This document shows, in pieces, positions 1-64,000 of a DNA stretch of 64,000 bases; the first letter of the stretch is position 1, and each line of letters opens with the position of its first letter. This DNA is from Limibacillus halophilus (GTDB lineage Bacteria; Pseudomonadota; Alphaproteobacteria; Kiloniellales; CECT-8803), in contig NZ_JACHXA010000004.1 in NCBI RefSeq assembly GCF_014191775.1, positions 248,001-312,000 on the forward strand. The letters are read 5' to 3'. The translations under genes were made by a program, and so were the position numbers. The notes below the pieces were generated by a model. It searched no databases. It was not told the origin of the DNA and was given only the letters and a program-made list of their open reading frames with translations.

Positions 1-129
1 CAATCCCGAGCCAAGCCTCGCAAGAGGAAGGTGTAGAGACTAGACGGCGCCCACCTAAAGCTTCGGCCAAGGTGAAGGGATAGTCCAGACCACGAACCCG
101 AGAGGGGCGGCGAAAGTCGAAGTGGTATG
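1..129 (+). ncRNA. Group I intron, 3' part (subgroup IC3-like), inside a tRNA gene
   Basis: The stretch carries the conserved 3' half of a small bacterial tRNA group I intron. Positions 29-57 read GAAGGTGTAGAGACTAGACGGC followed closely by CCCACCTAA, and positions 81-88 read ATAGTCCA, the P7/P3/P8 core recalled from the Azoarcus tRNA-Ile and Agrobacterium tRNA-Arg introns. The last intron base would be the terminal G at 129. The 5' exon, P1 and the internal guide sequence lie before the window, so intron length is unknown. No homing endonuclease ORF is visible in the part seen. Self-splicing is inferred from the family, not shown. Confidence 0.85.
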
Positions 130-170
130 TAATCAGCGGGTCGAAGGTTCGAACCCTTCCGCGCTCACCA
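130..170 (+). tRNA. tRNA 3' exon (anticodon ends in T; isoacceptor not determinable)
   Basis: Downstream of the intron lie the last anticodon base T36 with A37 A38 (130-132), the 3' anticodon stem TCAGC (133-137), a five-base variable loop, a T arm with stem GAAGG/CCTTC around TTCGAAC (143-159), the acceptor strand CGCGCTC (160-166), discriminator A and an encoded CCA (168-170). If the intron ends at G129, it interrupts the anticodon between positions 35 and 36. Anticodons ending in T (Lys, Met/Ile2 or Arg-CCT types) are possible. The first two anticodon bases lie upstream of the window. Confidence 0.85.
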
Positions 171-177
171 TATTAAA

Positions 178-208
178 CCCCCGGCATCTTAAGGTGCCGG
201 GGGTTTTT
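178..208 (+). terminator. Rho-independent terminator of the tRNA gene
   Basis: A perfect 9-bp stem CCCCCGGCA (178-186) / TGCCGGGGG (195-203) with an 8-base loop is followed by TTTTT (204-208). It lies 7 bases after the CCA end. Confidence 0.93.
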
Positions 209-302
209 CTTACATGCGAGTGCCAGCTTTCATCCTTGGTTTTTGCTTGAGTGATTTGTGCGGATGATTGTTAAAATATGTAAGATTGTGCTAGAAAAGA
301 GC

Positions 303-389
303 TACCTGTTGATGACTGCGTTTCGCGAGGCGATTTTGGTTATCGCCTCAGGGAACATTTCCGCGAAACAAAATAAGACCCATCAGGTA
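303..389 (+). repeat. Nested imperfect palindrome in the leader before the tad genes
   Basis: The 323-base stretch from 209 to 531 has no gene and is AT-rich apart from this element. Three stems nest: TACCT (303-307) + GATG (311-314) pairs with CATC (381-384) + AGGTA (385-389); GTTTCGC (320-326) pairs with GCGAAAC (363-369); GAGGCGAT (327-334) pairs with ATCGCCTC (342-349) around a 7-base loop. The outer arm CCATCAGGT (380-388) could instead pair with ACCTGATGG at 453-461, giving two exclusive folds. It may be a structured leader RNA or a small mobile palindrome. No family was recognised. Confidence 0.55.
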
Positions 390-507
390 ATAAAAGTAAT
401 TTCTTGAATTCTTTTCGGAGTCGCTGCAATAATCATAGGAATATTGCGTAAAACCTGATGGTTATAGATAAAATTTTATATTTTAGATTATAAGAAAATG
501 GTTAGAA

Positions 508-524
508 GGTGGTGAGAAACCACC
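508..524 (+). promoter_or_regulatory. Hairpin over the putative ribosome-binding site of the first tad gene
   Basis: GGTGGT (508-513) and ACCACC (519-524) form a perfect 6-bp stem with a 5-base loop ending 7 bases before the ATG at 532. The purine-rich GGTGGTGAG inside it is the only Shine-Dalgarno-like stretch for that start, so the stem could limit translation. Confidence 0.4.
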
Positions 525-531
525 CTAAATC

Positions 532-1053
532 ATGAAGATTGAGAAGAGTGACTGTGTGATGCGACTTGGATTAGTCGACCGGTTTCGGAGGCGTGAATCA
601 GGCGCGGTTCTTATCGAACTGTCGCTCGTCGCTCCTATGCTAATCATTACATTTATTGCGATAGCGCAATTTTCTTTCGCTTTTTATGTCGATGCAACTC
701 TGCAGAGCGCCACACGAGCAGCCGTACGATTTGCATCGATGGGGGGCGGCATCACGACTGCTGATACCTATACCACTTGCACGTCGGTAGCCCCAAATTC
801 AGTCGAGAGCAACGCTTGCGACTATATCGCGAACACGAACCTTTTTGGCTTGCTTGGAGATTTTGAAGTAAAAGCCGGGACTTATGCAGGCAATGACGGC
901 GGTACCGGATCGGATACGACGGATGATACGGCCGAAACGGTTCGTGTTTATGCCCGCGTTCTGTTGAGTGACGTGGTTTTCATTGACTTCCGTGGTTTAC
1001 TGGGGGGCGGTCGCTACATTGAGAGCTTCTCTGCCATGGTGGTGCAGCCATGA
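532..1053 (+). CDS. TadE-like pseudopilin/pilus assembly protein
   Basis: The 173-residue protein opens with a short basic segment, then the TadE-type signal ESGAVLIELSLVAPML and a hydrophobic helix (about residues 20-50), followed by a small extracytoplasmic domain with two cysteines. TadE family members are minor pseudopilins of Tad/Flp pilus machines, cleaved after the Glu-containing motif and held in the inner membrane. The next gene overlaps by 4 bases, so the two are translationally coupled. An ATG at 559 is an alternative start and would leave a shorter N-terminus. No tadA, tadB, tadC or rcpA gene is nearby, so this is a satellite cluster of the main locus or part of another surface system. 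Confidence 0.8.
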   Translation: MKIEKSDCVMRLGLVDRFRRRESGAVLIELSLVAPMLIITFIAIAQFSFAFYVDATLQSATRAAVRFASMGGGITTADTYTTCTSVAPNSVESNACDYIANTNLFGLLGDFEVKAGTYAGNDGGTGSDTTDDTAETVRVYARVLLSDVVFIDFRGLLGGGRYIESFSAMVVQP

Positions 1054-1499
1054 TGATACGTAAGCTCAAGAGATTCCGTGCCACCTGTCAGGGTGGTGTC
1101 ATGATAGAGGCGGCCATTGCCGTTCCGCTTTTCATCATCCTGGTATCCAGCATTATCCAGTTAGGCTTCATCGCCAATTCCTATGTGCAAATGCAGGACG
1201 CTGTTCGATTTGCCGCACGCGAGATGTCTGTTGGCCGTGTCACGAGTGGCGGTGGCGTTTATACCAACACCTGTGCGTCGGCCAGCGGTCAGGCGGCAAC
1301 GACTGCGCAGCGAGTTGTTTGTGATCAAGTCAGTGCACTACCTGGAAATTTCAGTGTGGTGGCCGATCAGAATGCATCGGGTGCATCCCTTGTTCGTTTA
1401 ACGATCCCGCTAAATGATCTGTTGTTCTTCAACATCAGTTTTCTCGGCGGCGGCGGCACCCTTACAGCGGAGGCAAGCTATGGTAACGAAGAATCCTAA
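1050..1499 (+). CDS. TadE/TadF-like pseudopilin
   Basis: The 149-residue protein has the same layout as its upstream neighbour: a basic N-terminus, the motif GGVMIEAAIAVPLFI at about residues 15-29, a transmembrane helix, then a periplasmic domain with a cysteine pair. TadE/TadF-like proteins act as minor pseudopilins in Tad pilus biogenesis. The start overlaps the previous stop by 4 bases, and its end overlaps the TadG-like gene by 20 bases. The three genes therefore form one operon. The TadE versus TadF label is uncertain at this divergence. Confidence 0.78.
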   Translation: MMIRKLKRFRATCQGGVMIEAAIAVPLFIILVSSIIQLGFIANSYVQMQDAVRFAAREMSVGRVTSGGGVYTNTCASASGQAATTAQRVVCDQVSALPGNFSVVADQNASGASLVRLTIPLNDLLFFNISFLGGGGTLTAEASYGNEES

Positions 1500-2961
1500 C
1501 GAGCCGCGGACCTATCCGCGAAGCTTGGCTCGTCGTTTCCTGCGAGGCGATGGCGGGATGGTCCTTATCTGGGTCACGGTGCTATTGCCGGTTCTGCTGG
1601 GGATTGCCGCGTTGGCGATCGATGCATCCTATATTTTCTCCAACCGCAGCCGCGCACAAGCTGCCGCGGACGCAGCAGCACTCGCCGGCAGCTATCTGGT
1701 TGACGGCGGCACGCAAAAAGAAGTTGAGGATGCCGGCTTCGCGGCCGCGCGCGCCAACCTGGCTATTGGCGGCGGATCGGGTATCAACATCGACAGCATC
1801 GTGATTGAACGCGGTGTGTGGGATTGCTCGGGTATTGTTTATCCGGCGACCTGCTTCACCGTTACAGGCACGGACCCGACGGCAGTGCGCGCCAGCGTTT
1901 CGCTTGGTGACGGTGGCGCCAGCACGGTCCAGCTTTTCTTCGCCAAAGCCATCGGGTTCGGCGATCAGGAGATCAATGTCGACGCCGTGGCCAACGTGAT
2001 TGGTGGCGGTCCGCCTCAGGATTGCGTGGTTGCCTTGAATGAGCATGATGCCGCAGCTTTCTATATGAACGGCAACAACGACATCAATGCCACAGATTGT
2101 AATATTCAGATCGCATCCGACCACCCGACTGCTGCGGCAGAAATCAACGGAGGCGCTTCCAACATTACGATTACCGGCGGTACCTTTAACGTCGATGGTG
2201 CTTACAGCGGAAAGACTGGCGTCGTTAACCCGGAGCCAGTTGAAGGCGCTGGTTGCGCACCGAACTGCAATCCCTATTCGGGTCTTAATCCGATCCATGA
2301 ACTGCTGCAGGATATCGCTTATGCACCGGCAGGGGGGAGCTACGACCAGGTAAGCCCACCCTCCGGATTCCAATGCACCCATGGAGCTCCCGGTTCGCCT
2401 ACGAGCATTACTGGCGGTACTGCCTTGACACCCGGTGTCTACTGCGGCGGTATAACTGACTTTGGTGGCGGTACCGCCACCATGGCGCCGGGAACCTATG
2501 TCATGCTCGATGGGCCGCTGGACACAAACGCTGTCATACTGGACGGCACGGCTGGTGTAACCATCGTCATGGTCGATACCGGAGGTGCCGCTGATTCCTA
2601 CATCTCCAGCAGTGGTAATGCCGGCTTCAACCTGACGGCACCGGATGCCGCGAGTGGCAGCCCCTTTGGCGGATTCATTATCTGGGAAGCCATCACGAAC
2701 CCGAAGAGTGCTGATCCCAATGATTGGAAGATATCCGGTACGCCAAATAGCGATCTGATTGGCGCTATCTATACACCGAATGCCTGGTGGTCTTTCCGGG
2801 GTGATGTGAACCAGGGTGCCGGTGGTGCCGACTGCTTCCTCGTAATCTCGGATAAACTTGATTTCCGAGGCGGCACGCAAACCGATTTCTCCGCAGCAGG
2901 ATGCGGCGGATTCGGTGGAACCCCGCTGTTCACGGATGATCGCTACGCACTCGTCCAGTAG
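1480..2961 (+). CDS. TadG-like protein (Tad_N domain, large extracytoplasmic region)
   Basis: The ATG at 1480 has a GGAGG at 1468-1472 and gives 493 residues; an upstream in-frame start at 1414 lacks such a site. Residues about 20-70 carry the Tad_N pattern: a Gly/Met-rich lead, the hydrophobic helix WVTVLLPVLLGIAALAID, then the Ala-rich RAQAAADAAALAGS segment. The remaining 420 residues are Gly/Thr/Asn-rich, cysteine-containing and repetitive in texture, consistent with a secreted beta-rich domain; no enzymatic motif was seen. TadG-like proteins are thought to anchor or shape Tad pili. It is the last gene of the tad operon and is followed by a terminator. Confidence 0.78.
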   Translation: MVTKNPNEPRTYPRSLARRFLRGDGGMVLIWVTVLLPVLLGIAALAIDASYIFSNRSRAQAAADAAALAGSYLVDGGTQKEVEDAGFAAARANLAIGGGSGINIDSIVIERGVWDCSGIVYPATCFTVTGTDPTAVRASVSLGDGGASTVQLFFAKAIGFGDQEINVDAVANVIGGGPPQDCVVALNEHDAAAFYMNGNNDINATDCNIQIASDHPTAAAEINGGASNITITGGTFNVDGAYSGKTGVVNPEPVEGAGCAPNCNPYSGLNPIHELLQDIAYAPAGGSYDQVSPPSGFQCTHGAPGSPTSITGGTALTPGVYCGGITDFGGGTATMAPGTYVMLDGPLDTNAVILDGTAGVTIVMVDTGGAADSYISSSGNAGFNLTAPDAASGSPFGGFIIWEAITNPKSADPNDWKISGTPNSDLIGAIYTPNAWWSFRGDVNQGAGGADCFLVISDKLDFRGGTQTDFSAAGCGGFGGTPLFTDDRYALVQ

Positions 2962-2981
2962 AACCAGCGCTTAATCGTGTG

Positions 2982-3015
2982 AATAGGGCGGCTCGAGTAA
3001 ATGGGCCGCCCTATT
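2982..3015 (+). terminator. Terminator after the tad operon
   Basis: An 11-bp stem, AATAGGGCGGC (2982-2992) with GCCGCCCTATT (3005-3015), closes a 12-base loop. The T-tract after it is short and interrupted (TCTAT), so it may be a weak terminator. Confidence 0.7.
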
Positions 3016-3135
3016 TCTATTCGGGACTAACGACACAAAATTGAACAACAAACAGACATTTGTTTCAAATTTTCCGCAAATAAACGATAATCAAACGAAC
3101 AATAAAGAAGCACTAAACGTGAGTGGGAGGGAAAG

Positions 3136-3348
3136 ATGAAATTCGATTTAGGCTTGGTTGCATTGATCGTGGCGTTTGGCCACATCATCTTCTATGCGAT
3201 CCACAGCGCTCTTAGCCGCAACAGGACGACCGATGCCTTGGTTCGCTTGCGTGAGCTTGAGAGACGTTTCAAGAATCAGGCGGATCAGTGTAACAGCGAC
3301 CACGACAAGATTGTTGACCTGGAGATCGAACTCAACAACGTACGCTAG
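3136..3348 (+). CDS. Small membrane-anchored coiled-coil protein, unknown function
   Basis: This 70-residue product has one N-terminal transmembrane helix (about residues 5-25, LGLVALIVAFGHIIFYAI) followed by a charged heptad-like helix rich in Arg, Glu and Leu. The start is supported by GGGAGGGAAAG directly upstream. It stands alone between the tad terminator and a convergent MFS gene 29 bases away. The preceding 120 bases are AT-rich and could hold its promoter. No family was recognised; the layout suits a small inner-membrane accessory protein. Confidence 0.6.
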   Translation: MKFDLGLVALIVAFGHIIFYAIHSALSRNRTTDALVRLRELERRFKNQADQCNSDHDKIVDLEIELNNVR

Positions 3349-3377
3349 GTCTGTGCCGTTCTCTTTCCCCGGCTGAT

Positions 3378-4571
3378 CTAAAAGCGCCGCGGCAGGTTCC
3401 GTACGATCTGAGTCATGCCCAGAGTGTAGAGTCCAAGCAGGACGAAGTAAGCAGGCAAGGGTAGGGCAATCAAAACCAAGCCTGCTGCCGCTGGTGCTAC
3501 GATATCGGAGACATCACGATAGGTTATGAATATGGGCGTCATGCGTGTTCGCTCGAGTGGCTTGACCATGCGAAGGAACGTCAGGTTTCCATAGATATCA
3601 AGCAACACTACGAACAAGGCGCAGAACAACAATAGCGCCATAGCCGAAAAGGGCGAGAACCAGGCCGCGACGCCAGCTGCAATATTGATGATGCCGGTGA
3701 ACGCATAGGCCAGAATCAGTGCGCGGCGTATGCCAAGATAATTACCAACGCGTTTGAGCACCGGAACAAGAAAAAGAAGGCCATTTGCCGCCGATACCAG
3801 AAGCGCGCATGTTTCCGGAGAGAGTCCGGATTCGACGCCGAAAACCGGTAGATAAGTGAAAAAGGAGACCCACCAAACCGAACGGCCGAGCGCTATAAGC
3901 CACGCGCGTCGCAAGGGCTTTCTCCGGATGAAGGGAATGATGCTGCCAAAGGGAGTTTCCGGCTTTTGCCGCGCTGGCACGATCACGCTCCCTTCGCGCA
4001 GTCTCAAATACCAGAAGTAGGCGAGTTGAATCAGCGCGGCGACACTGCTCAAGATGAATGGAAGCCATTCCATTATGGACCAGAGGTACACCCCCAACCA
4101 TGGCCCAAGCGTCCAGGCTGCGGCACTGAACAACAACCGGATCGGTTCCATCTCATTCAAGGCCCGCCCCTTTATGTGATCCAATACATAGAGGTTTAGG
4201 CAAATCGCGCCGCAGGCAGTGCCAAATATACGAATGAACATGCCAAAACTGACGCCGGTGAACATACTGGTACCGATCAGAAGCGGCGCGGTCGCAAGGC
4301 AAATTAACCCGATGGTGTAGGCACCCCGTCTAGAAATGAAGCGGATTAGTGAAACGATGCAAAGGTTGGCCACCAGACCGCTAAGTCCAACAACCAAATA
4401 CAGATAGGAAAGGTCCGTGGCGCTACCGGTCACCTTGAGCACCTGCAAGGGCAGGATGGTGGAAAGCAGCGCCCGATTTAGCGACTCAAGCGCGAAAATC
4501 AACGCAAAGGATTTTGCTCCCGCTTGGCCAAGGGCGTGGATCCAATCGGGGTGTCGTACGTGAAGCGCCAC
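3378..4571 (-). CDS. MFS transporter
   Basis: The 397-residue protein consists almost entirely of hydrophobic helices, about 11-12 in two halves, separated by a basic central loop near residues 195-215, as in the major facilitator superfamily. Arg/Gly-rich cytoplasmic loops such as RFISRRGAY and RVGNYLGIRRA fall where MFS loops are expected. Substrate cannot be inferred. The start is GTG with a weak ribosome site. It lies 124 bases downstream of the D-amino-acid transaminase on the same strand, so co-transcription is possible and an amino- or keto-acid cargo is conceivable, but this is only contextual. Confidence 0.8.
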   Translation of the reverse strand: MALHVRHPDWIHALGQAGAKSFALIFALESLNRALLSTILPLQVLKVTGSATDLSYLYLVVGLSGLVANLCIVSLIRFISRRGAYTIGLICLATAPLLIGTSMFTGVSFGMFIRIFGTACGAICLNLYVLDHIKGRALNEMEPIRLLFSAAAWTLGPWLGVYLWSIMEWLPFILSSVAALIQLAYFWYLRLREGSVIVPARQKPETPFGSIIPFIRRKPLRRAWLIALGRSVWWVSFFTYLPVFGVESGLSPETCALLVSAANGLLFLVPVLKRVGNYLGIRRALILAYAFTGIINIAAGVAAWFSPFSAMALLLFCALFVVLLDIYGNLTFLRMVKPLERTRMTPIFITYRDVSDIVAPAAAGLVLIALPLPAYFVLLGLYTLGMTQIVRNLPRRF

Positions 4572-4695
4572 GAAATTCTACCAAAATGGAATAAACATGA
4601 CCCTAACCTGCTACAGGATGCGAGGGCTTGCTCGTCTCCTGGCGACAAGTTCCTGCCGTTATAGCGGAAAAGGTAGGGCGACAGCCTCGCAACAA

Positions 4696-5556
4696 CTAAG
4701 CCGCGTCAATCAGTGCCATTGCGGCTTCGATGTAAAGACCGCGCAGGCGAACAGAGACGGGACCTGGGGCGCCATTGTGCAGAATCCTGCCATCAATCTT
4801 AACCACCGGCATAACGAATCCTGTCGCGCTGGTTGAAAAAGCTTCAGCAGCTTCGTAGGCCTCTTCTGGGGTAAAGGCGCGCTCTTCAAGCAACAAACCC
4901 TCACGTTCGACCAGCGCTAACACAGCTTTGCGGGTTATGCCGTGAAGAATGTCATTACTGAGATTCCGCGTAATGATTTTCCCGTCTTGCGTAACGATGA
5001 AGGCATTGTTGGACGAGCCCTCGGTTACAAATCCGTCCTGCACCATCCAGGCATCATCGGCGCCTTCATCAAGTGCGGCTTGCTTAGCAAGGGATTGGGC
5101 CAGCAGACCGACCGTCTTGATATCTCTGCGGCTCCAACGAATGTCTGGCACAGTTATAACCGAGAGACCTTTCTTCGCTTTCGGGCTATCGAGGATGCTA
5201 AGCGTTTGAGTGAATAGGACGATGCTCGGCTTTGCGTCTTTCGGAAACGCAAAATCCCGGTCAGCGGCTCCGCGTGTCACTTGAAGGTAGATCATGCCTT
5301 CCTGGAGCCGGTTCCTTTCGATCAGTTCGTTCTGGATAGCCACAATCTCGTCAACAGGCATCGGCAAAGAGATACGCAATTCGGAAAGAGATCGCTGCAA
5401 CCGCACCAAATGCCCGTCGTTGTCAAACATTTGGCCTTTCAAGACCGGACTGACTTCATAAACGCCGTCGGCAAAAAGAAAACCTCGATCGAAAATCGAA
5501 ACTGTCGCGGATTCCTCGGGTAAGAACTCACCGTTTACATACACAATCCGGGACAC
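4696..5556 (-). CDS. dat: D-amino-acid transaminase-like protein (PLP fold type IV)
   Basis: A class IV aminotransferase of about 286 residues. The family moves amino groups between D-amino acids and 2-oxo acids, supplying D-Ala or D-Glu for the wall or degrading D-amino acids. Seen here: FADGVYEV with the Tyr at about 33, TRGAADRDFAFP with the carboxylate-binding Arg at about 100, the PLP lysine in RRDIKTVGLL (about K147), and EGSSNNAF for the cofactor phosphate. The residue equivalent to His100 of Bacillus D-AAT is Phe, a substitution recalled from other proteobacterial members. The GTG at 5556 is chosen because GGAGG sits 7 bases before it; a TTG at 5562 would abut that site. It lies downstream of the island repressor on the same strand. 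Confidence 0.85.
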   Translation of the reverse strand: MSRIVYVNGEFLPEESATVSIFDRGFLFADGVYEVSPVLKGQMFDNDGHLVRLQRSLSELRISLPMPVDEIVAIQNELIERNRLQEGMIYLQVTRGAADRDFAFPKDAKPSIVLFTQTLSILDSPKAKKGLSVITVPDIRWSRRDIKTVGLLAQSLAKQAALDEGADDAWMVQDGFVTEGSSNNAFIVTQDGKIITRNLSNDILHGITRKAVLALVEREGLLLEERAFTPEEAYEAAEAFSTSATGFVMPVVKIDGRILHNGAPGPVSVRLRGLYIEAAMALIDAA

Positions 5557-5648
5557 GGGCAAACCTCCGGTGGGGAAGAGTAATAGTCAATTTATACGCG
5601 ACATAGTGCTTAAAACAGCCGGCAATGCAAGACTGCTTCTACTACGGG

Positions 5649-6362
5649 CTAATAACCGTAGTAAGCACCAACGACAAGATGCAGGCCAGCAACTCTATCG
5701 CGTGGCACCGAAAATGTTTTATCCGGATTCAGTTGGCGAAGAGTCACGTTATCTACTGTGACGGAAACCAGTTCCTTTATGTAAGCTTCATGATCATCGA
5801 TATCAGATAACATGACCAAAAGCACATCCGCACCTCGGCGAACCGGTCTTTGCGGATGAATTAGAAGAAGGTCGCCTTGCCGGTAGCGCGGCTCCATCGA
5901 ATCATTAACCACATACATCGCAAATGCGCTCGGCACACCGGCAAGTGGTGCAGGGCGTTCAATCCATTCGATAGGATCGTAACTCACCATCATACCGTCA
6001 GGACCGCCCTGGGCGCTTGCGTAGACAGGAAGATCTCTGCCGCCGCCCCCCATTGCTTGCGGGAAAGCAGCGTTACCACGTGGCGCCTCCGACGAACGGC
6101 CTGATTCGCCACGGTGAGGCGACATGAGCGGCGTGTCTGAATCGGTGCCAGGCCCCATCACGACTCTGCGGCCCTCATGCAACGCAACAGGTTCTAAACC
6201 TAAAGCATTTGCTAGTTCCACGAGATAGCGGGGGCGACGAACCTCCCCAGCTTCCATTTGCTGGACAGCTTGGGCGGAGACGCCGACGCGCCGGGCCAGT
6301 TGCGGCTGGGATAGACCGATCTCGCGCCGGCGCTGGCGAACGATTTCAGCAAGTTTTGTCAT
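5649..6362 (-). CDS. Phage-type repressor: XRE HTH plus S24 peptidase domain
   Basis: The 237-residue protein has an N-terminal helix-turn-helix (residues about 5-55, with GLSQPQLARRVGVSAQAVQQME) and a C-terminal LexA/CI-like S24 domain. The catalytic Ser is S155 (VVNDSMEP) and the Lys is K196 (YIKELV). CI-like repressors hold lytic genes off and are inactivated by RecA-stimulated self-cleavage. The canonical Ala-Gly cleavage pair is not evident; the linker has AQGG at 117-120, typical of a broad alphaproteobacterial S24 group. It is transcribed away from the particle genes across a 124-base region with paired AAC/GTT half sites, as expected for the island's master repressor. Confidence 0.88.
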   Translation of the reverse strand: MTKLAEIVRQRRREIGLSQPQLARRVGVSAQAVQQMEAGEVRRPRYLVELANALGLEPVALHEGRRVVMGPGTDSDTPLMSPHRGESGRSSEAPRGNAAFPQAMGGGGRDLPVYASAQGGPDGMMVSYDPIEWIERPAPLAGVPSAFAMYVVNDSMEPRYRQGDLLLIHPQRPVRRGADVLLVMLSDIDDHEAYIKELVSVTVDNVTLRQLNPDKTFSVPRDRVAGLHLVVGAYYGY

Positions 6363-6486
6363 GGCTTCTTTCCTACAACGTTACCTGATGAAAATCTTTA
6401 CAAAAAACATAGTTCATAAACAACAAGTTTCTTTTATTATATCGGCCAACAATTGCTATAAAACTAGGATAAGGGATTAGCGCCCC
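6363..6486. promoter_or_regulatory. Divergent promoter/operator region of the island
   Basis: This AT-rich gap separates the repressor from the rightward genes. It holds clustered AAC...GTT dyads: AACGTT 6377-6382, AACATAGTT 6406-6414, GTTCATAAAC 6412-6421 and AACAAGTT 6422-6429. They resemble tandem repressor operators. A TATAAA at 6457-6462 could be the -10 box of the rightward promoter, and AAGGGA near 6471 the ribosome site for the gene at 6487. Operator identity is inferred. Confidence 0.5.
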
Positions 6487-6867
6487 ATGCGTGAATTCAA
6501 GGATCTGGGCCTCACATTCGTGTCTGGTACCGAAATATACGCCGGCTTGTTAGTGGATGCCGGATTTGCTTTTGATGTCCGGCATCTGCTTAGTGTCGTG
6601 CAAAACACACTTGTGCTGCCGACACCTGAAGAACGCGCTGCTGCTTTAGACAGCGAACCATTCTTAGCATCCTGCCAGTGGATTGATGGGGAACCGCATT
6701 GGAGCGATACCTGCAAATGCGGTGCGCCTGCGATCGAAGGCACGGCGTGGTGCAAAACCCATCTAAGCCGTGTTTTTGAGCCACTCAAATCAGTGAATAA
6801 GAACGCCTCACCGTTGCCTGAAGGCTCTATGGCGATAACGGCGTCACAGGCACTCGGGGGTATTTGA
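6487..6867 (+). CDS. Early island protein with a GcrA-like C-terminal zinc motif
   Basis: The 126-residue protein is the first gene to the right of the repressor. Residues 63-97 show Cys63-Gln-Trp, then CKCGAP (76-81) and WCKTH (88-92). The spacing and the flanking Trp/Gly/Pro residues resemble the C-terminal signature of GcrA (C-W-P-x-GDP ... FCG-x-P-xx-G-xx-YC-xx-H). The N-terminal HTH-like region of GcrA is not apparent. GcrA works with sigma-70 and DNA methylation in alphaproteobacterial cell-cycle control, so a transcriptional role is plausible but unproven. It overlaps the next gene by one base (TGATG) and was found only in this early, regulator-like position. Confidence 0.7.
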   Translation: MREFKDLGLTFVSGTEIYAGLLVDAGFAFDVRHLLSVVQNTLVLPTPEERAAALDSEPFLASCQWIDGEPHWSDTCKCGAPAIEGTAWCKTHLSRVFEPLKSVNKNASPLPEGSMAITASQALGGI

Positions 6868-7670
6868 TGTCCAAGCCACTCTTATATGACACGGAGATAG
6901 ATGACTGCTCCTTGGAGCCTTACGTCAGATACTACGCCGAGGATATTGGCAGTTTGCTGGCCATCGCTAACGTAGCCCTGCTACTGAACCTTCCCGGTGT
7001 GCAAAAAGAGCTAAGAGAGCTTCGTAAGCGATGTCGTGCGCGCGTTTTGGCGAACAGTGAAGTGATAGCTGGGGCCGCTAGTACCAAGGTCGGGATGGAT
7101 CAATTTCATAAAATTTTGGGAGCAACCGAACGGCAAGCAGAGCGATTGCTAAAAAGCCCAATATCGCAGCAACCGTGGGGGCCTGGTGACATGCCCACGC
7201 CACAAACAAGATCCAAGCTTCAGCGGGATTGGCTTGCGATGTGGCGGATGTCAGGGCAGGCAAGTGAAGAGGAGGTTAAAGCAATCGATTGTCTCGTGCC
7301 CATTTGGTTCAAGGTAAGAAAGGGAATGGCCGGTGCTTCAGCGGATCCTTCGCGGTTGCTGACAGGCAAGGTTCGAAAATCCTATCTGCAACCGTTAGAG
7401 CGACTCGAAGGAAGAGACGCCGTCATTGCGCTGAAGGTATGGTTACCCTGGATTCGACTGCTCCAGGAAACACCAGCAACCAGAAGCAATCTTGCAAAAA
7501 TTACCAGGCTAGAGATCGTTGAAAGTTTTATCTTTGATGGGGCGTCCGCCAGCCAGATTGATCGCCAGTACGGTCTAGTGAAAGGTGATTCCTTGGTCAT
7601 TCTACGTCATGCATTACAAGATTTTTACCATGAAGCAAATAAACTAGTTGACAACCTAGATAACCTATAG
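6867..7670 (+). CDS. Unknown early island protein
   Basis: A 267-residue, mostly helical, charged protein of no recognised family. The ATG at 6867 (TGATG overlap with the previous stop) is preferred over a TTG three bases earlier. Residues about 70-90 (MDQFHKILGATERQAERLL) and the last 50 residues, with ASASQIDRQYGLVKGDSLVIL, could be helix-turn-helix-like. There is no membrane segment. Being the second of two genes between the repressor and the terminase, it may be an activator of the late genes, but the sequence does not show that. A 269-base gap without a convincing gene follows (7671-7939). Confidence 0.65.
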   Translation: MSKPLLYDTEIDDCSLEPYVRYYAEDIGSLLAIANVALLLNLPGVQKELRELRKRCRARVLANSEVIAGAASTKVGMDQFHKILGATERQAERLLKSPISQQPWGPGDMPTPQTRSKLQRDWLAMWRMSGQASEEEVKAIDCLVPIWFKVRKGMAGASADPSRLLTGKVRKSYLQPLERLEGRDAVIALKVWLPWIRLLQETPATRSNLAKITRLEIVESFIFDGASASQIDRQYGLVKGDSLVILRHALQDFYHEANKLVDNLDNL

Positions 7671-7939
7671 TACTTTACAAGGCACGGCGAAGAGTGTCCG
7701 GAAAATAATTATCGCCTCTAGGTGTTTTATCCTAAGCACCTCCGGATTGTGCCGCTCCAGACACCCCTACATCGCTAATCGCAACGGACTCGATTCCAAG
7801 GGCGGGGCAGGAATTTGGCGATCTGTCTGCTTTGTGTGGCTCGGTATATCCATAGCAAGCTGGCGAGTAATTACGAAGATTGCGGCTGGAATGCCCAGCG
7901 AGAAATCGCCTTTGTGCGCATAAACCGATGGGACCGGAA

Positions 7940-8194
7940 ATGACCAAATCAAAAAATACCGATAGCCCTACCAGACACATGGACAGGGGCAAGAGAACGA
8001 CTGTTATCAGCACCAAAGGTGTAACACCGCTCGGCTACATGCTGTCGGTACTATCGGACGAAGGAGCCGACGTGAAACGGCGAGATGATATGGCTAAGGC
8101 AGCCGCGCCTTACATCCACCCTCGTTTGGCCAGTCTCGATCACAGTGGCCAGCTTTCGCTATCTCATGAGGAAGCTCTGGATGAACTTTCATGA
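7940..8194 (+). CDS. Terminase small subunit-like protein (TerS)
   Basis: The 84-residue protein carries TPLGYMLSVLSDEGAD, then RRDDMAKAAAPYIHPRL (about residues 45-62). This pattern is typical of short small-terminase-like proteins that precede TerL in alphaproteobacterial podophages. TerS recognises the packaging start and stimulates TerL. The ATG at 7940 has a GGGACCGG stretch before it; ATGs at 7928 and 7880 lack a good site. It overlaps terL by 4 bases (ATGA), so the subunits are translationally coupled. It is shorter than well-studied TerS proteins, so the DNA-binding part is minimal. Confidence 0.75.
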   Translation: MTKSKNTDSPTRHMDRGKRTTVISTKGVTPLGYMLSVLSDEGADVKRRDDMAKAAAPYIHPRLASLDHSGQLSLSHEEALDELS

Positions 8195-9762
8195 GCGCAG
8201 GATTGGACTCTAAGGAAGCGATCATTCGACGGCGGCTGCGCGATGATCTTTTACATTACGCCAGGCGTTGCTTGAAAATTAGAACCAAAGCCGGTGGCGC
8301 GACGGAATTGCAGTTCAACCGGGCCCAACAACTTCTACATAAACACGCTGAGGCGCAATTGGGACGTATCGGACGTGTCCGGCTCCTTGTCTTGAAAGGG
8401 CGCCAGATGGGTGTGTCCACCTATATAGAAGCGCGGCTTTACTGGAAAACAAGCCATCGTCGCGGTGTCAGAGCTTTTATCCTCACTCATCGCGATCAGG
8501 CAACTCAAAACCTGTTCGCGATGGCAAAACGGTTTCATGCAAGTTGCCCACGGCCGGTTCGTCCCCGCACCGGGGCTTCAAACCTTCATGAACTGGTTTT
8601 TAAGGACCTAGATAGCGGATATCGGGTTGCGACGGCCAAAGCGCCTGGAGTAGGGCGCTCGGACACCATCCAGTACTTCCATGGTTCCGAAGTTGCGTTC
8701 TGGCCCAACGCAGAGGAGCACATGGCAGGCGCCCTACAGGCTGTTCCTGAAGTCAATGACTCTGAGATTTGGCTGGAAAGCACTGCAAACGGCAGTGGGG
8801 GCTTGTTCTATGATCTTTGCCGATCGGCCGAGAAGGGCCTTGGCGACTATGAGTTGGTGTTCTTGCCCTGGTATCTCGATCCTTTCTATCGTCGGGTGCC
8901 ACCGAAGAACTGGCGACCGCCAACGGCTTTCGAAAGCTATGGGCAACGCCATCAACTGTCACCAGATCAGATTTATTGGGCCTACTGCAAGAATGCAGAA
9001 CTCGCAATGGCAACCCGAACCTCGCCGGAGACCTTCTGCTGGAAATTCAAACAGGAATATCCGGGTTCAATCCAAGAAGCGTTCCAGAGCGATAGCGGGG
9101 CGTCTTTCATATCCTCCGAAATCGTTGAGAAGGCACGTTTGGGACAGCTTCCGGAACCGGGCCCAGTGGTTCCCTTAGTGCTTGGGGTGGACGTTGCCAG
9201 GGGCGGTGGTGATTTCACCCGAGTCATAGATCGACACGGTCGGCGTTATGGACATCGGATAAATCAAAGAATCGATAGCCGGGATCTGATGCAAATAGCC
9301 GGTATAGTTGCTCGGCAGATTGAGCGGATCCAACCGGATCGAGTCTTCATCGATGCAACAGGTGGTTATGGCTCAGCGGTTGTAGATCGCCTCTGTGAAC
9401 TGGGATTTGGTGACGTTGTGCTTGGTGTCGAGTTCGCAGGCCGGGCCAACGATGATTCGGTGTACGCAAATAAGCGCGCTGAAATTTGGGGACGGCTGCG
9501 CGACCACCTCAATGAGGCCGGGGGCTGTGATCTTACCGATGACGAGGAATTGCATCGGCATATCTGTGCGCCCGGTCATCGCTTTGATTCATCGGGACGT
9601 CTTCTCCTTGAAGGAAAAGATAAAATCAAATCGCGCCTTGGGTTCTCACCCGACGCCGGGGATGCCGCCGCGCTTACCCATGCCGAACCAGTCCGCAAGT
9701 TCAAGCCACGTTTTAGCGCCGCAAGAACTGCGGAAATCGATGAACGTGTTTTCTCAGACTGA
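8191..9762 (+). CDS. terL: Terminase large subunit (TerL)
   Basis: The 523-residue packaging motor has an N-terminal ATPase and a C-terminal RNase H-like nuclease. The Walker A-like motif is LKGRQMGVST (residues 68-77), the Walker B region lies around HGSEVAFW (164-171) and the coupling motif is ESTANG (196-201). The nuclease starts at PLVLGVDVARGGG with metal-binding Asp334, continues with VFIDATGGYG near 390 and ends at DAGDAAAL. The length is normal. TerL translocates DNA into the prohead and cuts it. Its start overlaps terS. All motifs look intact, which argues for a working motor. Confidence 0.93.
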   Translation: MSAGLDSKEAIIRRRLRDDLLHYARRCLKIRTKAGGATELQFNRAQQLLHKHAEAQLGRIGRVRLLVLKGRQMGVSTYIEARLYWKTSHRRGVRAFILTHRDQATQNLFAMAKRFHASCPRPVRPRTGASNLHELVFKDLDSGYRVATAKAPGVGRSDTIQYFHGSEVAFWPNAEEHMAGALQAVPEVNDSEIWLESTANGSGGLFYDLCRSAEKGLGDYELVFLPWYLDPFYRRVPPKNWRPPTAFESYGQRHQLSPDQIYWAYCKNAELAMATRTSPETFCWKFKQEYPGSIQEAFQSDSGASFISSEIVEKARLGQLPEPGPVVPLVLGVDVARGGGDFTRVIDRHGRRYGHRINQRIDSRDLMQIAGIVARQIERIQPDRVFIDATGGYGSAVVDRLCELGFGDVVLGVEFAGRANDDSVYANKRAEIWGRLRDHLNEAGGCDLTDDEELHRHICAPGHRFDSSGRLLLEGKDKIKSRLGFSPDAGDAAALTHAEPVRKFKPRFSAARTAEIDERVFSD

Positions 9763-9784
9763 AGCAGAATGAAAGGATCATATA

Positions 9785-9991
9785 ATGTCCGGCCTTTTCT
9801 CGAAGCCAAAGACTCCGCCGACGCCGCCACTACCACCAGCCCCACCGGTACGCACCAATGAAGAAGCACGGCAGGCGGGGTCGGATGAACGCCGTCGCAG
9901 ACTTCTTGCTGGCGGACGCCAAAGCACTATTCTGACGAGCGGCCTGGGCGTAACAGGGGGCGGGAACGGCAAGGACCTCCTGGGACAGTAA
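9785..9991 (+). CDS. Small Pro-rich phage protein
   Basis: The 68-residue protein has a Pro-rich N-terminus (KPKTPPTPPLPPAPPV), an Arg-rich centre (DERRRRLLAGGRQSTILTS) and a GLGVTGGG-type tail ending KDLLGQ. Similar short proteins occur between terminase and portal genes or among internal-virion genes in alphaproteobacterial podophages; their role is unknown, perhaps as a minor virion component. It lies 22 bases after terL. The following 135 bases contain only a small CGCCTG/CAGGCG hairpin (10000-10021). Confidence 0.7.
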   Translation: MSGLFSKPKTPPTPPLPPAPPVRTNEEARQAGSDERRRRLLAGGRQSTILTSGLGVTGGGNGKDLLGQ

Positions 9992-10126
9992 TAAGCGGTC
10001 GCCTGTATCTGCCGCCAGGCGCACATAAAAAACAAAAATCGAGACACAAGGCCACTTCCAACCGGAACGCGGCCATTTCTCTGCCGATCAACCCGGCACC
10101 AGTACGACACAAAGAAGGAAGCGAAG

Positions 10127-11743
10127 ATGGCAGTGACGGCACAAGCCCTCATAGCGCGCCATGATATTTTGGCCGCGGAGAGAGAAAATTGGGAGAGCCT
10201 TTGGCAGGAAATCGCCGAACGTGTGCTTCCCAGACAAGCGGACTTCAGCATCCGTCGATCACCCGGAACTAAGAGAACCGAAAAGATCCTTGACGCTACG
10301 GCACCGCTTGCATTGGAGAGATTTGCCGCCGCGATGGAGGCGATGCTGACGCCACGAGGTGCCCGATGGCATAGACTTCAAGCAAATGACGACTCTTTAA
10401 ATCGAAACCCCAGCGTTCGCCGTTGGTACGACCAAGCCGCAGATACCCTATTTCGGGAGCGCTACAGCCCAAGCGCAAACTATGCAAGCCAGCAGCACGA
10501 AGTTTATATGAGCCTGGGCGCTTTCGGCACAGGTGTACTCAACGTCGAAGAGGGATTGGGTGGCGGCCTTTCTTACCGCGCTTTGCATCTTGGAGAATGT
10601 TTGATTGCCGAAAACCACCAAGGTCGCGTGGATACGCTGTTCCGTAATTTTGAAATGACGGCACGGCAAGCACGGCAACGGTGGCAGGATTCGCATCTTC
10701 CAGAAAGTTTGCTGCGATCGGCGGAAATGGACCCAGACCGGCGCTTCACGTTCTTACATGCCGTTTATCCTCGAGAAGAACGTGATCCCAAGCGGCAGGA
10801 CAAACTGCATATGCCTTTTGCGAGCGTGGTGCTGCTTCGTGAGCCGCAGCACATTGTCTCGGAGGGGGGATTTGAGGAATTCCCATTCATGGTGAGCCGA
10901 TACGTGACGGCTCCACGTGAGACATACGGTCGGTCGCCAGCGATGCTCGCCCTGCCTGATATCAAGATGTTGAATGAAATGGAGAAGACGAATGCACGGG
11001 CCGCTCACCGGCTAGTGGATCCTCCATTGCTGCTCCATGACGACAATCTTCTCAGCCGTTTTAGCCTGCGGCCCGGGGCATTAAATTTTGGCGGCGTTGA
11101 TGGCCAGGGACGGCAGTTGGTTCACCCTCTCACGACCGGTTCTCAACCTCAGTTTAGCTTGCAAATGACCGAACAAAAGCGGGGGGTGATAAACGACGCC
11201 TTCCTGGTGACGCTGTTTCAGATACTGGTCGATGCGCCAAGAATGACGGCAACGGAAGTTCTCCAACGTGCACAGGAGAAAGGGGCGCTTCTGGGGCCTG
11301 CTGTTGGACGCCAGCAGTCGGAAGCGCTGGGTCCTATGATCGAGCGGGAGCTCGCTATACTTCAGCGCACGGGCAAACTCCCCCCACTGCCACCTGCGCT
11401 GATCGAAGCGCAAGGCGAGTACCGCATTGAATATGATGGCCCCTTGAGCAGGGCACAGCGGGCGGAAGAAGGAGTGGCAATTGCCAGAACCGCGGAGGCA
11501 TTGCTACCCATGGTGCAGTTTGCGCCAGATATCATGGACAACTTTGACGGCGATGAGATTAGCCGGGTTATTGCCGAGGCCAACGGTGTGTCTGCAAAGG
11601 TCATTCGGTCTATCGAATCGCGTGAATCGCTGCGCACGCAGCGCAAACAAGCCACAGAGCTACAAGAAGTGGTAACCGCGGCACCTGGCACGGCGGCGGC
11701 TTTGGAGAAAATCTCTCGCCTTCAGGGAGGTTCAAATGCCTGA
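10127..11743 (+). CDS. Portal protein (T7-like head-tail connector)
   Basis: The 538-residue protein fits the head-to-tail connector family of T7-like podoviruses, which forms the 12-subunit portal ring that DNA passes through. Supporting segments: ENWESLWQEIAERVLPRQADF near the N-terminus, the wing/clip region with GRSPAMLALPDIKMLNEM (about 265-282), and a C-terminal helical barrel with MTATEVLQRAQEKGALLGPAVGR. The ribosome site GAAGGAAG precedes the ATG. It overlaps the Bbp19-like gene by 8 bases. Length is close to T7 gp8 (536), and no disruption is seen. Confidence 0.92.
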   Translation: MAVTAQALIARHDILAAERENWESLWQEIAERVLPRQADFSIRRSPGTKRTEKILDATAPLALERFAAAMEAMLTPRGARWHRLQANDDSLNRNPSVRRWYDQAADTLFRERYSPSANYASQQHEVYMSLGAFGTGVLNVEEGLGGGLSYRALHLGECLIAENHQGRVDTLFRNFEMTARQARQRWQDSHLPESLLRSAEMDPDRRFTFLHAVYPREERDPKRQDKLHMPFASVVLLREPQHIVSEGGFEEFPFMVSRYVTAPRETYGRSPAMLALPDIKMLNEMEKTNARAAHRLVDPPLLLHDDNLLSRFSLRPGALNFGGVDGQGRQLVHPLTTGSQPQFSLQMTEQKRGVINDAFLVTLFQILVDAPRMTATEVLQRAQEKGALLGPAVGRQQSEALGPMIERELAILQRTGKLPPLPPALIEAQGEYRIEYDGPLSRAQRAEEGVAIARTAEALLPMVQFAPDIMDNFDGDEISRVIAEANGVSAKVIRSIESRESLRTQRKQATELQEVVTAAPGTAAALEKISRLQGGSNA

Positions 11744-12029
11744 TCTCTCGAATGTTCTGGCGCAATTGCTTTTCCGTAGGCGCAGATCCTATCGGGCACT
11801 GTTCTTGACGGAGGGCGGCAGCTACACCCGAAACGCTCGACAGGTGCTGGCGGATCTTCGTCGTTTTTGCAGAGCAACCGACACTCCCTTTGCGGCAAGC
11901 CAAGCGGAGACTCTTAGAAATGTGGGGCGATTGGAAGTTCTCAATCGGATCCTCAGCCATTGTGAAGCCAGCGAGGAGGATATCTACAGGATGGTTGAAA
12001 CCATTGAAGGGCAGGAACATGACGGATAG
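11736..12029 (+). CDS. Bbp19-like phage protein
   Basis: The 97-residue helical protein has ARQVLADLRRFCRAT (about 35-49) and GRLEVLNRILSHCEASEEDI, matching the small family named after Bordetella podophage BPP-1 Bbp19, found between portal and scaffold genes. Its function is not established; a head-assembly role is suggested by position. The start has GGGAGG six bases upstream and overlaps the portal gene; its end overlaps the scaffold start at 12019. Confidence 0.78.
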   Translation: MPDLSNVLAQLLFRRRRSYRALFLTEGGSYTRNARQVLADLRRFCRATDTPFAASQAETLRNVGRLEVLNRILSHCEASEEDIYRMVETIEGQEHDG

Positions 12030-12855
12030 CGCCAGAAACCCGGTAGACAATGGTGTAGATTCTTCTGACATTGAAGAGAGTCTTTTAGAGCGGTCTCCCG
12101 CCAGTGGCGATAACTGGCGAAACGGAGTTCCAGAGAACATCAGGGATGAACCATGTCTATCGCGGTTCAAGGATGTGGCTGCGCTAGCAAAATCCTATGT
12201 GGCCGCCCAAAAGCTCATTGGAGCTGAAAGGATTGCAGTCCCAAAAGGAGAAGACGAGGCTTCCTGGGAGCAACTTTACGACCGGTTAGGACGACCAGCT
12301 ACGCCGGAGGAATACAAACTAAACGGCGAAACGACAGTTAAAGTAGACCCCCACACAGAGATGTGGTTTCGGAACACCGCTCATCAGATCGGCCTTAGCG
12401 AAAAGCAAGCCCTACGTTTGAAGTCCGCTTGGGAAGAAATGGTTCGAGCACGGGGCCAGGAGCAGGCAATCAGCCAGGAAGAGGCCCAAAAACTACTCGA
12501 CCACGAGATGCGTCAGGAATGGGGGAGCGTGTTTGAGCAAAAACATCGCGCTGCCATGAGAGCTGTTCACCGGTTCGCTGATGGAGAGGTTGTTAGTCAC
12601 CTTGAGACCCTGATGGGATCTAAATCAGCGCTAAAGTTTTTCTCCGCTGTTGGCGAAGCCATCAGTGAGGATCGCGTTGAAGGTAGTGGCAAGCCCGGAT
12701 TCAAACCTGATCCCGCAGAGGCAAGGGCTCAATTGGACTCACTGCATCGTGACAGCCAAGCAACGGAGGCGTTGCTGGACCGTGATCACCCGCGTCACAC
12801 CGAATACCGGGACCTTCGCAGGAAGCTCTATCGCCATGCCTATCCGGAGGAGTGA
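12019..12855 (+). CDS. Capsid assembly scaffold protein
   Basis: The ATG at 12019, preceded by AGGGCAGGAA, gives 278 residues; earlier in-frame ATGs are overlapped by the upstream gene. The acidic, helical protein lies between portal and capsid, where T7-like phages keep the scaffold. Internal landmarks are RFKDVAALAKSYVAAQKLIG (about 49-68), the GRPATPEEYK segment (91-100), MWFRNTAHQIGLS (115-127), and QEWGSVFEQKH (156-166). A scaffold co-assembles with the major capsid protein and leaves before DNA packaging. A related but shorter protein is encoded at 19508-20101. Confidence 0.85.
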   Translation: MTDSARNPVDNGVDSSDIEESLLERSPASGDNWRNGVPENIRDEPCLSRFKDVAALAKSYVAAQKLIGAERIAVPKGEDEASWEQLYDRLGRPATPEEYKLNGETTVKVDPHTEMWFRNTAHQIGLSEKQALRLKSAWEEMVRARGQEQAISQEEAQKLLDHEMRQEWGSVFEQKHRAAMRAVHRFADGEVVSHLETLMGSKSALKFFSAVGEAISEDRVEGSGKPGFKPDPAEARAQLDSLHRDSQATEALLDRDHPRHTEYRDLRRKLYRHAYPEE

Positions 12856-12860
12856 TCTTA

Positions 12861-13007
12861 ATGGGAGAAATCTGCTGCTACGGTACAGGCGGAGGATGCC
12901 AAGGTCATAATCCTTGCCGTCAAAGCCGAGCTGTGAAAACGAGCAAACACAAAGCCATCGGCTATTTGATCAAAGTAAAACCGATACGGTTTCTAGCCGT
13001 TGGATAA
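12861..13007 (+). CDS. Cys-rich mini-protein between scaffold and capsid
   Basis: This 48-residue ORF starts at ATG 12861, 8 bases after a strong GGAGGAG (12846-12852) that overlaps the end of the scaffold gene. The N-terminus reads MGEICCYGTGGGCQGHNPC, giving Cys5, Cys6, Cys13, His16 and Cys19, a plausible metal-binding or disulfide knot. A basic tail with KTSKHKAIGYLIKVKPIRFL follows. No family was recognised. The excellent ribosome site and operon position are the main support; a chance ORF of this length is still possible. Confidence 0.5.
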   Translation: MGEICCYGTGGGCQGHNPCRQSRAVKTSKHKAIGYLIKVKPIRFLAVG

Positions 13008-13249
13008 CCCTTTCACGAACTCTGTCGGAGAATTCCTGATCCACGGGAAACCGGCCTGACGGCGGGAAAGACCGCGGGCCTGATGGCTGCCCCTCAAAGC
13101 CTTAGGAGTGATCCAACCTGAACAAACGCGAAATAGCGCGCAGTGAACGCTCGTTCACTCGTTCCCATGCCATGTCTCCAGGTACCAGGGCAATCCTCCG
13201 ATTTTAAGTATCAAAAAAGCAATTCGACGAGGTAGGAGAACAAGGACAG
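13008..13249 (+). promoter_or_regulatory. Structured untranslated stretch upstream of the capsid gene
   Basis: No ORF is evident here. It contains a GC-rich imperfect stem near 13050-13079 and a near-perfect palindrome GTGAACG-CT-CGTTCAC (13143-13158). The last 25 bases carry GGTAGGAGAACAAGGA, a strong ribosome site for the capsid ATG at 13250. It could stabilise or boost the capsid message, or hold a late promoter. None is proven. Confidence 0.4.
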
Positions 13250-14128
13250 ATGTCGAACCAAGTAAATAAATCCTTTGTGCAAGACTACAAGGATGCAGTC
13301 CAGTTTCTACTCCAGCAGAGGGGAAGTAAGCTTCGCAAAGCAGTGACGACCGATTCCTATCGGGGCAAGACCGGCCGCGTTGCCACGCAGCTTGGTCAGG
13401 TGAGCGCCCAACTCAGGACCCAGCGTCATGGCAACACACCTTTGGTGGAAACGCCGCATGAATCGCGGTGGGTTTTCCCTAAGGATTATGAATGGGCCGA
13501 TCTGATCGACGATCAGGATAAGTTAAAAACGATTGGTGACTTTCAGTCTGCCTACGCCATCAACGGTGCAATGGCGCTTGGGCGTGCTATGGATGATGAA
13601 ATCATCAGCGCATTCTTCGCGACGTCAAAGACCGGCGAAGACGGTGATGTGGACGTGACATTTCCTTCGTCACAGGCCCTTGACGTGAAGATCGGTGCAG
13701 CCAGCGCAACAGGTATGAATGTGGCCAAGCTACGAGCCGCAAGGCGGCTGCTAATGGCGAATGAGGTTGATGTCGAGAATGAAAAACTGTACCTGGCAAT
13801 GACGGCCCAACAGCATGATGAGCTACTGAATGAAGTTCAGGTAGCTTCGACTGATTTCAATAGCAAGCCAGTGCTGGTCGATGGCCATATCAGCCATTTT
13901 ATGGGCTTTCATTTCATTCATACCGAACGTCTTCCAGTTAATGCCAGCGGCCATCGCCGCTGCGCCGCTTGGTCGCGCACGGGTATGCATCTTGGTGTCT
14001 GGAACGATATCGAGACTCGGATCACCGAGCGCGACGATAAATCCTATGCCACACAGGTTTATGCCAAAGGAAGTTTTGGCGCGACCCGGCTCGAAGAAGG
14101 CCGTGTGGTTGAGGTTCCCTGTCTCTGA
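13250..14128 (+). CDS. Major capsid protein
   Basis: The 292-residue protein follows the scaffold and carries the strongest context for a capsid: a good ribosome site, a structured leader and its own terminator, implying high expression. It has an N-terminal helical arm (FVQDYKDAVQFLLQQ), a basic segment with RGKTGRVATQLG, the YEWADLIDDQDKLK region (about 81-94) and an alanine-rich core helix. This pattern fits the HK97-fold capsid family seen in alphaproteobacterial podophages. It is shorter than T7 gp10A (345). Its C-terminus, KGSFGATRLEEGRVVEV, is also typical of the group. Confidence 0.88.
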   Translation: MSNQVNKSFVQDYKDAVQFLLQQRGSKLRKAVTTDSYRGKTGRVATQLGQVSAQLRTQRHGNTPLVETPHESRWVFPKDYEWADLIDDQDKLKTIGDFQSAYAINGAMALGRAMDDEIISAFFATSKTGEDGDVDVTFPSSQALDVKIGAASATGMNVAKLRAARRLLMANEVDVENEKLYLAMTAQQHDELLNEVQVASTDFNSKPVLVDGHISHFMGFHFIHTERLPVNASGHRRCAAWSRTGMHLGVWNDIETRITERDDKSYATQVYAKGSFGATRLEEGRVVEVPCL

Positions 14129-14160
14129 TTCAAACGGACGGGAAAAGACCCGATGCACTG

Positions 14161-14190
14161 AAAGGAGCGCCCAGGTGGCGCTCCTTTTTT
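14161..14190 (+). terminator. Rho-independent terminator after the capsid gene
   Basis: AAAGGAGCGCC (14161-14171) pairs with GGCGCTCCTTT (14177-14187) around a 5-base loop and is followed by a T run to 14190. T7 has a terminator in the same position, after its capsid gene. It would leave the head genes more strongly expressed than the tail genes. Confidence 0.9.
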
Positions 14191-14221
14191 CATTAGACGT
14201 AATTTTAGAAAGGCTCTGAAC

Positions 14222-14431
14222 ATGGCTCTCCTAACCTACCGTATCTTCGAGGGAGCACCTCACTTCAGTATAATTGTTCAGGATTTTGATGCCGGGGATT
14301 TTGATCTCAAGCTACAGCTTGATTCAGAGGTCCTTGCGCGTGAAGCCGTTTTCCTGATGCTCGAGAATTTCAAGAAGTTCTTGCTCGAGCAACCCTGGCC
14401 ACCAATCCCCGAGACCGAACAATCGGTTTGA
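14222..14431 (+). CDS. Small protein between capsid and tail-tube genes, unknown function
   Basis: The 69-residue acidic protein has a beta-like N-terminal half (LTYRIFEGAPHFSIIVQDFDAGDFDLKL, shown here only as landmarks around residues 4-31) and a helical half with AREAVFLMLENFKKFLLE. There is no signal or membrane segment. The GGCTCTGA before the ATG is a modest ribosome site. No family was recognised. Its place suggests a head-completion or minor virion role, without other support. Confidence 0.6.
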   Translation: MALLTYRIFEGAPHFSIIVQDFDAGDFDLKLQLDSEVLAREAVFLMLENFKKFLLEQPWPPIPETEQSV

Positions 14432-14472
14432 CGCCAAAAATACGGCGCCCTTAGTCCAGGAAAGGCGGAACG

Positions 14473-15030
14473 ATGACCTCACCGGTGGAAATCTGCAATC
14501 GGGCCCTCACTAAGCTTGGAGATCGCCCAATCCTCACCCTGTCTGATGACAACGAACGCGCCCGTGCCTGCGCGCGCCTTTATGAAGTGTCCAGAGATGC
14601 GGTCTTGCGGGATCATCCGTGGAACTTCGCAGTGCAACGCGCAGAACTCGCTGCACTGGAGGAAAAGCCAGTCTGGGGCTTCAAATCCCAATTCGAACTA
14701 CCCACCGATTGCCTCCGAGTGCTTTGGGTTGATGGCAACTATCCGTGGCGAATCGAAGGGCGTCGCGTTCTTAGCAATTTTGAGGGGGCATTGCGCATCA
14801 GTTACGTCCGGCGCGTGGAGGATCCGAATGTTTTCGATAGCCTCTTTCAAGAAGCACTAGCCGCTCGCTTGGCTCTGGAACTTGCAGAAGCACTGACGCA
14901 ATCAAACAGCAAACGGCAAGCGGCGGGTGAAGGGTACCAATTGGCGCTCATCAGGGCCCGAAGTATCGATGCACAGGAAAATCCAGCGGAAGAAGCCGAG
15001 TGCGATCCCTGGATACGCGCGAGGTTCTGA
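14473..15030 (+). CDS. Tail tubular protein A-like (T7 gp11-like)
   Basis: The 185-residue protein begins SPVEICNRALTKLGDRPI, the hallmark of podoviral tail tube A/adaptor proteins, and continues with RACARLYEVSRDAVLRDHPWNFA (about residues 34-56) and a C-terminal helix AARLALELAEALTQS. In T7 this protein forms the ring under the portal. GGAAAGGCGGAACG provides the ribosome site. The tail tube B gene starts one base after its stop, so both are co-translated. Confidence 0.9.
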   Translation: MTSPVEICNRALTKLGDRPILTLSDDNERARACARLYEVSRDAVLRDHPWNFAVQRAELAALEEKPVWGFKSQFELPTDCLRVLWVDGNYPWRIEGRRVLSNFEGALRISYVRRVEDPNVFDSLFQEALAARLALELAEALTQSNSKRQAAGEGYQLALIRARSIDAQENPAEEAECDPWIRARF

Positions 15031-15031
15031 T

Positions 15032-17938
15032 ATGCCAAAAGCATCTTTTGCCTTCACCAATTTCACCGCCGGCGAATGGGGTCCGCAGCTTGACGGGCGA
15101 GCAGACCTTGCCAAGTACCGCAACGCGGTGCGATTGATGGAAAACTTTATTATTAGGCCGCAAGGCCCCGCAACGCATCGTCCTGGTACGCGCTTTGTCG
15201 GTTTAACGAAGGCGAATCAAGTAGCGCGGCTCATTCCCTTCCGATTTGCGGCCGATGAATCCTTGATGCTCGAACTCAGTGCGACGGCGCTCCGGTTCTA
15301 CTGCAACAATCCGGCGTTGTGTCCCCTGCCAGTTGATCCAGACAACCCTTACGCAAGAATAGACCTACCGGCAGCCGCCGCAACATTGTCCAACGGTGAT
15401 TTTGCTTCTGGATTGGATGGTTGGGAGGTTGTGCTGGAGGAGGGCGCCGTTGCCGAGGCTATACCTGGTGGTGGCTTGAGGTTGCTCGGCGGCAAAACCA
15501 GTGACGGGGATCTGACTGTTGGAGCCGTCTCTCAAACGGTCGAATCAAAGGATCCCTCGGGATTACATCTGCTTGATGTGGCGTTAGAAGGAGGTCCGGA
15601 ATCACGCCTCGCACTTCAAGTCATGAATGCGGACGACGGTGTTTCGCTTCTTCGGCGTGTGCTGGCACCCGGTAGCCATCTCATTGAAATCCCACAGCCT
15701 GATAGCGGTCAATATCCACCCTTGTTGCAGATTCTCTTCGAAACCGTCGGTACGAAGGAAATCGTGGTCCGCAGTGTAGATTTTACCGGTAATAAGCCCC
15801 TTGAGGTACCGCTACCATTTGAAGAAAGCGAACTTGAACGCGTACAGTTCGTGCAGTCCGCTGACGTGGTTTACTTCACGCATGCAAAACACCAGCCATT
15901 ACTTCTAAAACGGTTTGGTCGACTAAGCTGGTCCGTTGAACCCTACGTATCGGTTTTGGGTCCTTTCCTCCCGTCCAACAGCAGCGATACAACCCTCTTG
16001 GCTGACGGTCGTATCGGTAGGGTTACAATCACAGCTTCTTCCAAGGATGGCATTAACAACGGAAATGGATTTTTGAAGGGCGATGAAGGTCGCCTGATAC
16101 GCCTGCATGATGGCTTTGTCAGAATTGTTGAGGTTGTCGACTCACAAACCGTTACCGGCGACGTCCAGAAACTCGAGGATGGGCGCCAGGAATTGATGCC
16201 GTTCTACAATCTATCCGACGGCAAAGTGAAATTCGTCGAAGGCAATCCGGACAACGTCGATCAACCACATAGTGACCGCCTCTATGACCGCAGCAATAAA
16301 TTCCTAGAGAAGGGATTTCGAGGTGGGATGAAGTTGACACTTCATCTGCCGATAGAACCTTCGCCACCGCCACCTCCTGACGGTGGCGACAACACCAGAG
16401 GCCTTTCGATCGGCGAAGTTCCCGATGGCTATGGGCAGCACGGCGACCCCTTTCTACTGGCGCAGGTATCCGAAGACACCATGGTCCTGTCAGAAGGCGC
16501 GGACGTTCGAAAGCCCGTTACTGGCTCTTGGCCTGATATCGCTGATGGGTTTTTAGTCGGGGAACTAGAGGCCAGCACCGACTGGGCTCTGGGACTTTGG
16601 TCTAAGACAACCGGATATCCTTCTACGCTGACGTTCTTTGAAGATCGTCTTTTCTTTGGAGGCGTGCCGGTTCTACCACAACGCATCGACGGATCAAGAA
16701 CCGGCGACTACGGTAACTTTCTTGATCGCGATCCCGACCTCGTTGTCCTGGCCGACCATGCCGTTGCGTTCACATTGAGTGCCGAGCAGATCAATGAAAT
16801 TCTCTGGCTCCGCTCATCGGACAAAGGGCTCTTGATCGGCACAACAGGTGGGGAGTGGGTAATGCGCCCTTCCGATCTCAATGAGGCACTGTCTCCATCC
16901 AACGTGGTGGCCAAGCGCACCTCGACATATGGCAGTGCCCCGGTACCGCCAGAAATGGTGGCGAATGTTGCACTGTTCCTGCAACGTGATCGACGAAAAT
17001 TGAGAGAAATGGCGTTCGTATTTGAAGCAGACGGTTTCAAGGCGCCAGATATGACGATTCTGGCCGAACATGTGACAGAAAGTGGCATTCAGGCTATGGC
17101 TTACAGCCAATCGCCAGACTCAGTCCTTTGGGCAGTGCGCAATGATGGTGCGCTGCTGGGATTCACCTATTTGCGGGACCAGGAAGTCCTGGGATGGCAT
17201 CGCCACACTCTTGGCGGACACGCAGATGCCGAGGGGATCAAACCCGCCGCTGTGGAGAGCGTTGCGGTTATCCCATCGGTCGATGGCTCGTTTGATGAAG
17301 TCTGGCTGGTGGTCCGGCGCACGATTAATGGAGAATTACGCCGGCACGTCGAAGTCCTGGGACGACCTTGGCCCGGCGGAAACAACCTTACCGGTGCACT
17401 GTTCAGCGATAGCGGGCGTTCGTTGCGCGTTGAATCGAATGAGCCGGTCAACTGGGTGGGGGGACTGGATCATTTAGAGGGCCAGACCGTAAGCTTATTG
17501 ATTGACGGTGCCCTCCATCCACAACGGCAAGTGACCGGCGGGACTGTTGAACTTGAACGCCCAATTACCGATGCGGTCATACAAGCTGGGCTGCCGCGTA
17601 TCGCGCGACTGGAAACCTTACGCCTTGAGGCGGGGGCGGCGGATGGAACCGCTCAAGGTAAGACCAAACGGATTACCAAGGTCGTGTTTCGGTTATTTGA
17701 AACGAGTGGCGGGAAGGCTGGACCATCCGCCGAAGTTCTGGACCCGGTACCAATCAGCAACTATCGAAACCCCAGTACCGCGATGAACAGCCCGGCAACA
17801 CCTTTCACAGGCGATAGCCAGGCTATGATTTGGCCGGGCGGGTATGAAACCGAGGGGCACGTGCATTTCCAGCAACACTTGCCCTTGCCTGCAACAGTCG
17901 TTGCCATCTTCCCACAGGTCGTCACGCAGGACAGATAG
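15032..17938 (+). CDS. Tail tubular protein B-like nozzle protein (T7 gp12-like)
   Basis: The ATG at 15032 follows the previous stop directly and gives 968 residues. The N-terminus FAFTNFTAGEWGPQLDGRAD, then YRNAVRLMENFIIRPQGP and HRPGTRFV, is diagnostic of podoviral tail nozzle proteins. Mid-protein TLTFFEDRLFFGG (about 535-547) and LLIGTTGGEWVM (about 600) are also conserved family segments. It is longer than T7 gp12 (794), mainly through a Gly/Pro-rich insert with SPPPPPDGGDN near 450. It should form the hexameric tail tip through which DNA exits. Confidence 0.9.
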   Translation: MPKASFAFTNFTAGEWGPQLDGRADLAKYRNAVRLMENFIIRPQGPATHRPGTRFVGLTKANQVARLIPFRFAADESLMLELSATALRFYCNNPALCPLPVDPDNPYARIDLPAAAATLSNGDFASGLDGWEVVLEEGAVAEAIPGGGLRLLGGKTSDGDLTVGAVSQTVESKDPSGLHLLDVALEGGPESRLALQVMNADDGVSLLRRVLAPGSHLIEIPQPDSGQYPPLLQILFETVGTKEIVVRSVDFTGNKPLEVPLPFEESELERVQFVQSADVVYFTHAKHQPLLLKRFGRLSWSVEPYVSVLGPFLPSNSSDTTLLADGRIGRVTITASSKDGINNGNGFLKGDEGRLIRLHDGFVRIVEVVDSQTVTGDVQKLEDGRQELMPFYNLSDGKVKFVEGNPDNVDQPHSDRLYDRSNKFLEKGFRGGMKLTLHLPIEPSPPPPPDGGDNTRGLSIGEVPDGYGQHGDPFLLAQVSEDTMVLSEGADVRKPVTGSWPDIADGFLVGELEASTDWALGLWSKTTGYPSTLTFFEDRLFFGGVPVLPQRIDGSRTGDYGNFLDRDPDLVVLADHAVAFTLSAEQINEILWLRSSDKGLLIGTTGGEWVMRPSDLNEALSPSNVVAKRTSTYGSAPVPPEMVANVALFLQRDRRKLREMAFVFEADGFKAPDMTILAEHVTESGIQAMAYSQSPDSVLWAVRNDGALLGFTYLRDQEVLGWHRHTLGGHADAEGIKPAAVESVAVIPSVDGSFDEVWLVVRRTINGELRRHVEVLGRPWPGGNNLTGALFSDSGRSLRVESNEPVNWVGGLDHLEGQTVSLLIDGALHPQRQVTGGTVELERPITDAVIQAGLPRIARLETLRLEAGAADGTAQGKTKRITKVVFRLFETSGGKAGPSAEVLDPVPISNYRNPSTAMNSPATPFTGDSQAMIWPGGYETEGHVHFQQHLPLPATVVAIFPQVVTQDR

Positions 17939-17941
17939 TCC

Positions 17942-18376
17942 GTGGAAATCGTCGAGTTTGAAAGTTGGCACCTGGAGCATCTGCACCTTCAGGAGGCACA
18001 AAGCTACATGATTTCCTATTTCACACCAGAGTATGGATCGCTGTTGGAAAAAGCGGGACCATCCTTCACGGCGTTGCACCAAGGAACACCAAAAGCGGCG
18101 GCGGGAATTGTGATGTGCCATCCCCATCGCGCACTCGCATGGGCGTTGCTCAGCGCGATGGGACCACGGCATTTTCTACCCGTACATCGTGCGGTTCGGG
18201 CTTTCCTGGACCGCCAGACAATCCGCCGCATCGAAGCCAATGTCGATGTTTCCTTCCAACAAGGTCACCGTTGGATCCGCGCGCTTGGCTTTGAACTGGA
18301 GGCGGCAAGAATGCGTGCCTATTCGCCGGAAGGACGAGACTACTCACTCTATTCACGCATATACAAGGAGGTATGA
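17942..18376 (+). CDS. GNAT-like internal virion protein (T7 gp13-like)
   Basis: The GTG at 17942, four bases after the tail-nozzle stop, gives 144 residues. The layout is that of a GNAT acyltransferase fold: N-terminal LEHLHLQEAQSYMI, then AWALLSAMGPRHFLPVHRAVRAFLD (central residues about 60-85) and a C-terminal RIEANVDVSFQQGHRWIRALGFELEA, like the beta4-beta5 part of GNATs. T7-like phages keep such a protein at the start of the internal-virion module. It abuts the next gene without a gap. Whether it binds acetyl-CoA cannot be told. Confidence 0.75.
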   Translation: MEIVEFESWHLEHLHLQEAQSYMISYFTPEYGSLLEKAGPSFTALHQGTPKAAAGIVMCHPHRALAWALLSAMGPRHFLPVHRAVRAFLDRQTIRRIEANVDVSFQQGHRWIRALGFELEAARMRAYSPEGRDYSLYSRIYKEV

Positions 18377-18835
18377 ATGACAGGGTTTGAGCCGCTGATA
18401 GCGGCGGGTCTAAGCGCGGCCAGTTCGGCAGTAGGTGCTATTTCCCAAGCCCAACAGGCCAGCGCCCAGGCTGATTTCCAGGAACATCAAGCCAACATCG
18501 AGAAGCAAAATGCCTTCCTGGCACGGGAGGCCGCTGGGTTTGCTGCAGTCGGACAGCGAGAGCAAGGCCGCCGGGCGTTGGCGAGACAGCGATCTAGCAT
18601 CGGGCGTAGTGGGTTGCAGCTTGCCGGCACACCATTGGCCGTTATCGAAGACCTGGCGGTGGCGGCTGAAACAGAAGCGCTCACGAAAGAATTTGAAGGA
18701 GAGATAAACGCACGTGACGCTGAATTGCGTGCGCAAGAGGCCTTGTTTCGCGCCAATCAAACCAAAAGCGGGATCGGGGCAGGTCTACTCGGGGATTTTC
18801 TCCAGATCGGGAGCGGTGTCGCCGGCGCTTTGTGA
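18377..18835 (+). CDS. Internal virion protein (T7 gp14-like)
   Basis: The 152-residue protein is Ala/Gln-rich and largely helical. A hydrophobic, small-residue start (PLIAAGLSAASSAVGAI) leads into a coiled coil with ARQRSSIGRSGLQLAGTPLAVIEDLA (near residues 75-100) and a glycine-rich, membrane-active-looking C-terminus. This pattern matches podoviral gp14-type ejection proteins, which leave the capsid and line an outer-membrane channel. GAGGTATG supplies the ribosome site within the end of the previous gene. Confidence 0.75.
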   Translation: MTGFEPLIAAGLSAASSAVGAISQAQQASAQADFQEHQANIEKQNAFLAREAAGFAAVGQREQGRRALARQRSSIGRSGLQLAGTPLAVIEDLAVAAETEALTKEFEGEINARDAELRAQEALFRANQTKSGIGAGLLGDFLQIGSGVAGAL

Positions 18836-18864
18836 ATCGTAAATTCTATAATGGGATTGCCTAA

Positions 18865-19500
18865 ATGAACTCAAAAAACAGAACCAGCAACGGCTTAAAG
18901 CCTTGGACCAGAGTTATCAAAGAACAGCAAGAGTCGCTGGAAAGCTTGCAGCGGTCTTTGGGGTTGCTCCGTGAAGAAGAAAATCGCTTAGCGGCTAAGG
19001 TGGCAGTTGAAGCTCAGGAGGGACTTGGTCTTGCGTTATCACGGCTCCGCGAAGACATCAGAAGTAACTTAGAACAGCAGCAGCTGGCCGAAAGGACCCT
19101 TGACGGCGCTGCAATCCTTGAACGGGAGCAGGACGAGCAGGCTGCGCTCAGCAAAAGAAAGCAACAGTTCAAACAGGCCCGGCGCCTGGCACAGCAACGC
19201 GAATCTTTGGCCGGTGACATAGAACGCGGCGTTGCCGCAATCGCCAAAAGCTACAGAAAGTTAGAGGAGCTTGGCCGAAAGCTTGCCGAGGTAACTCCAG
19301 AGCAACCTGGATGGCTTCGCGCCATCCACCCCGCTTACGGCGATCCACTTCTGCGTCACTTACGGCTCGCGTTTTTGCAAGTCGGTTTGAAGCTCGACAG
19401 CAGTCATTTCGTGGATAGCGGCCAGCTTGCCCAAGAGCTCAAGTTTCGCGCCCGTGTTGTTGGCGATGATCGCGCCTATCTGAACATTGAGAAGGAGTAA
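18865..19500 (+). CDS. Coiled-coil protein of the internal-virion module
   Basis: The 211-residue protein is dominated by a long Glu/Gln/Arg/Leu helix (about residues 15-140) and ends in a short globular part (PGWLRAIHPAYGDPLLRHLRLAF). It has no membrane segment or enzymatic motif and no recognised family. Standing between a gp14-like protein and two other internal-virion candidates, it may be an ejected core protein. The ribosome site is weak. Confidence 0.6.
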   Translation: MNSKNRTSNGLKPWTRVIKEQQESLESLQRSLGLLREEENRLAAKVAVEAQEGLGLALSRLREDIRSNLEQQQLAERTLDGAAILEREQDEQAALSKRKQQFKQARRLAQQRESLAGDIERGVAAIAKSYRKLEELGRKLAEVTPEQPGWLRAIHPAYGDPLLRHLRLAFLQVGLKLDSSHFVDSGQLAQELKFRARVVGDDRAYLNIEKE

Positions 19501-19507
19501 TAGGTTC

Positions 19508-20101
19508 ATGACCTTTCGGTTTGATAGCGACGAGGACAACGAGCGGGCAGTCTTCGATGCCTTTAAGAAGGCTCAACGCTTAAAGCGTAGCCAAAACGAA
19601 GCGACGGAATCTGAGATGTCTGAGGAGGAATCTCCGGCAATTTTCAAACACGAGGTCGTAAGCGACCCCGATAAAACTGATCTGGGCCAATCTCCGAAAG
19701 AGAACCCTGTTGCAGAACCGGTAGCACCAGGCAGTCCCGACGAGTATCTGATTTCCTTTGGCGATCATCATGACTCCAATCTGGAGAAGAAAGCCCGCGA
19801 GTGGTTTTATCAAGTAGGGTTACCCATTGGCACAGCCAAAGCGATCTCCTCTCTCCATAACTTGCGTATGGAACAAGAACTCTCAGCCGTAGAACTAGAG
19901 CAGGAACGTTTGTCTGTTGAGCGGCGCTTGCGCGGTGAGTGGGGTGATATAAATTTTGAGAAGCGGATTGGAATGGTCCGCGAACTACTTCGCAAAGTGA
20001 GCCCGGAAGCGATTACCCTCCTGGAACAAAGCGGCCTGGGTAACGATGAACACATGATTCGCCGCCTCGTACGCTTTGCGGAGTCCAAGGTCGTACGTTA
20101 G
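19508..20101 (+). CDS. Scaffold-related protein in the internal-virion module
   Basis: The ATG at 19508 follows AAGGAG and gives 197 residues. An acidic, low-complexity first half leads to REWFYQVGLPIGTAKAI (about 97-113) and RLRGEWGDINFEKRI (about 130-144). These two landmarks parallel MWFRNTAHQIGLS and QEWGSVFEQKH in the scaffold protein at 12019, at a similar spacing. A shared fold or ancestral duplication is therefore likely. Its job is unknown; it may pack inside the head with the ejection proteins. Confidence 0.6.
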   Translation: MTFRFDSDEDNERAVFDAFKKAQRLKRSQNEATESEMSEEESPAIFKHEVVSDPDKTDLGQSPKENPVAEPVAPGSPDEYLISFGDHHDSNLEKKAREWFYQVGLPIGTAKAISSLHNLRMEQELSAVELEQERLSVERRLRGEWGDINFEKRIGMVRELLRKVSPEAITLLEQSGLGNDEHMIRRLVRFAESKVVR

Positions 20102-20140
20102 GCGTTCGATCACACGCAACCCATCAAAGGAAATTCAGCA

Positions 20141-22150
20141 ATGCCGTCGATCCCTATAAAGGGGGCCGGCGCAGCTTTAGCGTCGCCACCAAATCGAGAC
20201 CCCGCACGTGGAGGTGAGCGCACGCATAGCCGCCGTCTTCCAATTCTCAAATCGGCACCACTAAGCAACGTTGATGTAAAGCGGCAAGCCAGAACGCTAG
20301 ATGCCATTGAAAGGCTCGAACAGGCAGGCTTCATGGCAGAGGTACTCAGCAGATTACGTGAGTCCTTCACCGATCGCCTTCGACGCGATATAGCCGAAGG
20401 CCGCACAAATGGCGCGGTCGAGCGACTGCTCGAGGCGTTTGATCAGGAAGTCAGCGATATACAGGACGGCGCCATTGATCAAAATGAATTCGTCGAACTG
20501 CCCTCGCTGTCGAGGCTCCGAGAAGCCTTGTCCGCGCAAGCAAGAATGGCAATCTCTCGAAGCCGAATCAGCGCGAGGCTTGATCAAGTCGCTGCCATCC
20601 TAAAGCAGCAAAGCGATTTAAGTAGAGAAACACCAGAAGAGCTCGCCAGTATTCTGAGTGAGTTTGAGGCACTCACCGATAGTATGGGCCTAACAGCCAC
20701 GGAAACCGCACGCTTCCTAAACAGCGGCAGGGTACAGATCGCGCTTGCTGCCGCGTTGGCACTGATTGAACGAGCACCCCGGACGGCCGTCAACGCCATT
20801 ATGTCGGGACCGTTGAAGGCTATTCTCCCGTCGCCATTGCGGCAGAATCTTTATGCAGCGGCTACGAACCGAGTTGAGGAAGAAGAGCATCGAGCCAAAG
20901 CCTTCGCACGCAGGGGCGAGGCCGCAGTTGACGACGTAGACGCCCTGCTCGTCAAACCCTCCCTTGAGGATGCGCAATCGCTTGATGCTGAACCGGTTCG
21001 ATTCGTCGCGAGTGCGAGAGCTTTTCTCTCTCAACCGCTTGATAGTCAGAGCGCGGCGCTGCGGCGCAAACTTGCTCAGACAAGTCAGACCCAAAAGCAG
21101 CGAAGCGAATTAGTCAAACAGTTGCGACTACATCACCGACTTCGAGAGCGTTTGGAGAACCAACCGCTCGAGGCGGCGGCACTGATGGGTTTAGAAGAGT
21201 CACCAAAGCCATTGGACTTCACTTCGCCCGAATCCCTCCGGGAACGGGGAGATACAATTGACCGTCTCGGCGCAATCCTTGAGATCGAGCTGACGCCGCT
21301 TGATGGCACTGAAATCTGGCAGCTCATAGAATTACTGAGCACCGCTGATGCCAAAGCGCTTCATGCCACGTTGATAGCTCTTCGCGTTGGCTTAGGTGAG
21401 TCAATGACTGCTCGCATTGCCAATCGGATGTTCATAATCCGACCGGCGCTCGCTGTGGCCCTGGCCCGTCTTGAGTTACAACCCTCAACGTCACTTGCGA
21501 TAACCAAAGGTCTTCAAGATACTTCCGGCGCAAGCAAGGCGATTCTGAAGCTTCCAAAGCTGGGTCAGGAGGACGCGCCTGAGATCATCGCCATTTCTCA
21601 GAAGGCTCCAGCGCTCATGGAAGCTCACTGGATAGCAGCAGCGGCGTTGCTATCTCAGGATACAGCTTTCGGCCTGGAAGGCGTTTCACCGGCTAGGATG
21701 GTGGCTGCCCTTCATCAAGTGTCAGGTGCGATTGGTCCCGACGGCATAGGTATCTTTCTATTCCGTGGCCATCCCATCATTACTCCACGAGGCGGACTGA
21801 GCGCCGAAACGCTAGATCATTTTTTAAAAGATTTAGACGAGTCCGATTTGGCCGCTTTCGGAAATGGTAGCCCGCAACAAGAAAATGATGAACCCGCTTC
21901 TGCCAAAGAAATCCTGGAGAAAGCGCCTGTAGCAAATCGTGGCTTCGGTTATCTCGGGTTTTTCGGCTCTCAGGGGCAACTTCTGCTACGCGGAAACAGA
22001 CAGGATAGAAGCACAATCCCGCGTGAACCCTTTGAGTTTGATGCCATCAGAGCAATCCGATCTAGGGGAATAAGTCAATTGTCGGGCGACAAGTCCAAAT
22101 CTAAAGCCACCTTCGAATCGGCTCCGGAAATCGTCACCACCCAGGAGTAA
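20141..22150 (+). CDS. Large internal-virion/ejection protein candidate
   Basis: The 669-residue protein is almost entirely helical and soluble. Near the N-terminus RTLDAIERLEQAGFMAEVLSRL and ESFTDRLRRDIAEG form amphipathic helices. A hydrophobic, Ala-rich stretch lies near 200-225. The region 540-560 has GPDGIGIFLFRGHP, and the tail is disordered. In size and position (before the fibre) it corresponds to the large core proteins gp15/gp16 of T7-like phages. The lysozyme/transglycosylase motif of T7 gp16 was not seen. AAAGGAAATTC precedes the start. Confidence 0.65.
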   Translation: MPSIPIKGAGAALASPPNRDPARGGERTHSRRLPILKSAPLSNVDVKRQARTLDAIERLEQAGFMAEVLSRLRESFTDRLRRDIAEGRTNGAVERLLEAFDQEVSDIQDGAIDQNEFVELPSLSRLREALSAQARMAISRSRISARLDQVAAILKQQSDLSRETPEELASILSEFEALTDSMGLTATETARFLNSGRVQIALAAALALIERAPRTAVNAIMSGPLKAILPSPLRQNLYAAATNRVEEEEHRAKAFARRGEAAVDDVDALLVKPSLEDAQSLDAEPVRFVASARAFLSQPLDSQSAALRRKLAQTSQTQKQRSELVKQLRLHHRLRERLENQPLEAAALMGLEESPKPLDFTSPESLRERGDTIDRLGAILEIELTPLDGTEIWQLIELLSTADAKALHATLIALRVGLGESMTARIANRMFIIRPALAVALARLELQPSTSLAITKGLQDTSGASKAILKLPKLGQEDAPEIIAISQKAPALMEAHWIAAAALLSQDTAFGLEGVSPARMVAALHQVSGAIGPDGIGIFLFRGHPIITPRGGLSAETLDHFLKDLDESDLAAFGNGSPQQENDEPASAKEILEKAPVANRGFGYLGFFGSQGQLLLRGNRQDRSTIPREPFEFDAIRAIRSRGISQLSGDKSKSKATFESAPEIVTTQE

Positions 22151-22154
22151 AGGC

Positions 22155-24137
22155 ATGTCGGTTACAACCGAAACAAACAAGATTTTTTATGAAGGTAACG
22201 GAATCACCGATACCTTCTTTTTCCCCTTTCCTGTACTGGAAGCTGAACATCTTAAAGTCAATCTGAGAGCACCTGACGGAACTGAAACCGAATCACTGTT
22301 AGATGCTACGGATGGTCACTTTGTGCTTTTAGAAATGCAGGGCGAGGCAGGCGCATCAGTTACATTTACGAGCCCCCCGCAAGACGAACACCTCGTTCTT
22401 ATCCGTCGGATTGTACCTTTGACACAAGATGCGGAGTACACAGCCGGAGACCCTTTCCCCGCTGAGTCACACGAACGAGTGTTAGACCACAGAGCGATGG
22501 CTGAGCAACAACTTCAAGAGCAGTTAAGCCGTGTCATTAAGGTTCCAGAGACCGATCAAAGCGAAGATTTGCTACTGCCAAATGAAATCGTTAGGGCAAA
22601 TAAACTTTTTGGATTTGATGACCTGGGTGCGCCAGAGGCCGTAACGAAAGAATCGCTGATCACCGACGTCTTATCAGTACATGACGATGCAAGCTTCGTA
22701 GGTACGATCGGCGTCAACAAGCCGCTCAATTTTGCTGCGAATCTTAGTGCCACTCTCGATGCATCAGGAGGGGTCGCGGTTGCGGTGGAAGGCGGGCAAG
22801 GATCGGGGCTTGATGCTGATCTCTTCGATGGACGTGACAGTGCTGACTTCGCCAAGCTAGGAGCGGCAGATGCAAACCTCTTCTTGGGGGAACAGACCTT
22901 CAATCACAATGTCACCTTTAAAGCAGATCAAGCGATTGTCAAATTCAATGGCGGCGCGGGATCAAGCAACACCGACTGGAATCTGCGGCTTATAGACGAA
23001 GGTGAAGCCGGGCCGATTCCCCCAACCTTGATGCTTGGTTATGAGACTGGCACCAACAGCAATTGGGCCCTTCAGATCACACCGTCAGCGAAGATCCTCC
23101 GGTCAGATTCGGACGGGCTTTTTTATGACGGCAAGCTTCTAGCATTTGATACCGGGAACCCCGGAAACGTGCCTGATGCAAGCACGACGGAGAAGGGGAT
23201 TATAGAAATTGCAACGCAAGCTGAGGTGGATAGTGGGGGCGATAGCGAACGCGCGGTAACCCCAACGACACTAAATACCTGGGCTGCTGGTGCCTCGGGA
23301 TTCTTACCCGTGACCGGTGGCACGTTAACCGGGAATCTTAGGTTGGCGAACGACAATGGAATCATAGAAATTGCCCGTGGCGACGGCACTGTTGCCGCAA
23401 GTTGGTGGACACCTGTAGGGGAGCCGGAAAAGCCGCGGTTCAGGGTGCATGATCCGGCGGACCCAAACAATTGGACCGCTATGCGATTGGAACATCAAGG
23501 GGACCTTTTCTGGCGTGGGTTAAAACTTTGGGGTCAACACAATGACGGTAGCGGTTCAGGATTGGATGCTGATTTACTGCATGGATTCATCCAAAGTGAT
23601 CAACCGACCGCGAACACGCTAGCGCGCCGTCAAAACGACGGATCGCTACTTGCGCTAACGGAAATTAGCGCGCAGGCGCCGGTCGCCAATGGAGAGAGCG
23701 CTTTTGTCTTGCGTGGCGGTGGCGGTGCTGTGCGAAGTGAAATTCGGTATGACGGCGTTACGGAAGGGCTATCCCTGCGGCTCTTTGGAGGCGCCGGAAC
23801 ATTGCGTAACGAGATTTCGCTGAACGCGGATGGCTCTATTTCCATAAATGGCCAACCCCTGTTGACCGGGGGAGAAGGTGTGCTCGCCGATCCGGGGTAT
23901 CAAGTCTTCGGCAACGGATTGATTTTGCAGTGGCTAAACGCCGCTGCGGGCCGAGGCGTTCCAAAATTCGCGGCGTTCCCGATGACATTCCCAAATGCCG
24001 TGCTTGGAGTGGTAACGGGTGAAACTGGCGGCGATGCGGTAGTTGCCGCAGTCACTGCATCTGGCGTTTCCCTGCAGGGTCCTGCGGGCGCGGAAGCCCC
24101 AAACACAAGCGCCTTTTGCCTTTCAATAGGATATTGA
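22155..24137 (+). CDS. Tail fibre protein (T7 gp17-like anchor, gp53-like tip)
   Basis: The 660-residue fibre starts with the virion-anchoring domain of T7 gp17 type (IFYEGNGITDTFFFPFPV; conserved LVLIRRIVPLTQDAEY at about 81-96; AMAEQQLQEQLSRVI). The shaft holds the motif GSGLDADLFDG at 216-226 and a second copy, GSGLDADLLHG, near residue 467. It also has the common fibre signature STTEKGIIEIATQAEVDSG (about 338-356). The last 75 residues (FGNGLILQWLNAAAG onward) fit a gp53-like receptor-binding tip. It should recognise the target cell surface. No diversity-generating retroelement was seen nearby. Confidence 0.9.
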   Translation: MSVTTETNKIFYEGNGITDTFFFPFPVLEAEHLKVNLRAPDGTETESLLDATDGHFVLLEMQGEAGASVTFTSPPQDEHLVLIRRIVPLTQDAEYTAGDPFPAESHERVLDHRAMAEQQLQEQLSRVIKVPETDQSEDLLLPNEIVRANKLFGFDDLGAPEAVTKESLITDVLSVHDDASFVGTIGVNKPLNFAANLSATLDASGGVAVAVEGGQGSGLDADLFDGRDSADFAKLGAADANLFLGEQTFNHNVTFKADQAIVKFNGGAGSSNTDWNLRLIDEGEAGPIPPTLMLGYETGTNSNWALQITPSAKILRSDSDGLFYDGKLLAFDTGNPGNVPDASTTEKGIIEIATQAEVDSGGDSERAVTPTTLNTWAAGASGFLPVTGGTLTGNLRLANDNGIIEIARGDGTVAASWWTPVGEPEKPRFRVHDPADPNNWTAMRLEHQGDLFWRGLKLWGQHNDGSGSGLDADLLHGFIQSDQPTANTLARRQNDGSLLALTEISAQAPVANGESAFVLRGGGGAVRSEIRYDGVTEGLSLRLFGGAGTLRNEISLNADGSISINGQPLLTGGEGVLADPGYQVFGNGLILQWLNAAAGRGVPKFAAFPMTFPNAVLGVVTGETGGDAVVAAVTASGVSLQGPAGAEAPNTSAFCLSIGY

Positions 24138-24146
24138 GGAGGAAAA

Positions 24147-25013
24147 ATGTCCAGGTACTACGCTCGAGTAGACACGGTAGGGCGCGTCATCGGATTCTAT
24201 TCAGATGATGTGCACGGCCCCCGTCGGATCAAAATTGTAGACCCATCGTTCAATAAAGCGACGACGCCGGAGGGTGATTGGCCGGTGGTTACGGTAATTG
24301 ACCATGGATTTGATCCTCGCCCCCAACCGAAAGGTGATTGGCCAACGGTTCAAGCACCTAATCCCGGGTATGAATCCAACCAGCCAGTTGGTCCGCAGAA
24401 TCAGAAAACAATCCTCATAGCCGACCCGAACTTCGAACCCCCAACCGTCATCGTGCGGGATGAAACTTTTGAACCTCCATACATTGAGATCAGCAATCCT
24501 GAAACGAAGATTCCTGCTGAGGCTTTCGAAATCAGCGTATCGACTTGGCAAGCCTGGCTCGCCGATACCGCTAACCAAGTTTGGGACTTCAGTCTCAATG
24601 CCGGGTCAGGAGATCTAGTTCCGCGTGAGATTCCGTTGGAGGAGCGGCGCAACACTAAAATCGTAGCCATTCATGCTTTGCGGGAGGCAAAGACAAAGCC
24701 AGGTACGATCTCGATCGATGTAGGTTCAGGCCGTTCAATTCCTGTCGATGTTCGCGGGGAACGTGACTTCCGAAATATTCTAGGGTTGGTCACAGCGGCT
24801 CAAAACGGTGCTGGTCCATTCCAGTTTCGTGATGCGATGGACCATGTTCACACCATCGATACCGGGGAAATGGTGCGGCTCGGGCTTGCGGTGCAACGTC
24901 ATGTTTCGGCTGTTTATGAAGCATCCTGGCGGCATAAAGACAATCTTGCCGCTCTGGATGACATTGCATCGATCGACGCCTATGACATCGAGCCCGGTTG
25001 GCCCATTCCCTAA
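24147..25013 (+). CDS. DUF4376-type tail-fibre-associated protein
   Basis: The 288-residue protein has a repetitive N-terminal third with Asp-Pro/Phe units (VDPSF, IDHGFDP, IADPNFEPP, RDETFEPP) and two GDWP copies (43-46 and 63-66). The C-terminal half (about 165-280, with SIDVGSGRSIPVDVRGERDF) resembles DUF4376, often found in fibre-assembly chaperones or fibre-associated proteins. Strong GAGGAGG site. It follows the fibre gene by 9 bases and is closed by a terminator. Confidence 0.72.
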   Translation: MSRYYARVDTVGRVIGFYSDDVHGPRRIKIVDPSFNKATTPEGDWPVVTVIDHGFDPRPQPKGDWPTVQAPNPGYESNQPVGPQNQKTILIADPNFEPPTVIVRDETFEPPYIEISNPETKIPAEAFEISVSTWQAWLADTANQVWDFSLNAGSGDLVPREIPLEERRNTKIVAIHALREAKTKPGTISIDVGSGRSIPVDVRGERDFRNILGLVTAAQNGAGPFQFRDAMDHVHTIDTGEMVRLGLAVQRHVSAVYEASWRHKDNLAALDDIASIDAYDIEPGWPIP

Positions 25014-25048
25014 ATGCTCAAACATCGGCCGCCTAAACCGACCAAAGC

Positions 25049-25076
25049 ATGCCGCTAATCCAGAGCGGCATTTTTT
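25049..25076 (+). terminator. Rho-independent terminator before the lysis cassette
   Basis: ATGCCGCT (25049-25056) and AGCGGCAT (25064-25071) form an 8-bp stem with a 7-base loop, followed by T through 25076. Confidence 0.9.
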
Positions 25077-25089
25077 ATGGAGATTTTCT

Positions 25090-25401
25090 ATGAAACCACC
25101 GCAGCTTGAGGCACCAAGCGGCACGACGCAGCGATCAAACTTTGAGCGACACGCTCAGACACTGCTGGCTTCGATCCTGGTAGGCCTGGTCGGATGGGTC
25201 GGCCTTACTGTAACCCAGGGACGAGAGGAAACAATTCGCCTACAGGAGCGGGTCGAATACCTAGCCGAACAACTGGGGGAGTTGAGAAATAAGCTGGAGC
25301 AGGGTGTTTCGCGCACTGAACTATCCGCCCTTCGACAGAACCTAGCCGATCATGAAACGCGACTTCGCAGTTTGGAGCAAAGGGGGACGTCTGTTGATTG
25401 A
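25090..25401 (+). CDS. Single-span membrane coiled-coil protein of the lysis cassette
   Basis: The 103-residue protein has a polar N-terminus, one transmembrane helix (about residues 21-40, TLLASILVGLVGWVGLTV) and a long C-terminal coiled coil with heptads through LAEQLGELRNKLEQ and LADHETRLRSLEQ. Position before the endolysin suggests a holin accessory, antiholin or i-spanin-like role; no lipobox-containing partner was seen. Its end overlaps the endolysin start. Confidence 0.65.
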   Translation: MKPPQLEAPSGTTQRSNFERHAQTLLASILVGLVGWVGLTVTQGREETIRLQERVEYLAEQLGELRNKLEQGVSRTELSALRQNLADHETRLRSLEQRGTSVD

Positions 25402-25834
25402 TCTAACATCCTGGATTGATGCAGACCCAATCGAATGGCGATGGCCTCATTTTTCACCTCGGGAACTGGCCGAGCGTTCCTCAAAATGGGAAGAGGGACG
25501 AAGCCCTCTAAGGATTAACGAGAATTTCTTGGATCGCCTGGAAGCCTTAAGAATGGCCTTCGGCAGGCCCCTAATCGTGACTTCCGGTTACCGCAGCCCG
25601 GAACACAACAAGCGGGTTTCCAGCACCGGAAATAGTGGGCCGCACACATCAGGGCGCGCTGTCGATGTCCACATTTATGGGAGTGCGGCCTTTGACTTGC
25701 TGGATGCGTCTTTAGCCCATGGCTTTACCGGTATAGGCCTCCAACAAAAGGGACCTGTGTCGAGCAGATTCATTCACCTAGATGACCTACCAGGCAATGA
25801 CACACGCAAACGGCCTTGGATTTGGAGCTACTAG
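25394..25834 (+). CDS. Endolysin, peptidase M15A family
   Basis: A zinc peptidase of about 146 residues that should cut peptidoglycan peptide bridges at lysis. The zinc triad is H84 (GPHTSGRAVD), D91 and H128 (RFIHLD); SGYRSPEHNKRV (64-75) is the other family hallmark. There is no signal peptide, so release depends on a holin. The TTG at 25394 is preferred: AAGGGGGA lies about 6 bases before it and it overlaps the previous stop. An upstream ATG at 25352 would add 14 residues within the previous gene. Confidence 0.88.
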   Translation: MIDLTSWIDADPIEWRWPHFSPRELAERSSKWEEGRSPLRINENFLDRLEALRMAFGRPLIVTSGYRSPEHNKRVSSTGNSGPHTSGRAVDVHIYGSAAFDLLDASLAHGFTGIGLQQKGPVSSRFIHLDDLPGNDTRKRPWIWSY

Positions 25835-25853
25835 AAAAGGACTAGAGGAAGAA

Positions 25854-26282
25854 ATGATACCAGCGCTACTCGTAGGCCCCCTCGCAAAACTAGCTGGCGA
25901 CTTAATTGATAACCTATTTGAAACCGAAGAAGAAAAAGCCGCAGCTCATGTAAAACTAATTCAGTTGGATCAAAAAGGCCGGTTACAGGATATGCAGATT
26001 CAGTTATCCGCGATTTTGGCCGAAGCAAGAAGTGATGACCCCTGGACCAGCCGAGCACGGCCAACGTTCCTCTACCTCATGTATGCTGTGCTTGTGTTCC
26101 TGATCTTTTTTGGCGCGCCATTGAGTGTGTTCTATCCGGAAGAGGTTACGGCTGCAGCCAAGGCGGTTTCAGAACTGCTCAATGCCATTCCTGAGCCGGT
26201 GTGGTGGCTTTTTGGAACAGGTTACCTTGGATACACCAGTGCACGAACCTTAGATAAATGGAAACGGCCAACGCCCAAATGA
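25854..26282 (+). CDS. Holin (3TM phage holin family-like)
   Basis: The ATG at 25854 with GAGGAAG before it gives 142 residues. A short hydrophobic start (PALLVGPLAKLAGDLI), a charged helical linker, the conserved DDPWTSRARPTFLYLMY segment (about 61-77) and two transmembrane helices (about 70-90 and 110-130, with PVWWLFGTGYLGYT) match the 3TM holins of alphaproteobacterial phages. It would permeabilise the inner membrane and free the endolysin. It is the last island gene. Confidence 0.85.
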   Translation: MIPALLVGPLAKLAGDLIDNLFETEEEKAAAHVKLIQLDQKGRLQDMQIQLSAILAEARSDDPWTSRARPTFLYLMYAVLVFLIFFGAPLSVFYPEEVTAAAKAVSELLNAIPEPVWWLFGTGYLGYTSARTLDKWKRPTPK

Positions 26283-26572
26283 GGAAGGGTTCAGGCACCA
26301 AACTCCGGTAATCCAATCACGCATGCGCGCATCGGTCTCTATTATACTCCCGAAAATCTTGGTGTTACTTTTGAGGAGCTACCGAAAGGTCATCGAATCA
26401 AGAACAGTTTGGTTTCAAAATAGTTAATAAAATATTAATTTTTGGAAAAATCTTAACAAAACTGTTAAGGCTTTAGTAATAAGTCTTAATCTTATCTAAA
26501 ACTATTTGTACAATCTTATTTTTTCTCTTAACCTACGATTAACAACAACCCGTACCGGGAGTATTCTGGGCA
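26283..26572 (+). promoter_or_regulatory. AT-rich region between the island and rpfF
   Basis: No gene is evident in these 290 bases. From about 26401 the DNA is very AT-rich with short inverted repeats: TTAATA/TATTAA (26424-26438) and CTTAAC/GTTAAG (26452-26469). TACAAT at 26509-26514 is a possible -10 box for rpfF. The right boundary of the island falls somewhere here. No clear att repeat was found. Confidence 0.4.
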
Positions 26573-27541
26573 ATGGAAGCACCCGCTGAAAAGCATCATG
26601 GGTTCAAACGTGAGTTGCGAGAAGAACCTCGAATAGTATCCGATCAGGCAACTCAGAGGATTGAATCGGCAAAAGCTTGGCCTCGGATGATTGGCTGGCT
26701 TGCCAAGACCAAGGATTACGAACAGGTTGAAGTCGATTTGGACGAAGAGAGTCAAATCCTCTGGTGTTATATGTCACCTAAGGGTCGCCCGAGCGTTACG
26801 CCCGGCTTAGCCAATGAAGCAAGACAACTGCAAGAAGGCATTCGCCACTGTTATCAACGCGGCGACGCTTCCTCCATTCCGTTCAAGTACATGGTTTGGG
26901 GATCAAGCGTACCGGGTGTGTTCAACTTGGGTGGTGACTTGAAGCTTTTCGCACAGTTGATTCGAGAGGGTCGAAGAGGCGATCTCCTTGCTTACGCAAC
27001 AAACTGCGTAGATGTGGTTTATGCGAATGCGGTGAATCTCGAACTTCCTGTCATTACGATTTCCCTCATTCAGGGAGACGCATTGGGTGGTGGGTTCGAA
27101 GCAGCAATCTCTGGCAACGTTGTCATTGCGGAAAAGAGTGCAAAGTTTGGTCTTCCGGAAGTCTTGTTTAATCTTTTCCCTGGAATGGGCGCCTACAGCC
27201 TAATTTCCAGGCGGATTGGACCAGCGCAAGCTGAGCGCATGATCTTCAGCGGTAAGGTTTACAGTGCAGAAGAGCTTTATGAACTGGGCCTTGTCGACAT
27301 GATCGTTGAGGATGGAACAGGGCAAACGGCCGTAATGGACTACGTGAGCCGTAACGTTCGTCGGCACAATGCAAATATTGCGGTCTACCGCGCACGCCAA
27401 CGGATCAATCCCTTATCCTATGAAGAACTCTATGAGATCACAGTGGACTGGGTCGACGCTGCACTTACGTTGACCGACTCAGACCTTCGCCGTATGGAGC
27501 GCTTGGCAGGAGCCCAAGACAAACGCCGCCTCGGCAGATGA
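26573..27541 (+). CDS. rpfF: RpfF-type DSF synthase (crotonase fold)
   Basis: The 322-residue crotonase-family enzyme makes cis-2-unsaturated fatty acid signals (DSF) from acyl-ACP by combined dehydratase and thioesterase activity. It carries the RpfF pattern rather than that of plain enoyl-CoA hydratase: VPGVFNLGGDLKLFAQLIREG, the catalytic Glu176 in GGGFEAA and Glu196 in GLPEVLFNLFPGMGAYS. The 20-residue spacing equals that of E141/E161 in Xanthomonas RpfF. The N-terminus is about 35 residues longer than typical. It converges on an rpfC-type sensor kinase and shares a bidirectional terminator with it. Confidence 0.9.
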   Translation: MEAPAEKHHGFKRELREEPRIVSDQATQRIESAKAWPRMIGWLAKTKDYEQVEVDLDEESQILWCYMSPKGRPSVTPGLANEARQLQEGIRHCYQRGDASSIPFKYMVWGSSVPGVFNLGGDLKLFAQLIREGRRGDLLAYATNCVDVVYANAVNLELPVITISLIQGDALGGGFEAAISGNVVIAEKSAKFGLPEVLFNLFPGMGAYSLISRRIGPAQAERMIFSGKVYSAEELYELGLVDMIVEDGTGQTAVMDYVSRNVRRHNANIAVYRARQRINPLSYEELYEITVDWVDAALTLTDSDLRRMERLAGAQDKRRLGR

Positions 27542-27561
27542 GGGCATAAAGGATAACCGTT

Positions 27562-27591
27562 AAAAAGGGCCGCATGCAGCGGCCCTTTTTT
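27562..27591. terminator. Bidirectional terminator between rpfF and the rpfC-type gene
   Basis: AAAAAGGGCCGC (27562-27573) pairs with GCGGCCCTTTTTT around ATGCA. T runs occur on both strands, serving both convergent genes. Confidence 0.9.
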
Positions 27592-30325
27592 AATCCTCAA
27601 ACCGCTCTACGAAAGCTTGAATTTCCGCTCGTGCAGCTTGGAAATCTAGGGATATTTGCTCGGCTAGCCCAACACAACGTGATTCAAACTGTCGTGGTGT
27701 CAGGCGCCGAATATCCTCGAGGCGCTTCGTAAGTGTGATAGCGCCGACGCTGCGCGCCGTTTCGTGCAAATGCCCCGTCAATTCCATGAACTTTTTGTAC
27801 TGCTGACTTTGGGCTGCAAGCTTGATACGGGTCACCAGACGTTTCCCATCAGCATCAAATGCATCAGACAACTCAATCACCAAAGAACGGCCCTCTTCAT
27901 CGTCAACTAGGCGTTCCAGTATCTCGTTGTCTAGTACAGGCAACTCTTCGCGCCCATTGAATCGCGGATGCGTTACAATCTTACCGGTTAGCATTTCCGG
28001 CGCACCCAGTGGTCGCTCCTCGCCATCCTCGGGCAAGGCATACTCTTCTATTGCTCTGACAAGCCGAGAAGGCTCAATGGGCTTAGTGAGACACGCATTC
28101 ATCCCAGCTTCCAACGCCGCATTCCGCGCCTCTGACGTAGCATCAGCGGTGATTCCCAAAATCGGAATTTGACGGCCGCCCAATCGTTCCATTCGGAGCA
28201 TCTTAGCCGCTTCAATCCCGCTCATCCCGGGCATATGCATATCCATGAGAATGATATCAAACTTACTGTTATCGACTGCCTCAAGGGCCTCTTCACCATT
28301 GCCTACCAATGTCGTTTTGAAGCCAGCCCGCTCCAACGTCATACCAATTACCCGTTGGTTGATGGGGTTATCTTCGGCAACCAGAATCGAAAGTTGCCGC
28401 CTTGGAGCGTCGGCGACAGGCTGCTTGACCGTAGGAGATATGCCACTTGTGCCGTTGTTCTTTGAACCAGTGGCTTGTTGATTAGAAGTTTGGTTCTGTC
28501 CCACGTTCGCAATCGAAGCGGTAGCGGTTCTTTGACCCAACTGCGCCTGTTCAACCGCACCCGTGGGTTCCAAGAAGGCTTCCGTCTTGCGGTCTGCACT
28601 CAGGCCCGCATGAATCGCATTCCTCAGGATGATTCTGTCTTCCGGGGTCGCGATCACCGCAATAAACTGACGCTTGACGGCAAGAGAGCGCAAGCTATCC
28701 ATCTCCCTTGCAATCAAGACCTTTGGCACGCTGACTCCTACTGCACGTCCCGCAGCTATTGCTGATACAGCGTTACCCGGCATCTTCCGAGCATCAAGGA
28801 CCAATACCTGCGGGAGTCGATTATCGCCAGCCCAACCTTCTGATAGGTGCTCTGCAGCAACCTTCGGATCCTGACATTGTGTTACGGCCAACCCAAGAGA
28901 CCGTAACTGTGTTGCTAAGCCGGAAGTCGCCCGAGAGAAGGATAGCAGGACCGCATGACCACGCAGGGTCAAATCAGCGTCTTCCTCTTCGATCCCGGAT
29001 AGTTCGAACGGCAACTCGAACCAGAAGGTACTGCCCTTGCCGACAACACTATCGACGCCGATTTCGCCGCCCATCAGTTCGACAAGCTGGCGAGAAATTG
29101 CCAATCCTAAACCTGTGCCGCCGTAGCGGCGCGTGGTTGTATCATCTGCTTGCGTGAAGGTTTCAAAAATTCGACTGCGCGCTTCCGGTGGCAAGCCAAT
29201 GCCGGTATCGGAAACCTCGAAGCGCAAATGCACCCGCTTATCATTACCTCCCAAAAGGCGAACCTCGGCAAGCACGCCGCCTTGGTCGGTAAACTTTATC
29301 GCGTTGGACGACAAATTGATGAGGATCTGACGCAGGTACTGCGCATCACCGCGTAACGCAAAGGGAATACGGGGGTCTATATGAACTTCAAAGAAAATAC
29401 CCTTGCTGCGCGCTTGATTGTCGATGATCTCATACACTGCGTTAAACACGCTGTGCAGGTCGATGTTCTCAACGTTTACCGAAGCTTTCGCCGATTCAAT
29501 CCGGGAGATGTCCAGAATATCGTCAATAAGTGCAAGCAACGATTGTCCTGCCGTTGTGACAGAACGGACCATCTCTTTTTGTTCCTGGTCCAGATTAGTA
29601 CTACGCAACAACTCGCTCATGCCAATGATAGCATTTAGCGGTGTTCGTAGTTCGTGGCTCGTGTTTGCCAGAAATCGGCTCTTGGCACGGCTAGCTTCTT
29701 CTGCTTGTGCTTTCGCGCGACGTAACTTCGCCATCAAGGTGGACGCGTAAGCCGGCAATATAATCAGCGCCAACCATAGTCCGGCAGCCAACTCTGGTTG
29801 CGCCAACCAGTAATCCGACATGCCGATGACAAAGGAGAAACCAACCAGGCTGCTAATTGTCGAAACCAGCAGATACTGCTCGCCGTACCTAAAACCATTT
29901 CCAAAGGCGACCCAAAGATAAATTGGGTACCAAAAAGCTGTAAAAGCGCCACCCGTAATCAGAAATGCGGTCAGTGACACCATGTCGCTAACCATGCCGC
30001 AGTAACGCCGAACCGGGGAGGGGGCAGGCTTCCAAACAATGTGTGCGAAAATGGCGATCGTTACGACCATGCCTGTGCTGGCAATGATCATCGGGTATCG
30101 CACTTCGGGGACGTAAGGCGGAGACATTCCAAGGGCCAGCACGATGCCGCCGCAGTAGGCAATCGTCACAAAGCCAAACACAACACGAATCAGCGCTTGC
30201 TCGTGCTCGCTGTCAGCACGATTGCTTAGCCGCTTAACCAGCCAACTGATTAGCCCATCATGAAACGGGTCGCTTGACGGCATAATGCGCTCGGCGGTCT
30301 CCAACTCTATATCTTGGCGTGCCAT
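27590..30325 (-). CDS. rpfC: RpfC-type hybrid sensor histidine kinase
   Basis: The 911-residue kinase has about five transmembrane helices in residues 45-200 in the RpfC style, a HisKA domain with H224 ([10 protein letters not shown]), an HATPase domain ([18 protein letters not shown] near 405), a receiver domain (about 645-765, [10 protein letters not shown] and phospho-Asp in LMDMHMPG) and a C-terminal HPt-like domain with [11 protein letters not shown]. RpfC senses DSF and passes phosphate to the c-di-GMP phosphodiesterase RpfG, and represses RpfF directly. A degenerate receiver-like segment lies between 450 and 590. No rpfG is in the window. Adjacent convergent rpfF supports the call. Confidence 0.85.
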
Positions 30326-30536
30326 TCGCCGATGGCTTTACCACTATGTATATAGACCATACTTGGTCTTAAGATCGTGTTACAAAGCGATGATTTATTG
30401 CCTCGTAATCACCCGCGATCTTGGGCTGTTGCAAAGAGTCGTGTAAAGTATCTTTCAACATATAGCGAGTGCTTCGCCGATCTTTGCTCTATATAGTGAT
30501 TGTGATAACTAATGCTGGCTAGCGTCGGCAGCGTTC

Positions 30537-32150
30537 TCAGTGAGATTCATCGAGCAGCCTTGTTAGCTCTTTTTGCAAACTGAGGCGGTCAATCGGTTTT
30601 TCGAACATAGCGCGAATTCCCACCGATTTCCATATTGAGGGGAAGGTGACGGCCATATCTCCGGTTACAAGGACTATGTAGATAGATTGGTCGATGCTTT
30701 GTATCTGCGCCGCGATTTCAAGGCCGCTTGAATCCGGTAAGTTCTGATCAAGCAATAACACGTCGTAGTGCTTAGTTTTTATTTTTCTAAGACCGTCTTT
30801 ACCAGTTGATGCAAAGTCGATTTGTGCGACGAGTTGTTTCGCAATGAAGCCGTAAACGCGCCTAGTGAAGGGATCGTCATCAACAACAAGAATTTTTCGG
30901 GTTTTTACATGGGGCCGGGTTTTCAAAACGAATAACTTTTTGCTAGTGCCCCCATCACCTTCAATTTCCGTAGCCTTCTTCGATAGGGGTAGGTCGATCT
31001 GGAACGCGGTGCCTTGACCAAGCATACTATCTACCTTCAGTTCACCGCCCATGATCGCTATAGTTTCTCGGCAAAGCGCGAGCCCGAGACCATGCCCCGC
31101 CCGGTGCTGACAGTGGTGTTCTTTAGCCTGTACATACCGCTCGAACACCGCGTTTTGCGACCTATGAGAAATTCCAATCCCGGAATCTCTCACGTTAAAG
31201 CGAAGAATAGGTTCATGACACCTACCGCGCGCTCCAGTCTTCTTCAGGCTAACGGTTAAGGATACCGAACCGTGGTCGGTGAATTTGACGGCATTGGAGA
31301 TAAGGTTAATCAAGATCTGATCAAGCTTTGCACCATCACCGAACCAAATTTTGGGAACCTCAGGCGCAATGTAGGAGACAAAGTTTAGCCCTTTCTCCAA
31401 CGACAGCGCATGGCCAACATCTGTAATATCCTTTAGCCGTGAACGTAGATCGTCATTAGTTCGATCTATTGTCAGGCTCGAGTTCGAAAGGCGATCTCCA
31501 TCAAGTACCTGATCCGCACAGGTTCTAAGAACCCTGCAGGAAGCCTTTAATAATCGCAGAAGTTGCCTTTGTTCATCGCTGATTTCTGTCGCTTGCAAAA
31601 CCTCGACAGTGCTGATTATGCCGCCGAGGGGCGCCTTAAGGTCATGAGATGCAGTGACAATTTGTTCTTGTGCCACTGATGACCGTGGGACAGGCATTTT
31701 GTCACCTGAGTCCCGTTCCGCCCGCGCCTTTATCCAGAATAAGCGTGAAGACCAAAGTAACCAGGGTACAAGTACCAAGCCAAACACTGGCGAGAGAAGG
31801 GGTATAAAAAGCGTAGTTGAGGTGTCTAGAAATAAGGCCGCCGCTTGCCGAAACCTACCATCGCTTGGACGACAAACGAGATGGAGGAACACGGACTGAG
31901 CACCAAGGTGAAAGCCGAATGCTATCGAAGTAAAGGCGCTGAGCGCTAGTGGATCGCCTTTGAAAGCCGTCTCGAAATGTTGCGATGAAACAACGAAGAA
32001 AAAGCTCAGGACAATACGAACGAGCGCGTCATGATAATCATCACGATTATCACGCCGCAGTCTTCCAAACGTCTCGCCAAGGACGAGGCCAATTGATCTG
32101 CTTACGGTTGTATTAACCATAACGACCTGAGGTGAGCTTGTCTCTTGCAC
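30537..32150 (-). CDS. Second hybrid sensor kinase with an RpfC-like membrane input
   Basis: The 537-residue protein has four or so transmembrane helices (about 42-135), HisKA with H159 (TASHDLKAPLGG), HATPase (GHGLGLALCRETIAIMGG) and a terminal receiver (ILVVDDDPFTRR; phospho-Asp in LLLDQNLPDSSG). It lacks an HPt domain. The start of the membrane part, DALVRIVLSFFFV, resembles [12 protein letters not shown] of the neighbouring RpfC-type kinase, suggesting a divergent paralogue of the input domain. It lies upstream of the rpfC-type gene on the same strand, 211 bases apart. The ligand is unknown. The start among several Met codons is uncertain. Confidence 0.8.
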   Translation of the reverse strand: MQETSSPQVVMVNTTVSRSIGLVLGETFGRLRRDNRDDYHDALVRIVLSFFFVVSSQHFETAFKGDPLALSAFTSIAFGFHLGAQSVFLHLVCRPSDGRFRQAAALFLDTSTTLFIPLLSPVFGLVLVPWLLWSSRLFWIKARAERDSGDKMPVPRSSVAQEQIVTASHDLKAPLGGIISTVEVLQATEISDEQRQLLRLLKASCRVLRTCADQVLDGDRLSNSSLTIDRTNDDLRSRLKDITDVGHALSLEKGLNFVSYIAPEVPKIWFGDGAKLDQILINLISNAVKFTDHGSVSLTVSLKKTGARGRCHEPILRFNVRDSGIGISHRSQNAVFERYVQAKEHHCQHRAGHGLGLALCRETIAIMGGELKVDSMLGQGTAFQIDLPLSKKATEIEGDGGTSKKLFVLKTRPHVKTRKILVVDDDPFTRRVYGFIAKQLVAQIDFASTGKDGLRKIKTKHYDVLLLDQNLPDSSGLEIAAQIQSIDQSIYIVLVTGDMAVTFPSIWKSVGIRAMFEKPIDRLSLQKELTRLLDESH

Positions 32151-32360
32151 CTTTGAATTGGACGGTTGGTTCCATTAGCAACGCCCCCACACCCAGCTTT
32201 TCTCGATATCTCGGTTCTTCGACAGCTCAATTTGAGCCACTCATGCCGAGATGAAACGAAAAGGGTAAAAGGCGCTACTTCACAAAACTATCGTTGAATT
32301 GCCCAATTTTGTATTTTGAATCTACTAAAAATAGCATAGTAATTATTTAGTTCGTGTTTA

Positions 32361-32639
32361 CTAGCGGTCGTTGTCCTCATTCTTAGACGACGGTATCCCG
32401 GCCACAATATCGTCATGCCCGCTTCGGTTGCTCACAAACACCAAAACCATGAGTCCGCCGCCTACGAGGAGTGTTAGAATACTACCGCCGATCAATGCGA
32501 TGAACCCGTGAGTGCTCATCTCGCCGCCGTCCATCGAGACCCAAATCCGATATGCCCCCACGACGGAAACGACAAGCAAGATGCCCAGCGTGAGAGCCAG
32601 AGCAACTGACTTAAAAGATATTCTGCGTTCTTTACTCAT
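32361..32639 (-). CDS. Small two-span membrane protein, unknown function
   Basis: The ATG at 32639 overlaps the end of gpmA by 8 bases and gives 92 residues. Two transmembrane helices (about residues 12-32 and 45-68, the latter with [18 protein letters not shown]) flank a short loop; the C-terminus is acidic. An upstream ATG at 32663 would add eight residues inside gpmA. Translational coupling to gpmA is likely. No family was recognised. Confidence 0.6.
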
Positions 32640-33387
32640 TGTTTGCTTTGCCTTGATTGGCAACGGCTAAAGCGGCGGCTTCTATTGCCGCTGTATCCCC
32701 AAGGTATCGCTTATCCAAGACGGTCAAAGCTTCACCAAATCGGTAAACCAATGGAACCGCTGTTGGAATATTCAGGCCTGTTATCTCTTCCTCGGACATG
32801 CCGTCTAGATGTTTGACGATCGCACGGATGCTGTTTCCATGTGCGGCAACGAGTATGGTCTCTCCTGCAGTTAGGTGTGGTTCAATCTGGGCGCGCCAGT
32901 AGGGCAACACACGATCAAGAGTCATCGACAAACTTTCACCGACAGGCAGTTTCTCAATCGGTATATTCTTGTAGCGTCTATCCTTTCCAGGATGTCCGTC
33001 ATCGTTCTCTGCCATCATCGGAGGCGGTGTATCAAAACTGCGACGCCAAATCAGAACTTGATCTTCACCGTACTTAGCTGCTGTTTCAGGCTTGTTTAGT
33101 CCTTGCAATGCGCCGTAGTGACGTTCGTTAAGCTTCCAACTATGCTCAACGGGGACCCACATTTGGTCCATTTCGTCGAGTGTAATCCAAAGCGTCCTAA
33201 TGGCGCGCTTTAAGACGGAAACAAAAGCTCGATCGATCTGAATTCCTTGTTCCAACAAGAGCCTACCCGCCGCTTCGGCCTCCAAGCGCCCTAGTGGTGT
33301 GATATCCACATCAACCCAACCGGTGAATCGGTTCTCAAGGTTCCATTGGCTTTGTCCGTGGCGTAGCAGTATCAGAGTCCCAGTCAC
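32632..33387 (-). CDS. gpmA: 2,3-bisphosphoglycerate-dependent phosphoglycerate mutase
   Basis: The 251-residue enzyme interconverts 3- and 2-phosphoglycerate in glycolysis and gluconeogenesis. It has the phosphohistidine motif [20 protein letters not shown] near the N-terminus, the conserved [14 protein letters not shown] segment and the second histidine in [17 protein letters not shown]. The length fits the family. GTG start with GGGAGG nine bases upstream. It is divergent from the hydrolase at 33580. Confidence 0.95.
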
Positions 33388-33579
33388 TAAGTGAGCCTCC
33401 CAGTATGATCAAGGAAATCCTTATGGAACATGGTCGGACCCGCATTTCAAGCGCCCATTGGTCGCAGATGCTGTTAGCCTCCAATAAAACCGGCGTCACA
33501 ACGCTTCATTTGACGTGTGGCGACAATTCTATGCGACGATTTCAGTTAACCCGTCTTCGTAGCGGTGAGAGCAAATCTG

Positions 33580-34455
33580 ATGTTTGAAAGTTTCTCTGAG
33601 CAAGTAGTCAATACCGACGGAGCGGATATTCTGGTCCGTTTGGGTGGCTCAGGCCCACCGTTGTTACTTTTACACGGCTATCCTCAGACAGGTGCAATGT
33701 GGGCAAAAATAGCCTCTGATCTTGCCAGTAGTTTTACGGTCGTTGTACCCGATCTTCGCGGTTATGGACGATCATCAAAACCAGCCAGCGCGGACGATCA
33801 CAGCCCTTATGCCAAGCGGGCCATGGCTGCGGATCTGGCCGAGGTCATGACTTACCTTAATTTTGAAACTTTTAATTTAGCCGGACACGATCGCGGAGCG
33901 AGAGTCGCCCACCGGCTTACCTTGGATTTTCCGAACCGAGTTAAAAAACTTGCCGTGTTGGATATTGCTCCGACGCTCACCATGTATGAACGAACGGACA
34001 TGGAATTTGCCACAGCTTATTATCATTGGTTCTTCCTTATCCAACCATTTGATCTTCCCGAACGTATGATTGGCGCCGATCCTGAGTATTATCTCGAGAA
34101 GAAACTCGGTCAGTGGTGTAGAACCGAAGGGACTTTCTCAGGCCCGGCTTTGGCAGAGTACAAGCGCTGTTTCTCTGATCCACGCACAATTCACGCGAGC
34201 TGTGAAGACTATCGAGCGGCAGCTACAATTGACCTTGAGCATGATAAAGCCGATATCCAGCGTAAAATCACCTGCCCATTGCTTGTCCTTTGGGGGGCGA
34301 AAGGAGTTGTGGCGCGGACTTATGATGTTCTGGGAGTTTGGCGCGAACGCGCGGACGATGTCCGAGGATACGCGCTCGAATGTGGTCATTTTGTTCCGGA
34401 AGAGGCTCCAGATGGAACGCTTCAAGCGTTTCAGCATTTTTTTGGACCAGCGTGA
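33580..34455 (+). CDS. Haloacetate (fluoroacetate) dehalogenase-like alpha/beta hydrolase
   Basis: From the ATG at 33580 the protein has 291 residues. Family members hydrolyse haloacetates, some cutting the C-F bond. The key positions of the Burkholderia FA1 fluoroacetate dehalogenase appear nearly in register: nucleophile Asp104, Arg105 and Arg108 (GHDRGARV), Asp128 (LDIAPT), halide-pocket His149-Trp150 (YYHWFF), Tyr211 in CEDYRAAATIDLEHD (Tyr212 in FA1) and His270 (H271 in FA1). HGYPQ and DLRGYGRSSKP are also typical. A GTG at 33565 would add five residues. It stands alone, divergent from gpmA; substrate remains to be tested. Confidence 0.85.
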   Translation: MFESFSEQVVNTDGADILVRLGGSGPPLLLLHGYPQTGAMWAKIASDLASSFTVVVPDLRGYGRSSKPASADDHSPYAKRAMAADLAEVMTYLNFETFNLAGHDRGARVAHRLTLDFPNRVKKLAVLDIAPTLTMYERTDMEFATAYYHWFFLIQPFDLPERMIGADPEYYLEKKLGQWCRTEGTFSGPALAEYKRCFSDPRTIHASCEDYRAAATIDLEHDKADIQRKITCPLLVLWGAKGVVARTYDVLGVWRERADDVRGYALECGHFVPEEAPDGTLQAFQHFFGPA

Positions 34456-34524
34456 ATTTGCTTGGAACACAAAGACGTCAATCACAATATCAAGCGCATC
34501 CTTTTTTTAAGGTGAAGAGACGTA

Positions 34525-36003
34525 ATGACCTCGCCTCGTGATACTCAACGAGATACCAAGAGCAAGCGCCGATCGCGCCCGGTAAAGGCGAGCAATCCGC
34601 TTGTTGTCCGTTTACGCCGTTACTTACTTGCGGGCGTCTTGGTGACAGCGCCGATCGGCATCACGCTCTGGCTTATCTGGCAGTTCATTTCCTTTGTGGA
34701 TGATAAGATCGAGCCGTTGGTTCCTGCACGCTGGGATCCACAAACATACCTCGTCGAGTTTTTCAATTTACCCTTCGACATTCCCGGGTTTGGCGTCCTT
34801 TTTGCGCTGCTTGGGCTGACTTTTATCGGCTTCCTTGCTGCCAACTACATTGGCCGGCACATCATGAGGTTCGGTGAAAATTTGCTCAATCGAGTTCCCG
34901 TTGTTCGTAGTATCTACGGATCCATCAAGCAGGTGCTTGAAACTCTGATTAATCAGGAAACCTCTGCTTTTAGGCGCGTTGTCTTGGTTGAGTATCCGCG
35001 TGAAGGAAGTTGGGCAGTCGGCTTTGTAACCGGTGAAACCGAAGGGGAAGTTCAGCGATTAACTGATGCGACCACCATCAACGTCTTTATACCGGCCACC
35101 CCAAACCCCACGACGGGATTCTTACTGTTCATCCCAAAAGGCGAGGTTCATGACCTTGATATGTCCGTAGAGGCCGGTGTTAAGCTTGTAGTGTCGGGCG
35201 GCATCGTCATGCCACCTGCCAGCGCAAAGAACTCAAAACAAGCAGACCTGCGTCTTTCCAAAGAAATGCTGAAGCCTGAAGTGACTGAGGTGCGCAGGAC
35301 CGGGCTTTTGACACGGCTGCGAAACTATTTCCTAACCGGTATCCTGGTCACTGTTCCATTCGGCATTACGGCTTGGCTTGGGTGGGAGTTTCTCGGGTTT
35401 ATAGACAGCAGAGTTGTACCTCTCATACCGGCAAACTGGAACCCGGAACATTACTTACCGTTCTCTATTCCCGGTCTTGGAGTCATTGTACTTCTCACCG
35501 GATTGATATTGGTTGGCATGACCGCAGCCGGGTTCCTTGGTCGAGTAATGGTCCGGACCGCCGACCGCATGCTAGGAACATTGCCGGTTGCCCGTTCGAT
35601 TTACGGAGCGACAAAGCAAATCATTGAAACCATCATTGCCCAGCAGTCCAACGCCTTTCGCGATACGGTCCTAATTGAGTATCCAAGGCGCGGGTCCTGG
35701 GCAATCGGCTTCATTACGGGCCAAACCGAAGGCCACGTTCAGGACGTGACACAAACGGAAATGGCCAATGTCTTCCTGCCTACAACACCAAACCCAACCT
35801 CAGGTTTTTTGCTGTTCATTCCCAGAGAGGAAACCATTCTCCTGGATATGAGCGTTGAAGAAGGTCTGAAAATGGTGATCTCGGGGGGAATCATCACACC
35901 TGCCGACCATGGAGCCGATGATGACGGGGACGATGAACCAGATATGTCATCGGACGCACCCCAAGAAGCTCAAACAACCTCCGGTGTCCGCAAGCGGGCG
36001 TAA
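34525..36003 (+). CDS. Tandem DUF502 membrane protein
   Basis: The 492-residue protein contains two full DUF502 units (about residues 30-235 and 260-455). Each starts with a basic segment and two transmembrane helices (RRYLLAGVLVTAPIGITLW and RNYFLTGILVTVPFGITAW), then VPVVRSIYGSIKQVLET or LPVARSIYGATKQIIET, a VLVEYPREGSWAVGFVTG-type block and PNPTTGFLLFIP. DUF502 proteins are normally single units of roughly 200 residues with unknown function. The C-terminus is acidic and disordered. Strong ribosome site AAGGTGAAGAG. It is convergent with recG. Confidence 0.88.
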   Translation: MTSPRDTQRDTKSKRRSRPVKASNPLVVRLRRYLLAGVLVTAPIGITLWLIWQFISFVDDKIEPLVPARWDPQTYLVEFFNLPFDIPGFGVLFALLGLTFIGFLAANYIGRHIMRFGENLLNRVPVVRSIYGSIKQVLETLINQETSAFRRVVLVEYPREGSWAVGFVTGETEGEVQRLTDATTINVFIPATPNPTTGFLLFIPKGEVHDLDMSVEAGVKLVVSGGIVMPPASAKNSKQADLRLSKEMLKPEVTEVRRTGLLTRLRNYFLTGILVTVPFGITAWLGWEFLGFIDSRVVPLIPANWNPEHYLPFSIPGLGVIVLLTGLILVGMTAAGFLGRVMVRTADRMLGTLPVARSIYGATKQIIETIIAQQSNAFRDTVLIEYPRRGSWAIGFITGQTEGHVQDVTQTEMANVFLPTTPNPTSGFLLFIPREETILLDMSVEEGLKMVISGGIITPADHGADDDGDDEPDMSSDAPQEAQTTSGVRKRA

Positions 36004-36012
36004 AACAAGCTT

Positions 36013-38094
36013 TCAACCGGATCGTATATAACGTACCGCAGCATCGCGCTCAAAGAGATAGAGGAGGGTGCGTAATGCTGCTCCGCGCTTGCTGTCCATC
36101 CAGCTGTCATTCTCGACAATCAACTTGGCATCACTTCTGGCAATCGCAAGCAGATCATCGTGCTGTGTCAGATCGGCGACACGGAACGAAGGCATGCCGC
36201 TCTGTCGGGTGCCCAACACCTCTCCTGCACCTCTCAGTCTCAAATCTTCCTCTGAAATAACAAAACCATCTTCGGTTTCACGCATGATCTCCAGGCGCCT
36301 GTGCGCAGTTTCTCCTAAAGGCTTTTGATACAATAACAAGCAAACTGACTGATCACCGCCGCGTCCGACCCTGCCGCGCATTTGATGCAACTGAGAAAGT
36401 CCAAAGCGTTCAGCGTGTTCGATAACCATGACCGTTGCATTCGGTACGTCGACGCCCACTTCAATCACAGTTGTAGCAACAAGGACAGCCAACGACCCGG
36501 CTTTGAAGTCGGCCATGATCGAGTCTTTCTCCGCGCTTTTCATCCTCCCGTGAACCAGTCCTACTCGGTCTCCAAAAACCTTTCGCAGCGTCTCATAACG
36601 CTGATCAACCGCGGCCAGATCGCTGGTTTCGGACTCCTCAACGAGCGGACAAACCCAATACGCCTGCGCACCGCTCTCTACTGCCCGTCGCAAACCATCT
36701 ACGACTTCAGATAATCGCTCTATATCCAAGGTTCTCGTATCGACCGGTTTACGTCCAGCTGGCTTTTCTAGAAGACGTGAGGTGTCCATATCACCATAAG
36801 CAGTCAACATAAGGGTTCGTGGAATTGGTGTTGCAGTCATGACGAGGACATCCACATCCTTCCCCTTGCCGGCAAGCATCAAGCGTTGATGAACGCCAAA
36901 CCGATGTTGCTCGTCGATCACGGCCACCGCGAGCTTGCTGAAATCTACGCCGTCTTGAAACAAAGCGTGGGTGCCAACCGCGATTGCTGCCCGGCCAGAC
37001 GCAATTGCTTCAAGTGTTTGCCGCCGGTCTTTTGCCTTGTCCTTACCGGTCAAGAGAACAACTTCAATTCCAAGGTGCGCAGTGAGTGGACGCAGGGTTT
37101 CATAATGTTGGCGCGCCAATATTTCCGTTGGCGCCATCAAGGCGGCCTGCTGCCCGGCCTCGACGGCGATGAGCATCGCTAAAAGCGCAACCACGGTCTT
37201 GCCGCTACCAACATCACCCTGGAGCAACCGCAGCATCCTCGATGGTTTGGCAAGATCTTGCTCGATCTCCATAACCGCTTCCGCTTGTGACCGGGTGAGC
37301 GAGAAGGGTAAGGCTTCCTTTACGGATGATCGGAGCGACCCGTCTCCCTTCAAAGATTTGCCGGGTGTGCGCCGTGCAGCTTTTCGTACGATCAAAAGCG
37401 CCAGTTGGTTGGCAAGAAGTTCGTCGTAAGCCAATCGTTGCCGGGCGCACGAACCTGGCTCTACATCGCTGCTGTTCGCTGGATTATGAGCTTGGAGCAA
37501 AGCATCGGACCAACTCGGCCAATTTCGCTTCTGAACAAATACCGGATCAAGCCACTCAGGAAGAACGGGTACATGCCGTAGAGCCATCCTGATGGCCTTG
37601 GCCACAGTTTTTTGAGGTAGGCCAGCGGTGAGGGGGTAAATCGGTTCCAAGCGAAGCAGTTGTCCAACCTCATCCGGTTTAACTACATGATCCGGGTGAG
37701 TCATTTGCGCCTGGTGATTGAAAAGCTCAAACCTGCCGGATACCGCAACTTCTTTGCCGGCAGGAAGAATCCGTTCCAAATAATCCGGGCGCGCATGAAA
37801 GAAAATCAACTCAACACGACCGGTTTCATCTTCGCAGACAACTTTGTAAGGCTGGCGGCGGCTTGCGCCGGGACGATGCTCACATACACGAACCAGCAAG
37901 GTGGCAACGCGCCCGGGTTCAGCCTCGCCAATTTTTGGGCTGTACCGACGATCAATTACATTAATGGGAAGGTGCCAGCACAGGTCCAGCACTTTTGGCC
38001 CGGCTAGTTGCTCAAAAAGTTTAGCGAACCGAGGACCGATTCCCGGTAGGTTGGTAAGGGGTACGAAAAGCGGATAAAGCGGTTCAGGTCGCAA
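36013..38094 (-). CDS. recG: ATP-dependent DNA helicase RecG
   Basis: The 693-residue helicase remodels stalled forks and branch-migrates Holliday junctions. It has the N-terminal wedge/OB domain (about 60-160), Walker A LLQGDVGSGKT, the DEQH box VIDEQHRFGVHQR, motif VATTVIEVGVDVPNA and QMRGRVGRGGDQS near the C-terminus. Start TTG at 38094 with GAGGAAG five bases upstream. It is divergent from sdhE by 85 bases, the usual alphaproteobacterial recG/sdhE/mfd neighbourhood. Confidence 0.96.
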   Translation of the reverse strand: MRPEPLYPLFVPLTNLPGIGPRFAKLFEQLAGPKVLDLCWHLPINVIDRRYSPKIGEAEPGRVATLLVRVCEHRPGASRRQPYKVVCEDETGRVELIFFHARPDYLERILPAGKEVAVSGRFELFNHQAQMTHPDHVVKPDEVGQLLRLEPIYPLTAGLPQKTVAKAIRMALRHVPVLPEWLDPVFVQKRNWPSWSDALLQAHNPANSSDVEPGSCARQRLAYDELLANQLALLIVRKAARRTPGKSLKGDGSLRSSVKEALPFSLTRSQAEAVMEIEQDLAKPSRMLRLLQGDVGSGKTVVALLAMLIAVEAGQQAALMAPTEILARQHYETLRPLTAHLGIEVVLLTGKDKAKDRRQTLEAIASGRAAIAVGTHALFQDGVDFSKLAVAVIDEQHRFGVHQRLMLAGKGKDVDVLVMTATPIPRTLMLTAYGDMDTSRLLEKPAGRKPVDTRTLDIERLSEVVDGLRRAVESGAQAYWVCPLVEESETSDLAAVDQRYETLRKVFGDRVGLVHGRMKSAEKDSIMADFKAGSLAVLVATTVIEVGVDVPNATVMVIEHAERFGLSQLHQMRGRVGRGGDQSVCLLLYQKPLGETAHRRLEIMRETEDGFVISEEDLRLRGAGEVLGTRQSGMPSFRVADLTQHDDLLAIARSDAKLIVENDSWMDSKRGAALRTLLYLFERDAAVRYIRSG

Positions 38095-38179
38095 GATACT
38101 TCCTCATCGGCGCAGATTGAACGCTGACAGCGTAACGCTATCGCTTTATATCCTAGCCCGAGATGAGGACTGAGCGACA

Positions 38180-38461
38180 ATGACTGATGCAGACTTTCGC
38201 CATGACGACCTAGATACGCGACGCAAAAGGCTGCGCTACCGTGCTTGGCATCGTGGAACCAAAGAAGCTGATTTGCTGATTGGCCCTTTTGCTGATAGCG
38301 AATTAGCCAACATGGATCACAACCAAATGGATGACTTCGAGGCTGTCCTTCGTTTGCCTGACCCGGCGTTAGTTCGATGGTTAACAGGTCAAGAAGCGAT
38401 TCCCGATGATGCCAACTCACCAGTCATGAAGTGGCTGCTAGCCTTCCAGACAAAAAGTTGA
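38180..38461 (+). CDS. sdhE: Succinate dehydrogenase assembly factor SdhE
   Basis: This 93-residue helical protein belongs to the SdhE/YgfY/Sdh5 family, which helps attach FAD to the SdhA flavoprotein. It has RRKRLRYRAWHRGTKEADLL (the RGxxE-type motif at about residues 25-30), then a helix with LPDPALVRWLTG. It is followed after 6 bases by mfd, the classical alphaproteobacterial arrangement, and is divergent from recG. Confidence 0.92.
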   Translation: MTDADFRHDDLDTRRKRLRYRAWHRGTKEADLLIGPFADSELANMDHNQMDDFEAVLRLPDPALVRWLTGQEAIPDDANSPVMKWLLAFQTKS

Positions 38462-38467
38462 TCTAGG

Positions 38468-41400
38468 ATGCCCAAAGATTTTCTTACGCCGGGTGTCGCA
38501 TGGATACTCGAACATGCACTCGAAGGCCCTGATGCGTGGTTTCTAGCCGGAGAAAGCCCGTTAGTACCGGTGGAGGGTGTTCAATTTCATGTTGCGCGAG
38601 ACGATGCGCGGTTAGCCCGCCTTGCTGAGTTAATCAGGTTCTTTGCACCAAATAGGGAGGTTATAGAGTTTCCTGCGTGGGACTGTCTCCCCTATGACCG
38701 TGCTGGTCCGCACAAAGACATCGTCGCGCAGCGGTTATCGGCTCTTTCGCGATTAAAGGCCCTTAGCTCGGACAGCAATTTAGTTGTTTTGACCACGGTC
38801 AACGCCGTAATGCAACGCGTCGCACCTCCAAGCCTGTTTGATGGACGCCTCCTTCATTTGAAAAAAGGGAGCCGGATTGGAACCAACGATCTTCAGAGCT
38901 TTCTGACAGAAAACGGATTTCTGAGGGTCGATACGGTAGGCGAACCCGGGGAGTTTGCGGTTCGAGGGGGCATTCTGGATATATACCCGTCCAACGCAGC
39001 GTTGCCGCTTAGGTTGGATTTCTTTGGTGATGAACTAGAACGGATACGGCCTTTCGACCCTTTGACGCAGATTTCGGAAGGTAACTGTCCGGATTTTACC
39101 CTGATGCCAGTCAATGAACTTATTCTAGACGAAGCTAGCAAAGGGCGCTTTCGCACGCGATATCGAGAAATTTTCGCAACGACGGGCATTGGTGATCCCT
39201 TATACGAAGCGGTTTCGGAAGGGCGACTGTACCAAGGGATGGAACACTGGCTGCCACTGTTTCACGAGCGGATGGATACGGTCTTTGACTACTTGCCAGA
39301 TACTGCGGTAATCACGTTGGATCCACGCTTTGATGAAGTTCGGGAAACACGCTTGGAAACAATTTCTGATTTCTACCAAGCGCGACAGCAAACACCGGTG
39401 ATTGAAACGAAAGCCTCCGCCGATTCCGGCCGCTACCATGCGCTTCCACCGAATTCTTTGTACCTAAGCGATACAGAAATTCGCGACAGGTTGGCACAGT
39501 TTTCCTGCGGACAACTTTACGAGTTTGCGGCGCCGGATACAGATGACCATGTGAAAGTATCGCTCGGCGGCGGCCCCGGCATGAACTTTGCTGAAGAGCG
39601 TGCACTCGGCTCCACCGCGGTTTATGAACGTTTAAAAAGGGAACAGCGGGTCGCTGCTGGTTCCGGCCACCAACTGGTGGTGACGGCATCCACACCGGGG
39701 CGCCGAGAACGCTTAGCCGGATTGCTTCACGAACATGACCTTACTTCTGTGGTGTCGATTGATACTTGGCAAGAGGTGAAGGATCTTCCAAAGGGCGCCA
39801 TTGCTGCTATTCCATTGGGGAACGAGCAAGGCTTTGAAATTGATGGCAAGCTGTTTATTAGCGAGCAGGACTTGCTTGGCGAACGAATCGGTCGTTCCGG
39901 ACTTCAGAAGCGCAGAGCCGACAATTTCCTTCGAGAAGTTTCGAGTATTTCCGAAGGCGACCTCGTGGTTCATGTGGATCATGGAATTGGGCGCTACGAA
40001 GGCTTGGTCACTCTGGATGTAACCGGAGCCCCACATGATTGCCTGAAAGTGGTGTATCACGGCGGTGATAGGTTGTTTGTTCCGGTCGAGAACATTGATG
40101 TCCTATCACGCTATGGTTCGGATGGCGCGCAAATTGAACTGGACCGATTAGGCCAGGGTCAGTGGCAGGCGAGGCGCGCTCAGGTAAAAAAACGACTTTT
40201 GGAAATAGCAAAAGAGCTAATGTCGGTCGCGGCGAAGCGCGCCCTGCATCACGTAGATCCCGTCCAAATTCCGGCTGGAGCTTATGAAGATTTCTGCGCG
40301 CGTTTTCCCTACCCGGAAACTGATGACCAACTATCTGCGATAGCTGCAGTTGCCGAAGATCTCGCCTCTGGCAAGCCCATGGATCGTTTAATTTGCGGCG
40401 ATGTTGGTTTCGGCAAGACAGAAGTAGCCCTAAGAGCAGCTTTCTTAGTTGCATTGTCGGGCCAACAAGTTGCCATCGTTGCGCCAACCACGCTTCTGGC
40501 GCGTCAACATTATCGCACTTTCCTTGAGCGCTTTGCAGGCTACCCGGTTCGCATAGGAATGCTTTCACGATTGACGAGTCAACGCGATGCGACACTGGTT
40601 AAAGATGAATTGGCAAAAGGGACATTGGATATCGTTATCGGCACACATGCCCTCTTAGCAAAGTCGGTAGCAATTCCACGGTTAGGGCTGGTTATCGTTG
40701 ATGAGGAGCAGCACTTCGGCGTGAAACAGAAGGAGCGGATGAAGCAGTTACGCGCGGATGTCCATGTATTGACGCTGACGGCTACACCCATTCCCCGAAC
40801 CCTTCAACTGGCTATGTCCGGTTTGCGGGAAATGAGCTTGATCGCAACACCGCCCGTCGACCGCCTTGCAGTCCGAACCTTCGTTTTGCCTTATGACAAC
40901 GTCATCATTCGAGAGGCAATTCTGCGAGAGCACAATCGCGGCGGGCAGGTTTTTTATGTTTGCCCAAGAATTGAAGACCTCCAGCAACTAGCCGATGGCC
41001 TGGATAAGTTAGTTCCCGAGGTTCGTTTGGCTGTTGCCCACGGACGCATGAGCGCGACAGAACTCGAAGCCGTAATGAGCGGCTTTTATGAGGGTCGCTT
41101 CAATGTCCTTTTATCGACAAACATCGTTGAATCGGGACTGGACATACCGACAGCCAATACACTCGTCATTCACCGTGCCGATATGTTTGGCTTAGCCCAG
41201 CTCTACCAATTACGGGGCCGGGTAGGGCGTGGAAAGCTGCGCGGTTATGCCTACCTTACACTTCCAGCTAGTCGCCTCTTAAACAAAACCTCAGAGCGGC
41301 GCTTGCACGTCATGCAGACACTCGATCATCTTGGGGCTGGCTTCACGCTGGCCAGTCACGACATGGATATCAGAGGTGGCGGCAATTTACTGGGAGAAGA

Positions 41401-41962
41401 ACAGTCTGGGCATGTTCGGGAAGTGGGCGTGGAGCTTTATCAACAGATGCTTGAGGAAGCCGTAGCCACAGTGAAAGACGAAGGCTTTAGATCAATGGAT
41501 GGCGAGGTTAACTGGAGTCCGCAGATTAATGTCGGCACGTCCGTACTTATCCCAGATAGTTACGTTTCCGACTTGGATGTGCGCTTGGGACTTTATCGCC
41601 GCCTTTCCGAGTTACAAAACACGCCAGAGGTCGAAACATTTGCAGCGGAACTAATCGACCGGTTCGGTCCTATTCCCGAGGAAGTCGAGAACTTGCTCGA
41701 GATCATGCAGATCAAACAACTTTGCAGACACGCCGCCGTAGCAAAAGTGGATGCCGGCCCAAAAGGTGCTGTGCTGTCGTTCCACCAAGATAGTTTCGCA
41801 AACCCCGGCGGCTTGATCGAATTTATTTCCAAACAGGTGGGAACCGTTCAATTGCGCCCCGACCACAAGCTCGTATATCGGCGAGGTTGGCCGGGTGCAC
41901 GGGAGCGCCTCCGGGGTGTACGCAACCTCATTAGCCAACTAGCTGCCCTAGTTGCTGCCTAA
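38468..41962 (+). CDS. mfd: Transcription-repair coupling factor Mfd
   Basis: The 1164-residue translocase removes RNA polymerase stalled at DNA damage and recruits UvrA. The order is: UvrB-homology region (about 25-350; GEFAVRGGILDIYP), the CarD-like RNA-polymerase-interacting domain (GDLVVHVDHGIGRYEGL, about 495-560), the RecG-like motor (ICGDVGFGKTEVALRA, DEEQHFGVKQKERM, TNIVESGLDIPTANT, QLRGRVGRGKLRG) and the C-terminal UvrA-masking domain (LRLGLYRRLSEL-type segment near 1040). Full length and intact. It converges on the FrnE-like gene with a 4-base gap. Confidence 0.97.
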   Translation: MPKDFLTPGVAWILEHALEGPDAWFLAGESPLVPVEGVQFHVARDDARLARLAELIRFFAPNREVIEFPAWDCLPYDRAGPHKDIVAQRLSALSRLKALSSDSNLVVLTTVNAVMQRVAPPSLFDGRLLHLKKGSRIGTNDLQSFLTENGFLRVDTVGEPGEFAVRGGILDIYPSNAALPLRLDFFGDELERIRPFDPLTQISEGNCPDFTLMPVNELILDEASKGRFRTRYREIFATTGIGDPLYEAVSEGRLYQGMEHWLPLFHERMDTVFDYLPDTAVITLDPRFDEVRETRLETISDFYQARQQTPVIETKASADSGRYHALPPNSLYLSDTEIRDRLAQFSCGQLYEFAAPDTDDHVKVSLGGGPGMNFAEERALGSTAVYERLKREQRVAAGSGHQLVVTASTPGRRERLAGLLHEHDLTSVVSIDTWQEVKDLPKGAIAAIPLGNEQGFEIDGKLFISEQDLLGERIGRSGLQKRRADNFLREVSSISEGDLVVHVDHGIGRYEGLVTLDVTGAPHDCLKVVYHGGDRLFVPVENIDVLSRYGSDGAQIELDRLGQGQWQARRAQVKKRLLEIAKELMSVAAKRALHHVDPVQIPAGAYEDFCARFPYPETDDQLSAIAAVAEDLASGKPMDRLICGDVGFGKTEVALRAAFLVALSGQQVAIVAPTTLLARQHYRTFLERFAGYPVRIGMLSRLTSQRDATLVKDELAKGTLDIVIGTHALLAKSVAIPRLGLVIVDEEQHFGVKQKERMKQLRADVHVLTLTATPIPRTLQLAMSGLREMSLIATPPVDRLAVRTFVLPYDNVIIREAILREHNRGGQVFYVCPRIEDLQQLADGLDKLVPEVRLAVAHGRMSATELEAVMSGFYEGRFNVLLSTNIVESGLDIPTANTLVIHRADMFGLAQLYQLRGRVGRGKLRGYAYLTLPASRLLNKTSERRLHVMQTLDHLGAGFTLASHDMDIRGGGNLLGEEQSGHVREVGVELYQQMLEEAVATVKDEGFRSMDGEVNWSPQINVGTSVLIPDSYVSDLDVRLGLYRRLSELQNTPEVETFAAELIDRFGPIPEEVENLLEIMQIKQLCRHAAVAKVDAGPKGAVLSFHQDSFANPGGLIEFISKQVGTVQLRPDHKLVYRRGWPGARERLRGVRNLISQLAALVAA

Positions 41963-41966
41963 CCTA

Positions 41967-42614
41967 CTATTCGCTGGCTGATTGTTCGGCAGCAGCGGCG
42001 TTCAGGCTATCCATTACCTTCATCAATACCTCGGGATCCTGAGCGCCTGAGACAGCGTAACGGCCGTCGAAGATAAAGCAGGGGACGCCTTGAATTCCCT
42101 GCTGGCGGGCAAACAGGTCCTCAGCGAGGATTTCTTCCTTCAAATCTTCACCTGCCAAAAACTCTTCAACCTCGGCACGGTCTAGCCCAACTTCAACAGC
42201 AATCTCGGCCAACTGCTTCCGGTCACCAATGTTGGCTCCCTCAGTGAAATAGGCCTGGAAAAGCCTTTCAACCAATTCTTCCTGCTTTCCAATGTTAGTC
42301 GCAAAGCGAACCAAACGATGGGAATCCACGGTGTTCGGGGTTCGTGAAATTCGGTCAAAGGCAAAATTCAGAGCTTCCGAGCGACCGACTTCTTCAATCC
42401 GGCTGTACACTTGTGATGCGCCCTCCGGCCCTCCGAACTTTCTCTCAAGATACTCCGTCCGATCCATCCCGGCGGAGGGCATTTCCGGATTTAACTGAAA
42501 AGCGCGCCAGTGAATCTCAACTTCTTCTCCTCGTGATTCAATTGCCTTCTCCAGCCTACGCTTTCCGATAAAGCACCAAGGGCATATCGTGTCGGAGAAG
42601 ATATCGATTCGCAT
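41967..42614 (-). CDS. FrnE-like DsbA-family oxidoreductase
   Basis: The 215-residue cytosolic protein has a thioredoxin-like fold with the active site SDTICPWCFIGKRRLE (CPWC at about 11-14), a helical insertion, and IQGVPCFIFDGRYAVSGAQ near the C-terminus with the cis-Pro. The family includes FrnE and 2-hydroxychromene-2-carboxylate isomerase-like proteins acting in disulfide or glutathione chemistry. There is no signal peptide. It is divergent from the acyl-CoA ligase at 42738. Confidence 0.88.
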   Translation of the reverse strand: MRIDIFSDTICPWCFIGKRRLEKAIESRGEEVEIHWRAFQLNPEMPSAGMDRTEYLERKFGGPEGASQVYSRIEEVGRSEALNFAFDRISRTPNTVDSHRLVRFATNIGKQEELVERLFQAYFTEGANIGDRKQLAEIAVEVGLDRAEVEEFLAGEDLKEEILAEDLFARQQGIQGVPCFIFDGRYAVSGAQDPEVLMKVMDSLNAAAAEQSASE

Positions 42615-42737
42615 CGTCGCATCCTTTCAATCGCCCGCATTGGACTGTGGCGTCTGCGTTGCTATTTGTTACACACTCTAAGGCAATTACAAGCCGACCT
42701 ATCGGCAATGTTATCGCAAGATCGTTGGAGAAAGTTG

Positions 42738-44375
42738 ATGAGCGCAGGACCAAGCGAAAGTATTTTTGAGCAGCAGTTGGCACAAAACAGCGCAAACTTT
42801 ACTGCACTATCGCCACTTTCGTTTCTCCGACGGGCCGCAATGATCTATCCCGACAAGGCAGCGGTGATCCACGGTGAAATTACCATTAGCTATAGTGAGT
42901 TCGAAAAGCGCTGCATTCGACTTGCTGCCGCATTGAAGAGCCGCGGAATAAAACGTGGAGATTGCGTTGCGGTTATGGCGCCCAACATTCCAGCATTACT
43001 CGAGGCGCATTATGGCGTTCCCATGGCGGGCGCTGTATTGAACGCTTTGAACGTCCGCCTGGATGCACAGAGTATTGCGTTCATTTTAGAACACGGTGAA
43101 GCAAAACTTCTTATTGCGGACCGCGAATTTAGCCCTGTCATCAGCAAGGCACTCGCATTGATGAGCAATCCACCCGCTGTAGTAGATATTAAGGATTCAC
43201 TTGCCGAAGGTGGTGCGCCGCTTAGCGACGTGGAGTACGAAGAATTCCTTACAGAAGGTGCAACTGATGCGGCCTTTCCGCTGCTGGAAGATGAATGGCA
43301 GGGCATTGCACTCAACTACACATCCGGCACTACCGGTAGCCCAAAGGGTGTGGTTTATCATCATCGCGGCGCTTACTTGAATGCCATTGGAAACCTCATC
43401 AGTTTCAATTTGACGTCGGACACAGTCTACCTTTGGACTTTGCCAATGTTCCATTGCAACGGGTGGACTTATACATGGGCGGTAACAGCCGCTTGTGGCA
43501 CACATGTGTGCCTGCGCCGTGTCGATCCAGCACTTATTTATCCTCTCATCGGAAAGCACAAGGTGACCCATATGTGTGGCGCTCCGATTGTTCTGACGCT
43601 ATTGGCTCATGCCGATGAGTCCTTGAAACGCCTCTTTTCTCACAATGTTAAGATAGCCACGGGCGGCGCGGCTCCACCGAGCGCTGTAATTGAGCGCATG
43701 GAGGAAGCCGGGTTTAATGTGCTTCATCTTTATGGGCTGACGGAATGCTACGGTCCGGCCACGCTTTGCGCCTGGCAAGATAACTGGAACAGTTTGGACC
43801 TGCGCGGGCGCTCTGAGAAAATGGCGCGTCAAGGTGTAAAGTACGTCACTCTGGAGGATGCACAGATTCGGGATCCGGACACGCTTGAGCCGACACCTTG
43901 GGACGGCGAGACTATCGGCGAACTCATGTTACGGGGCAACACCGTGATGAAAGGCTACTTGAAGAACCCTTCGGCTACCGAACAGGCACTGCGAGGAGGC
44001 TGGTTTCATACAGGTGACCTCGGTGTGCAGCACACCGATGGCTACATCGAAATCAAGGATCGTTCCAAAGACATCATCATCTCCGGTGGCGAGAACATTT
44101 CCAGCCTGGAAGTAGAAGAAGTTTTGTACCGCCATCCGCTTGTGCTGGAAGCCGCCGTGGTCGCTCAGCCTGATGAAAAATGGGGCGAGACGCCTTGTGC
44201 GTTCGTGACGCTCCAGGCGGGAGCGGCCGCGACCGCCGATGATATCATCGCCTTTTGCCGTGACCATCTTGCCCGATACAAAGTACCAAAAAGTGTTGTT
44301 TTTGGCCCTTTGCCTAAGACTTCAACAGGGAAAATTCAGAAGTTCGAACTCCGCGAAAGGGCTGCAGCCTTATGA
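42738..44375 (+). CDS. Acyl-CoA synthetase (LvaE-like)
   Basis: The ATG at 42738 with GGAGAAAG upstream gives 545 residues of an ANL-superfamily ligase that activates a carboxylic acid with ATP and CoA. Motifs: the P-loop YTSGTTGSPKGVVYHHRG (about 193-210), the adenylation region LYGLTECYG, GWFHTGDLG (about 422-430), the hinge KDRSKDIIISGGENIS and the C-terminal catalytic Lys in PKTSTGKIQ. It heads an operon with SDR, ACAD, APH kinase and DUF6285 genes. That set matches the Pseudomonas putida lvaABCDE products for levulinate/4-hydroxyvalerate, suggesting a 4-oxo or 4-hydroxy acid substrate. Confidence 0.88.
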   Translation: MSAGPSESIFEQQLAQNSANFTALSPLSFLRRAAMIYPDKAAVIHGEITISYSEFEKRCIRLAAALKSRGIKRGDCVAVMAPNIPALLEAHYGVPMAGAVLNALNVRLDAQSIAFILEHGEAKLLIADREFSPVISKALALMSNPPAVVDIKDSLAEGGAPLSDVEYEEFLTEGATDAAFPLLEDEWQGIALNYTSGTTGSPKGVVYHHRGAYLNAIGNLISFNLTSDTVYLWTLPMFHCNGWTYTWAVTAACGTHVCLRRVDPALIYPLIGKHKVTHMCGAPIVLTLLAHADESLKRLFSHNVKIATGGAAPPSAVIERMEEAGFNVLHLYGLTECYGPATLCAWQDNWNSLDLRGRSEKMARQGVKYVTLEDAQIRDPDTLEPTPWDGETIGELMLRGNTVMKGYLKNPSATEQALRGGWFHTGDLGVQHTDGYIEIKDRSKDIIISGGENISSLEVEEVLYRHPLVLEAAVVAQPDEKWGETPCAFVTLQAGAAATADDIIAFCRDHLARYKVPKSVVFGPLPKTSTGKIQKFELRERAAAL

Positions 44376-45139
44376 TCAATCCTTTATGGAACCTGCAAGG
44401 GCGTGTGGCATTGGTTACTGGTGCATCCCGTGGATTGGGGACATATTTTGCGGAGGTACTTGCCAAAGCTGGCGCGAAGGTTGTGTTGGGGGCACGGGAT
44501 GTTGAGCGCCTCTCAGATCTCGCCGAACGGATTGAAGCCGAAGGGGGCAGGGCCCTGCCGGTCAGTATGGATGTTGCCGATCCCGAAAGTGTGAAAAGAG
44601 CGATCGAACTGGCGCAAACCGAACTTGGCCCTTTGCGGATTGTTATCAATAATGCTGGTGTCGTTGCAGATGGTTTAGCGCTCGATGCCTCAATAGATGA
44701 CTGGGACCGGGTCATCAACACTAATCTCCGTGGTGCATGGTTGACGGCGCAGGCTTCTGCACAGGCAATGCGCGACCATGGCGAGGGTGGTAGCATAGTG
44801 AATATTGCATCGATTTTAGGTTTGCAGGGCTCTCAGCAGGTTGCCTCCTACTGCGCGAGCAAAGGCGGCCTCATCAATCTGACGCGGGCATTGGCAGCAG
44901 AGTGGGCCCGTTATGGAATCCGTGTAAATGCCCTGGCACCGGGCTACATCAAAACCGATATCAATCAAGACTTTCTTGATAGCAAAGCCGGCGAGCATTT
45001 GCGAAAAGCCATCCCGCAAAAGCGCTTTGGGCGTTTTCAAGATCTGGAGGGTCCGCTGCTTTTGTTAGCAAGCGATGCAGGCGCATATATGACAGGAGCC
45101 GTGCTCGTAGTAGATGGTGGTCACAGTTCGACCTTGTGA
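44372..45139 (+). CDS. SDR-family oxidoreductase (LvaD-like)
   Basis: The 255-residue short-chain dehydrogenase has the cofactor motif TGASRGLGTYFA (about 17-28), NNAGV (about 92-96), catalytic Ser in NIASILG and YCASK (Tyr/Lys pair at about 161-165), and the C-terminal GAVLVVDGGH. It overlaps the ligase gene by 4 bases. In the Lva pathway the SDR reduces the 4-oxoacyl-CoA to the 4-hydroxyacyl-CoA; a 3-hydroxyacyl-CoA dehydrogenase role is the alternative. The sequence alone cannot choose. Confidence 0.85.
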   Translation: MINPLWNLQGRVALVTGASRGLGTYFAEVLAKAGAKVVLGARDVERLSDLAERIEAEGGRALPVSMDVADPESVKRAIELAQTELGPLRIVINNAGVVADGLALDASIDDWDRVINTNLRGAWLTAQASAQAMRDHGEGGSIVNIASILGLQGSQQVASYCASKGGLINLTRALAAEWARYGIRVNALAPGYIKTDINQDFLDSKAGEHLRKAIPQKRFGRFQDLEGPLLLLASDAGAYMTGAVLVVDGGHSSTL

Positions 45140-45162
45140 AGCGATAAAAGGATAGTACCAAG

Positions 45163-46359
45163 ATGGACTTCAAGCTGGGCCCTGAACATGAGAGCCTGCG
45201 GACTGCAATACGTGGTTTCGTTGAGGAGCGTGTCATACCCCTGGAAGGAGATTCCGCGAACTACGACGAGCATGAGAATATCCGCTTAGATGTTCTTGAG
45301 ACATTACGCCAGGAAGTTCGAACCGCCGGTCTTTGGGCACCGCAAATGCCCGTTAACCGAGGTGGCCAGGGTCTCTCAATGATAGGAATGGCCGCCTGTT
45401 ATGAAGAAATGGGGCGATCAATATTTGGCCCGATATGTTTCAACGCTGCAGCGCCCGACGACGGTAACATGATCCTGCTCCAGAAAATTGCACGAGAGGA
45501 TCAGCAAAAACGTTGGTTGCAACCTATCATAGATGGTGAAGTTCGCTCTGCGTTTGCAATGACAGAACCAATGCCCGGCGCCGGTTCTGACCCCACCCTC
45601 ATGAAAACCACGGCCGTTCGTGACGGCAAACGCTGGATCGTCAAAGGACGCAAATGGTTCATAACGGGGGCAGGTGTCGCACAGCATTTCATCCTGATTG
45701 CCAAAACTTCGGATGATCCACGCAAAGGCCTGACAGCATTCCTTTTCGACAGAGATGAGCCAGGGTGGGAGATCGTGCGGCGGATCCCAATCATGGGTCC
45801 TGAGGAACATGGTGGACATTGCGAACTTCTTTTCGATGGTTTGGAGATTCCAGACGACAATAGATTGATGGGGATTGGTGACGGCCTAAAGGTAACCCAA
45901 ATTCGGTTAGGAACAGCGCGCCTGACACACTGCATGCGGTGGCTTGGAATGGCGCGTCGGGCGATGGAAATCGCCACCACCTACGTTGAGAAACGGGAAT
46001 CCTTCGGGCAACGTTTGGCCGACCGGGAAAGTATTCAGAATTTGCTTGGTAGCGCTGCCATGCAGATTGAGATTGGCCGGTTGCTCACAATGAAAGCGGC
46101 TTGGAAACTTGATCAGGGTGATTTTGCCCGCAAGGAAGTATCCATGGCCAAAATTCAAGTGGCTGACGCTCTGCACCAGGCTGTCGACACAGCTATCCAG
46201 CTATGCGGCGCGCGGGGGTATTCTAAAGACACACCACTAGAATGGATGTATCGCTACGCACGCCAGGCGAGATTGGTTGACGGCGCGTCGGAAGTGCATC
46301 GGATGGTCCTGAGTCGTTTTCTAATGCAAGAGGGGACCGATTTCTGGGGATGGCAATAA
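45163..46359 (+). CDS. Acyl-CoA dehydrogenase of ACAD10/11 type (LvaC-like)
   Basis: The 398-residue flavoenzyme has an N-terminal helical domain, the beta domain with FAMTEPMPGAGSDPTLM (about 127-143) and GRKWFITGAG, and the C-terminal helical FAD-binding part with QLCGARGYSKDTPLEWMYR. Flavin-site layout is normal. ACAD10/ACAD11 and LvaC act on 4-phosphorylated acyl-CoAs, removing phosphate to leave an enoyl-CoA. The next gene, an APH kinase, overlaps by 10 bases, mirroring the kinase-ACAD fusion of human ACAD10/11. Confidence 0.87.
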   Translation: MDFKLGPEHESLRTAIRGFVEERVIPLEGDSANYDEHENIRLDVLETLRQEVRTAGLWAPQMPVNRGGQGLSMIGMAACYEEMGRSIFGPICFNAAAPDDGNMILLQKIAREDQQKRWLQPIIDGEVRSAFAMTEPMPGAGSDPTLMKTTAVRDGKRWIVKGRKWFITGAGVAQHFILIAKTSDDPRKGLTAFLFDRDEPGWEIVRRIPIMGPEEHGGHCELLFDGLEIPDDNRLMGIGDGLKVTQIRLGTARLTHCMRWLGMARRAMEIATTYVEKRESFGQRLADRESIQNLLGSAAMQIEIGRLLTMKAAWKLDQGDFARKEVSMAKIQVADALHQAVDTAIQLCGARGYSKDTPLEWMYRYARQARLVDGASEVHRMVLSRFLMQEGTDFWGWQ

Positions 46360-47387
46360 ACTTACAAACCGACGATTTACCAAACCGTCGAGAGTCACTT
46401 GCTGAATATCTTGCCGGTGCCACCGGGGCGAGAAGCGTGAGAATTGAAGCCTTGTCACGTTTATCGGGCGGAGCCATTCAGGAAAACTGGAAGCTTACAA
46501 CGGTTTTTGACGGCGGTTCGATTAACGGCAAGCAAGATCTGGTTCTTCGTACTGACTCTCTATCAGCGCTGGACGTGAGCCACGGACGTGCCCAGGAGTT
46601 TGCATTGTTGAAGGCCGCCGAAGACGCCGGCGTCACCGTACCGAAGCCACTACTGCTTTGTAATGATTTAGAGGTCATAGGTAGGCCCTTCTATCTAATG
46701 CCTTTCCTTCAAGGTATTGCCTTGGGACCAAAGGTTGTGAAAGACAGGTCAATTGGTGGAGATCGAGAGCAACTCGGCTATAGGTTGGGCCGCGAGCTCG
46801 GGTGCATCCACAGCATTCGGCCGCCTCGCAACGATCTGAGTTTTCTTCCGCTTCCAAGCGCTGGTCCGGTTGCTACGGCCATAGAAGATTATAGGACTTT
46901 TCTGGACCGGCTGGATGAGGTCCGTCCAGCGCTGGAGTGGGGTATGTCGTGGTGTTTGCAAAATGCTCCGGAGGATCGATCACAACCGGTGCTAATTCAC
47001 CAAGATTTCAGAACCGGCAATTTACTGCTCGATCAGCATGGCTTGGTTGCCATTCTGGATTGGGAGTTCGCAGCCTGGGGTGACCCGAATAGCGATTTAG
47101 GTTGGTTTTGTGCGGCTTGTTGGCGTTTCGGGAGGCCGGACCTGGAGGCAGGTGGAATTTCAAGCCGCGCAGCTTTTTATCAGGGCTATCAAGACGAAAC
47201 CGGAACCGTTGTGGACGACAGCGTGGTTCGATTTTGGGAGATTATGGCCCACATACGCTGGGCCGTTATCGCATTACAGCAAGGTGCGCGGCACCACCGC
47301 GGGGAAGAGCTATCGCTTGAGCTAGCGCTTACTGGCCGCATCGCGGCGGAGCTGGAGTTGCAGATTCTTCGGATGACGCGCCCGTAG
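46350..47387 (+). CDS. APH-family kinase (LvaA-like)
   Basis: The 345-residue protein has an aminoglycoside-phosphotransferase fold: a nucleotide-binding N-lobe, the catalytic loop IHQDFRTGN (D219, N224) and the metal-binding ILDWEFAAWGDP (D237). Relatives next to ACAD genes phosphorylate the hydroxyl of 4-hydroxyacyl-CoA rather than drugs. It overlaps the ACAD gene by 10 bases and is followed by DUF6285. An antibiotic-resistance role is unlikely in this context. Confidence 0.85.
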   Translation: MAINLQTDDLPNRRESLAEYLAGATGARSVRIEALSRLSGGAIQENWKLTTVFDGGSINGKQDLVLRTDSLSALDVSHGRAQEFALLKAAEDAGVTVPKPLLLCNDLEVIGRPFYLMPFLQGIALGPKVVKDRSIGGDREQLGYRLGRELGCIHSIRPPRNDLSFLPLPSAGPVATAIEDYRTFLDRLDEVRPALEWGMSWCLQNAPEDRSQPVLIHQDFRTGNLLLDQHGLVAILDWEFAAWGDPNSDLGWFCAACWRFGRPDLEAGGISSRAAFYQGYQDETGTVVDDSVVRFWEIMAHIRWAVIALQQGARHHRGEELSLELALTGRIAAELELQILRMTRP

Positions 47388-47413
47388 GGTCTGCGAGTAG
47401 GAAAGGGGTCTAC

Positions 47414-47743
47414 GTGTCAGAAGATCGCCCAGACGCTTTAGCACTCATTGTTGAAGCGCAACGAACCTTAAGTGAAGAGATCATCCCGCAAAGTGAACAG
47501 CGTGAGCGCTACAAAATGCTCATGATCGCCAATGCTCTAGCTATCGCGCTACGCGAACTGAAGCAAGCAAGCGCAGTTCACAAGCATCGGCGAAAGGTGT
47601 TGGAGGTGCTCGGGTTTAGCGATGATGCTGCTGTGGTTGCCAAGCTGCGCAGAGATAATGCAGCGCTTACACCAGATCTCTACAGCGCCTTGATGGAAGA
47701 GACGACTGCACGTGTTGCGATCAGTAATCCTAAAGCAATATAA
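47414..47743 (+). CDS. DUF6285 protein (LvaB-like kinase partner)
   Basis: The 109-residue (about 12 kDa) helical protein shows the DUF6285 pattern: RPDALALIVEAQRTLSEEI, then ERYKMLMIANALAIALREL. In P. putida the equivalent small protein LvaB is required with LvaA for 4-hydroxyacyl-CoA phosphorylation. GTG start with AGGAAAGGGG upstream. It is the last gene of the operon and stops 3 bases before a convergent gene. Confidence 0.8.
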   Translation: MSEDRPDALALIVEAQRTLSEEIIPQSEQRERYKMLMIANALAIALRELKQASAVHKHRRKVLEVLGFSDDAAVVAKLRRDNAALTPDLYSALMEETTARVAISNPKAI

Positions 47744-47746
47744 GCA

Positions 47747-48712
47747 TCAGGCTACGCGATCGACCGGTTCCTTTCCTGAGAAAAAAGCTTCTATATTCTC
47801 GAGCGCGCGATAGCCCATTGCGTCCCGCGTTTCCCGCGTCGCGCTACCGATGTGTGGCAATAGGAAGGTGTTATCCAGCTCACGATAACCAGGATGAAGG
47901 TTTGGCTCATCGTTGAACACATCAAGTCCGGCAGCCCCAACTTTTCCGATTTTAAGGGCCGCAATCAGTGCCTCGTCGTCGACCAGCGCACCGCGCGCGG
48001 TGTTGACCACAATAGCGCCTTCCGGCAGCAAATCTATCCGCGCGCGATTTAGCAGTCCGCGCGTTTCTGGGGTGGCTGGACAATTGAGAGATAGGACATC
48101 ACACAGCGGAAGCATTTCCTCCAACTGCGGGTGAAAGGTGGCGTTGAACCCGGTTATACTCGGCAGGGGGCGGCGGTTGTGATAGTGTATCTTCATCCCA
48201 AACCCTGATGCACGCTGCGCCAACACTTGGCCAACCCGTCCCATACCCACAATGCCTATACGCTTACCCGTAATCTGTGTGCCCACCATGAAGGCAGGGC
48301 TCCAAGAGTTCCAATGTCCAGACCGCACCAATCGCTCGCCTTCACTAGCGCGCCGAGCCGCGCCAAGCATGCAAAGAATAGCAATCTCCGCGGTCGCATC
48401 AGAAAGTACGTCCGGGGTGTTTGTAACAACTATTCCTCGCGCTTTTGCAGCGTTCAGATCGACGTGATCTACGCCAACCGAAAAGTTTGCGATCAACCGA
48501 ACTGTGTCAGGCAACAAGGCGATTACCTCGGCGTTCAGAGGTTCTGAATGGCAAGCGAGAATGGCGTCCATTCCTTGTGATTTGGCAATGAGTTCATCGG
48601 GTGAAAAGACGTGATCGTCACTGTTGAACAGGGGCAAATAGTCACGCGACAGCTTCGTCTCGATAGCGTCTGGAAGCTTTCTTCCAACGAGGATCTTTCG
48701 CTTGTTCGTCAT
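47747..48712 (-). CDS. D-2-hydroxyacid dehydrogenase (hydroxypyruvate/glyoxylate reductase-like)
   Basis: The 321-residue NAD(P)-dependent enzyme has GIVGMGRVGQVLAQRA (Rossmann motif, about 153-168), the substrate Arg in NTARGALVDDEAL, a Glu in VFNDEPN and the catalytic His in LLPHIGSATRETR. Family members reduce glyoxylate or hydroxypyruvate. It is the last gene of a leftward operon with an aldo/keto reductase and a beta-decarboxylating dehydrogenase. NADP/NAD preference was not settled. Confidence 0.87.
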   Translation of the reverse strand: MTNKRKILVGRKLPDAIETKLSRDYLPLFNSDDHVFSPDELIAKSQGMDAILACHSEPLNAEVIALLPDTVRLIANFSVGVDHVDLNAAKARGIVVTNTPDVLSDATAEIAILCMLGAARRASEGERLVRSGHWNSWSPAFMVGTQITGKRIGIVGMGRVGQVLAQRASGFGMKIHYHNRRPLPSITGFNATFHPQLEEMLPLCDVLSLNCPATPETRGLLNRARIDLLPEGAIVVNTARGALVDDEALIAALKIGKVGAAGLDVFNDEPNLHPGYRELDNTFLLPHIGSATRETRDAMGYRALENIEAFFSGKEPVDRVA

Positions 48713-48757
48713 GAGTCGTCTCCGTCTGACTTAACGAGGGCGGATAGGAAGAGGTAA

Positions 48758-49861
48758 TTAAGAACGGAGCGCATCAAGTTCCTGCGCAACGCGATCGGCG
48801 ATCGCTTGAGTGCCACATTGTCCGCCAAATTCAAAAGGTAACAGAGCTCCATCAGCAAATGCCCGATCGACGGCTTGATGGAGCTGACGCCCCGCCGTGC
48901 TCAGCTCTGGAAGACGGTGGCGGTTTCCCAACCATTCCAACATCATTGCACCCGAAAGAATCATCGCCGTTGGGTTTGCCTTGCCTGTCCCCATGATATC
49001 CGGCGCCGTCCCATGACAAGGCTGGAACACTGCATTATCTGCTCCAATATCCGCTGAAGGGGCGACTCCCAGTCCGCCTACCAAAGCCGCGGCCAGATCC
49101 GAAAGGATATCGCCAAACATATTCTCGGAAACCATCACGTCATAATCCCATGGTCTCTTCACCATGTTCATGGCCATGGCATCCACATAGCAGCGCTCCG
49201 TGACGATACCTGGATAATCCTCAGCGACTTCGTCGAAGATTTCACGGAAAAATGCCATTGTTCCAAGGACGTTCGCCTTATCAATAAGGGTCACTTTGCC
49301 CGGAAACCCAGCGGCTTTTCTTTCACATGCAAGGTCAAAGCTGAAGCGAAAGAGCCGTTCTGATCCTTCACGCGTGATTCGCAGGACATCTGTGGCGCGC
49401 TCTGGGCGCTCGAACAACGTCTTGCCTCGTTCGGCAAACAGTCCTTCCGTCTGTTCTCGTATCAATACGAAGTCTATTTCTGCTGTACGCGGACTTGCCA
49501 GCGGCACGGGTAGTCCCGGCAACGGTCGGATTGGGCGAACGCCGGCAAAAAGGCCAAGTATCTCTCGAATCTCAATTTGAGGCACAATCTCCGTGCCATC
49601 AGGGTAGCGAACGTCGGGCAACCCCATCGCCCCCAGCAAAATTGCATCAGATTTGCGCGCGCGCTCCAAAGTGTGCGCCGGAAGCGACTCGCCAGTGTCC
49701 CGGTAGCACGCGGCACCTGAAGGAAGCTCTTCGAATGCGAGCGATACGGAATCCATACCCTGGACAATTTTCTGTAGAAGCTCCACGCAAACCGGCGTTA
49801 CTTCCAAACCGATTCCATCACCTAGCATGACGGCGATCTTAAGCTCTTTCTTGTTCTGCAT
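48758..49861 (-). CDS. Isocitrate/isopropylmalate dehydrogenase-family enzyme
   Basis: The 367-residue beta-decarboxylating dehydrogenase shows MLGDGIGLEVTPV at the N-terminus, the Arg-rich substrate loop FAGVRPIRPLPG, FVLIREQTEGLF (about 133-144), the metal-binding DIMGTGKANPTAM-type segment near 290 and the acidic VSENMFGDILSDLAA. LeuB proper has a different RELTGG motif, so a 2-hydroxyacid such as tartrate, malate or a 3-alkylmalate is more likely than isopropylmalate in leucine synthesis. It lies 18 bases after the aldo/keto reductase. Confidence 0.82.
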   Translation of the reverse strand: MQNKKELKIAVMLGDGIGLEVTPVCVELLQKIVQGMDSVSLAFEELPSGAACYRDTGESLPAHTLERARKSDAILLGAMGLPDVRYPDGTEIVPQIEIREILGLFAGVRPIRPLPGLPVPLASPRTAEIDFVLIREQTEGLFAERGKTLFERPERATDVLRITREGSERLFRFSFDLACERKAAGFPGKVTLIDKANVLGTMAFFREIFDEVAEDYPGIVTERCYVDAMAMNMVKRPWDYDVMVSENMFGDILSDLAAALVGGLGVAPSADIGADNAVFQPCHGTAPDIMGTGKANPTAMILSGAMMLEWLGNRHRLPELSTAGRQLHQAVDRAFADGALLPFEFGGQCGTQAIADRVAQELDALRS

Positions 49862-49879
49862 TATTTTCTGTCCTTGGCA

Positions 49880-50884
49880 TCAGACCGGCCGACCGGTCAG
49901 GGGATAACGCGGGTCTGTGAAGCCGGGAGTGGACGGATGGCCAGCAGGAACTCTTGCGTCGAGAAAAGCCTCATCGGCTGTTTTCCACTCATAGTCCAGC
50001 GCTTCCTTGTATCCTTGCCATTGCGAAAAGGTTCGCGGCCCGGCCAGGATTGAAGATATTGTGCGATTGGCGAGCAACCAAGCACACGCCCAGGCAACTG
50101 GAGTGGTTCCTTGCGTCTCGGCGTATTTCTTAATCTCCTGGGCGATCTCCATTGATTCCTTTCTGAACTCCGATTCCAGCATTCTCTTGTCTCCACGTCC
50201 GGCCCGAGTGTCAGAAGGCGCAGTTGCAGCCGGATCGTATTTTCCAGTTAGAACACCCCGTGCCAATGGGCTGTAGGGAACCACGCCAATACCGAAGTGT
50301 GCGCAAGCGGGGAGTACTTCCACCTCGGGCATCCGATTCATTGCATTGTAGTAAGGCTGGCAGGCAACTGGCGGCGGCATTCGCAGAACACTCGCGGCAG
50401 CGAACGCTTCGGCAATTTGCCACGCCCGGAAATTCGACAGAGCCCAATAGCGGATGAGGCCTGCATCCAACAATTCTTTAAGCGCTGAGAGCGTCTCCAT
50501 GATGGGGGTATCCGCATCAGGACAGTGCAAATAGTAAACATCAATCCAGCGGGTTCCCAATCGTTCCAAGCTATCGCGAACCGCCTGATGCACCCACCGC
50601 CGAGTTAAGCCGCCGCTGAGTGGGTCTTTTGGCTCCATAGGGTTCCCGACTTTGGTCGCCAGAACCCAATTTTGTCTATCTTCGCCGATCAACCGGCCTA
50701 CCATCTCTTCGGACTTGCCCCTGCTATATACGTCGGCTGTATCGATAAAGTTTATCCCTGCCTGACGCGCATCCGAGACAATATCCCGCGCTTCTGCAAA
50801 TTCTGTTTGGTCACCGAACATCATTGTTCCCAAACAAATCCTGGAAACCTTGAGTCCCGACTTACCAAGGTTCTTGTATTGCAT
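49880..50884 (-). CDS. Aldo/keto reductase
   Basis: The ATG at 50884 with GAGGGGACAAA upstream gives 334 residues; an earlier in-frame start lacks a site. It has the AKR catalytic set: Asp in NFIDTADVYSRG with the Tyr, Lys in ATKVGNP (about 75-81) and His in VYYLHCPD (about 113-120). The NADPH site SSILAGPRTFSQ lies near the C-terminus. The YajO/PdxI-like (AKR12-type) layout suits small aldehydes and ketones. It is first gene of the leftward three-gene operon; its substrate is unknown. Confidence 0.88.
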   Translation of the reverse strand: MQYKNLGKSGLKVSRICLGTMMFGDQTEFAEARDIVSDARQAGINFIDTADVYSRGKSEEMVGRLIGEDRQNWVLATKVGNPMEPKDPLSGGLTRRWVHQAVRDSLERLGTRWIDVYYLHCPDADTPIMETLSALKELLDAGLIRYWALSNFRAWQIAEAFAAASVLRMPPPVACQPYYNAMNRMPEVEVLPACAHFGIGVVPYSPLARGVLTGKYDPAATAPSDTRAGRGDKRMLESEFRKESMEIAQEIKKYAETQGTTPVAWACAWLLANRTISSILAGPRTFSQWQGYKEALDYEWKTADEAFLDARVPAGHPSTPGFTDPRYPLTGRPV

Positions 50885-51068
50885 TTTGTCCCCTCGCCAA
50901 TGATCTTGATTGCTACACACCAAACGCAGCAATTCTTGGATGCAAAAAACCTAAACCGATTTAGTTTTCACAGTGTGAGCAATGACTGCTTCGATGCAAG
51001 CTTGGTTTTGACAAGGCATCGCAAGTATTTGATTTGTGCGTGAATGCTGCGAACGACAGTCTGATGGC

Positions 51069-52040
51069 ATGAAAAGAGTAGCAAGAGCTTTTTTTGCCTT
51101 CGTGTTCCTTTCGACAGCAGGAATTAGCGCAGCCGCTGCTCAGAACGACCCATCGTCATGGTCGTATGAGTGGCCCGATACCGACTTCACCAAAACCTCG
51201 ATTGATTTGGGCGAGGTGATATCCGGTGGGCCGCCGAAAGATGGCATCCCTGCCATCGACGACCCTAAGTTCAAACCGCAAGCGGAAATCGAAGGCATCG
51301 CCGAAACGGAACCGGTAATCGGATTAATCGTCAACGGAGAGGCAAAGGCCTATCCACTACGGGTTCTTACCTGGCATGAGATCGTCAATGATACGATTGG
51401 TGAGATACCTGTAGCTGTGACCTATTGCCCTCTCTGCAACGCAGCGATTGTTTTTGATCGTCGTATCGACGGGAAAGTATTGGACTTCGGCACGACAGGG
51501 AAACTTCGCCACTCCGATCTCGTAATGTATGACAGGCAGACCGAAAGCTGGTGGCAACAGTTTTTGGGAGAAGCGATCGTCGGCGACCTTACGGGCAAGC
51601 AACTCGCGGTGCTGCCGGCAAGATTAGAATCTTATGGTAGCTTCAAGAAACGCCGCCCGGACGGGTTGGTCCTGGTGCCAGAAAACCCGGACCTTAGACC
51701 TTACGGCGCCAACCCTTACAGTGGGTACGATAGCGCATCCGTGCCTTTCCTCTATCGTGGCGGATACCCTAAAGGAATTGCGCCCATGGCTTACGTAGTT
51801 GTCGTAGGTGAAGAGGCTTGGAGCTTAGATAGTCTGAAAAAAGCAGGCACGATCAACGCCGACAACTTGGTTCTCGAATGGAAACCCGGCATGAACTCAG
51901 CGTTGGATAGTCGCCGTATCGCTGACGGCCAGGATATTGGTCAAATTACAGCGATGCGCGACGGTGTCGAAGTTGCTTATGATCTGACTTTCGCCTTCGT
52001 GTTCCATGCGTTCAAACCGGACGGTATGCTTAATCGCTAG
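51069..52040 (+). CDS. Secreted DUF3179 protein
   Basis: The ATG at 51069 gives 323 residues with a signal peptide (KRVARAFFAFVFLSTAGISAAAAQ, shown here by position: residues 2-25). The DUF3179 core follows: GLIVNGEAKAYPLRVLTWHEIVND (about 85-108), VTYCPLCNAAIVFDR (a CxxC pair at about 120-134) and SDLVMYDRQTESWWQQFLGEA. The function of this domain is not established. It stands alone between divergent and convergent neighbours. Confidence 0.85.
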   Translation: MKRVARAFFAFVFLSTAGISAAAAQNDPSSWSYEWPDTDFTKTSIDLGEVISGGPPKDGIPAIDDPKFKPQAEIEGIAETEPVIGLIVNGEAKAYPLRVLTWHEIVNDTIGEIPVAVTYCPLCNAAIVFDRRIDGKVLDFGTTGKLRHSDLVMYDRQTESWWQQFLGEAIVGDLTGKQLAVLPARLESYGSFKKRRPDGLVLVPENPDLRPYGANPYSGYDSASVPFLYRGGYPKGIAPMAYVVVVGEEAWSLDSLKKAGTINADNLVLEWKPGMNSALDSRRIADGQDIGQITAMRDGVEVAYDLTFAFVFHAFKPDGMLNR

Positions 52041-52045
52041 TCATC

Positions 52046-53056
52046 TCAAACAACACCAGCTTCTTCCTTTAGAGGCGCCTTATTTTCCAATACCAGCGCA
52101 GCATGATGGCAAGCGACCGCATGATTGGCTATCTGCTCCAATTGAGGTTGTTCCTGCGAACAAATCGAAGTTGCGTAGGGGCAGCGCCGATGGAACGCAC
52201 AACCTGGCGGTGGATTGAGAGGTGAGGGGAGCTCACCCCGTAAGGGCACCCGTGCATGGCGATGTGCGGGATTAACGGCAGGTGTCGACGCCAGGAGAGC
52301 CCGCGAGTAGGGATGTGTGGTGTTCTCAAAAATCGTATCCCGCTTTCCTTCCTCCACCACATTTCCCAGATACATGACCATCACATCATCCGCGAGATGC
52401 CGCACGACACTTAAGTCGTGGGAGATGAACAGATAGGCTAGGTCGAATTCTTCCTGCAGATCCATCAGAAGGTTCAAGACCTGCGCCTGTACCGAAACAT
52501 CAAGGGCTGACACGGGCTCGTCTGCCACCAAAATCCGAGGCCGCAACATCAAAGCGCGTGCTATCGCAATGCGCTGGCGCTGACCGCCGGAGAACATGTG
52601 CGGGTACCGGCTGTAGTGCTCGGGACGCAGACCGACTTTAGCCAGCATCTCTTGAGCCTGCTGTCTCCGCTCCTCCGCCCCCATTCTAGTATTAATAATC
52701 AGGGGTTCTTCTAGTATTGCACCGATTTTCTTTCGTGGGTTTAGCGATCCATAAGGATCTTGGAAGACGATTTGCACATCCTGGCGCAGGCGCCGCAAAT
52801 GATCCTTTGTTGCCTTACTGACATCCTCGCCATCTATAAGCAAAGAGCCCGCCGTCGGCGTTTCAATAAGCGTCACCAAGCGTGCCAAAGACGATTTACC
52901 GCAACCGGACTCACCGACCACGGCCAATGTCCGTCCTGGAAAGAGTTCAAAGGACGCGCTCGCCACGGCCTTGACGATAGCTGAGCCTTTCATGAAACCA
53001 CGCTTAACCTGGTAGTGCTTGGCAAGATTTCGAGCTTGAAGGATAGGGGATGTCAT
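52046..53056 (-). CDS. dppF: Dipeptide/oligopeptide ABC transporter ATP-binding protein DppF
   Basis: The 336-residue ATPase has Walker A VGESGCGKSSLARL (about 49-62), the ABC signature MFSGGQRQRIAIARAL, Walker B ILVADEPVSALD and the oligopeptide-type C-terminal extension with RGELPSPLNPPPGCAFHRRCPYA. Its Cys-rich tail binds the Fe-S-like or structural site of OppF types. It overlaps dppD by 4 bases at the end of the leftward dppABCDF operon. Confidence 0.93.
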   Translation of the reverse strand: MTSPILQARNLAKHYQVKRGFMKGSAIVKAVASASFELFPGRTLAVVGESGCGKSSLARLVTLIETPTAGSLLIDGEDVSKATKDHLRRLRQDVQIVFQDPYGSLNPRKKIGAILEEPLIINTRMGAEERRQQAQEMLAKVGLRPEHYSRYPHMFSGGQRQRIAIARALMLRPRILVADEPVSALDVSVQAQVLNLLMDLQEEFDLAYLFISHDLSVVRHLADDVMVMYLGNVVEEGKRDTIFENTTHPYSRALLASTPAVNPAHRHARVPLRGELPSPLNPPPGCAFHRRCPYATSICSQEQPQLEQIANHAVACHHAALVLENKAPLKEEAGVV

Positions 53057-54057
53057 GCGGAAACCTCACTGTCGGCTTGCCGCCCCGAAGCCTCAACTTT
53101 TCCTAGCGGGTTAAAGCAACGAACTTTCGTTTGATCATCAACTGCCAGCTGCGGCACCTCACGAATACACCTGTCACTCACGAATCGGCATCGAGGGCTA
53201 AAGAGGCAACCCGATGGTCGATCACCCGCACCCGGCACAACACCAGGGATGGTCGGAAGCCTTTTTGTGCCTAACGACCGTTCTGGTAAAGCATCTAACA
53301 ATGCAGCGGTATAAGGATGGAACGGACGATTGAACAAGCCTTCCACGCCTTGTTCTTCAACTTGCTGGCCCGCGTACATCACGGCAATCTTGTGCGCCGT
53401 CTCGGCAACCACACCCATATCATGCGTGATGAGGACAAGCCCCATACCGCTTTCCTTTTGAAGGCGAACAAGAAGATCCAGTATCTGGGCCTGGATCGTT
53501 ACATCCAAGGCGGTTGTCGGTTCATCCGCGATAAGCAGTTTTGGATTGCAGGAAATCGCCATTGCAATCATGACACGTTGGTTCATGCCGCCGGACATTT
53601 GATGCGGAAAATTGTCTATGCGTCCCTCTGGATCTGGAATTCCGACCAGATCCAGCAACTCGATCGTTCGATGTCGTCTCGCAGCCCTATCCATTTTCAT
53701 GTGGGTTTTGAGAGCCTCTCCAATTTGATAGCCAATCGTGAAGCATGGATTGAGACTGGTCATTGGCTCCTGGAAAATCATGGCCAGATCCTTGCCCACG
53801 ATGGCGCGTCTTTGCCTGGCTCCAATTTCCAACAAATCGACGCCACCAAAATTGAGTCGATCCGCTGTCACTTTAGCCAACGGCGGCAGAAGACCCATCG
53901 TTGCCAGCATAGTCACCGATTTTCCCGAGCCTGACTCTCCAACGACACCAAGTATTTCTTTTCCATCGACGGTCAGATCAATCCCGTCGACAGCCTTGAA
54001 AGGGCCTCGGCTCGTTGGAAATTGGACAGTCAGATTCCGGACTTCGAGCAATGCCAT
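53053..54057 (-). CDS. dppD: Dipeptide/oligopeptide ABC transporter ATP-binding protein DppD
   Basis: The 334-residue ATPase partners DppF. It has [18 protein letters not shown] (about 37-54), the signature [15 protein letters not shown], Walker [13 protein letters not shown] and the C-terminal [15 protein letters not shown] motif. Start 12 bases after dppC and overlap with dppF show one operon. Confidence 0.93.
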
Positions 54058-54069
54058 ACCTAAATCTCC

Positions 54070-54999
54070 TTAGCTGCGCTTAAGTCGCGGATCCAGCGCA
54101 TCACGCAAACCGTCGCCCATAAGGTTTATGGCCAGAACAGTGACAAGAATGGCAAGTCCTGGGAAAGTAACGATCCACCAAGCACTGGTTATAAACTCCC
54201 GAGAATCAGCCAGCATCGTACCCCATTCCGGAATTGGTGGTTGCGCACCCAAACCAAGAAAACCAAGCGCGGCCGCATCTAATATTGCCGTTGAAAACGC
54301 CAGGGTTGCTTGGACAATGAGTGGAGCCATGCAATTTGGAAGAACTACATTGAACATCAAACGGAGCGTTCCAGCACCGACAACGCGGCTCGCTGTGACA
54401 TAGTCGCGCGATAATTCCGACATCGCCGCGGCGCGCGTCAGACGCACGAAGTGCGGTACGTACACGACGGCAACGGCGATCATGACATTCTCCAGTCCTG
54501 GCCCAATGATAGCGACCACGACGAGTGCCAGCAGCAAGCTAGGCACTGCCAGAATAACATCCATAACTCGCATAACAATCGCATCGGCTATGCCTTTAGC
54601 AAACGCAACGACAAGACCGATGCAAATTCCAGCGCTCAGGCAGATGACCACCACAATCGAGCCTATCTGCAGGGAGTAACGTGAGCCGTGAATAATCCGC
54701 GAAAGGATATCGCGTCCTGTGGCGTCCGTCCCAAGGATGAACTGCCAGCTCCCACCATCTACCCAAGCAGGCGGACGTTGGGCAAACTGTCTGTACTGCT
54801 CAATCGGATCATGCGGGGCAATAACGTCTGCAAATATTGCAGTAAAAATCAACAGAACCACAAAGCCCAAGCCAGCAACGGCACCGTTGTTTTCCTTGAA
54901 GTAGAACCAGAACTCTTTGATAGGGTGAACAGGCTTTTGCTCGATCTGTGGATCGGCAATTGCGGTTTCTGCAGCCATGCTTTGTCCTTGCTCGGTCAT
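54070..54999 (-). CDS. dppC: Peptide ABC transporter permease DppC
   Basis: The ATG at 54999 with GAGGTGA six bases upstream gives 309 residues; a farther upstream start at 55014 overlaps dppB more. A cytosolic N-terminus precedes six transmembrane helices in the BPD_transp_1 fold. The EAA-type loop is RVVGAGTLRLMFNVVLPN (about 205-222), and ATGRDILSRIIHGSRYSL is the DppC hallmark at about 95-112. Confidence 0.92.
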   Translation of the reverse strand: MTEQGQSMAAETAIADPQIEQKPVHPIKEFWFYFKENNGAVAGLGFVVLLIFTAIFADVIAPHDPIEQYRQFAQRPPAWVDGGSWQFILGTDATGRDILSRIIHGSRYSLQIGSIVVVICLSAGICIGLVVAFAKGIADAIVMRVMDVILAVPSLLLALVVVAIIGPGLENVMIAVAVVYVPHFVRLTRAAAMSELSRDYVTASRVVGAGTLRLMFNVVLPNCMAPLIVQATLAFSTAILDAAALGFLGLGAQPPIPEWGTMLADSREFITSAWWIVTFPGLAILVTVLAINLMGDGLRDALDPRLKRS

Positions 55000-55003
55000 G
55001 ACG

Positions 55004-56017
55004 TCACCTCGCATGCCGGATACGTGGATTGATCAACCCGTATAGGAGATCCACGATCAAGTTGACCACCATGACCAAACTGGCGATCATCAGAAGTCCG
55101 CCCTGCACCGAAGGGTAGTCGCGTCGACTAATCGAATCGACCATCCACTTCCCAATTCCCGGCCATGCAAAAATCGTCTCGGTGAGGATTGCACCAGCCA
55201 GTAAAACGCCAACCTGCAGTCCAATTACCGTCACTACGGTAATCAAAGCGTTGCGCAGCGCGTGAAGGCCTATAATCCGATAAGGCGACAAACCCTTGGC
55301 TCGCGCAGTTCGCACATAGTCTTCTCCAAGCACATTGAGCATCGCTGAGCGAGTTTGGCGTGCGATCACGGCCAAGGGGATGGTGCCTAACACCACAGTT
55401 GGAAGGACAAGATGATGCAGGGCGTCGGCAAAAGCGCCTTTCTGTCCGGAAAGCGCCGCGTCGATTAACATAATGCCAGTGGGGTTTTCATAGTAGAACC
55501 GAATTAGATCGGATCGCCCGGAAACCGGGGTTACACCGAGCTGTGTGGAAAACAGCATGATTAGTAGAATTCCCCACCAGAAGATGGGCATCGAATAGCC
55601 TGTCAGGGCAAAACCCATAGTCGTGTGGTCGAATGCAGTTCCACGCCGCACGGCGGCAATCACACCAATCGGAAGACCTATCACCACGGCAAAAATGATA
55701 GCGCATAGTGATAGCTCCAGCGTTGCCGGGAAAAGCGTAAGGAACTCTGCAACTACCGGCTTCTTAGTCACGATTGAGTTTCCAAGATCGCCTTGTAGGA
55801 CACCAACGAAGAAATCTATGTACTGCTGATAGAGCGGTCGGTCGAACCCAAATTGCTTCATTAATTCGGCGTGCCGCGCGGGGTCTATTCCACGCTCTCC
55901 GGATAGAAGTTCTATTGGGTCCCCGGGAATTAACCGAATTAGCCCGAATGCAATCATGGTTACGCCGATAAATGTCGGCACCAGCATGGCTAGGCGCTTG
56001 AGAAAAAATTGAAACAT
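55004..56017 (-). CDS. dppB: Peptide ABC transporter permease DppB
   Basis: The 337-residue permease begins FFLKRLAMLVPTFIGVTMIAF, typical of DppB, has LIPGDPIELLSGERG in the first periplasmic loop and six transmembrane helices. The coupling loop reads RTARAKGLSPYRIIGLHALRNAL. A 72-base gap with a hairpin separates it from dppA. Confidence 0.92.
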   Translation of the reverse strand: MFQFFLKRLAMLVPTFIGVTMIAFGLIRLIPGDPIELLSGERGIDPARHAELMKQFGFDRPLYQQYIDFFVGVLQGDLGNSIVTKKPVVAEFLTLFPATLELSLCAIIFAVVIGLPIGVIAAVRRGTAFDHTTMGFALTGYSMPIFWWGILLIMLFSTQLGVTPVSGRSDLIRFYYENPTGIMLIDAALSGQKGAFADALHHLVLPTVVLGTIPLAVIARQTRSAMLNVLGEDYVRTARAKGLSPYRIIGLHALRNALITVVTVIGLQVGVLLAGAILTETIFAWPGIGKWMVDSISRRDYPSVQGGLLMIASLVMVVNLIVDLLYGLINPRIRHAR

Positions 56018-56037
56018 CAGGTCACCGAAAGCATGAA

Positions 56038-56065
56038 GGGACGGGCAACGATAGTCACCCGTCCC
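56038..56065 (-). promoter_or_regulatory. Intercistronic hairpin between dppA and dppB
   Basis: GGGACGGG (56038-56045) pairs perfectly with CCCGTCCC (56058-56065) around a 12-base loop. On the transcribed strand there is no T run after it, so it is more likely an mRNA-stabilising or attenuating element that raises dppA over dppB than a full terminator. Confidence 0.65.
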
Positions 56066-56089
56066 AACGTCCGTCGACAGGAACCTCGC

Positions 56090-57685
56090 TTACTCCGCGA
56101 TGTCCACGCCGTAGAAAACATGGCCGCCGAAGGGGTCAATTTTGAAATTCTTGACCTCTTTGCGGACCGGCTTAAAGACGACCGAGTGAGCCACCGTAAT
56201 CCAAGGTGCCTCGTCCTTAAATATAACCTGAGCTTCTTCGTAGAGACGCGTACGCTCGGCCACATCTGCAGTCCGTTTTGCTGCGACAAGCAGATCATCG
56301 AAAGGCTTGTGGCACCAACGTGCGCGGTTGGCGCTGTCTTTCGCAGCTTCGCAGCCAAGCAAGACATAGAGGAAGTTATCCGGGTCACCATTGTCACCCG
56401 TCCAACCCAAAAGCACGGTCTCATGCTCGCCAAGCTTGGAACGCTTGAGATACTCGCCCCACTCAAAGGAGACAATTTCAGCCTCTACGCCAACTTTTGC
56501 CCAGTCAGCCTGGACCAACTCTGCCATACGCCGAGCGTTTGGATTATAGGGGCGCTGAACCGGCATGGCCCAGATGTTGGTTTTCAAACTGGTGACACCA
56601 GCCTCCGCAAGAAGCGCCTTAGCCTTGGCCGGATCATATGGATAATCCTGCACGGCATCATTGTACGACCAGATCGTCGGCGGGATCGGGTTCTTGGCTG
56701 CCTTGCCGGCACCCTGGAAAACTACGTCAATGATTGCTTGCTTGTTGACCGCCATGTTCAGCGCCTGACGAACCCGCTTGTCGGTATAGGGTGCTTTCTC
56801 CGTATTGAAAGCTAGGTATCCGACGTTCAAACCTTCCTGCTGCAACAGATTGATATCTGCATTCTTGGACATTGCGTCCAAATCGGCCGGGTTTGGATAG
56901 GGCATCACGTGGCATTCACCGGCCTGCAGTTTCTGCCAGCGGACAGAGGCATCCGGGGTAATCGCGAAGATCAGGTCATCAATGGCGGCCTTGCCAGCCC
57001 AGTAATCTGGGTTGGCCTTGTATCGGATGACCGCGTCCTTCTGATAGGCCACAAGTTGGAAAGGACCTGTTCCTACTGGGTTTAAGTCCACCTGGTCTGG
57101 TGTGCCTGCTTTTGACATCTGGTCGGCGTATTCCGCCGACATGATCGATGCAAAGTCCATTCCAAGGTTTGCGATGAAGGGTGCTTCAGGCTGGTTCAAG
57201 ATGAATTGAACGGTATGATCATCAACCTTCTTCACTTCCTTGATCAGGTTCGGCATGTCCATTGATTGGAAGTACTCATACTGCCCGCCGGAGACCTGAT
57301 GGTAAGGGTGATTGGGATCGCGTTGGCGCTCAAAACTGAACACAACGTCATCCGCATTGAAATCGCGAGTCGGGGTGAAGGCGGATGTAGTTTGGAATTT
57401 CACGCCTTTGCGAAGATGGAACGTATAGGTTGTGCCATCATCCGAGACATCCCACGACTCAGCAAGAGCCGGAATGATCTTTGTCGTTCCGCGTTCGAAC
57501 TCGACCAGTCGATTATAGATCTGGCGAGAGGATGCATCAAAGGTCGTTCCCGCAGTGTAAAGCGACGGATTGAAACCCTCAGGACTGCCTTCAGAACAGT
57601 AAACGAGGGTCTTAGCTTCAGAACCGTTGGCCAACGCCAAGCTAGCCAATATACCAATCGAAGCTGCAAGAATTGCGCGTTTCAA
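56090..57685 (-). CDS. dppA: Periplasmic dipeptide/oligopeptide-binding protein (SBP family 5)
   Basis: A TTG at 57685, five bases after GGGAGGATTAC-type sequence, gives 531 residues with a signal peptide ending near EAK (about 26). The mature protein shows the family-5 pattern: YCSEGSPEGFNPSLYTAGTTFDAS near its start, YTFHLRKGVKFQTT (about 99-112) and ALNMAVNKQAIIDVVF (about 300). DppA-type proteins also carry haem or other small peptides. It is the first gene of dppABCDF. Confidence 0.9.
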   Translation of the reverse strand: MKRAILAASIGILASLALANGSEAKTLVYCSEGSPEGFNPSLYTAGTTFDASSRQIYNRLVEFERGTTKIIPALAESWDVSDDGTTYTFHLRKGVKFQTTSAFTPTRDFNADDVVFSFERQRDPNHPYHQVSGGQYEYFQSMDMPNLIKEVKKVDDHTVQFILNQPEAPFIANLGMDFASIMSAEYADQMSKAGTPDQVDLNPVGTGPFQLVAYQKDAVIRYKANPDYWAGKAAIDDLIFAITPDASVRWQKLQAGECHVMPYPNPADLDAMSKNADINLLQQEGLNVGYLAFNTEKAPYTDKRVRQALNMAVNKQAIIDVVFQGAGKAAKNPIPPTIWSYNDAVQDYPYDPAKAKALLAEAGVTSLKTNIWAMPVQRPYNPNARRMAELVQADWAKVGVEAEIVSFEWGEYLKRSKLGEHETVLLGWTGDNGDPDNFLYVLLGCEAAKDSANRARWCHKPFDDLLVAAKRTADVAERTRLYEEAQVIFKDEAPWITVAHSVVFKPVRKEVKNFKIDPFGGHVFYGVDIAE

Positions 57686-57965
57686 GAGTAATCCTCCCGT
57701 TGCAAAGTTTCTTGATCGATAGATAAACCCAGCCTCGCGGAGGGGTGTTCCACCTTCTTCCGCCAGGACGTCCCCGTGCCCATCATGAGCGTCCTTACTT
57801 AGCGCCTGATGGCCGCGTTGAGTCAATCCACTCTCATGCAGAAAAGTTCATCAGTTATGTATTTATGAATATGAACGACGAGATTGTGTGGAAAAGGATT
57901 TGCCCTTTGTCGGTATCTAGCCAATAAACTCTCGATGGTCGAACTTGGCTCCAATTTTGTAGGAA
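57686..57965. promoter_or_regulatory. Divergent control region between dppA and the wzm-like gene
   Basis: No gene is evident in 280 bases. An inverted repeat GTTCAT (57846-57851)/ATGAAC (57871-57876) flanks an AT-rich core and could be an operator or part of a promoter for either side. Confidence 0.35.
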
Positions 57966-58766
57966 GTGCCCGATTTGGCTGAACGTGAATTTGAGCAGAA
58001 AGCGGCTTTAGGCGATTTGATAGAGGGCGCGCTCCGCTGGCGCAGCTGGATAACTCTTGCCTATTATGATTTTGTTTCAGGGTTCCGGCGAACCGTCGTA
58101 GGGCCTTTTTGGCAGCCCCTTCACATGGCTGCGTGGATCACCGGACTTTGGCTTATCTTTGGCGGAAACCGTGGCAACGCCAGCTTGGAATACATCGCCA
58201 TTGGCGTTGTGTTTTGGTCTCTCTTCCAGTCTTTCATGACTAGCGGCACAGTCGTATTCGAACAAAATCGGGTTCTTATCCTCAGTATACCGAACCCTTT
58301 GAGTTTGCATCTTTATCGTCGACTCGCATTCCAAACCATAAAATGGGCTACCAATCTCCCTATCCTAATGGTTCTGTTGATTGTTCTCGGAACACCGATC
58401 GGGAGTGAAACGTTTTACTTCGCCCCTGGCATCCTGCTGGTAATGGTCAATGGGCTATGGACTGCTTTGCTGTTCGCCATCATTGCCTCCCGGTTCAGGG
58501 ATTTTCAGTTTGCTGTTGATGCCGCTACACGCCTTTTGTTCTTTCTTACTCCGGTATTCTGGTCTGTCGGCAATGACCCAACACGCTCCCTAATAGCCCG
58601 TTACAATCCCTTTACCTATTTCTTAGAGATTGTACGGGAACCACTCCTGGGGAATTCTCCATCTCTTCTAGCTTGGCAGATTGTTTTTGCCTTTACCGTG
58701 TGCGGATTGCTGCTTTCTGTGCTGGTCTATGGGCGAACCAGGCGTTTCATTGTGTTTTGGATTTAG
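57966..58766 (+). CDS. ABC-2 type polysaccharide export permease (Wzm/KpsM-like)
   Basis: The 266-residue permease has six transmembrane helices in the polysaccharide-export arrangement, with TLAYYDFVSGFRRTVVGPFWQPLH near the N-terminus (described by position, about 33-56) and ARYNPFTYFLEIVREPLLG near 215-233. Such permeases export O-antigen, capsule or teichoic-like polymers. The start is GTG at 57966; a TTG at 57975 fits the AGGA ribosome site better, so the first residues are uncertain. Its stop overlaps the ATPase start (TAGTG). Confidence 0.85.
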   Translation: MPDLAEREFEQKAALGDLIEGALRWRSWITLAYYDFVSGFRRTVVGPFWQPLHMAAWITGLWLIFGGNRGNASLEYIAIGVVFWSLFQSFMTSGTVVFEQNRVLILSIPNPLSLHLYRRLAFQTIKWATNLPILMVLLIVLGTPIGSETFYFAPGILLVMVNGLWTALLFAIIASRFRDFQFAVDAATRLLFFLTPVFWSVGNDPTRSLIARYNPFTYFLEIVREPLLGNSPSLLAWQIVFAFTVCGLLLSVLVYGRTRRFIVFWI

Positions 58767-59548
58767 TGCCCGTGAAGCCTAGTAAACCAGCAATCAGAGC
58801 AACAGCGGTATGTCTTGATCTTCCGTTGTTAGGTGACAAGGTTCAAGAAACCGAACGGGGAGGGTCGAGATCTGTCGGAGGGCGACTAACACGCTTAATT
58901 GGCTCGCGCGGTCAAGTGCGCGCTCTTGATAGCATTAGCTTTGAACTTAATCATGGCGATAGAGTCGGGATCATCGGTCGCAATGGCGCGGGTAAATCGA
59001 CGCTCCTACGCCTTATAGCAGGCATTTACCAACCCAGTGCCGGTACGTTAGCCGTGGAGGGTCGATTATCTACGTTGTTTACAAACCGGATTGGGCTCAA
59101 CGAGCGCGCAACCGGACGAGAGAATATCAGGCTAGCCGGACATTTACTTGGCATGTCGAGCGCGCAAATCGAAACGCTGCTTCCTGAGATAGCCGCTTTT
59201 TCCGAGTTGGAAGATTTTATCGATCTCCCTTTGAGGACTTATTCATCTGGGATGTCCGTTCGTCTGGGATTCGCCATCGCAACGGCATTGGATCCCGATA
59301 TTCTACTTATCGACGAGGTCTTTGGGGCAGGCGATCGCTCATTTCAAAACAAGGCACAAGAACGGGTTAGGCGTTTGATAGAAGACGCTGGGACTTTGGT
59401 ACTTGCATCACATAGTTCTGCTTTGCTGCGCCGCTTCTGCAACTCGATTATTTGGCTGGATCACGGGGAACTGAAAGCGTTTGGTCCGACCGATGCCGTA
59501 TTGGCAGAATATGAGCTAAGCGTCGCGTCCAAACAGACGAACGCATGA
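58766..59548 (+). CDS. ABC transporter ATP-binding protein (Wzt/KpsT-like)
   Basis: GTG at 58766 shares bases with the permease stop; a GTG at 58772 is an alternative. The 260-residue ATPase has IIGRNGAGKSTLLRLIAG (about 71-88), the family-typical NERATGRENIRLAG segment and TYSSGMSVRLGFAIATAL, with Walker B ILLIDEVFGAGD. It ends after the core domain, without the C-terminal glycan-binding domain of long Wzt proteins, so it resembles KpsT/short Wzt. Confidence 0.87.
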   Translation: MPVKPSKPAIRATAVCLDLPLLGDKVQETERGGSRSVGGRLTRLIGSRGQVRALDSISFELNHGDRVGIIGRNGAGKSTLLRLIAGIYQPSAGTLAVEGRLSTLFTNRIGLNERATGRENIRLAGHLLGMSSAQIETLLPEIAAFSELEDFIDLPLRTYSSGMSVRLGFAIATALDPDILLIDEVFGAGDRSFQNKAQERVRRLIEDAGTLVLASHSSALLRRFCNSIIWLDHGELKAFGPTDAVLAEYELSVASKQTNA

Positions 59549-60231
59549 TTTTCTTGCTCCATGGCGCATATTACGGCCCAGAGATCTGGGGCGAATTCCC
59601 TAAATTGCTTTCCCGGCGAGTCGGCCAACCGGTGGAAGCCGTCGACCTAAGGCCAACCATTGGTTCATTTGAAGAGAGAGTTCAACGGCTTGGACATACT
59701 GTCAGCAAATCTGAAGGGCAGGGGGCAGTTATTGTCGCTCACAGTTTGGGTGGTATTTTCGCAGCAGAGGTACTAGCCCGCTGGCCAAACCTCATAGACA
59801 AAGCAGTTTACGTCGCCGCCTACCTACCCCAATCAGGACAATCGGTTGCCGATCTCGCTCGTCTAGATAGTGAATCAAAAGTTCCTACAGTTCGCAGTTC
59901 CACGTCGATACCGGGTTTTGCCACTATCGACGCCAAAGGTGCAGCCTACATACTTTTCCACGATCTACCCCAAGATCTTGCCAACAAACTAGCCTCTCAG
60001 GCGCAGCCTCAGCCAACGGCCGATTTCAAACAGGTTTCTCCGCAAGGGCCGTCCACACCGATCGCTTCGTCTTATGTTGTATGCACCAAGGACCGCGCTA
60101 TTGGACCTACCCTACAACGAAAAATGGCGCAGACTGCAAACTGCGACCCAATTCTTCAGATCGATGCCGGACATATGCCAATGGTTGCGGCACCAGAAAA
60201 ACTGACAAAAACCATTTCTCAGATTTTATGA
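59545..60231 (+). CDS. Alpha/beta hydrolase
   Basis: The 228-residue hydrolase has the oxyanion lead FLLHGAYYG, nucleophile Ser in VAHSLGG (about 72-78), VVCTKDRAIGP and the catalytic His in DAGHMPMVAAPEKL. The CTKDRAI and GHMPM segments resemble the hydroxynitrile lyase/methyl esterase branch. It overlaps the ATPase by 4 bases, so it belongs to the exporter operon. Its substrate is unknown. Confidence 0.82.
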   Translation: MIFLLHGAYYGPEIWGEFPKLLSRRVGQPVEAVDLRPTIGSFEERVQRLGHTVSKSEGQGAVIVAHSLGGIFAAEVLARWPNLIDKAVYVAAYLPQSGQSVADLARLDSESKVPTVRSSTSIPGFATIDAKGAAYILFHDLPQDLANKLASQAQPQPTADFKQVSPQGPSTPIASSYVVCTKDRAIGPTLQRKMAQTANCDPILQIDAGHMPMVAAPEKLTKTISQIL

Positions 60232-60243
60232 GTTTGCAGAAAG

Positions 60244-62487
60244 TCACTTCTCAAGAGACACGATTGAGCCATCCCAATCCTCTGGTGGTGGCGACTGCCG
60301 CAGTTCCGAAATTCGTCCGGCATAAAGTTCGAAAAAGCTGGCGAGCTCATGCGGCGATGACAAAGACTTTGCACGCGTTAACAAGGCCTCGGCCTCATCC
60401 CATTGTCGGTTTCTGAAGGCGACAAGAAATCCTTCCGTAGCTTTGGCCAGGTCTTGGAACATTTGGTCTCGTGCGAGGGATTCGGCGCCAAGCAGCGCAT
60501 ATATTCGTTCAGGCTCTGTTTTGCCTTTCACCTTTATGAAATCAATTTCCATGAACGCAAGATCTGCCGCACAGAGTGTTCGAGTCCTCGCTCCGATTAC
60601 TACGGCGACACCATAAAGCTTTGTCAGACCTTCTAGGCGAGACGCGACATTCACGGTATCGCCCATCACCGAGTAATCAAATCGCATGTCTGATCCCAGA
60701 TTCCCAACGAGGCAGTTGCCACTGTTAATTCCGATTCCTATGCGCAGTGGAAGAAACGGTTGGCTGAACACTGCTGCTTCTTGCTCTCGTTCCAGGTTGA
60801 GTTTCTCGACACTCTCAAGTGCTGACAAAGCGGCGCGACAAGCATTTTCAGCATGTTCCGCATCATCAATAGGTGCATTCCAGAAAGCCATCACCGCATC
60901 ACCAATATACTTATCAATTGTGCCGCGTTGACTAAGGATATCATGGGTGATCGGCGTCAGAATTCTGTTCATCAGACGCGTTAGGCCGGCAGGGTCTGCC
61001 TTGTAACTTTCAGATATAGTCGTGAACCCGCGTACATCGCTAAAGAACACGGTCATCTCTCTAACCTGACCACCAAGAATAAGCTTTTGGGGGTCTTGGG
61101 CGAGTTGCTCTACAAGGTCTGGTGAAAGGTACTGACCAAATGCGGACCGAACATAACGCCTTTCGGTTTCCTCGCTGATGTAATTGTGAAACACCAGAAC
61201 GCTATAAATCATCAAACTGCTGAGAAGGGGATATGAGGGTGAAAGTAGAAGCCCCTCCTGTGCATAGAGATAAACAGAGGTTGCGAAAGTTGTAATGGCA
61301 AGTCCTGCGCCAAGACCAAAGGCCATTTTGGCGCCGATAATTGGTACCAGCACTATCATTATAATGCTGAGCATCGCGGTTAAAAAAAGCTCGGCGCCTA
61401 ACGCGTAGTTTGGCCTAACGAGGAAGTCTCCTGTCAGCATCGTTTGGAGCAGCTGCGCATGCACTTCGACCCCTGGCATCGCACTATCGAGCGGCGTCGC
61501 CTTGATATCAAAAAGGCCAGTGGCGGATGTGCCGATCAAGATTAATTTTCCCGCCAGCTTCTTCGTCGGAACCGTTCTATCGAGTACGTTTTTTGCAGAT
61601 ATATAGAGGCTCGGGTCGTGCTTGGCATAGTGAACCCAGATGCGACCGTTACCGTCGGTTGGAATGCGCAACTTGGCAATGCTCAAGGAATTGATACCCG
61701 CGCTGTCGGTGCGAACCACAAGCGGAGCCCCACCGGTTACAACGCGCAGTAACTCTACGGAGAGTGATGGCATCAACACATCGCCGTATCGCATGAGTGC
61801 CGGGACACGGCGCACAATGCCGTCCTGCTCTGGGAGTAGCGTGAACATTCCAATTCCTGCTGCTGCTGATTCCAGCGTTGCAATGTTCCTGACGACGTCT
61901 GGAAACTCGATGAGGAACCGTGTCGGGTCGTCACCTAGAAAAGCAATGGGAATGGTCTTAAGTGGCGTGGAATCAGGGCGAATCAATTCTCGGTAATATC
62001 CGGATTGGCCCAAAACCGTAGGGAATTTCTTCATAGTTTCGGCGAGGATACTATCGTTGCTTGGCAGCTCCTGAAGAGCTGACCGCAATCCGGGATCAAT
62101 CCGCGGGAAGGTGCTTGCATAAAGTCCCGGGGAAAGACGGTCTGGTTCTGCAAACACAATATCGAACGCGACCGCGACGGCACCAGAATCGCGTAATCCC
62201 AGCAGCAAATCAGAGACGAGCGTTCGAGGCCATGGCCATTGCCCATGGCGCGCCAAGGATTCCTCGTCTAAATCGACGATCGCTATTGGCTGGGCCGACT
62301 GGGCCCGTGGAAACATACGAGCATAGAAATCAAAGGTTTTGAGCCTTAGGGTTTCCAGCGGCAATGGATCGATTAGGCGCGCAACCATGACGATGAACAA
62401 AAGCACGACGGCCGCAAGCCTCGCATAACCTGCGCTTCGCCGACCCAAAATCTGGGTATAGAGACCGCGCAAGCGAGGGAACTTCAT
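60244..62487 (-). CDS. CHASE2-domain adenylate cyclase
   Basis: The 747-residue protein has an N-terminal transmembrane helix (about 22-40), a CHASE2 sensor domain (about 45-345, IAIVDLDEESLARHGQWPWPR at its start), three transmembrane helices (about 355-435) and a class III cyclase (about 465-650). The cyclase has metal Asp in FFSDVRGFTTIS, the purine-site Lys in DKYIGDAVMAFW and Asp in FDYSVMGDTVNVASRL, which fits ATP rather than GTP. It lies 40 bases downstream of the RTX gene on the same strand. Confidence 0.9.
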   Translation of the reverse strand: MKFPRLRGLYTQILGRRSAGYARLAAVVLLFIVMVARLIDPLPLETLRLKTFDFYARMFPRAQSAQPIAIVDLDEESLARHGQWPWPRTLVSDLLLGLRDSGAVAVAFDIVFAEPDRLSPGLYASTFPRIDPGLRSALQELPSNDSILAETMKKFPTVLGQSGYYRELIRPDSTPLKTIPIAFLGDDPTRFLIEFPDVVRNIATLESAAAGIGMFTLLPEQDGIVRRVPALMRYGDVLMPSLSVELLRVVTGGAPLVVRTDSAGINSLSIAKLRIPTDGNGRIWVHYAKHDPSLYISAKNVLDRTVPTKKLAGKLILIGTSATGLFDIKATPLDSAMPGVEVHAQLLQTMLTGDFLVRPNYALGAELFLTAMLSIIMIVLVPIIGAKMAFGLGAGLAITTFATSVYLYAQEGLLLSPSYPLLSSLMIYSVLVFHNYISEETERRYVRSAFGQYLSPDLVEQLAQDPQKLILGGQVREMTVFFSDVRGFTTISESYKADPAGLTRLMNRILTPITHDILSQRGTIDKYIGDAVMAFWNAPIDDAEHAENACRAALSALESVEKLNLEREQEAAVFSQPFLPLRIGIGINSGNCLVGNLGSDMRFDYSVMGDTVNVASRLEGLTKLYGVAVVIGARTRTLCAADLAFMEIDFIKVKGKTEPERIYALLGAESLARDQMFQDLAKATEGFLVAFRNRQWDEAEALLTRAKSLSSPHELASFFELYAGRISELRQSPPPEDWDGSIVSLEK

Positions 62488-62527
62488 TCTTTGTGGACCT
62501 GCTTTTCTTACCGAACACTATACACTG

Positions 62528-64000
62528 CTAAACCAGCGTGCTGGTCACAATGGAATTCTCGATTTCAGTTGAGTCGATTTGCAACGCAACTAAATCAGCC
62601 GCGCCCGCGCCGTCAAATAATGTAGCGCCGTCAAGAACAGCGACCGGGGTTCCATTTACAGAAACCTCAACATCATCAATGCTGTCGCCCGTAAGGTCAC
62701 CAAACAGCAGACTTAAAATTTCGTCCCCACCGCTAAACAATTCACCCAAATCCAGAATATCACCTGTTCCAGGTGTTGAACTGCTACCACTGATATCAAA
62801 CCCATAAATTGTATCTAGGCCGTCTCCAGGGCCAATTACGATCGTATCGTTGCTAAGATCGTTCAGAATAGGCGTGATATTTTCACCGGTATAAATTTGA
62901 TCATCGCCAGGGCCTCCAATGATCACGTCTGCGCCATTACCACCAAAAATTTGGTCCGCACCGCCTCGACCATAAAGAATATCATCACCCGCGAGTCCTA
63001 AGATGATATCGCCCAATTCACTACCGACTAACGTATTTGCGCTTTCATCAATGTCCAAAGTCAGAGGATCGTCGACTGCTTGCCCCAGAATAGTGGCAAC
63101 CGGATCGCCGTCTGCATTTATAACAAAGGTGAGGGGAGAGGTCACACTGTCGCCATCATTGTCACTAGCCACGACATCAAAAGAGAACGCGGTGTCCTCG
63201 GCGCTGAATGTCTCTCTGATCTCCATCGAGAGCAATCGATAGTCCGTACTCGTACCGGCCCCGAGGGAAATCTCGTCGAATCCGGTAGTCCCGATCATGT
63301 CGTAAAGTAATTGCTGATACTCGGGGCTCGTCAGGCCGCCTTGCGGGATATCACTGGATAGCAAAGTACCCTGGAGAAAAGCAGCAAGAAGCAGATCGAA
63401 ATCGGCAACGGTCGAGTTTTCACCCCAAGTAATGGCTTCATTCTCCGGTGTTGCCGGATTGTCCACGACATTAGCTGCAGTATAAGTACCGGTTATTACT
63501 TCACCTGTGGCCAGTGTCACCGACCAAGTGACGACCTCGCCAACTGAAAGTTTTTGAATATCAAAAAGAATCTGGAAGATCGGCTCAGCGCCCGGCGTAT
63601 CGGGATTATCAAAGCTGATATCAAGGAGTTCGCCGGTATTGACTAGATTGTTTCCAACCCCCATGCCTTGGCCAGAGGAATTTATGCCGCCTTTGTCCTC
63701 AAAATTGCTGAAGGTGGCTTGCAAACCACTCGTTCCCAGATTTAGCACTAAGGAAGGAATTGGGCCACCTGGCGTCAAGCCCACCAACGTTTGTTCGATC
63801 GTCGTTCCCTCTAATGGACTGACAATCGAGAACTCATAGGAGCCGTCTGCATTGACTACCAAGACGAACTCAGCTTGATCACTCGGATCATCCGAGGTGA
63901 TGCTGTATGTAAAGGCTCCCCCGCTGGTATCGATTAAGGTGGCGGTGAATCCCGCCGGGATACTGGTCGGGTTCACGGCCGTTACTGCTGCATCAAATGG
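62528..64000 (-). CDS. RTX-type secreted protein (5' end beyond the window)
   Basis: The frame stays open to the last base of the window, so at least 490 residues are seen and the N-terminus is missing; a GTG at 63976 is internal. Near residues 325-365 of the visible part, nonapeptide-like RTX repeats (GLAGDDILYGRGGADQIFGGNGADV as a run, quoted here in part as GGNGADVIIGGPGDDQI) bind calcium in secreted type I substrates. The rest is Asp/Gly/Thr-rich and beta-like, and the C-terminus (IENSIVTSTLV) suits a type I secretion signal. No secretion genes are in the window. Confidence 0.85.
   Translation of the reverse strand, partial: PFDAAVTAVNPTSIPAGFTATLIDTSGGAFTYSITSDDPSDQAEFVLVVNADGSYEFSIVSPLEGTTIEQTLVGLTPGGPIPSLVLNLGTSGLQATFSNFEDKGGINSSGQGMGVGNNLVNTGELLDISFDNPDTPGAEPIFQILFDIQKLSVGEVVTWSVTLATGEVITGTYTAANVVDNPATPENEAITWGENSTVADFDLLLAAFLQGTLLSSDIPQGGLTSPEYQQLLYDMIGTTGFDEISLGAGTSTDYRLLSMEIRETFSAEDTAFSFDVVASDNDGDSVTSPLTFVINADGDPVATILGQAVDDPLTLDIDESANTLVGSELGDIILGLAGDDILYGRGGADQIFGGNGADVIIGGPGDDQIYTGENITPILNDLSNDTIVIGPGDGLDTIYGFDISGSSSTPGTGDILDLGELFSGGDEILSLLFGDLTGDSIDDVEVSVNGTPVAVLDGATLFDGAGAADLVALQIDSTEIENSIVTSTLV

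Follow-up and report, generated by a model that had tools for sequence, protein, structure and literature searches.

The gene at positions 33580–34455 of a 64,000-nucleotide stretch of the Limibacillus halophilus genome (contig NZ_JACHXA010000004.1, positions 248,001 to 312,000; hereafter the window) raises the question of whether its product is a fluoroacetate dehalogenase able to hydrolyze the carbon–fluorine bond, as a preliminary description had proposed from the sequence, and whether such an ability would be a trait of an environmental strain or the common property of a protein subfamily. The features that bear on the answer are as follows:

33580..34455, + strand: coding sequence of a NOS0089/Alr0039-type dehalogenase, an alpha/beta-hydrolase of the fluoroacetate (haloacetate) dehalogenase family, 291 aa (by homology and predicted model)
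33889..33894, + strand: codons of D104 (nucleophile) and R105 (carboxylate binding); roles known from the FA1/RPA1163 family (passages of PMC11022551)
33901..33903, + strand: codon of R108 (carboxylate binding)
33961..33963, + strand: codon of D128 (catalytic acid of the Asp-His-Asp triad)
34024..34029, + strand: codons of H149 and W150 (halide pocket; role from passages of PMC11022551)
34114..34116, + strand: codon of W179, equivalent to H1 Trp180 and RPA1163 Trp185 (mobile pocket residue; role from passages of PMC12955510)
34210..34212, + strand: codon of Y211 (equivalent to FA1 Tyr212; halide pocket)
34387..34389, + strand: codon of H270 (equivalent to FA1 His271; predicted to activate the water that frees glycolate)
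34525..36003, + strand: downstream neighbour of 492 aa with two DUF502 domains, a conserved partner starting 69 bp past the dehalogenase stop
36013..38094, - strand: recG, conserved neighbourhood member
38468..41962, + strand: mfd, conserved neighbourhood member

The gene and its active-site residues

The open reading frame (33580–34455, + strand) is intact and encodes 291 residues from an ATG. An alternative in-frame GTG lies five codons 5' of it, at 33565, and is the less likely start because the ATG at 33580 matches Met1 of Alr0039 without a gap. Scans for promoters and terminators gave results at chance level (2 promoter-like sites against a chance mean of 2.1 and 4 terminator-like sites against 3.2). 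Co-transcription with the DUF502 gene is not established, since one of the terminator-like hairpins (34413–34433) lies within the 3' end of the dehalogenase gene.

The window protein has D104, R105, R108, D128, H149, W150, Y211 and H270, and direct counting along the FA1 chain 1y37 places the corresponding residues at D104, R105, R108, D128, H149, W150, Y212 and H271. Thus, the Asp nucleophile (D104), His base (H270) and Asp acid (D128) of fluoroacetate dehalogenases (EC 3.8.1.3) are all present, as are the two arginines that hold the carboxylate in FA1 (R105 and R108) and the His-Trp-Tyr halide pocket. The preliminary description had put the first six residues at the FA1 numbers and Tyr211 and His270 one residue off, and both statements are exact, the offset corresponding to a single alignment gap between the two numberings; this reading of an active site, made without tools, was therefore right.

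According to passages of the review PMC11022551, Trp150 of FA1 is required for cleavage of the C–F bond and dispensable for that of the C–Cl bond, and passages of PMC12955510 describe Trp180 of H1 as critical in growth selections on a substrate abbreviated FP. Positions 243/244 are V/V in the window protein, Q/M in H1 and I/I in NOS0089; the V/V pair is not alarming because NOS0089, with I/I there, is listed as active in the review passages.

Family membership, predicted fold and generality of the residue set

The top sequence match in the PDB was 3qyj (Alr0039 from Nostoc), which aligned with residues 1–288 at 410 bits and E = 4e-122, a value that puts the residue match beyond chance. In local alignments the identity to Alr0039 was 63.8% over 287 residues without gaps, followed by 9c9f (54.9%), DAR3835 (53.7%), 4nvr (52.4%), RPA1163 (50.0%), FA1 (47.0%) and DehH1 (46.0%), and the full eight-residue set occurs in all of these aligned references except 4nvr, from Salmonella, in which Trp occupies position 149. 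PDB chains of the dehalogenase family scored between 250 and 410 bits, including 4bat, 4b9a and 4baz from P. aeruginosa, which their depositors named probable epoxide hydrolase, whereas the first clear outsider, a soluble epoxide hydrolase, scored 136 bits and Cif-like proteins 136 bits or less.

Passages of PMC11022551 equate Alr0039 with NOS0089, list fluoroacetate, difluoroacetate and two other compounds as its substrates, and liken its structure to that of RPA1163; one sentence loosely places NOS0089 among the L-2-haloacid dehalogenases. The subfamily of the window protein thus already includes a tested defluorinating member, as listed in those passages.

General family models are less specific. 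The only Pfam families above cut-off were Abhydrolase_1 and Abhydrolase_6, which are general alpha/beta-hydrolase families, and in NCBIfam the window protein reached no cut-off and found no fitting equivalog. Several other assignments were rejected: haloalkane dehalogenase equivalogs scored far below their cut-offs (NF002938, 53.5 bits against 241; NF002873, 43.3 against 466), the NCBIfam matches of the window protein include no HAD family (TIGR01428) of the kind that marks HAD-type L-2-haloacid dehalogenases, and the residue at the nucleophile elbow is D104 and not the Ser of a serine esterase.

The same genome yielded seven other matches, all weak alpha/beta hydrolases; none of the six that were aligned has the residue set, four of these alignments stopping short of the later active-site positions. 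Separately, a HAD-type II haloacid dehalogenase scoring above its curated cut-off (G000:C2:102805-103383) is a second possible dehalogenase of this genome.

An AlphaFold2 monomer model, whose input alignment combined the window protein with 55 of its 80 nearest named relatives, had a mean pLDDT of 95.0 and a pTM of 0.93. It superposed on 3qyj with a Z score of 49.7 and an rmsd of 0.9 Å over 291 aligned residues, in agreement with Foldseek, and scored Z 48.3 against DAR3835 and Z 45–47 against the RPA1163 and FA1 entries. The predicted model therefore has the fold with cap domain of fluoroacetate dehalogenases; the fold match by itself is no proof of function, and the argument rests on the pocket residues.

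All eight residues are kept in the 80 nearest named loci (the best 80 of 315 encoding a relative), a sample biased by its retrieval with query peptides, one of which spanned H149–W150. They are also kept in 29 of 29 best loci among relatives of the order and in all 8 loci that a class-wide sample added. Among 49 further homologues from the order (43–59% identity) the set is complete in 28 and incomplete in 21: ten have Tyr-Phe-Phe in place of His-Trp-Tyr, eight have Glu and one Ser at position 128, one has Trp at 149, and one has lost several residues. The residue set is informative because it is lost in these other subfamilies of the same order. It is a marker of subfamilies, and in that of the window protein it is general, so that its completeness is real but does not distinguish the strain.

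Two of the variant groups are worth recording in their own right. The ten Tyr-Phe-Phe homologues (L155, L165, L167-L172, L174 and L176) retain D104, R105, R108, D128 and H270, and judging by these substitutions their subfamily probably catalyzes a reaction different from that of the dehalogenase. The catalytic acid Asp128 is replaced by Glu in eight homologues (L150-L154, L157, L159 and L161), one of which (L150) has RPA1163 as its nearest PDB entry.

Chromosomal setting and metabolic context

The order-level sample comprised 58 genomes (that of L. halophilus and others of the same family and order). A dehalogenase homologue (E <= 1e-60) occurs in 43 of them and DUF502 in 57, which indicates that DUF502 does not need the dehalogenase. 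In 23 of the 58 genomes the homologue lies 5' of DUF502 on the same strand and at most 3 kb away, the DUF502 domain starting 299–442 bp past the homologue in 20 cases and 921, 938 and 2526 bp past it in the other three. These DUF502-adjacent homologues are 61–74% identical to the window protein (itself excluded), and another three that reach 60% identity or more have no DUF502 next to them; 57 of the 80 homologue places listed in the 58 genomes are not DUF502-adjacent.

Class-wide, a match at E <= 1e-100 was obtained in 10 of 96 genomes. Seven of the eight loci from outside the order have DUF502 within 1 kb downstream, and the eighth has none in the stretch examined; the pairing thus occurs in 9 of the 10 class-sample members, counting two order members already included in the 23. 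In the set of 80 named loci, 13 have DUF502 downstream, four of them being the same sequences as order relatives, and many of the contigs end too early to tell. The pairing (34525-36003 in the window; relatives L089-L114 and L193-L200) recurs across the class, and recG and mfd lie beyond DUF502 in most of the longer stretches that contain it.

The sole genome of the same family also shares gpmA and a histidine kinase on the upstream side (L100/L120). A 100-aa membrane-like protein that overlaps the end of gpmA (32361-32663), for which only a sub-threshold MgtE match was found, is conserved there as well (65% identity over 63 residues).

A tree was computed after removal of rows that covered fewer than about 240 residues of the query or contained a stop within the aligned region. 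Its backbone is weak, with 51 of its 155 inner branches open and with flags on long branches, and placing the 31 DUF502-adjacent rows on this tree takes at least 4 changes, against a mean of 6.6 for shuffled labels, with 3 of 500 shuffles as low. No single clade is claimed for these rows, given the weak backbone and the number of changes required.

A place that is kept across families and orders argues for long chromosomal residence with frequent loss instead of a recent degradative gain, and points to an old, chromosomal and mostly vertically inherited gene. Recent horizontal gain was considered on the basis of composition and set aside: the differences in G+C content (50.6% in the gene against 52.7% in the window; at third positions, 44.9% against 49–56% in four neighbours) are small and indecisive, and the conserved neighbourhood speaks against it.

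Fluoride-related genes were sought around the locus. A tblastn search with two CrcB proteins found no crcB in the flanks of the gene and, over the loci searched, matched only the genome's own CrcB locus (L118, L178) and plasmid pUO1, many of the flanks searched being short (about 1.5 kb for loci from the genome search and at most 6 kb for named contigs). The single CrcB of the genome lies on another contig and its presence is uninformative, since CrcB occurs in 55 of 58 relatives. The genome search detected no fluoride riboswitch, Rfam gave no match within the window, and no regulator or uptake gene stands beside the dehalogenase, unlike dehH1 on pUO1. The suggestion that defluorination is a trait of an environmental strain consequently found no support in this context, with neither crcB nor regulator nor uptake gene and with the gene in its conserved place by DUF502, recG and mfd. 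The gene is an ordinary representative of a known family, closely related to a tested enzyme and not peculiar to one strain.

As for the fate of glycolate, the best glcD-like protein of the genome scored 530.8 bits, under the curated cut-off of 567.9; a second match next to it suggests glcDE at the level of sequence similarity, and malate synthase G scored above its cut-off. The genome could therefore use glycolate, and none of these genes is specific for fluoroacetate.

Proposed reaction, alternatives and characterized relatives

The window protein, which is probably cytosolic, is very probably a fluoroacetate dehalogenase-family alpha/beta-hydrolase that converts haloacetates, fluoroacetate included, into glycolate and halide. 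Asp104 would attack the halogen-bearing carbon of a haloacetate whose carboxylate would be held by Arg105 and Arg108, and the leaving halide, including fluoride, would be stabilized by His149, Trp150 and Tyr211. Water activated by His270 and Asp128 would then hydrolyze the glycolyl ester on Asp104 to release glycolate and halide, and the glycolate could pass to the glycolate oxidase-like enzyme and malate synthase of the genome. Residue roles given without a source in the list above are established from studies of FA1, H-1 and RPA1163. The scheme as a whole is modelled on established work with the same three enzymes, in part as presented in passages of PMC11022551 and PMC12955510.

Hydrolysis of fluoroacetate in vitro appears likely in view of the 63.8% identity to the tested NOS0089, the full pocket and the 0.9 Å superposition of the predicted model. 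The claim that this residue set gives C–F hydrolysis accordingly holds in part: homology to NOS0089 and the complete pocket favour it, but the set is necessary and not proven sufficient, being general in a subfamily whose members, according to passages of PMC11022551, dechlorinate too. The same passages state that characterized members also take chloroacetate and bromoacetate, and H-1 iodoacetate as well, so that the principal substrate may be one other than fluoroacetate. In the cell the enzyme most likely serves in standing defence against haloacetates or in their scavenging, perhaps for detoxification.

It is possible, if somewhat doubtful, that the natural substrate is chloroacetate or bromoacetate and that C–F cleavage is a side activity or absent. 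This would suit the range of haloacetates accepted by characterized members and a gene found in many genomes at a stable position on the chromosome, without an adjoining gene for fluoride export; against it, Trp150, which the review passages describe as required in FA1 for C–F and dispensable for C–Cl cleavage, is present in 80 of 80 close relatives (one search peptide contained it), and the closest tested homologue is listed there as defluorinating. A native substrate other than a haloacetate, with an Asp-His-Asp reaction tied to the neighbouring DUF502 membrane protein and dehalogenation as a promiscuous activity, is unlikely: conservation of the DUF502 pairing at both order and class level would fit this, but the protein retains both carboxylate-binding arginines and a complete halide pocket, for which a small halo-acid is the best fit, common gene order may merely reflect shared descent, and DUF502, present in more of the 58 genomes than the dehalogenase, does not need it. 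That an epoxide hydrolase or a serine esterase-type hydrolase has been misread as a dehalogenase is highly improbable, for although the fold superfamily is the same and Pfam sees only its general families, the nucleophile is Asp and not Ser, soluble epoxide hydrolase and Cif-like proteins stay at or below 136 bits against 250–410 for dehalogenase-family chains, and NCBIfam cut-offs are unreached.

Returning to the haloacetate dehalogenase reading, the conserved place by DUF502, recG and mfd suggests that enzymes capable of C–F cleavage can be old residents and not recent answers to pollutants, and the native role of the subfamily is thereby open to testing by knockout. An improbable extension is that, within the class, a long-standing functional partnership links the DUF502 membrane protein to the Alr0039-type dehalogenase and serves general haloacid or halide handling, in which DUF502 might move or sense the substrate or the halide; if so, C–F cleavage would belong to a standing housekeeping defence instead of pollutant degradation. 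Literature searches returned, by title, no work on DUF502 that concerns bacterial dehalogenases and only unrelated papers on the native function of the dehalogenase.

Among known systems, Alr0039/NOS0089 (Nostoc sp. PCC 7120, 3qyj) shares all eight residues and the fold at 0.9 Å rmsd, but it is cyanobacterial and has I/I where the pocket loop of the window protein has V/V (243/244). RPA1163 (Rhodopseudomonas palustris, 3r3u) has 50% identity and the same eight residues, whereas it lies on another branch of the tree and has K in place of A146 and I/A in place of V243/V244. DAR3835 (Dechloromonas aromatica, 8sdc) and D4B (Delftia acidovorans, 9c9f) share 54–55% identity and the same residues, yet belong to other branches, and D4B has R at the position of W179. 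FAc-DEX FA1 (1y37) and DehH1 (plasmid pUO1), at 47% and 46% identity, also have the eight residues; the DehH1 gene, however, is carried by a conjugative plasmid and has both a LysR-type regulator and crcB within 3 kb, whereas the gene in the window stands beside DUF502 and recG.
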